Source of the DNA: Armatimonadota bacterium
GTDB taxonomy: Bacteria > Armatimonadota > UBA5829 > JAUSEB01
Assembly: GCA_030649165.1 (NCBI GenBank)
Contig: JAUSGG010000009.1
Location: 1 to 41,564 of the forward strand
Direction of reading: 5' to 3'
Length of the DNA stretch: 41,564 bases
Numbering within the stretch: position 1 is the stretch's first letter; each line of letters begins with the position of its first letter. Positions 1 to 41,564 of the stretch are shown here, one piece after another. The position numbers were made by a program, and so were the translations under genes. Below the pieces are notes generated by a model that was given only the letters and a program-made list of their open reading frames with translations, searched no databases and was not told where the DNA came from.

Positions 1-135
1 AGTTGAGCGAGCAGGACGCCGCACGACTTCGCGACGTGAACCACTCGCGTCCGGCGAGTTCCTGACGTAGATTCCCTTTCTGATCCATGCAAGCGTCGGA
101 TGCCTGCAAACTGTGGAAATTCCCGAACTCTCCTT

Positions 136-1074
136 CTAGCCGCAGTCAATAGTTATACGCGCAGAGCGCACGCAGTCCACCATATCGCCATCGGACTCAA
201 CGACCGTGTTCGGCAAAACGATAGAATTCGCGATCCTTATCGGCCTGCGCACGATGACATTCTCGCCGATGGATGCGTAGTCCAGCCTGCAGTCCGGGTG
301 CACTTCGGCGGAGTCCGCGACCACGCTCGTGACCCCCTGTGTTTTCATCCAACTCACGGTGCAGTTCAGAAGGTCCTTAGGGTAGGTAACGTTCAGTATC
401 CAGTCTATGGCCTCTTCGGCGAACACGGGGTATCCATCGTCGATCAGAATCTGGATCGCCTCGGTGATCTCGTATTCGTCGCGCATCGCGGTGCGAGGCG
501 TGCGCCTGACGGCGTCGAACACAACGGGGTCGAACAGATATATGCCGAAACCCGTGTCGTGGTTCGTTATGTGGCGCGGCTTCTCAATGACCCTCCGCAC
601 GCGGCCGTCCTCGCCCATCATTATGGCGAAATTCTGCTTGATCACTTCGGTCGCCTGGTTGCGCTGGACCACGAGAACGGAGGCGTTCTCCTCGCGCTGC
701 CTGCTTTCGAGGAGCAGTCTCATGTCTTTGGGCGCGTAGAAGATGTCGCCCAAGAACATCAGGAACGGCGTCTCGACGAACCGCTCCAACTGGCCGACCG
801 CGTGGGCAATCCCGAGCGGCTGGCTTTGCTCCACGTAGTGAATCTTCACCCCAAGCTCGGCCCCGCTTTGAAAGCTGTCCATAATACGATTCTTGAGATG
901 GCCGACAACTATGAACACGTCGGTTATGCCAAGATCGCGCATCATCTCGATCTGGTATTGCATGATCGGCTTATTGCAGATCGGCAGCAGCGGTTTCGGA
1001 TACTCATCGCTGAACAGAGCCATCCGGCTTCCTCGGCCCGCCGCCAGTATCACACCAGTCAGTTTTTCAGCCAC
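136..1074 (-). CDS. Sugar-1-phosphate nucleotidyltransferase (RmlA/GlmU-like)
   Basis: A 312-residue cytoplasmic enzyme expected to join a sugar 1-phosphate to an NTP, making the activated sugar for the neighbouring dehydratase and aminotransferase. Residues 8-18 read GVILAAGRGSR, the nucleotide-binding signature, followed by PKPLLPICNKP at about 26-36, which supplies the conserved Lys and Pro. A GDIFYAPKD segment near 110 fits the metal-binding Asp region. The C-terminal 60 residues (ASIGENVIVRRPIRIANSIV) look like the start of a left-handed beta-helix, so the protein is closer to 'long' nucleotidyltransferases than to short RmlA. The start is GTG at 1074; an ATG-free N-terminus and no strong Shine-Dalgarno sequence leave some doubt. 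It is the last gene of the cluster. Sugar and nucleotide specificity cannot be read from the sequence; dTDP-glucose is a guess from the nearby RmlB-type gene. Confidence 0.85.
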   Translation of the reverse strand: MAEKLTGVILAAGRGSRMALFSDEYPKPLLPICNKPIMQYQIEMMRDLGITDVFIVVGHLKNRIMDSFQSGAELGVKIHYVEQSQPLGIAHAVGQLERFVETPFLMFLGDIFYAPKDMRLLLESRQREENASVLVVQRNQATEVIKQNFAIMMGEDGRVRRVIEKPRHITNHDTGFGIYLFDPVVFDAVRRTPRTAMRDEYEITEAIQILIDDGYPVFAEEAIDWILNVTYPKDLLNCTVSWMKTQGVTSVVADSAEVHPDCRLDYASIGENVIVRRPIRIANSIVLPNTVVESDGDMVDCVRSARITIDCG

Positions 1075-1108
1075 AGGTCAAATCCCGTCCCTTCTCAGCA
1101 ATTGCGCG

Positions 1109-2257
1109 TCAACTGATGGATTCGAAAACATCGGCCGTCTGGCGCGCAACGAGGTTCATATCGAGCGTATCCAGCGCCCGCCGCCTAGCGCGCCTGCCGA
1201 AATCCTTTCTCTTCGCGTCATCCAGCAAAAGGTCCTTGATCGCCTCGTACAGCGACAGGTGATCGGCCGGCGCAACAAGGAGCGCGGCATCTCCGGTTAC
1301 ATCGGGCAAGCCGCCGGACATCGCCACGACCATAGCCGCGCCGGAAGACATGCACTCGACCACCATCGAGTTCACCTGCTCCACCCATTCAGGAGTGGGA
1401 ATGCTCGGCGCGACGGCGATGTCGACGCTCGCGTAGAAGGCGGGCGTCTTCTCATAGGGGATGAAACCCTTCAACAAGACCCGATCGCCGATTCCCATGT
1501 CCGCAATGCGGCGGCGCAGGACCGCTTCGCCCGATCCGGCCCCGAGAAAGACGAATTTCGCGCGAGTCCCGCGCAGATCGGGATCATCGATTATTCTCTT
1601 TGCGGCGTAGGCAAGTTCGAATACCCCCTTGCCCCAAATCAGCCGTCCGGCGAACAGGACCACCTTTTCTCCCGGCTCGACGCCCAGGAGCTTGAGGACC
1701 TCGGCATCCTTCCGCTCCGGGCTGAACGCCTTCGTGTCCACACCGAGGGGGATATGCGTTATCTTACCAGGGTCCACGCCCTCCACTATCAGTGAGGACC
1801 TGGCCCGTTCGGTGGCGGTTATTATCGCGTCCGCCGCGTCGAGAGTCTCTCGCCGGTATTTCCATATCCACCTGTCGGCGTCCAGAAATGGGATGTTCTC
1901 CACTTCGGAAAGGACGAGTCTGGCGCCGGTCTTCTTCTTAAGCCTGGCGGCCTGCCACGAGAACAGACAGGTCGGTGAGCCGGGGTAGAAGATATCGATA
2001 TCGCTCAAGGCCTTATCGAACCCGAACAGGTATTGATCCGTCCCCCACCCTATTCTGTGGCGGAGTTTCGGGATGCGCCGGATAATGTCCGAGACACCGA
2101 GGAGCCGTCTGACCTCGAATCCCATCTGCGTATTCTCCAGAGCGCACCGGCGTGTAGCAACGCCGATAAGATCGTACCATTCCTTGAGCGGCTCTAAAGC
2201 GCCGGCGTGCCGGCGGTGCAGATAGGCTCCGTGGATGATCGCAACTTTTTTCTTCAT
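1109..2257 (-). CDS. Glycosyltransferase family 4 (GT-B fold)
   Basis: A 382-residue retaining GT-B glycosyltransferase, probably adding a sugar to the growing polysaccharide on the cytoplasmic face. The C-terminal half carries the donor-binding signature: VVLFAGRLIWGKGVFEL at about 200-216, RVLLKGFIPYEKTPAFYASVDI near 260, and an E-x7-E-like segment around VNSMVVECMSSGAAMV near 310. The N-terminal half includes the acceptor-side Rossmann region and a YPGSPTC loop. It lies 34 bases upstream of the nucleotidyltransferase gene in the same direction, so the two are probably cotranscribed. The start ATG at 2257 has a GAGAAG sequence a few bases upstream. Acceptor and donor are not identifiable. 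Confidence 0.85.
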   Translation of the reverse strand: MKKKVAIIHGAYLHRRHAGALEPLKEWYDLIGVATRRCALENTQMGFEVRRLLGVSDIIRRIPKLRHRIGWGTDQYLFGFDKALSDIDIFYPGSPTCLFSWQAARLKKKTGARLVLSEVENIPFLDADRWIWKYRRETLDAADAIITATERARSSLIVEGVDPGKITHIPLGVDTKAFSPERKDAEVLKLLGVEPGEKVVLFAGRLIWGKGVFELAYAAKRIIDDPDLRGTRAKFVFLGAGSGEAVLRRRIADMGIGDRVLLKGFIPYEKTPAFYASVDIAVAPSIPTPEWVEQVNSMVVECMSSGAAMVVAMSGGLPDVTGDAALLVAPADHLSLYEAIKDLLLDDAKRKDFGRRARRRALDTLDMNLVARQTADVFESIS

Positions 2258-2314
2258 GTTGACTTCTCGATTATATCATGGCCTCGGACTGCCGAGCGAA
2301 CTATGAGATCCCAC

Positions 2315-3103
2315 CTACTTAACAACAAGACACGCAAGAGACGTGCCCCTGAGCAGCACTATGTTAAAGAACGGGTCACGCACAAAGAGTTCGTCCAGCG
2401 CGCGAGTGACTCCCGTCCAATGCGCATAATCGTGCCACAGAATAATCCCCTTACCATCCTTGAGCAACCCGCGGGCAACCGCTGAGTCGTTCAAGACATA
2501 TTCGTAAGAGTGGGCACCGTCGACGAACACCATGTCCATTGAGTTATGGTAAGGCGAGAAGTCGAATGTAGCGGAATCGCCGAATAGCTGCGTGATCTTG
2601 TGTTCGACCTCGGAACCGGCGAAAAGGTGTCCCGACTTGTCCTTCCTTATGTAGTTCTTGTCGCCCGGATCGAACGGCAACTCAGCGGAGTTCTCCTCCT
2701 GCTGAGGAAGATCGAGCGTGACAATCACCGTGTCATCGGGGGAATTGGTCGCCATGTTCAGCGCCGTCTTGCCCTCGAACGTCCCGATCTCGAATATCCG
2801 CTTGGGACTGTAGGCTCTTGTGATCAGGTTGAGCGCCAGCAATTCGTGGATTACCATCCCGCCTTCCTTCGATGGCGGATTTCGGAAGCTGACCGTGCAA
2901 CCATCGAGGAGCGATTCAGGCACGACTCCGTTGATCCCGACCGTCGGCGCGATTCCCGCTACGTTATGTCTGTATCCGAACAGATCACAGATGCTGTACA
3001 GCTTATGCCGGTTTCGCCCTATGAGGAATCCGACCGTAAGCAGATATAGACACGAGCCAGCGGCATACAGATATCGAGCCGCGAAGTCCTTTAGCTTCTT
3101 CAT
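2315..3103 (-). CDS. SAM-dependent methyltransferase, Methyltransf_24-like
   Basis: A 262-residue class I methyltransferase. Motif I is IFEIGTFEGKTALNMA (residues about 100-115) and the acidic/histidine segment MVFVDGAHSYEYVLNDSA (about 190-207) is typical of the Methyltransf_24/cephalosporin-hydroxylase-like group found in glycan loci. Residues 10-28 (YLYAAGSCLYLLTVGFLIG) are hydrophobic and may anchor the enzyme at the membrane. The ATG at 3103 is preceded by GGAGG seven bases upstream, which fixes the start. It probably modifies a sugar of the polysaccharide; the position methylated is unknown. Confidence 0.8.
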   Translation of the reverse strand: MKKLKDFAARYLYAAGSCLYLLTVGFLIGRNRHKLYSICDLFGYRHNVAGIAPTVGINGVVPESLLDGCTVSFRNPPSKEGGMVIHELLALNLITRAYSPKRIFEIGTFEGKTALNMATNSPDDTVIVTLDLPQQEENSAELPFDPGDKNYIRKDKSGHLFAGSEVEHKITQLFGDSATFDFSPYHNSMDMVFVDGAHSYEYVLNDSAVARGLLKDGKGIILWHDYAHWTGVTRALDELFVRDPFFNIVLLRGTSLACLVVK

Positions 3104-3169
3104 TCAATAACCTCCACGATTCTTGACTGCGCCGATTACAATTATCGGCAGGCATCGGTGTTCTTCTGT

Positions 3170-4678
3170 TCAAATGTCGGTGTGCGATCCTGGGATTTGC
3201 TCGGCGGGCTGTTCATCACCCGGCCTGAGCGCGCTGCGGAATATCTCCGCGTCGGCCGATGAGAACGTCCGCAGAAGCCACAGGGCCGCCGCATACACGA
3301 CCACGGCCCCCAGACACACCAAGAGCACGTGAACGCGCGCGCGAGTCAGGTACACAAAGACCGCCATTGTCGCGCCTGCCAGCCCGGGCTTTACGTACCA
3401 GCGCACGATCGGGAACATTTCCACGGACCTGAACGGGAAAATGAAGCAAAGCGTCGCGTGAAGCGCCTCGGCCCCTACTTTCGCCGCCGCCGAACCGATG
3501 ACGCCGTACGTCGGCGCGAGCAGTATATTCAGCGCGACGTTAGTCACTCCTCTGGTCGCAAACAACGGAAGGAGCCGGAGTTGCCCGTTCCTTGCGATCA
3601 AAATCCGGTAGCTCGGAATCATGGGAAAGAAGATGATGGCCGGCCAGATGATGACTCGCAGGATCGCGCCGGCGCCGGCGGCGTCCCGCCCGAAAATCAA
3701 AAGCATTATCTGTTCCGGCAGCAGAGCAAAGATGACCGCACACGCCACGGCGACGATCGCGAGATACTTGTGGGTGACGTCCCAGGCCCGTCGAACGCTG
3801 TCTTCGCCCACCTGGCACCTGCGAGTGATGATGGGAAATAACGCGGTGTCGGCCGCCAGTCCGGCGGCGACCAGCGCTTCCGTCAGCCGGCACGAGGCCG
3901 TGTACAGTCCGAAGTCCCGGTTGCCGCTGAGCGTAGGCAGATAGAGGTAGTCGAACCTGTTCATCAGTCCGAGGAAGATGTCCATGGCCAGGAAAGACGC
4001 GCCCATAGTCGCCATACCGCGCACCGCTCGCCGGTCGATCTTGAACTCCATCGTCGCCGTCTTCGACACGAGCCACAGCAGCGCAATTGTGCCGCAGGCC
4101 CCGACCGACGCAGCCACTATGCCCATGTGGAACAGCCGCATACCGAGGTAGACGACCAGAATCGTCAAGGCGGCGCGAGTGATTGCCACGCCGGACGTGA
4201 TGAGGGAGCTTATCTCCTGCCGTTCCAGCCCGGCGAATACGCATTTGACGGCCTGGCTGATCGATTCGGTAAAGACGGTGAGCCACACGACGTACATCAG
4301 CAGGCGGCCGCCGGGGGGCAGGCCCTCCTTGAAATGGAGCACGCCGATGTGGAATAGAGCAAGGAGCAGAAGGTAGACTACCAGGGCCATAGGCGCCCTG
4401 AGTGAAAGACTCGACAGCAGAAGTCTGCCGGCGGCTTTGCGGTCTTTGGCGACTTCGCGGGTCAGAGGTTGGTCCGTGCCGAAATTGACGAGCGGTAGGG
4501 CCATGGAGACAACGCCGAATGAATAGCTGTAGACGCCCGTGATGGCCGGCCCCAGAACCCGGAACAGATAGCTGGCGCTGATCAGGGCGCAGACTTGCGT
4601 CAAGAACAGGCCGGCGAAGCCCGCCGCGGTGTTTTTCAAGACAGAGCGCGCGTCCCGCGCGCCGGATGAGCTATTCAC
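3170..4678 (-). CDS. Polysaccharide flippase, Wzx/MOP family
   Basis: A 502-residue integral membrane protein with about 12-14 hydrophobic segments, the size and layout of Wzx-like O-antigen/EPS flippases in the MOP superfamily. It starts with VLKNTAAGFAGLFLTQV and has the usual glycine- and arginine-containing loops such as NFGTDQPLTREVAKDRK. Its expected role is to flip the undecaprenyl-linked repeat unit across the inner membrane. The chosen start is GTG at 4678 and has no clear Shine-Dalgarno sequence, so the true start could be a few codons downstream. A miniature repeat sits between this gene and the next gene upstream (4790-5758). Confidence 0.85.
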   Translation of the reverse strand: MNSSSGARDARSVLKNTAAGFAGLFLTQVCALISASYLFRVLGPAITGVYSYSFGVVSMALPLVNFGTDQPLTREVAKDRKAAGRLLLSSLSLRAPMALVVYLLLLALFHIGVLHFKEGLPPGGRLLMYVVWLTVFTESISQAVKCVFAGLERQEISSLITSGVAITRAALTILVVYLGMRLFHMGIVAASVGACGTIALLWLVSKTATMEFKIDRRAVRGMATMGASFLAMDIFLGLMNRFDYLYLPTLSGNRDFGLYTASCRLTEALVAAGLAADTALFPIITRRCQVGEDSVRRAWDVTHKYLAIVAVACAVIFALLPEQIMLLIFGRDAAGAGAILRVIIWPAIIFFPMIPSYRILIARNGQLRLLPLFATRGVTNVALNILLAPTYGVIGSAAAKVGAEALHATLCFIFPFRSVEMFPIVRWYVKPGLAGATMAVFVYLTRARVHVLLVCLGAVVVYAAALWLLRTFSSADAEIFRSALRPGDEQPAEQIPGSHTDI

Positions 4679-4717
4679 AGAATTGATTGACCGTATTCAA
4701 ACAGCGTTACGTGCGCC

Positions 4718-4777
4718 GCGGGAACTGCCTGAGTGGCAGGCGATACGCACACTCCAGGACGCCGTTCCCGCAGGATA
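4718..4777. repeat. Miniature inverted repeat, GCGGGAAC family (copy 1)
   Basis: The element begins GCGGGAACTGCC and ends GCCGTTCCCGCAGGATA, so the outer ends are inverted repeats around a variable centre. The same ends recur at 21967-22026, 39629-39688 and 39848-39907. This copy fills the gap between the flippase gene and the UPF0104 gene. Confidence 0.7.
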
Positions 4778-4789
4778 AAAGTATCTGCC

Positions 4790-5758
4790 TCAGCTAAGGG
4801 CCTGGCGGCGCGTCGTGTAAACAACGGCTCCGACCAGTCCCATCGCCACCCAGGTGGCAAGGAAGGCCAGAGACGACAGAAAAGCCTGCTCGCTCGTGAC
4901 TCCGAAAGCCCCCCAAAGCTGCACGTAGGCCCATTCTCGAAGCCCGACACCGTTGATGGATATCGGGATCGACGCCACGAGCCCGGTCAGAGGCACCAGA
5001 AGGATGAGGAGTGGAAGCGAAATCGATACGCCCACGGCGCCGGCGATGAGGTAATTGGCGAATATCACGAGAAACTGGAAGATCAAGGCCAATAGGACCG
5101 CACAGAAAGCTTTGCCGGGCTTCGCGGTCATCTGCTTGGTCATGCCGTAGAACTGCCTGAGTCCCTTATCGACCTTCGCCGGAAGGAAGCGGGCCGCGAA
5201 CCGACCCACGATCTTGCCGGCGGGGCTGCACAGGAGTCCGAAGACAAACGCCAGGCAGATAGAAATGACGCAGACGGCCATAGTAACCGCGCTCGAATCG
5301 GGAAGACGGCCGGACGCCAGCGGAAAGGCCACCAGCGCGAAAACCAACATGGCCAGCAGGCCGAGCAGCCGGTCGATCGCGACCGAGGCCAATCCCGTCG
5401 CCACGGAATCGCCGGACGAGCGAAAATCCACCACCCTGGCGGCGTCCTGCCCCACGTTCGACGGAGTGAACAGGTTGAAGAACAGCCCGACGAAATTCGA
5501 CCGAAGCAACCCGCTGAAAGGAATCGTCGATCCCATCGCGTTCAGCACGACCGCCCAGCGCATCGTCTGAACGAGCGCGCAGACGAGTGTCGTCAATAAG
5601 GCAAGCGCAAGAAGGACGCAGTTGGCGTTCAGGAAAGCCGTCTTGAGCCTGTCCAGGGGCATCTTGTTCAACAGCCAGACCATGAGCAGCGCGCTGACGC
5701 CAATCCGGAGGACCATAGACTTCGCGCTGTTTCGAGGCCGTTCGGATACGGAACCCAT
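4790..5758 (-). CDS. Lysylphosphatidylglycerol synthase TM-region / AglD-like protein (UPF0104)
   Basis: A 322-residue polytopic membrane protein with 7-8 hydrophobic segments. The signature is the central FNLFTPSNVGQDAARVVDF (residues about 93-111), matching the conserved NxxxPxxxGxDxxR region of the UPF0104/AglD/MprF transmembrane family, plus a C-terminal PISINGVGLREWAYV loop. Family members move or process lipid-linked sugars or phospholipids, and they are common in polyprenyl-glycan clusters. Start ATG 5758 has GAGAGGT just upstream and lies 10 bases from the end of the dehydratase gene, so it is probably in an operon. Exact substrate unknown. Confidence 0.8.
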   Translation of the reverse strand: MGSVSERPRNSAKSMVLRIGVSALLMVWLLNKMPLDRLKTAFLNANCVLLALALLTTLVCALVQTMRWAVVLNAMGSTIPFSGLLRSNFVGLFFNLFTPSNVGQDAARVVDFRSSGDSVATGLASVAIDRLLGLLAMLVFALVAFPLASGRLPDSSAVTMAVCVISICLAFVFGLLCSPAGKIVGRFAARFLPAKVDKGLRQFYGMTKQMTAKPGKAFCAVLLALIFQFLVIFANYLIAGAVGVSISLPLLILLVPLTGLVASIPISINGVGLREWAYVQLWGAFGVTSEQAFLSSLAFLATWVAMGLVGAVVYTTRRQALS

Positions 5759-5768
5759 TCGGACCTCT

Positions 5769-6806
5769 CTAACCGTTGAGCTTCTTGCTGGGAGCTACCA
5801 ACTCTTCAAGGGGGCCGGAGGCCATTACCTTGCGCCTGAGTCTGCTCCACCACTCGGTGTTCTGTTCGTACCAGCTCACGGTCTTCCACAGACCTTCGTT
5901 GAAGACCGTCTTCGGATGCCAACCGAGAAGCCGGTTCGCTTTTTCGCAGGTTCCGCGGTGGCAATCGACCTGGCCGGGACGATCCGCGACCCAGTTGATC
6001 AGGCTCTCGGGTTTGCCCAACAGCTTCAGAATGCCGAGGGCGATCGTGTAGATATCGGTGTCGATACCGGTGGCAAGGTTGATGACTTCGCCTTTGAGCT
6101 TGTCGATAGGCGCGTCGAGCATCATGATCAGCGCGTCCACGTGATCGTCAACGTACAGCCAGTCCCGCGAACTCTTTCCCGTGCCGTGCAATTGGAACGA
6201 CTTGTCCTGGAGGCATTGGGTTATGACGTGCGGGATCAGCTTCTCCACGTGCTGACGCGGGCCGTAGTTGTTGAACGGTCGCACGATGAGCGCCGGAATC
6301 TGGAACGTGCAGACGTAGGAGTATACCAGCCTGTCACCGCCGCACTTGGCGCTTGCGTAGGGGCTGCGCGGATTGAGCGGATGGTCTTCGTCCATTAGAT
6401 GGGCGAGCGCCGTGCCGTAGACTTCCGACGTGGAAATATGGATGTAACGGTCCACGCCGTTGTGCCGGATGGCGTCGAGGAGGATTTGCGTGCCTTTGAC
6501 GTCCGTGTCCACGAAATCATCGGTATTGTAGTTGTGGATCGAGTTGTCAACGTGGGTTTCGGCGGCGAAATGCACTACAGCGTCCGATTGCGCGACGAGC
6601 CGCTCGACGACCGTTCGGTCCAGAATGGACCCGTGCCAGAAGAAGAAGCGCGGGCTGTTCCACACCTCCGGCAGGATGTTGTCCAGATTGCCCGCATAAG
6701 TCAGCGAGTCCAGCATCAGGACCTGGTCCTCCGGACGTGTCTTGATGATACGCTCCGCGAAGTGGCTTCCGATAAAGCCGGCGCCACCGGTCACTAGTAT
6801 TTTCAT
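5769..6806 (-). CDS. rfbB: dTDP-glucose 4,6-dehydratase-like SDR
   Basis: A 345-residue extended short-chain dehydrogenase. It opens with the Rossmann motif MKILVTGGAGFIGSHF, carries STSEVYG at about 127-133 and the catalytic SPYASAKCGGDR (Tyr-x3-Lys) at about 150-161, and has NNYGPRQHVEKLIP typical of RmlB. The expected reaction is dehydration of an NDP-glucose to the 4-keto-6-deoxy sugar, which the next enzyme (DegT family) can aminate. Start ATG 6806 is preceded by GGAGG at six bases. Assigning RmlB over other NDP-sugar dehydratases is strong by motif, but the nucleotide is not proven. Confidence 0.85.
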   Translation of the reverse strand: MKILVTGGAGFIGSHFAERIIKTRPEDQVLMLDSLTYAGNLDNILPEVWNSPRFFFWHGSILDRTVVERLVAQSDAVVHFAAETHVDNSIHNYNTDDFVDTDVKGTQILLDAIRHNGVDRYIHISTSEVYGTALAHLMDEDHPLNPRSPYASAKCGGDRLVYSYVCTFQIPALIVRPFNNYGPRQHVEKLIPHVITQCLQDKSFQLHGTGKSSRDWLYVDDHVDALIMMLDAPIDKLKGEVINLATGIDTDIYTIALGILKLLGKPESLINWVADRPGQVDCHRGTCEKANRLLGWHPKTVFNEGLWKTVSWYEQNTEWWSRLRRKVMASGPLEELVAPSKKLNG

Positions 6807-6821
6807 TCAATGCCTCCAGTA

Positions 6822-6920
6822 TGAGTCGGATGAGTCGAGGGCTCAGACGTTACCACCCGATGCCCCCCTCATAACCCTTATAACCCTAAAACCTTATGAA
6901 CCTACGAACCTCCGAACCTC
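6822..6920. repeat. Composite micro-repeat: GAGTCGRAN array plus AGGGTTATA array
   Basis: On the plus strand, two GAGTCG units (6822-6842) are followed by a tract of CCCTTATAA-like units and degenerate AACCTnCG units (about 6866-6920). The second tract runs through the stop codon into the last codons of the aminotransferase gene, so it encodes the VRRFVGS tail. The same two-part arrangement occurs at several other gene ends. Confidence 0.7.
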
Positions 6921-8069
6921 GTCCGCATGCTCGAATATCGAAAGAGCGGCGTCGGATATGCGCTCCACGAGTTCTGTGCTCATGTGGTTGTGGAGCGGCA
7001 GACAGAGCGCTCGGTCGCTTATCTCCTCGGTGACGGGCAGGGCCGGCCTGTCCGCAAGATACGCCTTCTGACGATGTATCGCGGGATAGAAATACTTCCT
7101 CGTCATAATGTTCTCTTTGGCCATAGCCTCGTGCAGTTCGTTCCGCGACAGGCCGGCGTCGGACTCGTCTACCAGAATTACGAAATTCTGGTAACTAGGC
7201 CGCGCGTCCTCATCGATCTTTTGAAACCGCACGCCCGGGACAGCGCCGAGCTTCGACCGGTACAGTTCGACGCATCTCGCACGCTGTTCGATATTGTCGT
7301 CCAGCCTCTTCAATCCGTCAAGTCCAAGTATAGCAGAGAACTCCTGCATCTTGGCGTTCGTGCTGGGAAACGCGCAGTCGTGGTCCCCGTAGTCACCGAA
7401 GACTCGGGCCGCGCGAATGTCCCGCGCCAGGTCTTCGTCGAAAGTCGCCACGCCTCCTCCTTCCGCCATAGGCAGAGTCTTCGTCGCGTGGAAACTGAAG
7501 GATTCGGCGTCGCCGTACCCGCCGATCTTACGCCCCTTGTACGACGCGCCTATCGCGTGCGCCGAATCGAACAGCAGCCTGACATTCGCGGACCGGGCAA
7601 GCCTTTCCAGCGGCTCGATATGGCAGGGATTGCCGAAGACGTGCACCGGCATTATCGCGGCGGTCTCATCGGTAATCAAGCCCTGTGTGGTCTCGGCAGT
7701 TATATTCCACGTTTCCGGATCGACGTCGGCGAAGACCGGCGTAAGACCCGCGACCGCAATAGCGTGCGCCGTCGCTACGAACGAGAAACTTGGGCAGATC
7801 ACCTCGCCTTTCGCCCGCCATCGCTCCAATATGAGCTGGAGAGACAGCGTGCCGTTGGCCGTGGCGATAAAGTCCGGTCCGTCCAGATAGCCGCGCATCT
7901 CCGCTTCCAACTCCCGAACGAATCTGGAGTTGTTGGTAACGTTCCCGGAGACCAAAGCCTCGTTCAGCGAGCCGGCAATGTCCTCCAGCTTGGGAAAAGC
8001 CGGTCCGACGATATTAAGCATAAGATCGAACTCGGGAGGCCCCCCGAGCGCCGCGGGCAGTTTAGCCAT
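6894..8069 (-). CDS. DegT/DnrJ/EryC1/StrS aminotransferase
   Basis: A 391-residue PLP enzyme of the sugar aminotransferase family, expected to aminate the 4-keto sugar made by the adjacent dehydratase. The PLP lysine lies in FSFHATKTLPMAEGGG (residues about 197-212), preceded by the Asp/Ser/His segment LLFDSAHAIGASYKG and the ANGTLSLQL phosphate-cup motif. The C-terminal FYPAIHRQKAY segment is typical of the family. Together with the nucleotidyltransferase and the 4,6-dehydratase it would make a 4-amino-4,6-dideoxy sugar such as viosamine, an inference from gene order. The final residues are encoded by a micro-repeat. Confidence 0.88.
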   Translation of the reverse strand: MAKLPAALGGPPEFDLMLNIVGPAFPKLEDIAGSLNEALVSGNVTNNSRFVRELEAEMRGYLDGPDFIATANGTLSLQLILERWRAKGEVICPSFSFVATAHAIAVAGLTPVFADVDPETWNITAETTQGLITDETAAIMPVHVFGNPCHIEPLERLARSANVRLLFDSAHAIGASYKGRKIGGYGDAESFSFHATKTLPMAEGGGVATFDEDLARDIRAARVFGDYGDHDCAFPSTNAKMQEFSAILGLDGLKRLDDNIEQRARCVELYRSKLGAVPGVRFQKIDEDARPSYQNFVILVDESDAGLSRNELHEAMAKENIMTRKYFYPAIHRQKAYLADRPALPVTEEISDRALCLPLHNHMSTELVERISDAALSIFEHADEVRRFVGS

Positions 8070-8093
8070 TTACGAGAAAAACCCCTCATACGT

Positions 8094-8168
8094 TGAGTCG
8101 GAAGAGTCGAGGGCCGTACAACCCTCACGACCCCCAAACCCCTAAGACCCTAAGACCCTACAACCCTG
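8094..8168. repeat. Composite micro-repeat, second copy
   Basis: GAGTCG units at about 8094-8112 are followed, after a short spacer, by CCCTAAGAC and CCCTACAAC units reaching 8168. The stop codon of the glycosyltransferase at 8158 is one of the TAG triplets of this array (minus-strand TAGGGTCT). It has the same layout as 6822-6920 and 33585-33685. Confidence 0.7.
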
Positions 8169-9150
8169 ATCTCGGTTCCAGTATTTCGCGGAGAATCCAC
8201 TTCGGCCTTTTATCCACCATGTGGTAGATGCGGACGACGAACTCCCCGGAAAGCGCAACGAGTATGCCCAACGTGGACACGCCCACAAGTGAGAGCGCCA
8301 GATTGAGCGAGGCCGCCAAACCGATAAGCGACCGCTTATGCGCCAGGAAAAAGAACGCCGGCGCCAGCAACAGGCCAATCAGCGCAAGCACGGCGCCCGC
8401 GATTGCCATCCATTGAAAGCTATAAACGGACAAGCTGACGAGGTTGTCCAGGTTGAACTGGAACAGTTTGAACAGGTTCCATTTCGATTTTCCGTGCGGG
8501 CGCGGATAATGGCGGACCGGAATCTCCGCCCACTTGCCGGCAAGCGAGATGAGAACAGCCTGGTTGAAAGCGCGGTACTCGTCGAACTTCAGAGCGTCTA
8601 CTAGCTCCCTGCGGTAAGCCTTCAGCGAACACCCATAGTCGTGCATCGGAACGCCGCTCAACTTCCTGATCATATAGTTGGCGAACATCGATGGCAGAGC
8701 GCGGCCGAACCACGAATCGCGCCGCGAGGTCCGCCATCCGCTCACCACGTCGCTGCCTTCTTCGATCTCCCGCACGAGGAGCGGGATGTCCTCCGGCTCC
8801 ATTTGGCCGTCGCCGTCCATAGTAACGATAATATCACCGGCAATGTGCGCAAATCCGGCCGATAGGGCTGCGACTTGTCCTGAATTGCGCAAGAGGTCCA
8901 GGAACTTTACGTGAGGGGATTCGGCGTGAATGCCTCGCAGCAGCTTACCGGAGTTGTCCGAGCTGCCGTCGTTGATATACACGATCTCGTAGCTGAGGCC
9001 GGAGCCCTCCATAACATCCGACAGGCGGGCGTGCAAATCGAGCAGGCCGTCAGCTTCGTTATATATCGGCACGACCACTGAAACGTGAGGGTTGTGTTTT
9101 GGGCCGGCCCCGGCGTCAAGAGGGATCTCCGGGCTAGGTGCGCTCGACAT
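8158..9150 (-). CDS. GT2 polyprenyl-phosphate glycosyltransferase (DPM1/ArnC/GtrB-like)
   Basis: A 330-residue inverting GT2 enzyme. The catalytic domain starts at HVSVVVPIYNEADGLLDL (about 23-40), with the donor-binding DGDGQMEPED segment at about 112-121 and a VVSGWRTSRRDS motif. Two C-terminal transmembrane helices (about 235-300) match ArnC/GtrB rather than soluble GT2s. The expected product is an undecaprenyl-phosphate sugar on the cytoplasmic face, used after flipping by the GT39-type enzymes encoded next to it. GGGAG five bases ahead of ATG 9150 supports the start. It is transcribed after a 312-base gap that contains mainly a repeat. Confidence 0.88.
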   Translation of the reverse strand: MSSAPSPEIPLDAGAGPKHNPHVSVVVPIYNEADGLLDLHARLSDVMEGSGLSYEIVYINDGSSDNSGKLLRGIHAESPHVKFLDLLRNSGQVAALSAGFAHIAGDIIVTMDGDGQMEPEDIPLLVREIEEGSDVVSGWRTSRRDSWFGRALPSMFANYMIRKLSGVPMHDYGCSLKAYRRELVDALKFDEYRAFNQAVLISLAGKWAEIPVRHYPRPHGKSKWNLFKLFQFNLDNLVSLSVYSFQWMAIAGAVLALIGLLLAPAFFFLAHKRSLIGLAASLNLALSLVGVSTLGILVALSGEFVVRIYHMVDKRPKWILREILEPRSGL

Positions 9151-9467
9151 AAGTTCTCCCGCGGAAGGTGTCTACAGTTGCCTGATCAGTAATAGTTACG
9201 CGCAGTCGCGCGATAACGTTAGCCATACAGATGGATTATCGGAAGATTCCCGCGCGACGTGGATACCGACGGAAGGCTCTCATGATTTCCACCATAGATA
9301 CAACCACAGGCTCTACGGTATGTCAAGTTGGGAAACTGTTCAGTTTTGCGGGAACGCTATCCAGGTACAGGTAATGGAGCATGCGCCACCTGCCCCCTCT
9401 CCCCCTGGGCGGGAGAGGGCTGGGGTGAGGTCCGCTTCGTGATCGACTTTATCTGATGCCTGCTAGT
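9151..9467. repeat. Gene-free gap with CCCCTCTCCC/GGGAGAGGG palindromic repeat
   Basis: No gene is visible from 9151 to 9462. The right part (9393-9467) is a palindromic repeat, CCCTCTCCCCC...GGGAGAGGGCTGGGGTGAGG, followed by GTCCGCTTCGTG and GCCTGCTAGT. The segment from GGGAGAGGG to GCCTGCTAGT recurs in the same orientation at 36733-36791. The left part holds no feature I can name. Confidence 0.6.
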
Positions 9468-10863
9468 AATTCACGCGGTAGACCCGGTAGCGTTCATTGG
9501 AGTATATGCGCTCGATCTCGGCGCCTCCCACGATGCGTTTCGGGTCCATAGCATGCACTACGAGCAGGGTCGGCTTCATCTCTTTCGAGAGCCTGAGCAT
9601 TCTCTTCCAATTGTCAGCGCCTTCGCTCGTGTACTTGTAGGCTTCGCAGCCCAGCATGATGCCGGCGGCTTCACGGCTGTAGTCCTCGACAAGAAGGCGC
9701 TCTCTCGGCGTCAGTCGAGGCTTCAAGAACTCCGCAACCTGTATCTCCCGACGGCCCCGCTGGTCGATGGGCAGGCCGAACGCCATCCCCTTGTAACTGT
9801 ATACGACGGCCTGCGACGCGCACGTAAGCACGACGACAGCCGCCGCGGCCCAGCCAATTGCCTTTCGCCGGGAGAAAAGGACGTGGAAACCCAGACCGGC
9901 GTAAGGGAGCATCAGGAGCTCGAAAAACGTCAGATGGCGGGCTTGCGGCAGCCATCCTTCAATGATCAACGACAGCACGAATATCGGCCCCATAAGTATG
10001 ACGGCAATAAGCGCGATCTGCGCGGAAGCTTTCCTGGCAATCGCCGCGTACCAAAGGCCAATCGCCGCCAGGAGCATCACGATCGGGCCGGGAGACGTGA
10101 CAAATATGTTGAGCCATTTGCGGAGCGCAACCGAAACCGGGAACCGAACGGCCGGACTCTCGGCTTCCTTGCCTTCCGCCAACTCGGTTACTCGATATGT
10201 GAACGCCCCGCGCGTCGCGTAGTCGATAGCGCCCATCAGAATAAACGGCGCCGCCGCGAATAACCCGTACAAGACCGCGTAGCGTCGAAGACTCGGCTGC
10301 CAGAGCAGAAAGACAGTCAGGATGACGGCCAGCGCCCAGGCTTCGTGTCTGAGCAGACCGGCAAGGCCGAGGAGCAGCGCGGATACGAATAACCGGCGCG
10401 CGCGGGGCTTTTCCGCTTGAGCGCCGGAGTAGAAAAGCGCAATGGCCGACAGGCAGAGAAACGCGAAGGGGGCCTCGGTCATTGTAAGACAAGACATCTT
10501 CACGTGCATCCCGAAAACCGCGAAGATGAGACCGCTGACCACGGCGGCAGTCTTGCCGAAGAACCTCATCGACAGGCTGTACAGCGGTATGATTGTAAGT
10601 GTTCCGGCGACCAGGCTCAACACTTTGCCCGCGAGCGCCGGATTGCCGAAAACGTGAGTCAGTGCCCCGGTCACGTAGAAATAGTACGGCAGCCATATCC
10701 ACAAGACCAGAGTTTTCGGGTGATACGCCCACACGCCGGACATATAAGCCCGGCAATCCGGGTCGCCCCGCTCGTTGTTGGTAACCAGCGCCAGAGCCAG
10801 TCGAACCGCAAGAGCAAAGAGCAGGAGCAGAAGAATATCGCGATGCGGACGTAAACGCTTCAT
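9463..10863 (-). CDS. GT39-type membrane glycosyltransferase (PMT_2-like)
   Basis: A 466-residue protein with about 10-11 hydrophobic segments and a short soluble C-terminus, the architecture of bacterial PMT/ArnT-like enzymes. These transfer a sugar from a polyprenyl phosphate to a protein or glycan outside the cytoplasmic membrane. The first periplasmic loop contains acidic residues (NNERGDPDCRAY, about 29-40) where the catalytic Asp of the family lies, followed by YHPKTLVLWIWLPYYFY. The ATG overlaps the stop of the upstream GT39 gene by four bases (ATGA), indicating translational coupling. The substrate is not determinable. Confidence 0.75.
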   Translation of the reverse strand: MKRLRPHRDILLLLLFALAVRLALALVTNNERGDPDCRAYMSGVWAYHPKTLVLWIWLPYYFYVTGALTHVFGNPALAGKVLSLVAGTLTIIPLYSLSMRFFGKTAAVVSGLIFAVFGMHVKMSCLTMTEAPFAFLCLSAIALFYSGAQAEKPRARRLFVSALLLGLAGLLRHEAWALAVILTVFLLWQPSLRRYAVLYGLFAAAPFILMGAIDYATRGAFTYRVTELAEGKEAESPAVRFPVSVALRKWLNIFVTSPGPIVMLLAAIGLWYAAIARKASAQIALIAVILMGPIFVLSLIIEGWLPQARHLTFFELLMLPYAGLGFHVLFSRRKAIGWAAAAVVVLTCASQAVVYSYKGMAFGLPIDQRGRREIQVAEFLKPRLTPRERLLVEDYSREAAGIMLGCEAYKYTSEGADNWKRMLRLSKEMKPTLLVVHAMDPKRIVGGAEIERIYSNERYRVYRVNY

Positions 10864-12665
10864 AGGAAGTAACCTACTCCAATCCTCGACAACGCGCGAA
10901 GTATGGCCCGCCGGCGGGCCACAGCCAGACCCTCTCCGTTTCCTCCTCTGTCAGGAGAAAGGTAAGTCGCCTTGTAAACATGAACAAGCGGACCAGGTCG
11001 AACAACACCTTCATACTTCGAGTATGGCATATAGTATCCGTCAATCCGGTCGGTATCGAGCGGTGGAGGTGTCGGGGTGGAGAACGGCGAGAACGTCTTG
11101 ATCAACTTGTAATTGCCGCTCGCGATAAGCTCCCGGTCGAACCTGTCCGGGGTGTCCCAATATATGCTCGGATACGACGCAGTCACCACGTACTCCGCTC
11201 GCTTTTCCACAACCTTCGACACATCGTAGTAAATGTCCACCTTCTCCTGGTCCAGATAGCCCATTGTGATGATCTCGTACACAGCGCGAAACCGAGGTAT
11301 GGCCCGTATGAGTCGCCGGTTTCCCTCCGGGTCCAACCATCCCAACTGACTGTGCTTTTGCACGGCGGCCTTGTTGAGCCGCAGGTCGGGACGTCCCCAT
11401 TTGGTCATTGCGATGCGGGAGTTACTGGGGATGTGAGACTCGATCCACGCCGCGGCTATGGTCCGTGTGTCATCGCGAGCTCTGATCAAGTCCTGCAATA
11501 TAGCGCTTCGGGCGGATGGGATCATTATCGAAAGGGCGAGGACGAGGAGGGCGGCAAGACCTATTCGTGCGCCGGCGGCGCGGCCAAGCGACTCGGTAAT
11601 CCAGTCCGTCAGATAGGCGGCCGCCAGGGCCGCAAACGGTACGACTGGAAGGACGTATCTCGCGAAGTGCGTGTGGAAGCTGCCGACGATGGCGTAGAAA
11701 ACAATCGGAAAGCTGAAGATGATGAGATCGACTCGTCTGCGTCTCGCCAGGCCGAGAATTATGCCCACGATTGCCGCTATCGTGAACGGACCGCCAATCC
11801 CGCGCCATATCGTCCATTTGAGATGAAACAGCCAGCCTGGACCCTGGTCAATGCCGCCATGTCCCACCTGCATGTGCTCCACCTGCCCGCCAAATCCTCG
11901 CAGAAAACCGTGCTGGTCGATGAGCACAAAGGGCGACGTGACGGCAAAGGCCAACGCGGCGAGGAAACCCACCTTGACGAGTTTGAGGAAGCGAGAGGAT
12001 TTCGCGGCGCCCTTGCTCTGCAACAGGCAAGCGGCGAAGACCGGCACGATCGAAATAGCCAACGGATACTTCACGCTGGCCGCCAGGCCCGCCAGGATGC
12101 CGGCGAACGGAAGCAGTCTGCCGCTCTGTTCTTGATAGGCGCGCACGGCGAACAGCACCGCCAGGCAGGCCAGAAAGGTCGCGGGGACATCCGTTGTGCC
12201 GTAGTGCGAGTCCCGAACGTGCAAATGCGCCACGGCGAGAAAGGCGGCCGCCAGCAGTCCGGCCCTCTGTCCCCAGGCCCTCCGGCCGATCAGATAGACA
12301 ACGTAGACGGTTCCGAGGGCCGCAATCACTGTGATTGTGCGACCGATCAGGTAGAAATTCGTCGGGTCGACGAGCCGCATCATCGCCATGTCTTCCGGCG
12401 AATGCATGACTCCCAGAAGCCGGGAAATACCGTAATAGACCAGATAGCAGATGGTGTGCAGGTAAATCAGCAGCGTGGGGTAGCCAAAGAAGTGGGGATT
12501 CGGGTCGCCTTTGGCGATTTTGAACGCGACCGCTATTATCGTGCCTTCATCACAGCGATATTCGTATGGCAGGCCGAAGCCGATAGCCCAGAGACGCAGA
12601 GCCGCCGCCGCCGCCACAATCACCAGAATCGGCAGAATAGCCCGAGCGCGTTGTATGAGACTCAT
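10860..12665 (-). CDS. GT39-type membrane glycosyltransferase (PMT_2 family)
   Basis: A 601-residue polytopic membrane enzyme. After the first helix comes YEYRCDEGTIIAVAFKIAKG, placing the catalytic DE pair in the first periplasmic loop, then HFFGYPTLLIYLHTICYL, typical of PMT_2. About 11 helices are followed by a soluble periplasmic domain of about 200 residues. The start is taken at ATG 12665 (MSLIQRA), because GGGAGG lies five bases ahead of it; the reading frame stays open 12 codons further upstream without ribosome-binding support. It is coupled by a four-base overlap to the next GT39 gene. Expected donor: polyprenyl-phosphate sugar from a DPM1-like enzyme of the cluster. Confidence 0.8.
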   Translation of the reverse strand: MSLIQRARAILPILVIVAAAAALRLWAIGFGLPYEYRCDEGTIIAVAFKIAKGDPNPHFFGYPTLLIYLHTICYLVYYGISRLLGVMHSPEDMAMMRLVDPTNFYLIGRTITVIAALGTVYVVYLIGRRAWGQRAGLLAAAFLAVAHLHVRDSHYGTTDVPATFLACLAVLFAVRAYQEQSGRLLPFAGILAGLAASVKYPLAISIVPVFAACLLQSKGAAKSSRFLKLVKVGFLAALAFAVTSPFVLIDQHGFLRGFGGQVEHMQVGHGGIDQGPGWLFHLKWTIWRGIGGPFTIAAIVGIILGLARRRRVDLIIFSFPIVFYAIVGSFHTHFARYVLPVVPFAALAAAYLTDWITESLGRAAGARIGLAALLVLALSIMIPSARSAILQDLIRARDDTRTIAAAWIESHIPSNSRIAMTKWGRPDLRLNKAAVQKHSQLGWLDPEGNRRLIRAIPRFRAVYEIITMGYLDQEKVDIYYDVSKVVEKRAEYVVTASYPSIYWDTPDRFDRELIASGNYKLIKTFSPFSTPTPPPLDTDRIDGYYMPYSKYEGVVRPGPLVHVYKATYLSPDRGGNGEGLAVARRRAILRALSRIGVGYFL

Positions 12666-12697
12666 CATAACCTCCCGCTGTCTAACCTCAATACGGT

Positions 12698-12778
12698 TCA
12701 CTTAAGCGGATCCCCCCTCACCCCAACCCTCTCCCGCCCAGGGGGAGAGGGGGACTTGGCGGATGCGCCACGTTAAGT
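12698..12778. repeat. MITE-like element with GTTCACTTAA ends
   Basis: The segment starts GTTCACTTAA and ends TTAAGTGAAC, a 10-bp perfect inverted repeat. It encloses the CCTCACCCCAACCCTCTCCC/GGGGGAGAGG palindrome also seen at 9393, 22607, 35100 and 36700. The remaining gap to 13017 contains a second repeat mosaic: CATTCTTCGCTTCGCTCC, GAAGCGCCCCGTTTCGGGAT, and AACGGGGTGGTTCCTTTCCG, the last also at 22030. No gene is visible in 12666-13017. Confidence 0.65.
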
Positions 12779-13017
12779 GAACTGTGTTGTGTCTAACCTG
12801 GATTATTCACGATGTGCCTGTATTGCCGGCAGTGCGCAGACACGTCATTCTTCGCTTCGCTCCTAATGAAGCGCCCCGTTTCGGGATTTCCGGGTTGGGA
12901 CCCGAAGTTGTCCGCTATACCATGCGTATGCCGCCCAACCCTCAAATCCCGAAACAACGGGGTGGTTCCTTTCCGAAATAATCCCGATCCATCGGGATCA
13001 CTTGCTCAGAATGCGGG

Positions 13018-14619
13018 CTAGTCAACGTACAGTGGAACCTCCACCGGGATTTCAGGACCCCGAGGTATTGCTTTTCGAGCGGCCTCTTCACTCAGATCGA
13101 ACAGGTAGGTCGACGCTCCTTTTCCTTTGAATTCGTCGATCCGCTTACCCATCAGCCCCAGGTGGTACAGCCAAGCTCCCGGCTCGTCCGCGGGTTGGCC
13201 ACCCCAATTATTGGCCCATAGGAAAACGAACCAGACCCTCTTGCTCCCGCGCATTTTGTCGAAATCGTTGGTGTAATCTTCCCAATGGCCTGGACGAGCC
13301 ATAACGCCGATCACATAGTCTTTGTCACTGAAGCCGAAGCGCTCAGCATAGTACTTGAAGCCGGGACGGGATGCGTAATCGACATAGATCAAATCACCGG
13401 GCTGCCTATGCTGTTGCACGTAGCTGAGCACAGGCTTCACTTCATTGCGGGTGCGAGGCTGGACAACATGCCAGAGGGCGAAAAACGTGGGATGCAGGAA
13501 GATGAGAGTAATCATCAGTCCCCATATCGCGGATCCTCGCCCCCCCAGTCTTTCTTTGATAACCGCTGCTCCTTGCGAGAGGAAAAGCAGCATCGCTGGG
13601 ACGAGAAACAGCAGCAGCCGTTCAAAGAAGGGGTACTTGTGTACCCCGGAGGCTAACAGTGCAAACAGGCCCGGTAGAAGAAACATGTAGGCATTCTCGC
13701 GGTTCTCCCTCAGAAATGTCCAAACTCCAACTAAGAAGCAAAAAGCGGCCAGTCCGGTGAAACGCAAGCCGCCCGGATTGGTAAAGCAGCAGAAGAAGTT
13801 CCACACAAACCAATAGATGTCTTTGATTGACTTCGGCGGAAAGGGCATCCAACGGTATCCGGTCAGTAAGGCAGGGCTTTGGCTGGGACCTCTGAGGACA
13901 GTGAAGTACTCGACCGTCAAACTCAGGACTGGCAGCAAGAAGGCCAGCGCCACTACGAGAAGCTTCCAGTTCTGTTTCTCGCGACGACACTGATGGGCCC
14001 AACCCACGGCCACTGCCGCCAACACGAACACAGCAGGATGGGAGAGCCACACAGCGATGGCTCCGAGAGCGCCGAACAGGAAAAGCTTCCTGGCGCTCAG
14101 ACTGCTCTTTCCCAGAATGATTGCTACGGCATAAAGCCCAAGGGTGACAGCCACGTCCGAGGAATACTGCTTCAACTCCGACGAGAAGTAGATAAGGGGC
14201 CCACTTATGGCAAAAAGGCCAAGAGCAACTGGAACGCCTTCCGGCCTCAATACCCTCTTGGCCACAAAGTAGAGGAGAAACAAGCCGGCGATCCCACAGA
14301 CCAGCGGGAACAACCTTAGCGCATATTCGTTGCTGCCGAACGTCTCGACAAAGAACCTCTCGGCCATCAGAAAAGGAATTGGAGCTGCCTGGTAGTTATC
14401 GAGCGGACGCAGGAGGCCGGCGTATGACCTTGAAACGATGCTTGGGGCCAACAGTGTTTCATCCAACCACAGCGAACGGTTGGAAGCGTATTGCGCTACG
14501 CGCAGCAGCACACCGATACAGATTATGATCCAGTTCAGCCTATTGAACGGAAAGGAACGGGCCGCTCTATCTCCGGATGAGCCCGCTGCTTTCCCTGTAT
14601 TGACGTGCGTTTCGCTCAT
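13018..14619 (-). CDS. GT39-type membrane glycosyltransferase
   Basis: A 533-residue polytopic protein. The first periplasmic loop has NRSLWLDETLLAPSIV, with the WLDE signature of PMT_2/GT39 enzymes, followed by a second loop NYQAAPIPFLMAERFF. About 10 helices and a soluble C-terminal domain follow. The start is placed at ATG 14619 (MSETHVNT), because GGAGG stands nine bases ahead of it. The reading frame extends 47 codons further, but that would overlap the methyltransferase gene and lacks a ribosome-binding site. Expected to transfer a lipid-linked sugar outside the membrane. It is the third such enzyme in this locus, which suggests several different residues are added. Confidence 0.8.
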   Translation of the reverse strand: MSETHVNTGKAAGSSGDRAARSFPFNRLNWIIICIGVLLRVAQYASNRSLWLDETLLAPSIVSRSYAGLLRPLDNYQAAPIPFLMAERFFVETFGSNEYALRLFPLVCGIAGLFLLYFVAKRVLRPEGVPVALGLFAISGPLIYFSSELKQYSSDVAVTLGLYAVAIILGKSSLSARKLFLFGALGAIAVWLSHPAVFVLAAVAVGWAHQCRREKQNWKLLVVALAFLLPVLSLTVEYFTVLRGPSQSPALLTGYRWMPFPPKSIKDIYWFVWNFFCCFTNPGGLRFTGLAAFCFLVGVWTFLRENRENAYMFLLPGLFALLASGVHKYPFFERLLLFLVPAMLLFLSQGAAVIKERLGGRGSAIWGLMITLIFLHPTFFALWHVVQPRTRNEVKPVLSYVQQHRQPGDLIYVDYASRPGFKYYAERFGFSDKDYVIGVMARPGHWEDYTNDFDKMRGSKRVWFVFLWANNWGGQPADEPGAWLYHLGLMGKRIDEFKGKGASTYLFDLSEEAARKAIPRGPEIPVEVPLYVD

Positions 14620-14728
14620 ACTGGCTTGCCTCCTTCGGGTTATCAAGACTGGCACGCCTGATAAAGGCTCCGCCGTCACCCGGATATCTGCCGATTCACA
14701 GAGCTTCCGGGCGCGCCCGCCGCTTTTC

Positions 14729-15490
14729 TCATTCAGGCCGCGGTTTCTCACAGACGGCAATTATTGAAATGCCGAATATCGGCGGGATAACGTTCTCGAA
14801 CCGGCGCAGCCAGGGCATCAGACGGCTCATCAGACGGACCGACCCGGATCCGTGCGCCTCCCGGCGCAAGATGCGATACTCAACAAACCAGCCTATCGCT
14901 CCCAACGCGTTGAAGAAGCGGAATACTCTGACCTGAAAGCCGGTCTTGCCGACTAATGCCTGCAGACCTCTTTTGGAATACCGCCGGTAGTGACCGTCTA
15001 CCGCGTCGTATCTGCCGTACAGGAGCGGATGCGCCGGCACGAGAAGCAGCAGTTTTCCTCCCGGCTCCAACACGTCATACATTGCGCGCAGCGCCGCGTC
15101 ATCATGCTGTATATGCTCCAGCACGTTGATGCAGACCACAGTGTCGAAATGGTGATCCCTCAGCTCGGCCAGTTGCGAATCGTTGCACTTGGTGATGTCC
15201 AGGAGAGCGAAGCGGCAGTAATCTCGATCGGACAGGCTCTCGCGCGCATAGTCCAGCACATCGTTCTCCACATCGAGAGCCAAGATGAGCTCACGTTCGC
15301 CAAGTAGCTTTGTGATGCACCCTATGCCGCATCCTATTTCGAGAATCCTGTCGCCGATATGTCCCCGGAGGATTGAAAGCTGCCAATCCAGGTAGGGCTG
15401 GATATCATCGGCATAAACTTTGTACCTCAGTAAACGTTCTCCGGCTAGCTCCGACGACGTATACTTCTGCTTAGGCGCGCCTTTGCTCAT
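14729..15490 (-). CDS. Class I SAM-dependent methyltransferase
   Basis: A 253-residue methyltransferase of the Methyltransf_11/23 type. Motif I is RILEIGCGIGCITKLL (about 48-63), with an acidic residue at the end of strand 2 (LILALDVENDVLD) and the post-I segment TVVCINVLEHIQHDDAAL. The later PGGKLLLLVPAHPLLYG is usual for small-molecule and sugar methyltransferases. The start could be GTG 15493 or ATG 15490; ATG is chosen. It sits between a GT39 and a GT2 gene, so a glycan or lipid-linked substrate is likely. Confidence 0.82.
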   Translation of the reverse strand: MSKGAPKQKYTSSELAGERLLRYKVYADDIQPYLDWQLSILRGHIGDRILEIGCGIGCITKLLGERELILALDVENDVLDYARESLSDRDYCRFALLDITKCNDSQLAELRDHHFDTVVCINVLEHIQHDDAALRAMYDVLEPGGKLLLLVPAHPLLYGRYDAVDGHYRRYSKRGLQALVGKTGFQVRVFRFFNALGAIGWFVEYRILRREAHGSGSVRLMSRLMPWLRRFENVIPPIFGISIIAVCEKPRPE

Positions 15491-15514
15491 CACTGGTTCA
15501 CTTTCCGCCCACCG

Positions 15515-16675
15515 TCATTTTGTCCTCAAATCCAGCACTGAGATGAAGAAGCTGATGAATCCTATCTGAACCCCCAGCGCGACAAGTGTGACCGCCGGGA
15601 TTGCTAATCGCATCGCCTGCTCGTATTCCAGAGGCCCGAATCCGCTCTTGTACCATGAGACAAACATCGCCACCAGCAGAACGGCGCCAAGAAGTATCAG
15701 CGTTATCCCTCCGAGCAGCGCGATCTCCAGGCTGAACCACCGCCGAAACCAGGCGATCTTCTTGTCCGGCGGCAGCAGCCCCTGGGCCGCGCCGAACGCC
15801 CTCGCGAGCACGCCGAAAGCGACCACCTGAAAAGCGAGGATGCACGCCAGAGATGAGATAACGAGCGTCGTAACGTCGAATGCGGCCACGCCGATGCTGA
15901 ATGGCCCCGGCAGCACGAGGCCGAAGCCCAGCGCGCCCAGGAAGAGCAATATGAGGCCGGGAATCAGAAACAGCCATCTCGGGCTGTGGAGCAGCATAAA
16001 CCGGATATTGCGCCATCCCGCCCGCCACGGCTGGAGATGGGGAGGGTGAGACCGACCGTCCTTGTGAAGAATTATCGGAACCTCCACCACATTCATACGT
16101 TTGAGGGAAGCCTTAATCACCATCTCACTGGCGAATTCCCACGTTGTGGTTACGAGGCCCATGTCTCCGTAGGCTTCCTTTGTGAATCCACGGAGTCCGC
16201 AGTTGAAGTCACCTATCGGACAGCGGAACATGATCTGGCCGATCTTGGTCTGGATAGGATTGCCGATATAGTGGTTCTTCCACGGCATCGCTCCGGGCAT
16301 GATCCCTCCCCGGAAACGATTGCCCATAACGAGATCGGCGCCTTTGCGAAGCTCTTCGATGAACGGGTAAAAGCTGGAGAAATCGTAGCTGTCGTCAGCG
16401 TCGCCCATTATGACGTACCGGCCGCGCGCCGCCTCGATGCCTCCTCTCAGAGCGTTCCCGTAGCCCTTTTCCTCAACGTGAACGACTCTGGCGCCGGCTT
16501 TCACAGCGATCTCCTGCGATCCGTCGGAGCTGCCGTTATCGGCTACGACCACCTCTCCCGACAAGCCGTGCTTCTCAAGACACGACACGGCCTTCCGAAT
16601 GCACGTCTCGAGAGTTTCGGACTCGTTCAGACATGGAATGACAACCGAGACTTCAGGTTCAGCGCTGGTCCCCAT
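15515..16675 (-). CDS. GT2 polyprenyl-phosphate glycosyltransferase (DPG synthase-like)
   Basis: A 386-residue GT2 enzyme. The catalytic part starts EVSVVIPCLNESETLETC and has VVADNGSSDGS and the MGDADDSYDFSSF donor/metal motif near residue 93. Four C-terminal transmembrane helices (about 225-380) place it with the membrane-anchored dolichyl/undecaprenyl-phosphate glucose synthase group. It is the first gene of the polysaccharide cluster. The ATG at 16675 has only a weak GGGGGT ahead of it. A promoter-like sequence lies 130-160 bases upstream. Confidence 0.87.
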   Translation of the reverse strand: MGTSAEPEVSVVIPCLNESETLETCIRKAVSCLEKHGLSGEVVVADNGSSDGSQEIAVKAGARVVHVEEKGYGNALRGGIEAARGRYVIMGDADDSYDFSSFYPFIEELRKGADLVMGNRFRGGIMPGAMPWKNHYIGNPIQTKIGQIMFRCPIGDFNCGLRGFTKEAYGDMGLVTTTWEFASEMVIKASLKRMNVVEVPIILHKDGRSHPPHLQPWRAGWRNIRFMLLHSPRWLFLIPGLILLFLGALGFGLVLPGPFSIGVAAFDVTTLVISSLACILAFQVVAFGVLARAFGAAQGLLPPDKKIAWFRRWFSLEIALLGGITLILLGAVLLVAMFVSWYKSGFGPLEYEQAMRLAIPAVTLVALGVQIGFISFFISVLDLRTK

Positions 16676-16805
16676 TGTGACCCCCGAAGTGCGTCGCGCA
16701 TTTGCCGCAGGGACGCTTGAGTATTGTGTGGATGAGGCTTGTCATCGTGAAAGTGTGGTAAGTGATCACTCGCAAAAAGGATGAAGGCGCCGCTTGCCCA
16801 CCTGT

Positions 16806-16835
16806 AGTTTACTCCTGATGAGTTCGCGTTGTCAA
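16806..16835 (-). promoter_or_regulatory. Putative sigma70 promoter for the polysaccharide cluster
   Basis: On the minus strand TTGACA (16830-16835) is followed after 18 bases by TAAACT (16806-16811). It lies about 130 bases ahead of the first glycosyltransferase gene, in a 344-base gap (16676-17019) that has no credible gene. Confidence 0.45.
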
Positions 16836-16969
16836 TGATTACGAGTGGAAGGAGGGCTAACCCGAATAATTCGTCATGAGATATCGTTAGCATAAATGCT
16901 TTTCTCATCTTCATCTCCTTGCGTCTCGGTCTTCAGAATACCGACTGGAATGGTCATATCTATGCGGGG

Positions 16970-17000
16970 GCGCCCCCCGGGTCTCTAAGCCGGGGGGCGC
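16970..17000. terminator. Strong GC hairpin after the HAF-repeat gene
   Basis: GCGCCCCCCGG and CCGGGGGGCGC form a perfect 11-bp stem with a 9-base loop, 20 bases past the stop of the PEP-CTERM gene. There is no U-run on either strand, so termination activity is uncertain. Confidence 0.45.
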
Positions 17001-17019
17001 TCGATATCCAGTTTAACGA

Positions 17020-18159
17020 CTATTTCATGCGGCGTCTGGAAAGAAAGCCGATGAAACCGAACAGACCGCTTCCGAGCGCGAACAGGCTGGAGGGCTCGGG
17101 GACAGGGTTCCACAGTGTCGCGTGCTGAACGCCATTGCGCTCAGCAGAGCCAACCACCGTATAGAGATCGTTGATCGCGTCCGCATACGTGCCGTATCCG
17201 ATGTTGTGCGTACCATCCTGGAACGTACCGAGATCGCTCACGTACCCTTGTCCGTCGCTGACACCGCCGACATACGCGTGGCTATCCGGGGACGAGGACG
17301 CGTAAAGACCAACCACCGCACCCTCGTCGTTGATCCCCTGAGCGTTCGCATTCCCGCCTTGGGGCATAATATACTTTGTGCCGTTCTCCCAGAGGAACCC
17401 CGCGCTGCCGCCTCCGTAACCTGATGTGCCGGCTATCTGGCGATGGTTGTTGATGTCGTAGCCGTTGCTCCATGTGTTGTTCAATGAGCCAAGGTCCGTG
17501 ATATTCCCATTGTTCTCCCAGAGGAATCCCCGGCTCCCAGCACCCAGGAACATTGTGCCGACTACGTCGCCGGCGTCGTTGATGCCGTAGGCTATGCTGT
17601 TGGGGGCCATGTTTGTCAGCTCCCGCATCGCTTGAGTGACGGGATCCCACAGGAATGCGGAGAAGGTAGTGCTTATGGGCGAGAATCCGTTGTTCGCAAT
17701 ACTCCAGGTACCACTGCCTGAATAGCCGACCACCTGGCCAGAGCTGTTGATGTCCCAGGCGAAGCTCCAGGTGTCCGTCGTACGCAGCTTTCCAAGATTC
17801 TGCGTAGCGCCGTCAGGCTTCCAGAGGTACGCCTGCATCTCGGCACCCGAGGCCCGGCCGCCGACTACCTGACCCGAGTAGTTGATCGCTTGAGCGAAGC
17901 TCGTGCCGCCGACACGCGAATCCAGATCCTGCATCTGGTTGTTCTGCCAGAGGAACGCGTGACGGTCACCGCCGCCGGTGACCAATGTGCCGACTACCTG
18001 GTTCCGGTTGTTGATATCGTGGGCCACGCCAGGCCCCAGATCCATGATCGGCACACCAGTAGTGGATAGCGCGGCTCCGGCTCCGGCGCGTAACCCTACC
18101 ACCATGGCTATTACCATGGCTCCGACAAATACTGCTCTTACCATTCCTTGTTTCATCAT
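17020..18159 (-). CDS. HAF-repeat PEP-CTERM exported protein
   Basis: A 379-residue secreted protein. Residues 1-30 form a signal peptide (MVRAVFVGAMVIAMVVG...AGAGA). The body is made of about seven repeats of the HAF type (for example GDRHAFLWQNNQMQDLDS, INNRNQVVGTL, INDAGDVVGTM), which build a propeller-like extracellular domain. The C-terminus, VPEPSSLFALGSGLFGFIGF followed by SRRRMK, is a textbook PEP-CTERM signal: the PEP motif, a hydrophobic helix and a basic tail, to be processed by an exosortase not encoded here. PEP-CTERM proteins are normally tied to EPS production, which fits the adjacent polysaccharide cluster. The start has GGAAGAGG ahead of two successive ATG codons. A remnant duplicate of its 5' end lies upstream. 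Confidence 0.88.
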   Translation of the reverse strand: MMKQGMVRAVFVGAMVIAMVVGLRAGAGAALSTTGVPIMDLGPGVAHDINNRNQVVGTLVTGGGDRHAFLWQNNQMQDLDSRVGGTSFAQAINYSGQVVGGRASGAEMQAYLWKPDGATQNLGKLRTTDTWSFAWDINSSGQVVGYSGSGTWSIANNGFSPISTTFSAFLWDPVTQAMRELTNMAPNSIAYGINDAGDVVGTMFLGAGSRGFLWENNGNITDLGSLNNTWSNGYDINNHRQIAGTSGYGGGSAGFLWENGTKYIMPQGGNANAQGINDEGAVVGLYASSSPDSHAYVGGVSDGQGYVSDLGTFQDGTHNIGYGTYADAINDLYTVVGSAERNGVQHATLWNPVPEPSSLFALGSGLFGFIGFLSRRRMK

Positions 18160-18184
18160 CCTCTTCCTTCCTTGCTGCTCGCCG

Positions 18185-18345
18185 ATTTATATTTCCGCCA
18201 AAGGCGGATCGGCGGCCTGCCCGGTGCGGAGTCCCTTCAAGGGCACCAGCCGGGCCGGCTTACCACCAGAGCGCCCGCGGGAACGCCGGCGGCTCTGGGT
18301 AGTGCAACTCCCCATTGCTCAGATAGCAGCCACCTCCTTATCAGA
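18185..18345 (-). promoter_or_regulatory. Highly structured 5' leader of the PEP-CTERM gene, class unknown
   Basis: The minus strand between the remnant ORF and the HAF gene starts with TAAGGAGGTGG and then has several strong pairings. CCAGAGC pairs with GCTCTGG across a GC-rich loop. GGTGG pairs with CCGCC, enclosing a GCCC/GGGC plus GGTGC/GCACC stem. A 42-codon reading frame (18187-18315) also fits here but has a poor ribosome-binding distance. I tested it by eye against cobalamin, c-di-GMP-I and c-di-GMP-II riboswitch cores and found no match. It could be a riboswitch, a stability element or a repeat. Confidence 0.4.
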
Positions 18346-18529
18346 AGCGCGCGTGCGCGAATGTGGGGTCGCCGAGGATTGGGTTAGGTTGGTAAAAAAG
18401 AAGATTCCGGAGGTTCCAAAAGCCAGTCAGCCCTATGATGTTGTGGAGAACGGCGCCGGCGCACAACCCTGCCACCACGGCTATTACCATGGCTCCCACA
18501 AGTACTGCGCTTGCCCTTCCTTCTTTCAT
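18341..18529 (-). pseudogene. Truncated duplicate of the PEP-CTERM gene 5' end
   Basis: A 62-codon frame starts MKEGRASAVLVGAMVIAVVAG, nearly the same as the HAF protein N-terminus (VRAVFVGAMVIAMVVG). The similarity extends to the DNA: the GAAGAGG ribosome-binding region and a shared GGAGCCATGGTAATAGCC stretch. After the signal peptide it diverges (HNIIGLTGFWNL...) and stops without repeats or a PEP-CTERM tail. It is read as the remnant of a duplicated gene, although a short exported or leader peptide is possible. Confidence 0.5.
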
Positions 18530-18574
18530 CCTCTTCTCCCGCTTTGAGTCTCCATGGAACCTCAGAGACAGAAA

Positions 18575-18627
18575 GCCCGCAACACTGCTTCAAACTGCTA
18601 AGAGCAGCCCCAAGCAATGATGCGGGC
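18575..18627 (-). promoter_or_regulatory. Long hairpin at the predicted transcript 5' end
   Basis: GCCCGCA...TGCGGGC closes a stem that continues with CA/TG and TGCTT/AAGCA and is capped by CTGCT/AGCAG. It begins about nine bases after the -10 box at 18636, so the RNA would start with this hairpin. The following minus-strand TTTCTG is too short a U-run for a clear terminator. Confidence 0.5.
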
Positions 18628-18635
18628 TCAGGCAA

Positions 18636-18664
18636 CTTATACGCTTCGCTCGCCGGCTTGTCAA
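18636..18664 (-). promoter_or_regulatory. Sigma70-type promoter for the PEP-CTERM unit
   Basis: TTGACA (18659-18664), exactly 17 bases, then TATAAG (18636-18641) on the minus strand. It would transcribe the hairpin, the remnant ORF, the structured leader and the HAF-repeat gene. Confidence 0.65.
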
Positions 18665-19217
18665 CACGTCAGCACGAAAAACGAGTTGCCACAGCTTTCT
18701 TGCTAATCAGTTCAGGCTGCTCTTGCACACGGCTGCTTGTATGCTGATGGTAGTGTTGCAGGAGTCTCTTGCTGGAACACGCTTTGCAAAGGCTCAGATC
18801 GGGACACTGAGGACGAGGCTGCTTAAGGTCGGGGCAAGGGTCGTGGAAACCGCGCGCAAGGTATGGTTTCACCTGCCAAGCTCGTTTCCCGCCCAGGATG
18901 CCTGGAGACGTATGTATGCGGCGTTGGTGTCTGACTAATCTGAACAAATAGCGTATTCGAGACCAAAAAAGCAGCGGATAAAGCCGGTAGCAAGAACCCG
19001 GAGATGCGGTCACGTCCGGTCCCCCGTGATGATCGACATTTGCGCATACAGATTGCGTGCAAGCTGTGAACTCGCGCTCTTGGGGACCACACAAGCCCGT
19101 CTCCGGACGCGCGCAGGTCCCAGATAGCACGGAAATACGCCGATTTCCAGACATACTCCCGCGCTCATGAATAAAGCGGGCTAGTGAAGGGAGTCGACCG
19201 ACAACGCGGCGAAGCGC
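18665..19217. other. Gene-free stretch
   Basis: Between the PEP-CTERM promoter and the end of the PAS/SpoIIE gene I see no credible gene, RNA gene or repeat. A 161-codon open frame on the minus strand (18669-19154) has no ribosome-binding site, no recognisable domain and an untypical Cys/Arg/His-rich composition. Confidence 0.5.
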
Positions 19218-21314
19218 TTAGTCCTGGTTCTTCCGCCTTACTACCAGAACAGCGGCGTCGTCTCGAAGCGCGCCGCCGGAGAATTGCCGGGCGCTCTCAA
19301 ACACCGCGTCTGCAAGAACGCGTTCATCCGCTTCTGAGTTGTCGATCAACGTCTTGATGAGCCGGTCCATGCCGAATAGCTGCCCGTTCATCCTGGCCTC
19401 GGTGATGCCGTCGGTGTATGCGAGGAGGACATCGCCCGGCTCAAGCTGCAGCGTCTGCTTCGTGTAGCCGCATTTGGCGCCCGCCCCCACGGCGCACCCT
19501 GTGACTTCCAGAGAGACCACCGTGTTGGACCCGCGCCTGTAAACAAGAGGAGGCTCGTGTCCCGCGCTCCCATACGACAGGCTGTGGGTGGCCGGATCGA
19601 GGACCCCGTAAAACAGGGTGATGAAAAGGTCCTGGGGCATGTAGTCGCTCAAAGTCTTGTTGAGGCGATCGAGTGTTCGCTCGGGATCGGCGTCTTCGTG
19701 CACGTACGCCCTGAGCGCATATCTCGCCATTGCGGTGTACGAAGCGGCCTTTAGCCCTTTTCCGGACACGTCTCCAATCACCAATGCCACACGACCGCCC
19801 CCGATGTTGAACACGTCGTAGAAATCGCCCCCGATCTCCGCCTCTACCAGCGCGGCTTCGTACTTTTCGTGAATGGCGAAGCCCTCGACCTCCAGATCGA
19901 CCGCGGGCAGAAAGGCCATCTGCAGCGTTTGCGCGATGGTCCTCTCCCTTTCGTAACTGCCGCGGAGGGCATCCTCAGCCTGTTTGCGCTCCGTGATGTC
20001 GCGAGCGAACGCGCAGATGTACTCCTTGCCGCCCAAATCGAAATAATTCACAGTGATCTCGACCGGGAAGACGTGACCGTCTTTCCTCCGATGCCTCGAC
20101 TCAAAAGTGATGGAGCCTCGCTCTCTCAACGCCGTCCAGCGCACATCCCAGTCGTCACGCGTAACCATCGGGTCAATGTCATAGACCGTCATGTTCAACA
20201 GCTCTTCCGATGAATAGCCGAGCGCGCGGCAGGTAGCTTCGTTCACGTACAGGAACCGGGCGTCGTATCCGATCCATTCGACCGGGTCCGCGGCGTGGTC
20301 CAGAGCAAACTGCGTAACTCGCAAAGACTCTTCCGCCCGCTTCCGTTCCGTGATGTCGAGCAGGGAGCCGATGACCGCGGGTCTGCCAAGGTAGCTCGTC
20401 CGAGCGCCATGCACTTCTACGTCAATAACCCGCCCGTCTTTACGCAAGCCCTGGAACGAGTACCTGATACTTCGCTCTTCGTCCCCCATCCGCCGGCGAA
20501 GTCTCTCGGCGACCATCTCCCGACTTTCCGGAGCTACGAGGTCCATCACGGTCTTAGAACTCTCGACCTCCTCCTGAGTATAGCCGAATATCTCGGCTAA
20601 GCGTGGATTGACGTACTTAAAGCGGCCATCCTGGATGATATAGACGCCGACCAGGGACTCCTCCACCAGACTTCTGTACTTGGCTTCGGCTTCCTGCAGA
20701 GCAAGCTCAGTACGCTTGCGCTCGCCGACATCCCGCACGATCGCCAACAAACGGCTATGACCCGCTATCGTCGCCCGCTTCAAGTTAACCTCGACCCAGA
20801 AGAGACGGCCGGACTTGTCTTTCGCCAGCCACTCGAACATCTGAGGTTCGCCCTGAACCGCTTTGTGAATGAGCTGCAGGGCTTCTCTTTGGCTGTAAGG
20901 GGGCTCGCCGGAACTCAGGGCTTCCACGTTCAACCGGCGGACTTCCTCGCACAAATAGCCGTACATCTCGCACATCTTCCGGTTTACATCGAGTATCTCG
21001 CCGGTATCTGTGTCGTGCACGAAGATAGCATCGTTGGCGGCGTCGAAGATCGAGCGGTACGTCTCTTCCAGCGTTCCGCGAGACTCCTCCGCACGTTGGC
21101 GAGATGCCAGGGTCCTGGCCATCAGGAACCCGAAGACGAGGAAGTAGACCACGGTCACTGTGCGCATGTAGAGTTCATCGGGGGACGTGGAAGCGGCCAG
21201 CGTTTGCACGAACGACTCTTTATAGAAGAAAATATAATCAAGGAGAGCGTCGAGAACCCATGCAAACGCTCCAGCCGCAACCGAAGCGACCATAATCTTG
21301 TGTTCGGTCTTCAT
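19218..21314 (-). CDS. Membrane PAS-PAS-PAS-SpoIIE (PP2C-type) phosphatase, RsbU-like
   Basis: A 698-residue signalling protein. Two or more hydrophobic segments at residues 8-70 anchor it in the membrane. Three PAS domains follow at about 86-200, 213-325 and 333-447, each ending in an (E)RK(R/Q) PAC-type linker such as RDVGERKR and LDITERKR. The C-terminal SpoIIE phosphatase (about 465-695) has EAEIGGDFYD, VALVIGDVSGKG and RDDAAVLVV, the metal-binding Asp motifs of PP2C-like enzymes. Such proteins dephosphorylate anti-sigma-factor antagonists in partner-switching pathways. No antagonist or anti-sigma gene is nearby. ATG 21314 is chosen because the membrane segment follows at once; a TTG 17 codons upstream is possible. 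Confidence 0.88.
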   Translation of the reverse strand: MKTEHKIMVASVAAGAFAWVLDALLDYIFFYKESFVQTLAASTSPDELYMRTVTVVYFLVFGFLMARTLASRQRAEESRGTLEETYRSIFDAANDAIFVHDTDTGEILDVNRKMCEMYGYLCEEVRRLNVEALSSGEPPYSQREALQLIHKAVQGEPQMFEWLAKDKSGRLFWVEVNLKRATIAGHSRLLAIVRDVGERKRTELALQEAEAKYRSLVEESLVGVYIIQDGRFKYVNPRLAEIFGYTQEEVESSKTVMDLVAPESREMVAERLRRRMGDEERSIRYSFQGLRKDGRVIDVEVHGARTSYLGRPAVIGSLLDITERKRAEESLRVTQFALDHAADPVEWIGYDARFLYVNEATCRALGYSSEELLNMTVYDIDPMVTRDDWDVRWTALRERGSITFESRHRRKDGHVFPVEITVNYFDLGGKEYICAFARDITERKQAEDALRGSYERERTIAQTLQMAFLPAVDLEVEGFAIHEKYEAALVEAEIGGDFYDVFNIGGGRVALVIGDVSGKGLKAASYTAMARYALRAYVHEDADPERTLDRLNKTLSDYMPQDLFITLFYGVLDPATHSLSYGSAGHEPPLVYRRGSNTVVSLEVTGCAVGAGAKCGYTKQTLQLEPGDVLLAYTDGITEARMNGQLFGMDRLIKTLIDNSEADERVLADAVFESARQFSGGALRDDAAVLVVRRKNQD

Positions 21315-21647
21315 GACAGGATACTTGGAAGAATGTCCGTTGTGCCCTGGCGAGCAGCCTATCAAAGGCGGGGACTTTCTCCGATAATCAGCGTTCCGAC
21401 CAGTGACGATGCCCTGTCTACAGGTGTTATACCCAACCTAGTACGAACAGACTCGGCCCGCGCGGCCAAGGCGACACTGTGAATCTCGGCGCGATGTCGT
21501 ACGGCATCTTATGCGCCGGCGCTTGTGCGGGGAACAATTCGCGGAGCGACATCGTAATACAAGTAGCACATACGCTGTAAAGCCTTTCCTATCGGAATCG
21601 ATCTTTCCCCGTCCAAAGAGAGATCAGCTGAACAGCCTCCTGAAAGG

Positions 21648-21672
21648 ACCCCGCGGGTATATCTCGCGGGGT
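21648..21672. terminator. GC-rich hairpin in the intergenic repeat region
   Basis: ACCCCGCG and CGCGGGGT form an 8-bp stem with a 9-base loop. On the plus strand TATCTTTATG follows. No gene ends here, so it may be a repeat-borne hairpin. Confidence 0.3.
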
Positions 21673-21704
21673 TATCTTTATGTACGGGTTGTCGGTTGAT
21701 GGGG

Positions 21705-22080
21705 ATGGACGAGTCGGAGGAGTCGAAAGAGTCGGGCGGGGGCCAAGCGCAACCGACAACCAACAGCTAAACAACCAACAACATCAACGCAGGCGGAGTG
21801 AGTTCAGTTTCGCGGGAATGTCATTCCGAACGTATACCAAAAGAAGCGGAGGACGTCATTCCGAGGAGGAACGACGAGGAATCTGCTTTTTCCGGAACTT
21901 ACCACAGCAAAAGCAGATTCCTCGGCTCCGCTGGCGCTCCGCTCCTAATGAAACGCCGGATGCGTTGCGGGAACTACAGGTAGCGATGCCAAAACCTCAG
22001 CTAGAAAAGGCCGTTCCCGCAGGATAGAAACAACGGGGTGGTTCCTTTCCGAAATAACCCCGCCCGCGGGGTCGGTTGCT
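21705..22080. repeat. Mosaic of dispersed repeats
   Basis: In order: GAGTCGRAN tandem units (21710-21736), ACAACCAACAGC-type 7-mers (21755-21795), the CATTCCGAGGA...GAGGAATCTGCTTTTTCC repeat (21838-21945, also at 39749 and 40073), a GCGGGAAC inverted repeat (21967-22026), and AACGGGGTGGTTCCTTTCCG (about 22030-22050, also at 12953). Together with 21315-21700 this is a gene-free zone. Confidence 0.65.
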
Positions 22081-22194
22081 CGAAATGACACTCAGCGGCA
22101 CGTACTTCCTGTTCCTGAACCGTTACTCAAATGCAGACGGTTAACAGTTGACGGAGGTTGATTCCCGAAACAGACCAGCGGCCGTACAAAGGAA

Positions 22195-22413
22195 TGCGCC
22201 ATGCTCTGACAAAAACCAGCACTCCCTCCTGAACTAGTCACGTCAGAACATGGCGCACATCTGGGAAATTGCTATCGCCCGGCAGGCCGTATCAGCCACC
22301 CTCTCCTTGCTGGATGAGCGAAGCGGAAAGCCCATTTGCGCTCCCCGTGAACTCCTCACAACAAGCGCGCCTACCGGCGACTGGCTCAGTCAACTGAACC
22401 ACGCTATGCTTGT
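22195..22413 (-). ncRNA. Candidate structured RNA A (undescribed class)
   Basis: The predicted transcript starts a few bases after the -10 box at 22420. P1 is TGGTTCAG/CTGAGCCA with a four-base loop (22382-22401). Immediately next to it is P2, GTCGCCGGTAGGC (22369-22381) with GCCTGCCGGGCGAT (22274-22287), closing a variable domain that includes GCGCT...AGCGC with an inner GTGA/TCAC pair. P3 is a 16-bp stem, TGCGCCATGTTCTGAC with GTCAGAGCATGGCGCA (22195-22257), capped by a 31-base loop containing TTCAGGAGGGAGTGCTGG. RNA B repeats this layout with different stem sequences that still pair. No protein reading frame follows the architecture. A Csr/Rsm sponge (GGA in loops) is one possible role. 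Boundaries are inferred. Confidence 0.55.
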
Positions 22414-22419
22414 GGGATA

Positions 22420-22448
22420 ATAGTAACGCCGGCAGGCGGACTTGTCAA
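22420..22448 (-). promoter_or_regulatory. Promoter of candidate RNA A
   Basis: TTGACA (22443-22448), 17 bases, then TACTAT (22420-22425) on the minus strand. The same arrangement is conserved ahead of RNA B. Confidence 0.6.
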
Positions 22449-22486
22449 GACATTTTGAGCGTTCCGGCGGCTGAAAACAAAAAACT

Positions 22487-22498
22487 GGTATTATTACC
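22487..22498. promoter_or_regulatory. Operator-like palindrome upstream of RNA A
   Basis: GGTATTATTACC lies exactly as far from the -35 box (39 bases) as GGTAATATTACC does in unit B, suggesting a conserved regulator-binding site. Confidence 0.45.
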
Positions 22499-22563
22499 GG
22501 GGCGTTTGCTCCTGCGTCGTGAGGGGTTCTCCCTTCCACGAGTACAACTCTCACCCCAGATTT

Positions 22564-22696
22564 GGAGATTAGAAGTTAGAGGTTGGACGTTAGATGTCAC
22601 GTTCAACCCTCACCCCAGCCCTCTCCCTTCCAGGGAGAGGGGGTTCTTGCGCCTCGCTCGACTCCTTCGACTCCCCCGACTCTTTCGACTCCTCCG
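22564..22696. repeat. Composite repeat, inverted copy of 35080-35200
   Basis: TTAGAAGTTAGAGGTTGGA units are followed by GTTCAACCCTCACCCCAGC, a CTCTCCCTTCC/GGGAGAGG palindrome, and GACTCCTTCGACTCC 9-mers (22657-22696). The reverse complement of nearly the whole unit is at 35080-35200. Confidence 0.65.
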
Positions 22697-22756
22697 CCAT
22701 CTGCGTTCTTCCCTGAACCAAACCCCCGCGCTCCATCAACCACCGACCAAATAGCG

Positions 22757-22786
22757 CGAAACCCCCGACCTTTTCGGATCGGAGGT
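22757..22786 (-). terminator. Possible terminator after candidate RNA B
   Basis: On the minus strand CCTCCGATCC pairs with GGTCGGGGG around GAAAA, followed by TTTCGCG. It lies about 35 bases downstream of the P3 stem of RNA B. The U-run is only three bases. Confidence 0.35.
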
Positions 22787-22819
22787 CCCGCGGCATTCAG
22801 GAAAAGCAGAAGATACTAA

Positions 22820-23026
22820 GTGTGCGCCTGCCCCATGCCAAACCAGCACTCCCTCCTGAACCAGTCCTGCACGGGGCGCGGCACACGCTTGGAACTGCGA
22901 TCGCCGATTGCCGGTGCTGAACAGGCATTTAATGGATCAGCCAATTTGGTGGCGATCTGGCTGTCCTACCACGCTCAGTGGATCGGTTTTTCGGCGATTG
23001 GTTCAGTTGACTGAACCAGCTATGCT
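22820..23026 (-). ncRNA. Candidate structured RNA B (undescribed class)
   Basis: A second copy of the RNA A layout about 600 bases away. P1 is TGGTTCAG/CTGAACCA (22999-23018) with a four-base loop. It abuts P2, ATCGCCGA (22991-22998) pairing perfectly with TCGGCGAT (22900-22907), which closes a domain containing AGCCA/TGGCT. P3 (22820-22886) pairs GTGTGC with GCACAC and GCCCC with GGGGC, and its 30-base loop carries the same TTCAGGAGGGAGTGCTGG as RNA A. The P2 and P3 stems differ in sequence from RNA A but keep pairing, which is covariation evidence for a functional RNA. The function is unknown. Confidence 0.55.
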
Positions 23027-23032
23027 GACGTT

Positions 23033-23061
23033 ATACTAACCTCTGGCCGTATGCTTGTCAA
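23033..23061 (-). promoter_or_regulatory. Promoter of candidate RNA B
   Basis: TTGACA (23056-23061), 17 bases, then TAGTAT (23033-23038) on the minus strand. Confidence 0.6.
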
Positions 23062-23099
23062 GCCCTTTTTGCCCGACAGAAAGAAAAATTTTGAAAACA

Positions 23100-23111
23100 G
23101 GTAATATTACC
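23100..23111. promoter_or_regulatory. Operator-like palindrome upstream of RNA B
   Basis: GGTAATATTACC is a perfect 12-bp palindrome located 39 bases beyond the -35 box, as in unit A. Confidence 0.45.
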
Positions 23112-23163
23112 AGGGAGTGGTTAGTGGGACCAGGGCGAACCCATCTTGCCAGGAAGACAAAGC

Positions 23164-23272
23164 TTGGCGGTTAAAACCACGGCTACAATCACACGAAGTC
23201 GGCCTGCGCCGACTGCCCCTTCAATCCCTGAAGGGGGATTTTGTGTCTTTGTAGCCGTGACTTCAGTCGCCG
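23164..23272. repeat. MITE-like element that ends the bioH-like gene
   Basis: The ends GGCGGTTAAAACCACGGCTA and TAGCCGTGACTTCAGTCGCC are imperfect inverted repeats. Inside are AGTCGGC/GCCGACT and CCCCTT/AAGGGG hairpins. The right end supplies the last codons (Gly-Asp) and the TGA stop of the hydrolase gene at 23263. Confidence 0.7.
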
Positions 23273-23994
23273 GGAGGTCTGATCAAACCCATGATCTCCT
23301 CCGCGTTCGTCTCCGGCAGCACGTGGCCTGCGTCCGCCAGGACGCGCAACCGCGCGTTTGGCAGAACGCGAGCCAGCTCTTCCCCGGCGGCCAAAGGCAC
23401 GATCGCGTCGCGCTCGCCGTGCGCCAGCAGGACCGGCGCGCGGACGTTCCTCAGAACGCCTCGAAGGTCGGCGTACAGCAGATAGGTCAGCCCGAGGCGA
23501 AGCTGCTCCGGCGTGGCCTCCATCGCGGCGGCGATTTTCGCCCTGAGCTCGTCCGCCCGCGGCCTTGCCGGATAATAGCAGCTAATCAGAAACCGGCGAA
23601 TCGTGTCCGCCCCCGGATCGGTCTTCATGGCCTCGACCTCCTCAGGCGATGGTCCGAAAGGCCGCGACTCGCCCGAGCAGAACCTGGCGGTCGCGGACAA
23701 AAGAACGAGACTTAGGACCTTCCGGGGTTGGGCCGCCGCCAGCTCGATGGCCGCCATAGCCCCCATCGACCAGCCGACGATCGCAACGGGTTCCGGCTCA
23801 TTCTCAATCCGCCGACCGAGCGCGGGGCCGTATATCGCGCTGCACGGCCCGGCCTCCGTCCATTCGGAACTGCCATATTCGGGAAGCCAGATCACTTCGA
23901 CCGGAGAGACGGCTTTGAGTTTTCTCACCAGTTCGCAGTCGCCGCCGCGAGGCCCCGCCCAACCGGGGATATACCAGACTTTGCCGCCGGTCAC
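23263..23994 (-). CDS. bioH: Alpha/beta hydrolase, BioH-like pimeloyl-ACP methyl ester esterase
   Basis: A 243-residue alpha/beta hydrolase. The nucleophile elbow is VGWSMGAMAA (Ser at about 75), the acid is in LLAHGERDAIVP (about 192-203) and the catalytic His in LADAGHVLPETN (about 219-230). The size and the short N-terminus (VWYIPGWAGPRGGD) fit BioH-type esterases, which release pimeloyl-ACP from its methyl ester before BioF acts. Position supports the role: its GTG start overlaps the bioF stop by four bases (GTGA). The 3' end lies inside a MITE, which may have altered the C-terminus. Other small esterases remain possible. Confidence 0.75.
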   Translation of the reverse strand: MTGGKVWYIPGWAGPRGGDCELVRKLKAVSPVEVIWLPEYGSSEWTEAGPCSAIYGPALGRRIENEPEPVAIVGWSMGAMAAIELAAAQPRKVLSLVLLSATARFCSGESRPFGPSPEEVEAMKTDPGADTIRRFLISCYYPARPRADELRAKIAAAMEATPEQLRLGLTYLLYADLRGVLRNVRAPVLLAHGERDAIVPLAAGEELARVLPNARLRVLADAGHVLPETNAEEIMGLIRPPGD

Positions 23995-25163
23995 AGGATT
24001 CCGGCCCCGCGTCCGGTATAAACGAGGACTTCCAGCGCCTCGTCCAGGTCCGCTTCATCGTGCGCCAGCGTTACGGAAAGTCGAAGCCGCGCCGTGCCCA
24101 CGGGCACGGTCGGCGGCCTTACCGCCACTGCCAGGACGCCGCGCTCCGACAGCGACCGCGACCACGCCACGGCCTTGTCGTTGTCGCCGACGATGATCGG
24201 AATGATCTGCGAGCGCGAGCCGAGCATTTGGAACCCGGCGTCGCTCAGCCTCTTGCGGAAATGCTCGGCCCTATGCAGAAGTTCGGCGCCTAATCCCGGC
24301 CGCGCGCGCAGCAGTTCCAGGGCCGCCAGAGCGGATGCCGCGGAGGCCGGGGGCAGGCCGGTCGTATAGATGAAGCTCCTGGCGCGGTTGAGCAGAAGAT
24401 CGCGAAGCGCCCGCGATCCCGCGATGAACCCGCCGCACCCGCCCAGCGCCTTGCTGAGCGTTCCCATGTGCGCGAGAATCCCGCAATCGGGGTCCGCCGC
24501 TTCCGCGACGCCGGCGCCGTTTGCGCCGAAAACGCCCGTCGCGTGGGCCTCATCGACCATAAGCGCCGCGCCCCGCCGCTCGCACACGTCGGCGATCTCG
24601 CCGATCGGCGCAATCTCGCCGTCCATGCTGAACAGCGTGTCGGTGACGACCAGCCGCCGCCTGAACGCCGTCTCCGACGCGAGCATCGAATCCAGGTCTT
24701 CCGGATCGCAATGCCGGTATCTGAAGAGTTTCGCGCCGCTCAGTGAGACGCCGTCGATCATGCTCGCGTGGTCGAGCCGGTCGCAAAAGACCGCGTCGTC
24801 GCGCCCGACCAGCGCGCCGATCGCGCCCACGTTGGCCATATAGCCGCTTGTGAAGACGACCGCCGCCTCACATCCCTTGAACGCCGCCAGATTTCGCTCC
24901 AACTCGTCGTGCAGGTCCGCCGTGCCGGCCATCAGCCGCGAAGCCGTGGCCCCGCAGCCGTAACGGTCTATGGCGTCCTTGGCCGCCCGCGCAAGCTCCG
25001 GAGCGGCGGAGAAGTTCAGGTAATCGTTGGAGGAGAAATTGAGCACGGTCCGCCCGTCCATTTGGAACTTGCCGCCCAGGGAAGGCAAGGGCCGGACGTC
25101 GCGGCGGATCCCGCGGCTCTCAAGGTCCGCCAGGAGATCGGCGATCCAGGACTCATGGTCCAA
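23991..25163 (-). CDS. bioF: 8-amino-7-oxononanoate synthase
   Basis: A 390-residue PLP enzyme of the alpha-oxoamine synthase family, condensing pimeloyl-ACP (or CoA) with L-alanine in biotin synthesis. The PLP lysine is in GTLSKALGGCGG (about 232-243), with VDEAHATGVFG (about 205-215) and the N-terminal NFSSNDYLNF plus GCGATASRLMAGT substrate motifs. It overlaps bioB by 11 bases and the bioH-like gene by four, so the three form a tightly coupled operon. Distinction from KBL/serine palmitoyltransferase rests on this context. Confidence 0.93.
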   Translation of the reverse strand: MDHESWIADLLADLESRGIRRDVRPLPSLGGKFQMDGRTVLNFSSNDYLNFSAAPELARAAKDAIDRYGCGATASRLMAGTADLHDELERNLAAFKGCEAAVVFTSGYMANVGAIGALVGRDDAVFCDRLDHASMIDGVSLSGAKLFRYRHCDPEDLDSMLASETAFRRRLVVTDTLFSMDGEIAPIGEIADVCERRGAALMVDEAHATGVFGANGAGVAEAADPDCGILAHMGTLSKALGGCGGFIAGSRALRDLLLNRARSFIYTTGLPPASAASALAALELLRARPGLGAELLHRAEHFRKRLSDAGFQMLGSRSQIIPIIVGDNDKAVAWSRSLSERGVLAVAVRPPTVPVGTARLRLSVTLAHDEADLDEALEVLVYTGRGAGIL

Positions 25164-26118
25164 AGTCCACCTCCAGGTCCCTGAGAAGCTGCAAATCCCG
25201 ATGGAGTGGACGCCCCGCCCTGGTCAGGTAATCGCCGACCATCATCCCCGTGGCCCCCGCGTAGAAGAACATCGACTGCAGGTCGCGGAGGAGGTCCTCG
25301 CGCCCCGCGCAGACCTTGATCTCCGGCGACCGGCAGACCAGCCGGAACATGGCCACGGTCTTAAGTATATCGAGCGGCTTCATCGGCGGGCTTCCTTCGA
25401 GCGGTGTGCCCGGAATCGGCATCAGAAAGTTGAGCGGAATCGACTGGACCGCCTCGTCGCGCAGCGTCATCGCCAGCTCCACGCGCTGCTCGGGAGTCTC
25501 GCCCATTCCGAAAATGCCGCCGGAGCAGACCTCCAGGCCGGCCGCCCGTGCCCGCCGCAGCGTAACCAGCCGATCGGCGAACGTGTGGGTGGAGCAAATG
25601 GACGGGAAGAAGCTTTCCGCTGTCTCCAAGTTGTGATGATACCGCACCAAGCCCGCCTGTTTCAGACCGCGAAGCTGCGATTCGTCGAGCATACCCAGCG
25701 ACGCGCAGGGGATGACGCCGCATTGCTCCACGGTCGGCACGGCGGCGCATACCGTCCGGACGTCCCGGTCGTCCAGGCTGCCCCCGCTGGTGACGACGCC
25801 GAAATGGCTGATCCGGTTGGCCTGCACGGCTTCGCGGGCGGCGGAGGCGATCTGCTCGCGCGAGATCATTGGAAACGCCTCGATCCCCGTCTGATGATGC
25901 GCGGACTGCGCGCAGAACGCGCAGTCCTCCGAACACTCCCCGCACCGGGCGTTCAGGATGGAGCACAGTATGACTGCGTTGCCAAAATAACGACGGCGCA
26001 CTTCGCTCGCGGCGTGGAGAAGCAGCGGCATGTGCTCCGGCTGAGCGTTGAGCACAGCCAGGGCCTCATCGGGGCTGAGAATCTGATCGGGGGCGATTTT
26101 ATCGAGCAGCCATTGCAT
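25153..26118 (-). CDS. bioB: Biotin synthase (radical SAM)
   Basis: A 321-residue radical SAM enzyme inserting sulfur into dethiobiotin. The 4Fe-4S motif is CSEDCAFCAQS (CxxxCxxC) at about 59-69, followed by the biotin-synthase features GVVTSGGSLDDRD, YHHNLETAESFFPSICSTH and CSGGIFGMGET. The C-terminal FYAGATGMMVGDYLT carries part of the 2Fe-2S/Arg site region. It is the first gene of the bioB-bioF-bioH operon; bioA, bioC and bioD are not in the window. Start ATG 26118 has no Shine-Dalgarno sequence, and a promoter just upstream would give an almost leaderless mRNA. Confidence 0.95.
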   Translation of the reverse strand: MQWLLDKIAPDQILSPDEALAVLNAQPEHMPLLLHAASEVRRRYFGNAVILCSILNARCGECSEDCAFCAQSAHHQTGIEAFPMISREQIASAAREAVQANRISHFGVVTSGGSLDDRDVRTVCAAVPTVEQCGVIPCASLGMLDESQLRGLKQAGLVRYHHNLETAESFFPSICSTHTFADRLVTLRRARAAGLEVCSGGIFGMGETPEQRVELAMTLRDEAVQSIPLNFLMPIPGTPLEGSPPMKPLDILKTVAMFRLVCRSPEIKVCAGREDLLRDLQSMFFYAGATGMMVGDYLTRAGRPLHRDLQLLRDLEVDFGP

Positions 26119-26126
26119 TTCAGGAT

Positions 26127-26156
26127 ATCTTACAACGAAACAGGGGCGGGTATCAA
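26127..26156 (-). promoter_or_regulatory. Putative bioB promoter (leaderless)
   Basis: TTGATA (26151-26156), 18 bases, then TAAGAT (26127-26132) on the minus strand. The predicted start of transcription falls at or within two bases of the bioB ATG. No BirA operator was recognised. Confidence 0.4.
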
Positions 26157-26159
26157 TTA

Positions 26160-26225
26160 TGGAGTGCGGCGGCTCGACGCCGCTTTAGTATCCGTACCAA
26201 AGCGATGTCAAACCGCCGCACTCCA
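26160..26225. repeat. MITE with TGGAGTGCGGCGG ends
   Basis: A 13-bp perfect terminal inverted repeat, TGGAGTGCGGCGG...CCGCCGCACTCCA, surrounds CTCGACGCCGCTTT and AAAGCGATGTC. A half copy (AAGCGACATC...TGTCGCACTCCA) follows at about 26247-26274. A second full element is at 30307-30378. Confidence 0.75.
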
Positions 26226-26276
26226 AGAAGCACAGTCATCTCCGGAAAAGCGACATCAAGATGTCGCACTCCAAAG

Positions 26277-27209
26277 TTAAGCTCCCGGCTTGGCGAAATC
26301 GTGCCTGCCGAAACGCATGTGGCACGTCGCGCAAGTCGCGCCGGCCGGAGCCAAAGGAGCGTGAGTCTTCATATCCTTATTGGTATGGCAGCCGGCGCCG
26401 GTGCACAGCTCAACGATGGGCTTGCGGAGCTGCGTCGGCTGAGTCGTGTTCGCGCCGTGCGGCTCGTGGCACTTAACGCAGGTGACTCCCGCCGGCCCAG
26501 CGTGCTTGCTCGTCTTCCATTCCGAGTACTGCTGGTTGCGGCCCGCCGTCTTAGGCTGCGCGTCGATAAACGCCTGGGCCAGATCACCGCCGGGCTTATA
26601 GGTGATCGGGAACGCGTAGGCCTTCGTAGTATCGGTACCCTTGGAATGGCACTGCCCGCAGACCATAGCTTCCTTGTCCGGCGTCAGTTTCTTCGGGTTG
26701 ACGATCTTCGTCTTATCGGCCAAGTGCGCCGAACCGGGGCCGTGACAGGCATCGCAGTTCACGCCTTCTTCCGCCCACGTGGCTTTGGCGGCGTCATAGC
26801 CGGTCACGTGACAGCCGATGCACTGTGTCTTGGCGTCCTGGACGCTCGTCGTGACCCACTTCTTTTCCGTGACGCTCCACTCCGCGGGCAGGGTCTTCAT
26901 GTCGGCGCCGATGTACGCCTGGCCCCTCTTGCCGACGCCCAGCACGTACTTGATGTCCGCCGCTTTGACCGGAGAATTGGCGTCACATACGGCAACGACG
27001 GCCGCGGGATTCTTGGCGGCATCCTGCAGGGCCTTCGGGTGCGCAATCTTATCGAAGCCCTGGACGATGGCCGGGTGCATCGCCGTATGACACATCTTGC
27101 AGGTTTTCGAAGCCTTGTAATCCTGCGCGAACGAGGCTCCAACAAGCAGCAGTCCAAACGCGCAGATCAGCGCTGCGACGATTACTGCTCTTAGTTTGAG
27201 ACTTACCAT
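26277..27209 (-). CDS. Periplasmic heptahaem-type cytochrome c
   Basis: A 310-residue exported cytochrome. A signal peptide (VSLKLRAVIVAALICAFGLLLVGASFAQ) is followed by six CxxCH sites (CKMCH, CIGCH, CDACH, CGQCH, CVKCH, CATCH) and one unusual CTGAGCH (C-x4-CH). CDACHGPGSAHL resembles the cytochrome c554/NrfB-like haem environments. ATG 27209 is chosen because AAGGAGG lies upstream and the signal peptide then starts normally; the frame is open ten more codons to 27239. It is the most downstream member of the cytochrome cluster and could accept electrons from the larger cytochromes. Confidence 0.85.
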   Translation of the reverse strand: MVSLKLRAVIVAALICAFGLLLVGASFAQDYKASKTCKMCHTAMHPAIVQGFDKIAHPKALQDAAKNPAAVVAVCDANSPVKAADIKYVLGVGKRGQAYIGADMKTLPAEWSVTEKKWVTTSVQDAKTQCIGCHVTGYDAAKATWAEEGVNCDACHGPGSAHLADKTKIVNPKKLTPDKEAMVCGQCHSKGTDTTKAYAFPITYKPGGDLAQAFIDAQPKTAGRNQQYSEWKTSKHAGPAGVTCVKCHEPHGANTTQPTQLRKPIVELCTGAGCHTNKDMKTHAPLAPAGATCATCHMRFGRHDFAKPGA

Positions 27210-27317
27210 CAGAGAAATCGACCTCCTTAATATATCCATTGTTCATTACCGCACAAGTCTAAATGCCGAACGGCATCACCTCCTAAAGTACAACGTCACG
27301 CGCTCTGAAAAGTAACG

Positions 27318-27433
27318 GACTGGTTGTTGGTTGTTAGTTGTTGGTTGTCAGTTGACGGTTGACAGATCGGTCCGATCGGTCGGATCAGTCGGATTCCCCT
27401 CCACACCTTCACAGCTAAAACCCTAAGACCTTC
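27318..27433. repeat. Tandem micro-repeats between cytochrome genes
   Basis: GGTTGTTGGTTGTTAGTTG-type 7-mers (27318-27365), then TCGGTCGGATCAGTCGGAT 9-mers (27366-27396), then TAAAACCCTAAGACC (27416-27433). The order 9-mer array then CCCTAA-type array matches the other composite repeats. Confidence 0.6.
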
Positions 27434-27461
27434 CCCGTAGTCTACCCGCCTCCGCCGTTTC

Positions 27462-28370
27462 CTATCCCGATCCGTGGCAGCGCGAGCAGAACTCCTGCTT
27501 GCTGTGACACTTGAAACAGGGCGACCCCTCCGCAAGGCTCGCGCCCTTGCTCTTGTGCTCCATCATCCAGCCATCGGGATGCGGCATCGCCGTGCCGTGG
27601 CAGGAGTCGCAGAACCTGGCCTTGTCGTGACAACTCTCGCACGAAGCCACGTCCGGCTTGGCGGTCTTGCCGTGCGCCTTGGCCCAGTCCGCGGCGGAGT
27701 GCGATGACGGCCGCGGCGACGCCCCGGCGTGACACTTCTTGCACAGGTCGCCCTTAGGCGCCGTCAAAAGCTTCGGATTGCCGCTTCCGTGCGGAGTGTG
27801 GCACGAGGAGCACATCAGACCATTCGGCAGCTTGTGGTGCTTCCCCTCCTTGGCGCTCTGCCAAGTCCCCTGGTGACAGGGCCGGCAGACTTCCGCGGGC
27901 GGGCGTTTCAACAGCGTCTTCTGATCTACGGGCCTGTGGGGGTCGTGGCACAGGAGGCACGTCATCCCGGTTTTTCCATGGGCGCCGGCGTTCCACAACT
28001 CCGCTTTGACCTTGGGACGGTGGCACTTGAGACAAATGGCGTTAGTCGTCTTAGGATCGATATTGTCAAAACTGATGATCTTCTTGCGGTTGCCGGACAC
28101 ATGGGCGGCTCCGGGTCCATGGCACGCTTCGCAGCCGCCTTCCCCGGTTTTCTTGGCCCCCGCGATGAGCCGCTTGCTGTGAGGCAGGGTCGCCCAGTTC
28201 TTGGCGAACTTGATGTGGCACTTCAAGCACACTTTATGGCCAACATAACCGGCTGACACGGCGGCGGGTTTGGCCGGGCCGGCCGTCATCCCCACGCCGC
28301 AAAGCGCGGCCGCGAGCGTCGCCGCGACGGTGAGTCCTCTAATGGCAGTTCGAACAATACTTCTTCTCAT
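27462..28370 (-). CDS. Eleven-haem cytochrome c, DmsE/MtrA-like
   Basis: A 302-residue exported cytochrome with 11 CxxCH motifs. The first seven follow the DmsE/MtrA decahaem pattern (VCLKCH, then GCEACHGPGAAHVSG, CLKCH, TCLLCHDPH, CRPCH, MCSSCHTPHGSG, LCKKCH). The last four (CESCH, CDSCH, CFKCH, CSRCH) are in closely spaced pairs like those of the 28-haem protein. MtrA-type proteins carry electrons across the periplasm or through a porin. ATG 28370 is preferred to TTG 28409; it overlaps the 3' end of the upstream cytochrome gene by 32 bases in another frame. The signal peptide is RSIVRTAIRGLTVAATLAAA. Confidence 0.83.
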   Translation of the reverse strand: MRRSIVRTAIRGLTVAATLAAALCGVGMTAGPAKPAAVSAGYVGHKVCLKCHIKFAKNWATLPHSKRLIAGAKKTGEGGCEACHGPGAAHVSGNRKKIISFDNIDPKTTNAICLKCHRPKVKAELWNAGAHGKTGMTCLLCHDPHRPVDQKTLLKRPPAEVCRPCHQGTWQSAKEGKHHKLPNGLMCSSCHTPHGSGNPKLLTAPKGDLCKKCHAGASPRPSSHSAADWAKAHGKTAKPDVASCESCHDKARFCDSCHGTAMPHPDGWMMEHKSKGASLAEGSPCFKCHSKQEFCSRCHGSG

Positions 28371-30282
28371 GGCACCTGAAACAGATAGAGTTCTGGGAGA
28401 AATCGGCAACCTTTTTGTGTCCGGTCAGCGTCCAGTTCGCGGGATGCGGCATGGCCGTCTTATGACAGTTCGAGCAGAATCCTTCACGGTGGCACGTAAG
28501 GCACGACTTCGAGCCGCCGCGCGCTTGCTTGCCGTGGGCGAGTTTCCACTGCTGGTTGTGCGACGCGGGTTTTACCTTGCCCGACCTGTGGCAATTGTCG
28601 CAGTGCGACTTATTATGGCAGAAACTGCAATGGTTCGGGTCCTTACGCGCTTTGATCTTGTGATTCCTCATCCAGGAAAGGTTGTGCGACGAAGGCCGCG
28701 CGTTGCGGTGACACGAGACGCACAGACCCTTGGTATGACAATTGGAACAGACGGCGGTCGGCCGATCGGCGAACGAACCGTGCTGGGAAATCCAGTTCTC
28801 GTTATGAGACGTCGGCCTGCTCGCCCGATGACAGGCGTTGCAGAACATAGTGTCGTGGCATCTGTCGCAGAGACCCCGGTTTTCCTTAGCGGCCTTACGA
28901 TGCTGCGCGCGCCACGTGCTCGGATGAGGCATCTGCAACCCGTGGCATCGAGCGCACGCCTCCTTCTCGTGGCACACCTTGCAGGGGGCGTCGCTCCTGG
29001 ACGCGTCAACTGCGTGAAGCCTGCCCCAGTTGACGTTGTGCGTGGCCGGCCTGCGCGTCCGGTGACAGCTCATGCAGAAGTCGGGCTTGTGGCACGTGAC
29101 ACAGGTTCCGGCCGACGAGCTGACCCTCTGCCCGTGATTGTGGAGCCAGCCCGCGCCTGAGTGCGACAGCGGGACCTTGTTCGAGTGGCATCCGATGCAG
29201 AACTGTTCGGCGTGGCAGGTCTTACAATTGCCGGGCCTGCTTTTTGCCTGGCCGGGATGGCGCTGCAGCCAGTCAGCCGGGTGCTCCTTGTACCGCTTGT
29301 GGCAGTCGTTGCAGAAGCTTCCGTGGTGGCATTTGTCGCAGGCTTGAGGATCGTCTCGGAATACGTTCGGGTGTTTCGAGATCCAGTCCATCGCATGGGC
29401 GCGTCTGATCTTGTGACACTCGCCGCAGAAGGTTTCCTGGGTCTCTTTGGCGTGGCACACGGCGCAGCGTTCCGGGTCTCTTTTGAACTCCCGCGGATGC
29501 GTCGGCAGCCACTTCGCGGGATGCGGTGTGGCAAGCCTGTGGCAGCTATCGCAGAAGTCTTTCTGATGGCACCTAACGCACGCGTGCGAATCCTTCGACT
29601 CCTGCTTGTGCCCCTCGACCCACTCAGGACTGAACGGCGTCACCTTACGCTCGCCAAGCGTCTCGTGACACAGGCCGCAGTGGTTGCGCGCCTTCTTGCC
29701 GTCGTGGCACTTGAAGCACGTCGTCATGGACGGGGTGTTCTTCGTTGCAGCGTTTTGGCCGTGAACGACGCGGTCGTGGCAGAACGTGCACTCTATGCCG
29801 CGGTCCCAGTGTTTCCGGTGGCTTATCTTAAGGCCGTGGTAGACGACGGTCTCCCTCGTCTCCGGGTGGCATTTTCTGCAGTTGACATCCGGCACGTGAC
29901 CCTGGATCGCGCTGGGTTTGACGTCGGCCTGCATGTGAACGTAGATCTGACGCAGCGCGGACGTCTTTGTCTTGACCATGTTCACGATGCCCGGCATGAC
30001 GTGGCAGTCTTCGCACCCGACGTTCTTGTGCGAAGACACGTTCCATGTCTTATAGTGCTGGCTCATCTCGTGACAGGATGTGCAGAATACGGGCTCGTTG
30101 GAATGTCGGAATCCGGCGTACGCCCCGCCGAGGGCCACGAGCGCCGTCAATACGATAGCGCCTGTGCCGACCTGCCACCGCGTGCGGGGGATTCTGCGAG
30201 GCTTGGTCCAAATCTCCCAGAATCTCTGTCTGTTGATCTTCCGCAGCGCCGTTCTCAGGCGCGCCAATCTACCTATCCGCAT
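28339..30282 (-). CDS. Giant 28-haem cytochrome c with NapC/NrfH-like N-terminus
   Basis: A 647-residue protein. An N-terminal basic stretch and one transmembrane helix (about 38-60) lead into EPVFCTSCHEMSQHYKTW, the NapC/NrfH/NirT signature, with VGCEDCH next. I count 28 CxxCH motifs in all. From about residue 225 onward they come in pairs six to eight residues apart (for example CKTCHAEQFCIGCH), repeated about every 40-48 residues with PxSHxxxW-type spacers, ending in CSNCH at the stop. This is a membrane-anchored linear haem array, expected to take electrons from quinol through the NapC-like part and carry them over a long distance. A MITE lies just upstream of its start. Confidence 0.88.
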   Translation of the reverse strand: MRIGRLARLRTALRKINRQRFWEIWTKPRRIPRTRWQVGTGAIVLTALVALGGAYAGFRHSNEPVFCTSCHEMSQHYKTWNVSSHKNVGCEDCHVMPGIVNMVKTKTSALRQIYVHMQADVKPSAIQGHVPDVNCRKCHPETRETVVYHGLKISHRKHWDRGIECTFCHDRVVHGQNAATKNTPSMTTCFKCHDGKKARNHCGLCHETLGERKVTPFSPEWVEGHKQESKDSHACVRCHQKDFCDSCHRLATPHPAKWLPTHPREFKRDPERCAVCHAKETQETFCGECHKIRRAHAMDWISKHPNVFRDDPQACDKCHHGSFCNDCHKRYKEHPADWLQRHPGQAKSRPGNCKTCHAEQFCIGCHSNKVPLSHSGAGWLHNHGQRVSSSAGTCVTCHKPDFCMSCHRTRRPATHNVNWGRLHAVDASRSDAPCKVCHEKEACARCHGLQMPHPSTWRAQHRKAAKENRGLCDRCHDTMFCNACHRASRPTSHNENWISQHGSFADRPTAVCSNCHTKGLCVSCHRNARPSSHNLSWMRNHKIKARKDPNHCSFCHNKSHCDNCHRSGKVKPASHNQQWKLAHGKQARGGSKSCLTCHREGFCSNCHKTAMPHPANWTLTGHKKVADFSQNSICFRCHEKKYCSNCH

Positions 30283-30306
30283 CAGACCTGTCCGCCCCCG
30301 ATCATT

Positions 30307-30378
30307 TGGAGTGCGGGAACTTGTTCCCGCTTTTGCGCACGGTTCGCAGCCAAAGCGGCGATGAATCGCCGCACTCCA
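30307..30378. repeat. MITE with TGGAGTGCGG ends (second copy)
   Basis: TGGAGTGCGG and CCGCACTCCA form a 10-bp terminal inverted repeat around GAACTTGTTCCCGC and AAAGCGGCGATGAATCG. It sits in the gap between the second cytochrome b gene and the 28-haem gene. Confidence 0.75.
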
Positions 30379-30441
30379 CCCAGGAGCATTCTCTTTCCGA
30401 AATAACCCTCGATGATTTCAGCTTCGACCAAGCGTGAACTC

Positions 30442-31377
30442 TTACTTGCCGCCCGTAGGATTGGGGATCTTGCCATTGCCGTCCTCCACCAGACTCGCGG
30501 CGATCATCTCTTCGTATTCAAGAGGATGATGGCTCATCATTTTAGACTTCGTTATTTTGCCGGTCAGCCAGGTCTTGCTCATCGGGAAGCAATCCGGACT
30601 GAGATGAACGTTATAGAAATGCCAGACAATAATCGCCAACGTGGCGAGCAGGGCCTCGTCGCTGTGGGCCTCGCGCGCCATGTCCACGGCGAACTTAGGG
30701 AGCAGACGCATAGTGGCGTCCTCGAACCACAGCATCAACCCGGACGTGATCATGACCACCATGCCCCAGTACACGGCCCAGTAGTCGAACTTCTCGATGT
30801 AGCTGAAGCGGCCGAACCGCGCTCCCTGTTTGGCCAGACCGAGGAAGTAACGAACGTTCCCGATAACGTCGAAGACGTCCTTCGGCTTGGGAATGAGCTG
30901 GCGAAACTCGCGCCGCCCCTCGGCGGTCAGCGTGATATAGCACATGTGGGCGACGCCTACGATAATGAGAAGCGTCGCTCCGATCCGGTGGAGCAGCCCG
31001 CTGGCCGGCACCCCGCCCAGGATCGAGAAGAAGAACGCCGCCCAGTGCGTGTTCGGGAACTTCAACGGCAGCCCCGTCAGGATCAGGATGATACAACTGC
31101 TGAACAGTAGAATGTGCTGTATCCGGAACTTCAGGCTGAAGCGCTCGATCTCTTCCTCTTTGGCCTGCGCGGCGGTCGGGGTCTTGCGCGCCGCGGCCCT
31201 GGCCTTCACGGCCCTGGACAACCGCTGCCTCATCTCCGCCGCAAGCTGCTCCCTTATCTCTCGCTCCGCCTCCGCGACGACTTCGGCGTCCGCGAGCGAC
31301 TGAAGCTCCCGTGCAGTCGAGGCCATCTGCTCGTCAAGGCTCCGACGTTCGTTTTCCGGTTTCTTTGAGCCGGCCAT
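30442..31377 (-). CDS. Cytochrome b/b6-type membrane subunit with coiled-coil N-terminus
   Basis: A 311-residue di-haem-type cytochrome b. Residues 1-85 are charged and helical (repeated Glu/Arg/Ala), probably a cytoplasmic coiled coil, which its paralogue lacks. Four transmembrane helices follow, with candidate haem-ligand histidines in RIQHILLF, GLLHRIGA, VAHMCYIT and IVWHFYNVHL. The C-terminus FPMSKTWLTGKI...HPLEYE is shared with the neighbouring cytochrome b. Its expected role is to oxidise menaquinol and pass electrons to the multihaem partners. Start ATG 31377 has GAGGAG ten bases upstream; GTG 31395 is an alternative. Confidence 0.82.
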   Translation of the reverse strand: MAGSKKPENERRSLDEQMASTARELQSLADAEVVAEAEREIREQLAAEMRQRLSRAVKARAAARKTPTAAQAKEEEIERFSLKFRIQHILLFSSCIILILTGLPLKFPNTHWAAFFFSILGGVPASGLLHRIGATLLIIVGVAHMCYITLTAEGRREFRQLIPKPKDVFDVIGNVRYFLGLAKQGARFGRFSYIEKFDYWAVYWGMVVMITSGLMLWFEDATMRLLPKFAVDMAREAHSDEALLATLAIIVWHFYNVHLSPDCFPMSKTWLTGKITKSKMMSHHPLEYEEMIAASLVEDGNGKIPNPTGGK

Positions 31378-31422
31378 TCTACTAGAGCTCCTCACAGTAG
31401 TACATCACAAGTCTTGCCGCGT

Positions 31423-31570
31423 GATCCCATCCCAACCCTCCCCTGAATGGGGAGGGAGCGCGCAAATCCCCCCTCCTCTTAGGAGGGGGTTAGGGGGAGG
31501 TCACTCATACCTCAGCGCTCAGTCCTGAATCCCTTACAACCCTACAAACCTAAGACCCTAAGACCCTTTT
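31423..31570. repeat. Repeat cluster between the two cytochrome b genes
   Basis: CCAACCCTCCCC/GGGGAGGG and CCCCCTCCT/AGGAGGGGG palindromes (31423-31506, inverted copy at 36686-36760) are followed by CCCTTACAAC, CCTAAGACC units (31530-31570), placed directly after the stop of the downstream-transcribed cytochrome b gene. Confidence 0.6.
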
Positions 31571-31573
31571 CCC

Positions 31574-32257
31574 TCAGTCCTCAGTCCTTCCGACGATCTT
31601 CTCGTACTCCAGCGGATGGCGCTCCTTGAGCTCATGCTCGCTGATGCGTCCCGTAAGCCAGACCTTGCTCATCGGGAAGACCTCGGGGTTCAAGTGGACG
31701 TGGTACAAGTGCCATATCACTATCGCCAGGAAGGCCAGAACGGCTTCGTAACTGTGCACGATAGTCGTAACGTCCATCAGCCACTTCGGCAGAACCATCA
31801 TCGCCTGGTCCTCGAACCAGAGTATGAGACCCGTAAGAACCATCACAAAGGAGCCCCAACCCATAGCCAGGTACTCGAACTTTTCGATGAAGTTGAACCG
31901 GCCGAACCGGGGCTTTTGCATCGACAGCCCGATGTAGTACCTGAGCATGCCGATCATATCTTTGATATCTTTGACGCCGGGGATCATCTCGCCGAAATCG
32001 TCGCGACCTCTCCGGCTGTAGAGCACGTAGAAGGCGTGATAAACGCACACGCCGATCAACATCAGCGCCGCCACGCGATGCAGCGCCGCGCGGACCGTCA
32101 TCCCGCCCATAGACTGTACGACCGCGCGAGACGCCGGGGATTCCGCGAATAACACCGGCATCCCGGTTATTATCAGCAGGATGAAACTGGTCATAAGGAC
32201 TATGTGCTGGATTCGCTGGCTCAGGCTGAACCGCTCGAAATACCGCATCTCTTCCAT
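31574..32257 (-). CDS. Cytochrome b/b6-type membrane subunit
   Basis: A 227-residue four-helix cytochrome b. Candidate haem ligands lie in RIQHIVLM, ALHRVAAL, CVYHAFYVL, VHSYEAVL and IWHLYHVHL. The C-terminus FPMSKVWLTGRI...HPLEYE matches its paralogue at 30442. Its ATG shares one base with the stop of the preceding 11-haem cytochrome (TGATG) and has GGAGG eight bases upstream, so the two are translationally coupled and likely form one quinol-oxidising complex. A longer open frame upstream (to 32671) is out of frame with the cytochrome it overlaps and is spurious. Confidence 0.88.
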   Translation of the reverse strand: MEEMRYFERFSLSQRIQHIVLMTSFILLIITGMPVLFAESPASRAVVQSMGGMTVRAALHRVAALMLIGVCVYHAFYVLYSRRGRDDFGEMIPGVKDIKDMIGMLRYYIGLSMQKPRFGRFNFIEKFEYLAMGWGSFVMVLTGLILWFEDQAMMVLPKWLMDVTTIVHSYEAVLAFLAIVIWHLYHVHLNPEVFPMSKVWLTGRISEHELKERHPLEYEKIVGRTED

Positions 32258-33528
32258 CACCGAGCCCTCCCGCCGCGTTTTCGCACTCTGGAGAATATGT
32301 CCAGCAGTATATAAAGAGCAAACGACCCTATCAAGCCGACGATGAAAACGGTGTAGAATATCCGGACCCAGTACACTCCCTTGTCTCTTTTCTCGCTCGG
32401 CTCCAGGTGGACGCTTCCCTTGGCGAAATTCTCGCCGGCGCCCGGATGGCACTTGCCGCAGGTCCTGGGCAGATTGCGCTTGTTGGTCATCGAATGCGGA
32501 TCGCTCGACGGCAGAATGCCGTGCGAGCCGTGGCAGGTCGCGCAGTTCGCGACCGTGGTCTCGCCGAACTTGTTCGCCACCCCGTGGTAGCTGCCGATAT
32601 ACGTCTTGAGCCGGTGGGCCGGCAGCCCGAATCGCTTCTGGACGCCCGCGCTTTCGTGACACTTGGAGCAAGTGGCGACTACGTGAGTCGGATAAACGCT
32701 CGACCCCGGCTCGGTTGGCCGCTCGATACCGTGCTCGCCGTGGCAGTTCGTGCAGACTGGAGCGTCCTTGACGCCTTGAGCTACGGCCCTGCCGTGGATG
32801 CTCTTCTTATATTCCTCAAGTATCTTCTTGTGGCACCTGCCGCAAGTTCCCGGAATGTGTTTCTTGTTCACGGTAGACATGGGATCCGCCGCGGCTTTGA
32901 TCGTATGCCCGCCGTGGCAGTCCGTGCACACGGCGGCCGCGATCAGCCCCTGGCCGCTTACCGCCTTGCCGTGCACGCTTTTTTCGTAGAGCTGGTATGG
33001 CCGCTTGACCGGTATCTTGTGCTTTCTCGCCATGCCGGCGTCACTGTGGCACTTGCCGCACGTGTCCGGAATGTTGGCTCGGTAGATGGAGGACCTGGGG
33101 TCGGTATGCGCCCGGATATCGTGTTCTCCGTGGCAATTCTTGCACCTGGGAGCGTCTTTGTCGCCGCGTTTCACCGCTCTGCCATGGACGCTGTCCGCAT
33201 ATTCGGTCATCGGACCGATGTTCGGAGCGCCCATCGGATTTCCCATGAAGTGGCAGCCGCTGCATTTCACGGGAACCGCGGACCTCTTGTGCGGGAAGGT
33301 CTGGCCTCGCATATCGATATGGCAATCCGTGCAAAGCCTCGCGCCGTGGACCGATTGTCTGAAAGCCTGATCGTCGATATGCAGCGAGATGACGGACCCG
33401 TCCGGCAGCCTCTTGCTCAGACCCGGAGCGCCATGACACATCAGGCACTTAGCATTGTCCGCCGCGAGCGCCGGCCCGGCAAACACCGTCACTATCAGGC
33501 AAACGAGCAGCAGCCTCCCTGGTTTCAT
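32257..33528 (-). CDS. Eleven-haem membrane-anchored cytochrome c
   Basis: A 423-residue cytochrome. A signal peptide (MKPGRLLLVCLIVTVFAGPALA) is followed by 11 CxxCH motifs in repeats of the form CxxCHGEHxI...SSVY...TCGKCH...S(V/I)HG, and a single C-terminal transmembrane helix (about 388-410) with a basic cytoplasmic tail. It is a tandem paralogue of the nine-haem gene upstream; both share SYHGVANKFG and NKRNLPRTCGKCHPGA-type sequences. Coupling to the cytochrome b gene suggests that the helix docks onto that subunit. Confidence 0.88.
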   Translation of the reverse strand: MKPGRLLLVCLIVTVFAGPALAADNAKCLMCHGAPGLSKRLPDGSVISLHIDDQAFRQSVHGARLCTDCHIDMRGQTFPHKRSAVPVKCSGCHFMGNPMGAPNIGPMTEYADSVHGRAVKRGDKDAPRCKNCHGEHDIRAHTDPRSSIYRANIPDTCGKCHSDAGMARKHKIPVKRPYQLYEKSVHGKAVSGQGLIAAAVCTDCHGGHTIKAAADPMSTVNKKHIPGTCGRCHKKILEEYKKSIHGRAVAQGVKDAPVCTNCHGEHGIERPTEPGSSVYPTHVVATCSKCHESAGVQKRFGLPAHRLKTYIGSYHGVANKFGETTVANCATCHGSHGILPSSDPHSMTNKRNLPRTCGKCHPGAGENFAKGSVHLEPSEKRDKGVYWVRIFYTVFIVGLIGSFALYILLDIFSRVRKRGGRAR

Positions 33529-33584
33529 ATCATCTCCTAACCCGGCCTGGCCGGAACCAAGTCAATCACGAAAGCACGAACAAG

Positions 33585-33685
33585 GAGTCGAAAGAGTCGG
33601 ACGAGTCGAAGGAGTCGAAGGTGGTTTCCCCCCTCTCACTCCGACCCTTATAACCCTTATAACCCTTATAACCCTAAAACCCTAT
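33585..33685. repeat. Composite micro-repeat, clearest copy
   Basis: Four GAGTCGRAN units (33585-33620), a 22-base spacer, then four CCCTTATAA/CCCTAAAA units (33643-33685). The stop codon of the nine-haem gene (TAG, 33682-33684) is the first TAGGGTTTTAGGG unit read on the minus strand. Confidence 0.75.
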
Positions 33686-34863
33686 CCCCGCCGCCGTCGA
33701 TACTTAGCCATCAAGTCAAGAGCGATGTGGCCGACCAACATAATCATCGTCATAATAGTCAGCCACTTGAAGCCGTTGCTGACATAGTATAACAGACTCT
33801 GTTCTTTCTTAGAGATGATGACGTGTATCTTGCCCCGGGCGAAGTTCTCGTTGGCGCCGCGATGGCATTTGCCGCACGTGTGGGGCAAATTCCTCTTATT
33901 GACGCTCGACTTGGGATCGTCCGACCGCCGGATGGCGTGCGCCTCGTGGCAGCTTGCGCAGTTGGCGACGGTCTTGGTCCCAAACCTGTTGGCGACTCCG
34001 TGGTAGCTTTCGCGGTAGGTCTCGTATCTTTCCCTGGCCAGTTTGTACTTGTCCTCGATCCGCTGCGAGGCATGGCACTTGGAGCAGGTCTCGGGAACTT
34101 TCGTAGCGTAAACGGACGAAAGCGGGTTGCGGACCGCCTTTATGCTGTGCTCGCCGTGGCAGTCAGTGCAGACCGGCACGTCCCGGTTTCCCCGCGCCAG
34201 GGCCTCGCCGTGCACGCTTTCCCGGTAGTCACTGTAAATGTCGATGTGGCATTTTCCGCAGGTCCCCGGAACGTTCGCGTGGTACACGGAAGACCTCTTG
34301 TCCCTGGGATAGAAGATGTCGTGCGAGCCGTGGCAGTTCTGGCACGTCGGGGCTTTTGTGTTTCCCGTCGCGAGCGCGGCCTTGTGTACGCTCTCACGGT
34401 ATTCGGCGGGCTTGCGCGGCATACGGGTTCCGGCGATATCTTCCACATAATGGCACCGGCCGCAGTTGACGCGCTCCGCCGTTTTGCCGTGAGGGATTTG
34501 CTTTATATCGGTGTGGCAGTCGGTGCACGTCCTGACCGCGTGGACCGTCTCGTTGAAAACCTCCGGATCGACGTACAGCGATATCGTCCTGCCGTCCGGG
34601 AACCGCTTCTTCAGAGCGGGATCCTCGTGGCAGCCCAGACACACGGAGTTGTCGTCGGGACCTTTAAGCTGAACCGGTATGGGCGCCGACCATGCCACTG
34701 AGCAGACCAACCCTGCCGCGATCGTCAAGACGATCAAAAGCAGGCGGCCCGCGCGGACGCGGACGGAGGTATTATTCTTATAGCTAAGTCCCAATGCCGG
34801 CTTTCCCTGTTTACGAAAGTAGGGGCGAACCTTGTGTTCGCCATCGAACTTGCGCGATCTCAA
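33682..34863 (-). CDS. Nine-haem membrane-anchored cytochrome c
   Basis: A 393-residue cytochrome with nine CxxCH motifs and a C-terminal transmembrane helix (about 360-385) followed by KYRRRRG. It is the first gene of the cytochrome cluster and a paralogue of the 11-haem protein, one repeat shorter. The start is unclear: no ATG exists. TTG 34863 has GAGG four bases upstream, but its first codons run through a dispersed hairpin repeat (EHKVRPYF). TTG 34794 would begin directly at the signal peptide (AGRLLLIVLTIAAGLVCS). Two cytochrome b genes lie downstream. Confidence 0.85.
   Translation of the reverse strand: MRSRKFDGEHKVRPYFRKQGKPALGLSYKNNTSVRVRAGRLLLIVLTIAAGLVCSVAWSAPIPVQLKGPDDNSVCLGCHEDPALKKRFPDGRTISLYVDPEVFNETVHAVRTCTDCHTDIKQIPHGKTAERVNCGRCHYVEDIAGTRMPRKPAEYRESVHKAALATGNTKAPTCQNCHGSHDIFYPRDKRSSVYHANVPGTCGKCHIDIYSDYRESVHGEALARGNRDVPVCTDCHGEHSIKAVRNPLSSVYATKVPETCSKCHASQRIEDKYKLARERYETYRESYHGVANRFGTKTVANCASCHEAHAIRRSDDPKSSVNKRNLPHTCGKCHRGANENFARGKIHVIISKKEQSLLYYVSNGFKWLTIMTMIMLVGHIALDLMAKYRRRRG
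34824..34842. repeat. GGCGAAC hairpin repeat
   Basis: GGCGAAC-CTTGT-GTTCGCC, with flanking TAGG/CATCG, is a short palindromic repeat lying in the disputed 5' end of the nine-haem cytochrome gene. Confidence 0.55.
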
Positions 34864-34934
34864 ATGGCCTCAGCCGTCGTCTTTCGACCGCTGAAGCTAA
34901 CTTTGTGAATTCTCGCACTAATCCAACGCGCAAA

Positions 34935-34961
34935 AAGCCGCCTGGAGATCAGATCCGGCGG
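34935..34961 (-). terminator. Attenuator-like hairpin in the cytochrome leader
   Basis: On the minus strand CCGCC...GGCGG, with GGA/TCC inside, is followed by CTTTTTGCG. It lies about 75 bases after the predicted transcription start and 70 bases before the first cytochrome codon, where premature termination would control the operon. Confidence 0.45.
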
Positions 34962-35017
34962 ATGTGTAACGCGAGATCGTGTTTCACGTGGTCCGAAGAC
35001 GCTGCCAAAGCCGCACT

Positions 35018-35033
35018 CGTGAACAAGCTCACA
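35018..35033 (-). promoter_or_regulatory. CRP/FNR-family-like operator
   Basis: TGTGAGCTTGTTCACG on the minus strand fits the TGTGA-N6-TCACA pattern in nine of ten positions. It overlaps the predicted transcription start, a position suited to repression. No regulator gene is nearby. Confidence 0.4.
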
Positions 35034-35037
35034 AGTA

Positions 35038-35066
35038 ATCCTAAGACAAGCGCATCAGTTTGTCAA
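35038..35066 (-). promoter_or_regulatory. Sigma70-type promoter of the cytochrome cluster
   Basis: TTGACA (35061-35066), 17 bases, then TAGGAT (35038-35043) on the minus strand, in the 337-base gap ahead of the nine-haem gene (34864-35200). Apart from this promoter, the operator, the hairpin and the repeat at 35079-35200, the gap holds nothing I recognise. Confidence 0.6.
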
Positions 35067-35078
35067 GCGGGGTTAAGG

Positions 35079-35200
35079 AATTCGGAAGAGTCGAGGGCAG
35101 AAACCCCCGCTCCCTGGAAGGGAGAGGGCTGGGGTGAGGGTTGAACCCGACGTCTAACGTCCAACCTCTAACTTCCAACCTCCAACCTCCAACCTCTAAA
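35079..35200. repeat. Composite repeat, inverted copy of 22564-22696
   Basis: GGAAGAGTCGAGGG, the CTCCCTGGAAGGGAGAGG palindrome, GCTGGGGTGAGGGTTGAAC, then five CCAACCTCTAACT/CCAACCTCC units reaching the stop codon of the secreted protein gene at 35201. Confidence 0.65.
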
Positions 35201-35917
35201 TCAGGGCTGGAGCTCGTATCGATGGTCGCCGAACCGGGTGAGGACCGCCGCCGATCGCAGAGAGCGGAATCTCCGCGGGTTGTACGCCAGGGTAAGATGC
35301 TGCTTGCCATCGAGAAGAGCGTACATCTTACCGGCGGTCGGATCCATGCGCAGGGTCAGAAGCGACCAGCGCTCGGGAGCGAGGACTGCGCTTTCCGTGT
35401 AAATCTTGGAGATGATGAGCTGAGGGCCTTCGTACCCGTCCCACCACAGGAAAAGGCGGTAACTCGTCTCTTTAGGCCGCATCTCGATGCCCACTCGCAC
35501 ATCGTCCTGGCAGTCCCCCGAATAGAGCACGAAATCCGTCACGCAGATAACGTTCGTCCGCCATTTGTACTGGTCCTTTGTTGGCGGAAGCCACACGGCG
35601 GCGTTCAACTCCACCACGCCGGTCGTGTTCAGCGATATGGAGTGGAAGGCGCTCGCCCTGGTCTTGGTGTGCTGGTTGATGTACATACACGTCACCGGCG
35701 GCCGGCCCGCCATTCCGAACACCTGGGCGTCTATCACGCGCCAATCCCGTATGTCCCGGTCCTGGAAATCGTCGAAAAAGGCTGTTATTCCGTTGTTGGT
35801 GATCTGGAAATCGTCCACGAAAATTCCGCCTGTATCGGCGTCGGCGGCGAGACAAGGATTCAGCGGCCAGAGCAGCAGCGCCGCCAGCACAATCGGAAAA
35901 CCAAGTCTGGATCTCAC
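35201..35917 (-). CDS. Secreted protein of unknown function
   Basis: A 238-residue exported protein not recognised as a known family. A signal peptide (SRLGFPIVLAALLLWPLNPCLAAD) precedes GGIFVDDFQITNNGITAFFDDF and an all-beta-looking domain, rich in Trp, Tyr and alternating hydrophobics, that ends in LLDGKQHLTLAYNP...GDHRYELQP. This is reminiscent of jelly-roll/concanavalin-type domains, but without a firm match. GTG 35917 is preferred because GGGAGGG lies five bases upstream; an upstream extension to 35977 would encode a palindromic hairpin. Two Cys residues (TCMY, GDCQDD) could form a disulfide. Confidence 0.75.
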   Translation of the reverse strand: MRSRLGFPIVLAALLLWPLNPCLAADADTGGIFVDDFQITNNGITAFFDDFQDRDIRDWRVIDAQVFGMAGRPPVTCMYINQHTKTRASAFHSISLNTTGVVELNAAVWLPPTKDQYKWRTNVICVTDFVLYSGDCQDDVRVGIEMRPKETSYRLFLWWDGYEGPQLIISKIYTESAVLAPERWSLLTLRMDPTAGKMYALLDGKQHLTLAYNPRRFRSLRSAAVLTRFGDHRYELQP

Positions 35918-35930
35918 GGTAACCCTCCCG

Positions 35931-35977
35931 GCTCGCGGAAATCCGCGAGCTATACAATAAGACGATGAGCCGGACAA
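35931..35977 (-). promoter_or_regulatory. Promoter plus hairpin for the secreted protein gene
   Basis: TTGTCC (35972-35977), 17 bases, TATAGC (35949-35954) on the minus strand. A perfect 8-bp hairpin GCTCGCGG-ATTT-CCGCGAGC (35931-35950) follows at the predicted RNA start, just ahead of the ribosome-binding site. Confidence 0.4.
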
Positions 35978-36017
35978 GTTAGTTTACCACATACGGCCCG
36001 CGCGGCGGAAATAGTGG

Positions 36018-36046
36018 TTGACAACTAGTAGTGAACATGCTACCCT
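36018..36046 (+). promoter_or_regulatory. Promoter of the HTH gene
   Basis: TTGACA (36018-36023), 17 bases, TACCCT (36041-36046) on the plus strand, about 70 bases ahead of the start codon. Confidence 0.5.
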
Positions 36047-36051
36047 GCTAG

Positions 36052-36065
36052 CGAACACACGTTCG
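36052..36065 (+). promoter_or_regulatory. LexA (DinR-type) SOS box
   Basis: CGAACACACGTTCG fits the Gram-positive-type LexA consensus CGAAC-RNRY-GTTCG at every position, and the inverted repeat extends one base on each side (GCGAAC...GTTCGC). It begins six bases after the -10 box, at the predicted transcription start, where LexA would block transcription. Confidence 0.5.
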
Positions 36066-36117
36066 CATATCCTCGCCTGCGGACGGAGAGCACAGACTTG
36101 GTGATGGAGGTATTGGC

Positions 36118-36624
36118 ATGGTGAAGAGAAGACGAATCGGCGTGGTAGGTGAGTCAACGGATGGGAGAAGCGCGGCAGGCGAAAAGCAGAGCCTGGAAGC
36201 TCAGGCTGACGAACGGCTGTCAGAGCATGGCTTTGCTCTTGGGAATATACGGCTGTTTACCGAACGAAAGCTGCTTCGCAAGATTCTGCGCGAGGCGGAA
36301 TGGGCGCCGCGGACGGCCGAGGACGGCCTGCCCGACGAAGTCTTCGACTATCTGATCGAGCGGCACATGAGCCACATCAAAGCGGCCGGGCTTACGCGGC
36401 TGCAGCTCAGAATATACGAGCTGTTCCTGCGCGGCATGGCCGTAACGGAGATCGCCTCACGTCTCAGGCTGTCCCGCCAGAGGGTGAGCAAGGCCATCCA
36501 GGCGGCGAGATCGGAAGCGCTAAAACGGCGCAGTAAATACGAAGGACTCCAGGAGGTCTACTGGCGCGAAGTGCGGAGGTATGTCTATAGGAAGCCGAGG
36601 CATGGGTGGAGGGAGAGTGGCTAG
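36118..36624 (+). CDS. Small HTH DNA-binding protein (sigma region 4/LuxR-like), possible SOS gene
   Basis: A 168-residue basic protein. Residues about 92-135 (LTRLQLRIYELFLRGMAVTEIASRLRLSRQRVSKAIQAARSEAL) form a helix-turn-helix of the sigma70 region 4/LuxR kind, here described rather than assigned to a family. The N-terminal half is charged with no recognised domain. GGAGG seven bases ahead of ATG 36118 fixes the start. It is the only complete plus-strand gene, stands alone, and carries a LexA-type box at its transcription start, so damage-inducible expression is plausible. Its targets are unknown. Confidence 0.75.
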   Translation: MVKRRRIGVVGESTDGRSAAGEKQSLEAQADERLSEHGFALGNIRLFTERKLLRKILREAEWAPRTAEDGLPDEVFDYLIERHMSHIKAAGLTRLQLRIYELFLRGMAVTEIASRLRLSRQRVSKAIQAARSEALKRRSKYEGLQEVYWREVRRYVYRKPRHGWRESG

Positions 36625-36794
36625 TGGTTCGTGATTAGTGATTCGTGGCTAGCAGCCAACGGATAGAGTCGAGACACGGCCTGAATCTCCCCCTAACCCC
36701 CTCCTAAGAGGAGGGGGGACTCCCTCTCCGTTTAGGAGAGGGCTGGGGTGAGGTCCGCTTCGTGGTCAGTTTTGTTCGACGCCTGCTAGTGAAG
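36625..36794. repeat. Repeat cluster downstream of the HTH gene
   Basis: GTGGTTCGTGATTAGTGATT-like units (36620-36650) are followed by CCCCCTCCTAAGAGGAGGGG and CTCTCCGTTTAGGAGAGG palindromes and GGGGTGAGGTCCGCTTCGTG...GCCTGCTAGT (36686-36791), matching 31423-31506 (inverted) and 9393-9467 (direct). Confidence 0.6.
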
Positions 36795-36795
36795 G

Positions 36796-36822
36796 AAGCC
36801 CGGGCCATCGCGGCCCGGGCTT
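36796..36822. terminator. Bidirectional-type hairpin between convergent genes
   Basis: AAGCCCGGGCC and GGCCCGGGCTT form an 11-bp perfect stem with a five-base loop, between the ends of the plus-strand HTH gene and the minus-strand PEP-CTERM gene. The stem is flanked by A/T pairs but has no long U-run. Confidence 0.55.
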
Positions 36823-36835
36823 GACCCTTCCGGAC

Positions 36836-36894
36836 ACCTAAGAACCTATGAACCTCACAAACCTCATAAACCCCATAAACCTCATAAACCTACC
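36836..36894. repeat. AACCTCATA tandem repeat at a gene 3' end
   Basis: About six 9-base units of the AACCTCATA/AACCCCATA type run into the stop codon of the PEP-CTERM gene (TGA within TTTATGAGG on the minus strand). Confidence 0.65.
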
Positions 36895-37901
36895 CGCCGC
36901 CGGCGCCTGGCCGCAACCAGCCCCGCAAGAGACGCCAGCGCGACGAGAGCGGAGGGCTCCGGCGTCTCCGTGGTCGCAACGAGGCCGACGGGGTTGCCCT
37001 CGGTGTCGTAGACTCCGCCGACGTTCACCCCAAGAAGTCCGGTCGCCTCGTTGTAACGCAGCGTGGTAAGCCAGTAGTAGCCTTGCGATGCGTTGGCGGT
37101 CGTCAAGAGGCTCTGCGAGCCGTCCGACACTTTCCAAATCGACGCCGGAAACCCCTGAGATGTGCTATAGTATAGGTTACCGGCAGCGTCGAAGGTCATC
37201 GAACCCACGTTATCCGTTCCGCTGACGACAACGGTCGCATTGGAGGCTGACAGGGATGCCGAGCCGCCGATGGCCTGATCAAGCAGGTCGGAGCTCCAGG
37301 ACAGGATGCTCTGTGTTCCGGTGGCGGACCAGTCCGATGTGGCAGTGCCGTAGTACAGCGCGCCATCCGCGCCTACCGCGAGCGGACCGGCCGGACCGGA
37401 GACGCTGCCGAACATATACGCGCTGCCGCTGAGCGGGTCTATCGAGTACAGGTTCGTGCTGCTCCAGTCCAGGCTCCCCGCGCTGACCAGGAGCCGGCCC
37501 GTGGAGTCGATCGCCATATCGTAGTTATTCGTGAGCGCGGTGAGCAAATGAGCGTCGCTGCCGTCCGAGTTCATCACGTTGATGGTCCCGGTGGAGCTTT
37601 CGCCGAAGTAGATCTTGCCGGACACCGGGTCGCGCTTCAGGAACGAGCTTGCCAGTGTGGTCGAAGTGGAATACAGCGACACGCTCCCCGACCCGCTTAC
37701 CTCTACGACGTCGTTTCCGGCGTAGGCAATGATATTGCCGTTGGCCGCGTAGTCGAAACCGCCCATATAGGCGTTCCATCCCGTTCCGGTGACCGGGACA
37801 TAGGTCTCCGAGATGGAGTTGTTCAGGTAGCCGGCCTGGGCAGCGCCGCACAGCAGCAGGGCGACCAGCGCCGGCAAGACGATAAACACAATCTTCTTCA
37901 A
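36882..37901 (-). CDS. PEP-CTERM beta-propeller-like exported protein (BtuG-like candidate)
   Basis: A 339-residue exported protein. A signal peptide (KKIVFIVLPALVALLLCGAAQA) precedes repeated motifs such as GGFDYAANGNIIAY, KRDPVSGKIYFGES, DMAIDSTGRLLVSAG, PLAVGADGALYYG and SMTFDAAGNLYYS. These have the pattern of beta-propeller blades (NHL/SMP-30/YncE-like). The end, TPEPSALVALASLAGLVAARRRRR, is a PEP-CTERM sorting signal. The start is TTG 37901 with GGAGAG seven bases upstream. It is the third exported gene downstream of the cobalamin riboswitch. The surface B12-binding BtuG of Bacteroidota is also a propeller, which suggests but does not prove a cobalamin role. Confidence 0.82.
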   Translation of the reverse strand: MKKIVFIVLPALVALLLCGAAQAGYLNNSISETYVPVTGTGWNAYMGGFDYAANGNIIAYAGNDVVEVSGSGSVSLYSTSTTLASSFLKRDPVSGKIYFGESSTGTINVMNSDGSDAHLLTALTNNYDMAIDSTGRLLVSAGSLDWSSTNLYSIDPLSGSAYMFGSVSGPAGPLAVGADGALYYGTATSDWSATGTQSILSWSSDLLDQAIGGSASLSASNATVVVSGTDNVGSMTFDAAGNLYYSTSQGFPASIWKVSDGSQSLLTTANASQGYYWLTTLRYNEATGLLGVNVGGVYDTEGNPVGLVATTETPEPSALVALASLAGLVAARRRRRVGL

Positions 37902-37932
37902 GTCGTTTCTCTCCTTTTTTCTCCTCTTGGAA

Positions 37933-38020
37933 CTAGCTATCAGTTGTCAGCTATCAGCCATCAGCGCACGCGCCTTCGACTCATCCGACTCGTCCGACTC
38001 TTTCGACTCCTTCGATTCCA
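37933..38020. repeat. Tandem micro-repeats between the two secreted-protein genes
   Basis: GCTATCAGTTGTCAGCTATC units (37933-37965) are followed by five GACTCNTYC 9-mers (37974-38020), the reverse strand of the GAGTCGRAN array. Confidence 0.65.
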
Positions 38021-38029
38021 TCCCTCCTT

Positions 38030-39625
38030 TCACTCTATCTCGACTATGCCGTCCTGCAACAGGGGGCGGATGACGCGAATCGTGTCGTTTCCGACCCGCT
38101 CGCAGGAGCTGACACCGGTTACGATGACCATTCTGGGATTCTGAACGGACAGCGTCCCCGGCGAAACCTTGAGGCCCTGCCCCTGAGGCAAAGAGCCGTC
38201 GGAGATGTAGAAGCAGCCGGCGCCGGTCGATTCCACCTTCCCCCAGGTCCTGACCAGAACGCCGATGTTATTGACACCCACGCCGCCGGTGACGCCCGGA
38301 GTGGCCGGGCAGAGCGCGGCGCCGCCAAGCAGCGCGTTGGGCATACCCGCGGGCGGATACGGATCGACGTGATCGACCACGCGCGCGAAGGCGTCCCATA
38401 TTGCGCCGTCACTCCGGAGCGAGCAGATGAACCGCTCGCCGGCGGCGGTTGAGATCGAGCCGATCACGTTTACGCGATCTCCGGGCGTGACAACGGCAGG
38501 CGATTTGACCTTGACGCCGAAGAACCGGCCATCCTGGACGTAGAACTCTCCGGCAAACGCGGCCGTCACCGTGGCCAGTTCAAGCCTGATGTCGTTTCCA
38601 TCGGAGTAGTTTTTGATCGCGCGGACGGACTGAGCGACCGGCGATGCGTCGGCGACGCCGTCGATGTCGGGAGAGCACTCGTTCCCGCCGAACAGCGTCG
38701 TGTCCACCGCGCTCGTTATTCGGAGGAAATCGAACCCGTCCAGGTTCGCCGGGTTTCCGGAGGCGTCCGTCGCCCAGTCTATGTCGAAGGCGTTCCCGCC
38801 GCCCGATCGCGGCGTGAATCCGGCGGACATAGGATCATCCGGAGTGGTGTAGAACTCCTCCGGCGAAATGCCGCCGTTTTCGACGACATTGTCCCCGTTC
38901 ATGTCGCCGAGGATGAGCGTGGGGTAGCAATCGGCGTATCCCCACGGCGTCTGAGTTGACGATCCGGCCAGGGAAATCGGGAGGCGATATGCGCCGAGCG
39001 TGACGTGGTCCGGGTAGTCTGGGTACCAGACGACACCGTAGATGGAGGTCTTGTCCGGGTAATAGCTCTTGAATAACGGCGGGTAGCTCGTGTTGAACTT
39101 ATCGTACTCTTTTGTCGCCCATACGGATGAGGGCGCGCCGGAAATGTGGCTGCCGGGGATGATATACCAGGGATCGTCGGCGAGTCCGTTGCCGTTCGCG
39201 TCCCGGCTGATCTCGATAGTCCCGGCCTCCATCCACACAGTACTGCCGCTCCGGAACGCATTGCCGTAAACGATGGCGTCCATTCCGAAGGGGTTGTTGG
39301 GATCGTTCCTGACGGTGTGATCGAACTTCAGAGTAACGGACCCGCCAAAGGCGCCAAGCGTCGTCACGTGCTCGGGGTTTCCGCCGGGGTTCGTTCCCTC
39401 GCCCGTCGGCGCGCCGGTGGCCTGCGCCGGGTCACCGAACGTGGTCTCACCGTAGCCCGGATTGACGTAATAGCCCCACCCCGGCCAGTAGGCGAGCGGC
39501 GGACTGACGGCGAACCGCGAGACCGGCGAGGCCGACACCGGCGAGATCGCCAGTATGACTATACAGGCCGCGAGAAGGCAGCACGAGAGCGCCAAGACCG
39601 CCGGGCTGCTTCGGGCGCGTGACAG
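38030..39625 (-). CDS. Large secreted protein, resembles B12-locus cell-surface protein; start displaced by repeats
   Basis: The coding core is about 531 residues. A signal peptide (AVLALSCCLLAACIVILAIS) leads into domain 1: GAFGGSVTLKFDHTV, FGMDAIVYGNAF, SRDANGNGLADDPWYIIPGS, WGYAD, FDIDWATDASGNP and GFDFLRITSAVD. From memory this matches the 'cell surface protein' encoded beside BtuB/BtuG in Bacteroidota. A linker DGVADASPVAQSVRAIKNYS joins domain 2, an OB-fold-like unit (VTPGDRVNVIGSISTAAGERF, GVGVNNIGVLVRTWGKVE) common in Armatimonadota exported proteins. No good start codon lies before the signal peptide. The frame continues open to GTG 40186 through about 187 codons made of dispersed repeats; that GTG overlaps the prepilin stop (GTGA). 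CTG 39625 marks the start of the native region only. Confidence 0.7.
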   Translation of the reverse strand: MSRARSSPAVLALSCCLLAACIVILAISPVSASPVSRFAVSPPLAYWPGWGYYVNPGYGETTFGDPAQATGAPTGEGTNPGGNPEHVTTLGAFGGSVTLKFDHTVRNDPNNPFGMDAIVYGNAFRSGSTVWMEAGTIEISRDANGNGLADDPWYIIPGSHISGAPSSVWATKEYDKFNTSYPPLFKSYYPDKTSIYGVVWYPDYPDHVTLGAYRLPISLAGSSTQTPWGYADCYPTLILGDMNGDNVVENGGISPEEFYTTPDDPMSAGFTPRSGGGNAFDIDWATDASGNPANLDGFDFLRITSAVDTTLFGGNECSPDIDGVADASPVAQSVRAIKNYSDGNDIRLELATVTAAFAGEFYVQDGRFFGVKVKSPAVVTPGDRVNVIGSISTAAGERFICSLRSDGAIWDAFARVVDHVDPYPPAGMPNALLGGAALCPATPGVTGGVGVNNIGVLVRTWGKVESTGAGCFYISDGSLPQGQGLKVSPGTLSVQNPRMVIVTGVSSCERVGNDTIRVIRPLLQDGIVEIE

Positions 39626-39628
39626 CCC

Positions 39629-40172
39629 GCGGGAACTGACTGGTCTGAAACCGATGCGTTTACTTGTGGAGGCCGTTCCCGCAGGATAGGAAGCGGGGTG
39701 TTCTATTTCAGGCGCGATGGCATATCGCGCCCGATCAGGGGCGTCTGTCATTCCGAGGGACGAGGAATCTGCTTTTTCCGACCACTCTCTAAAAACGGAT
39801 TTCTCGACTCCGCTCGAAATGACGCGCTCGAAGCCCCCATTGCGAATGCGGGAACTGACTGGTTTGCGGCCGATGCGTTTACTTCTGGAGGCCGTTCCCG
39901 CGGGATAGGAAGCGGGGTGTTCTATTTCAGGCGCGATGGCATATCGCGCCCGATCAGGAAGGTTCTGTTTCGGGCGCGATGGCATATCGCGCCCGGTCAG
40001 GTCTCGACTCCGCTCGAAATGACGCTCTCGCAGCCCTCGTCTGAATGCGCAACATGACAAGCCTGCCAAACCCGTCATTCCGAGGAACGAGGAATCTGCT
40101 TTTTCCGTTCCCGCGGGATAGAGGTCGGATTCTATCCGCATCCATCTGTGTTCATCTGTGTTCATCTGTGGT
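39629..40172. repeat. Block of nested dispersed repeats inside the operon
   Basis: Contains GCGGGAAC inverted-repeat elements (39629-39688 and 39848-39907), GGCGCGATGGCATATCGCGC palindromes (39711, 39931, 39976), CATTCCGAGG...GAGGAATCTGCTTTTTCC copies (39749, 40073) and TTCATCTGTG triplets (40141-40170). The copies are 85-95% alike by eye. The reverse strand stays open in the frame of the downstream gene. Confidence 0.75.
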
Positions 40173-40182
40173 TCCTTCCGAG

Positions 40183-41115
40183 TCACTCCGTATCGAAAAG
40201 ACTGTTGTCATCCGGCCCGAACCAGCCGGTCTGCATCGCTTCGTTATCGCCCTGGTAAACGTTGAGCCCCTTGGTCGTAAACGTCATCCGCTCGCTGGAC
40301 ACGTGGCTGTCGCACCACACCACCAACGCTCGGTTCCCGTGCCGGAAGTGGACCGTGGGCGTGGGCCGATCGGGGGTTACAGTGTTGCCGGGTCCGACGA
40401 AGTAAGGGGGCTCGCAGAAGGAGTATTCCTGAACGTATTGGCCGCCGTCGCCTCTGGCTATGGCGGAGTCCGTCAACATCACGGTCCTGGAGGGGCGACG
40501 GATGTCGGAAACGGACGAGGCTTCCCGCGCGGCGCGTCTGGTGAACCCGTACTTGTAGTAAGTTCCTCCAACATAGGCCATATTGTAACCGTAGCCGCCA
40601 CAGCCGGACTCGAAATCTTCGGCCGGGTTGGCCTGCCGGTAGTCCCGCATCGAGGGGCAGACCTTGATCCCCTGGCTGCGGTTCAGGTACGACCACAGCG
40701 GACCGTTTTGTGGAAGAAATGGCGAGCTGGTATTCGCCCGCGTGCCGTGCCACCGGCGCAGGTTGCCGGTGAAGATGTCGGACGCAGCCGGCGTGTAGCG
40801 GCCGTCGTTATCATCGGCGTACATGATAAGAGCGTCGGCGACCTGGCGGAGGTTGCCGGCGCACTGCGTCCTTTTGGCGGAGTTTCTGGCGCATGCCAGA
40901 ACAGGGAAGATAATCGCGGCGAGAATGGCGATGATGGCAACGACGACGAGCAGCTCGATCAGCGTGAAGCCGTTCGGAGTTGAGGGTTTCGGAACAGGCC
41001 GGGCCTGTCCGCCTCCCGCTTCACAGTGGGCCTCAAATGCGGAACGGGCTCCCACCCGCTCTCGTCTGCTGATCTGGATGGAAGCCCGGAGTATGCTCCA
41101 GGAACTGTCCGCCAT
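40183..41115 (-). CDS. Prepilin-like (DUF1559/H-X9-DG-type) exported protein under a cobalamin riboswitch
   Basis: A 310-residue pseudopilin-like protein. After a 49-residue leader the type IV prepilin motif G-FTLIELLVVVAIIAILAAI (Gly49/Phe50, Glu at +5) marks prepilin peptidase cleavage and the N-terminal helix. A globular part follows, with CPSMRDYRQANP, GGYGYNMAYVGG and, near the end, VHFRHGNRALVVWCDSHV, corresponding to the H-X9-DG motif with DS replacing DG. GGAGG five bases before ATG 41115 supports the unusually long leader. It is the first gene after the cobalamin riboswitch. Proteins of this type are abundant surface proteins of unknown function in Armatimonadota and Planctomycetota. 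Confidence 0.85.
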   Translation of the reverse strand: MADSSWSILRASIQISRRERVGARSAFEAHCEAGGGQARPVPKPSTPNGFTLIELLVVVAIIAILAAIIFPVLACARNSAKRTQCAGNLRQVADALIMYADDNDGRYTPAASDIFTGNLRRWHGTRANTSSPFLPQNGPLWSYLNRSQGIKVCPSMRDYRQANPAEDFESGCGGYGYNMAYVGGTYYKYGFTRRAAREASSVSDIRRPSRTVMLTDSAIARGDGGQYVQEYSFCEPPYFVGPGNTVTPDRPTPTVHFRHGNRALVVWCDSHVSSERMTFTTKGLNVYQGDNEAMQTGWFGPDDNSLFDTE

Positions 41116-41153
41116 CTTTGCCTCCGAAGACGCGTAGTACTTCTCGCGGCTCA

Positions 41154-41345
41154 GGCAGGTCTTCTGGCTCTCGGATCAACCGGCTTGCCAACTCCTTCCC
41201 AGGACATCTCGGCCTATCCCTCCAGGTATCATACCTCGAAGGATGCTAGTCCCAGTGGACAGCGTTGGCGCCGTCCCCGATCACAGCGGCGGGCCCGCGA
41301 CGGATTCGCACCGTCTTCCCTCTTCGTCCCGAACTAGTCGGGACA
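41154..41345 (-). promoter_or_regulatory. Cobalamin riboswitch
   Basis: On the minus strand: GTCCCGACTAGTTCGGGAC stem, then GGGAAGACGGTGCGAATCCG, CGCGGGCCCGCCGCTGT (P4-P6 core, matching GCGGnCCCGCCACTGT), GGGAAGGAGTTGGCAAGCC, and the B12 box AGCCAGAAGACCTGCC (41154-41169). All conserved cobalamin aptamer elements are in order. The aptamer ends about 28 bases before the GGAGG ribosome-binding site of the prepilin-like gene, so control may be at translation. Cobalamin binding normally represses expression. Confidence 0.95.
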
Positions 41346-41379
41346 CCTGACCGCGTCTGTATGTGATTGTAACAACCGA

Positions 41380-41408
41380 ACTATAGCGCCTGGGGCGGGG
41401 GTTGTCAA
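41380..41408 (-). promoter_or_regulatory. Promoter of the cobalamin-regulated operon
   Basis: TTGACA (41403-41408), exactly 17 bases, TATAGT (41380-41385) on the minus strand. Transcription would start about 30 bases before the riboswitch. Confidence 0.75.
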
Positions 41409-41424
41409 GACTTTTGTCGGAAAA

Positions 41425-41564
41425 TGTAGTTGCAGAGCGATTATGTCCCCAGTTAACTGCAGAGCGATAATGTCCCCATGGAAAGAAGGGACACAGGGAT
41501 CAGTCAGAGAGATTTGAGCCGTCATCATGTGCTCAGGATGGTGTTAGAGAACAAGTTAGCCCTG
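41425..41564 (+). mobile_element. Left end of an insertion sequence (ISNCY/IS1202-like), continues past the window
   Basis: Two direct copies of TGCAGAGCGATWATGTCCCC (41431-41450 and 41458-41477) stand directly before a transposase start codon. The end lies about 16 bases from the -35 box of the cobalamin operon. The exact terminus and target duplication cannot be seen because the right end is outside. Confidence 0.65.
41478..41564 (+). CDS. Transposase N-terminal fragment (partial, runs off the window)
   Basis: Twenty-nine codons are visible, beginning MERRDTGISQRDLSRHHVLR and continuing with MVLENKLAL. This resembles the N-terminal helix-turn-helix of ISNCY-type transposases (pattern DLxRxxVLxxVLExKLxL). 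The frame is open to the last base. Family assignment is from memory of the motif and of the flanking repeats. Confidence 0.6.
   Translation, partial: MERRDTGISQRDLSRHHVLRMVLENKLAL

Follow-up and report, generated by a model that had tools for sequence, protein, structure and literature searches.

A 28-haem NapC-headed cytochrome of Armatimonadota and its cable, a two-haem repeat found on several respiratory complexes

Results

The window analyzed here (the whole stretch of 41,564 nucleotides, contig C210) comes from a 5.48-Mb, 99% complete Armatimonadota MAG (genome label G000). At positions 28339 to 30282 it contains, on the minus strand like all window features given below, an intact open reading frame (ORF) of 647 amino acids with an ATG start and a stop codon immediately 3' of the final CxxCH motif. 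The encoded protein has 28 CxxCH motifs, no CX3CH or CX4CH motifs, and no cysteine outside the motifs. An origin of these motifs by chance or artefact was rejected, since 2,000 shuffles of the sequence yielded a mean of 0.47 and a maximum of 4 CxxCH motifs, and intact homologues were found.

The gene is surrounded by further cytochrome genes. Upstream lie genes for a 9-haem cytochrome (33682 to 34863) and an 11-haem cytochrome (32257 to 33528), each with a CbcL-type haem domain and a C-terminal transmembrane (TM) helix, and for two cytochrome b561-type membrane subunits matching PF01292, b561A (31574 to 32257) and b561B (30442 to 31377, start putative). Downstream follow an 11-haem DmsE/MtrA-like cytochrome gene (27462 to 28370; TIGR03508, E value of 4.5e-40, below the cut-off) and a gene for a 6-haem periplasmic cytochrome (26277 to 27239) that is a recurrent neighbor of cable genes. 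The start of b561A overlaps the end of the CbcL-type 11-haem gene, and the DmsE/MtrA-like gene, read from its likely ATG, shares 32 nt with the 28-haem gene; because of these overlaps, an operon is likely. No outer-membrane porin was found in the window and no terminal reductase beside the 28-haem gene. Biotin-synthesis-like genes (BATS/radical SAM, class I/II aminotransferase, alpha/beta hydrolase) lie directly 3' of the cytochrome cluster (23263 to 26118), and genes for two PEP-CTERM proteins flank the region (17020 to 18159 and 36882 to 37901).

The arrangement upstream of the gene recurs in relatives. A CbcL-like haem subunit and b561 are encoded directly upstream of the cable gene in 15 of the 17 NapC-cable loci with usable flanks, and in six relatives the two form one chain, the counterpart of the 11-haem cytochrome being fused to b561 in L035, L041, and L047 and that of the 9-haem cytochrome in L039, L040, and L096. 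A haem domain and b561 in one chain is the known CbcL layout (PMC6295460).

A sequence-only reading of the window had described a NapC/NrfH-like membrane head joined to 28 CxxCH motifs in a single protein, and this was borne out by the intact ORF, the motif count, and comparisons of the N-terminal part (residues 1 to 188; 29719 to 30282). This part consists of a single TM anchor, a hydrophobic stretch at about residues 38 to 58, and a four-haem domain with motifs at residues 67, 90, 135, and 165. Residues 42 to 175 match the NapC/NirT family PF03264 (E value of 7.4e-12; 45.8 bits versus a cut-off of 24.1), and the nearest solved chain is NrfH (2j7a; E value of 1.4e-11); against the NrfH equivalog TIGR03153, the protein scored 57.2 bits, below the cut-off of 134.2. 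The first haem is of the Met type (CTSCHEM at 67 to 73), and M73 is conserved in 15 of the 16 aligned homologues. Of the NrfH residues that we take to form the quinol site, Lys82 and Asp89, the former corresponds in the family alignment to K106 (present in 14 of these 16) and the latter to Q112. Since the Asp89 position is a glutamine here and is not conserved among the homologues, quinol oxidation by the NapC head is uncertain.

The remaining part of the protein, termed the cable here (residues 189 to 647; 28342 to 29718), carries 24 haem motifs in 12 two-haem modules, as delimited from the motif layout and the module alignment. Haems 5 to 28 form 12 pairs, with start-to-start spacings inside pairs of 9 residues in ten of them and 13 in two, and the density is 19.1 residues per haem, compared to 23.1 for the whole protein. 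The tight CxxCH pairs at a regular repeat that the first reading had noted are thus present, with a measured pair-to-pair distance of 38 to 46 residues in place of the 40 to 48 given there. Each module consists of the CxxCH pair, a proline-rich turn, a histidine, a W-x3-H motif, and a basic linker, and the consensus is CxxCH-x4-CxxCH-x4..7-(P)-x0..2-H-x3..5-W-x3-H. Two distal histidines with an aromatic residue between them (H-x3..5-aromatic-x2..4-H) were found in 210 of 230 modules from 24 family proteins; most exceptions are first modules, in which the second histidine alone is kept. Bis-His ligation requires two distal histidines per pair of haems, and this pattern suggests that the haems may be ligated in this way.

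The modules of the 28-haem protein are 23 to 45% identical to each other, which agrees with the proposed internal duplication of a two-haem module, with the qualification that the duplication is not recent. Modules 1 to 5 and the last two are closer to the modules at the same positions in closer homologues than to their own neighbors; the middle modules are interchangeable, and differences in array length fall among them. A recent tandem duplication was rejected, since the end modules match those of homologues position by position. Because the end modules are position-orthologous and the middle ones vary in number, the array appears to be old, with length changes in the middle. The last two pairs (residues 594 to 647; 28342 to 28503) form a position-conserved terminal cap, or tip, and the same two-pair cap ends the neighboring DmsE/MtrA-like 11-haem protein (27465 to 27640).

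No well-fitting Pfam or NCBIfam model was found for the cable alone. Assignment to the doubled-CXXCH repeat PF09699 was rejected (11.0 bits versus a cut-off of 20.6; E value of 0.35), and the triheme nanowire domain TIGR04257 did not match the cable. The cytochrome c7 family PF14522 scored 30.3 bits against the whole cable (cut-off of 24.8), with its best stretch restricted to residues 415 to 454, and 17.3 bits against a six-module part; the cable repeat has two haems, whereas the c7 layout has three. A cable profile gave only marginal matches to solved cytochromes, the best being flavocytochrome c3 (E value of 5e-4). Structure prediction gave no usable structure: an AlphaFold2 model of the full-length protein from a three-sequence alignment had a pLDDT of 33.8 and was unusable, and a model of a three-module fragment (12 in-register rows; pLDDT of 56.2) showed helices only and had no Foldseek match in the PDB.

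The length of the cable can be estimated from known conduits, in which MtrA covers 80 angstrom with 10 haems and MtrCAB covers 185 angstrom with 20 haems (PMC7198977). If the haems are packed linearly and as in MtrCAB (about 9 angstrom per haem), 28 haems would reach roughly 250 angstrom. This would be comparable to the width of a Gram-negative periplasm.

Relatives were found in 39 of 291 genomes of the phylum (E value of ≤1e-30) and cable modules in 48 of 291. Of the 18 distinct NapC-headed cables, ten have 28 haems; the others have 32 (three cables), 30 (one), 25 (two), or 20 (two). All 28 motifs are kept in nine further homologues, which belong to other genera and are 41 to 53% identical to the window protein. 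In two variants with 26 haems (L098:4881-7259 and L081:16634-19000), a long additional multihaem part lies between a NapC-like head and a cable tail. A search of genome contigs gave matches in two Armatimonadota records only, and a search of plasmid sequences with the cable gave none.

Beyond what the first reading had described, the cable is common to several respiratory complexes, and the source genome contains three versions of it. In type B, cytochrome b (PF00033/PF00032), cytochrome c, and the cable form one chain, usually encoded beside a Rieske gene; such loci comprise L045 in the source genome and at least eight more. The source-genome locus (contig C187; L045:5679-8403) is a two-gene Rieske/cytochrome b-c complex whose chain ends in a 14-haem cable, and genes like these are frequent in the phylum. 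At a further locus (L087:5117-7891 and 6661-7689; G064:C525), a single gene is split into two overlapping frames, one for cytochrome b-c and one for its cable, through either a frameshift or an assembly error. In type C, a cable protein of 18 to 21 haems is encoded directly after FeS, NrfD, and molybdopterin genes (L046 in the source genome, L049, and L085), and at a contig edge (L083), a cable protein follows a molybdopterin gene. The operon in the source genome (contig C216; L046:4003-9578) ends in a 21-haem cable protein; the type C molybdoprotein is nearest to the Thermus thiosulfate/polysulfide reductase 2vpw. In type D, cables without a NapC head lie behind CbcL/b561 (L081, L088, L093, L094, and L100). 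Cable proteins of L020 and L059 carry a lipoprotein-type signal, as judged by eye. The three cables of the source genome have 28, 21, and 15 haems, and because of this difference the idea that each spans the same gap fits poorly.

These loci bear on where electrons enter. One alternative is that the NapC head is itself the quinol dehydrogenase, making the protein a giant analogue of CymA or ImcH, with the CbcL/b561 neighbors as parallel, separate enzymes. A PF03264 score well above the cut-off and the retention of M73 and K106 would fit this; the loss of the NrfH Asp89 position and the near-constant CbcL/b561 neighbor speak against it, as does type D, in which CbcL/b561 and a cable are present but the NapC head is missing or a lipoprotein signal stands in its place, and we regard this alternative as rather unlikely. 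The gene content of type D suggests instead that the cable can do without a NapC head and may receive its electrons from CbcL/b561.

Exchange of the cable between complexes was examined in a tree built from the final five pairs in each of 46 cables. The tree is not sorted by head type (16 changes versus a minimum of 5), and even on strongly supported branches alone, type B requires at least five changes. In several cases, cables with different heads from one genome pair in the tree (A_L036 with B_L048, A_L081 with D_L081, and the B and C cables of both G000 and G001). Across heads, the last two pairs are 52.0% identical within genomes and 43.0% between genomes, a difference reached in 0 of 2,000 label shuffles in a modest sample in which relatedness was controlled in part only. 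For the three pairs before the tip, the values are 39.4% and 37.3% (55 of 2,000 shuffles). In G001, the last two 40-column blocks are 88% and 68% identical, compared to 32 to 38% for the three upstream blocks; in the source genome, the tip of the NapC-type cable is only 46 to 48% identical to its B and C tips. We interpret the likeness of tips within genomes as the result of either a common docking partner or gene conversion at the ends, and the comparison is a hint toward the former.

The cable clusters L038, L039, and L097 also encode a DmsE/MtrA-like decahaem cytochrome and a barrel-like protein, two of which weakly match the GSU2204 family. On contig C77 of the source genome (L106:5953-9398), a 10-haem DmsE/MtrA-like gene is followed by a gene for a 726-amino-acid barrel-like protein with a signal peptide (GSU2204 family, 4.6e-7, far below the cut-off), and this pair is a candidate outer-membrane porin-cytochrome of the source genome. 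Contig C200 (L107:1809-6163) encodes 6-haem and 8-haem cytochromes followed by a 564-amino-acid barrel-like protein, possibly a second porin-cytochrome cluster.

Discussion

On balance, we consider it probable that the 28-haem protein is a single-chain, inner-membrane-anchored haem relay that spans much of the periplasm and connects quinol-oxidizing complexes to outer-membrane conduits. Oxidation of menaquinol would probably take place at the neighboring CbcL-like multihaem/b561 complexes and possibly also at the NapC head. The four-haem head would take up the electrons, which would then hop through the approximately 24 putative bis-histidine haems of the old two-haem repeat; the conserved C-terminal tip would hand them to a partner of the DmsE/MtrA type and on to an outer-membrane porin-cytochrome. 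In Armatimonadota, the cable may be an interchangeable module used by NapC/CbcL, by Rieske/cytochrome b, and by PsrABC-like molybdopterin complexes alike. More tentatively, from the intermixed tails and similar tips, it is conceivable that several unrelated quinol-oxidizing complexes carry one exchangeable cable whose tips are alike within each genome since all of them dock on one acceptor in the periplasm or the outer membrane; the complexes would then be hard-wired to the cell surface without diffusing carriers.

Three other functions have to be weighed against such a relay. The protein might run inwards, with an outer-membrane oxidase, for example, of Fe(II), feeding electrons to quinone. 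Complexes of the CbcL/MtoC type are known from Fe(III) reducers as well as Fe(II) oxidizers (PMC6295460), and uptake has been proposed for the large cytochromes PCC3 (PMC10734462, PMC5566968); the sequence does not fix the direction, but attachment to Rieske/cytochrome b favors outward flow without proving it, and we think uptake unlikely. A role mainly as a periplasmic electron store, or capacitor, for times without an acceptor would account for 24 extra haems in one chain and has been discussed for large PCC3 cytochromes (PMC10734462). The conserved head and tip, the strict pair repeat, and the linkage to quinol complexes favor directional use, and storage as the main role seems quite unlikely, even if the two roles are not exclusive. 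Finally, a multihaem donor of the NapC/NrfH type could serve periplasmic reductases (of nitrite, sulfur compounds, etc.) without an outer-membrane link. The type of head, the window without a porin, and the cable in an operon with a PsrA/PhsA-like molybdoprotein are in line with this, but no terminal reductase lies beside the window gene, MtrA-like and barrel-like genes do lie beside cables in L038, L039, and L097, and a similar pair is found elsewhere in the source genome, which makes a reductase donor very unlikely.

The proposed periplasmic relay resembles several known systems in part. With NapC/NirT/NrfH proteins, including CymA (4 to 5 haems), the 28-haem protein shares the TM anchor, the four-haem head, and the Met-type first haem; the additional 24-haem repeat array is found in the latter only. 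ImcH of Geobacter likewise combines a NapC-like region with extra haems and is linked to extracellular electron transfer, but a CX3CH motif and three TM helices are found in ImcH homologues, which carry 6 to 10 haems (PMC6295460), whereas the 28-haem protein has one TM helix, 28 CxxCH motifs, and no CX3CH motif. The neighboring 9-haem and 11-haem cytochromes and b561 subunits resemble a split CbcL. Members of the CbcL/MtrH/MtoC group are single chains in which a multihaem N terminus is joined to about six b-type TM helices, with CbcL homologues reaching 23 haems (PMC6295460); the 28-haem protein lacks a b561 domain and represents an additional cable behind a CbcL-like module.

A further parallel is PCC3, with 21 to 27 haems, sequence repeats, a low residue-to-haem ratio, and a proposed span across the periplasm (PMC10734462, PMC5566968). 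The 28 haems and 23.1 residues per haem of our protein fall within the range of PCC3 "wires" (about 21 or more haems; 22 to 39 residues per haem [PMC5566968]), but the porin, extracellular cytochrome, and 5-TM inner-membrane protein of PCC3 clusters are absent from the window. In addition, PCC3 is described as a separate periplasmic subunit, whereas the cable is covalently anchored and common to several inner-membrane complexes. Among Rieske complexes, the two-gene Kuste3096-3097 of Kuenenia has cytochrome b fused to a dihaem c domain (PMC12954380), compared to cytochrome b, cytochrome c, and 12 or more cable haems in type B of Armatimonadota. Type C shares FeS, NrfD, and molybdopterin-type subunits with PsrABC, Qrc, and ACIII; Qrc and ACIII have a multihaem subunit alongside an NrfD-type complex (PMC8076601), with 6 haems in QrcA, whereas the type C operon is followed by a cable protein of 18 to 21 haems.

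Periplasm-spanning multihaem wires such as PCC3 are thus already known, and it is the plug-in architecture that is new. In the literature searched, we found no cable of 20 to 32 haems covalently anchored by a NapC head, no single cable on three kinds of quinol complex, no tips alike within genomes, and no earlier report of Armatimonadota lineages as candidates for extracellular electron transfer. In the well-studied metal reducers, electrons cross the periplasm on small soluble cytochromes, a step that a cable built covalently onto a quinol-oxidizing complex would replace. One cable common to several complexes would allow respiratory chains to be rewired through the exchange of domains, and the number of modules would offer a natural ruler for wire length against periplasm width. 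With these proteins, several Armatimonadota lineages become candidates for extracellular electron transfer.
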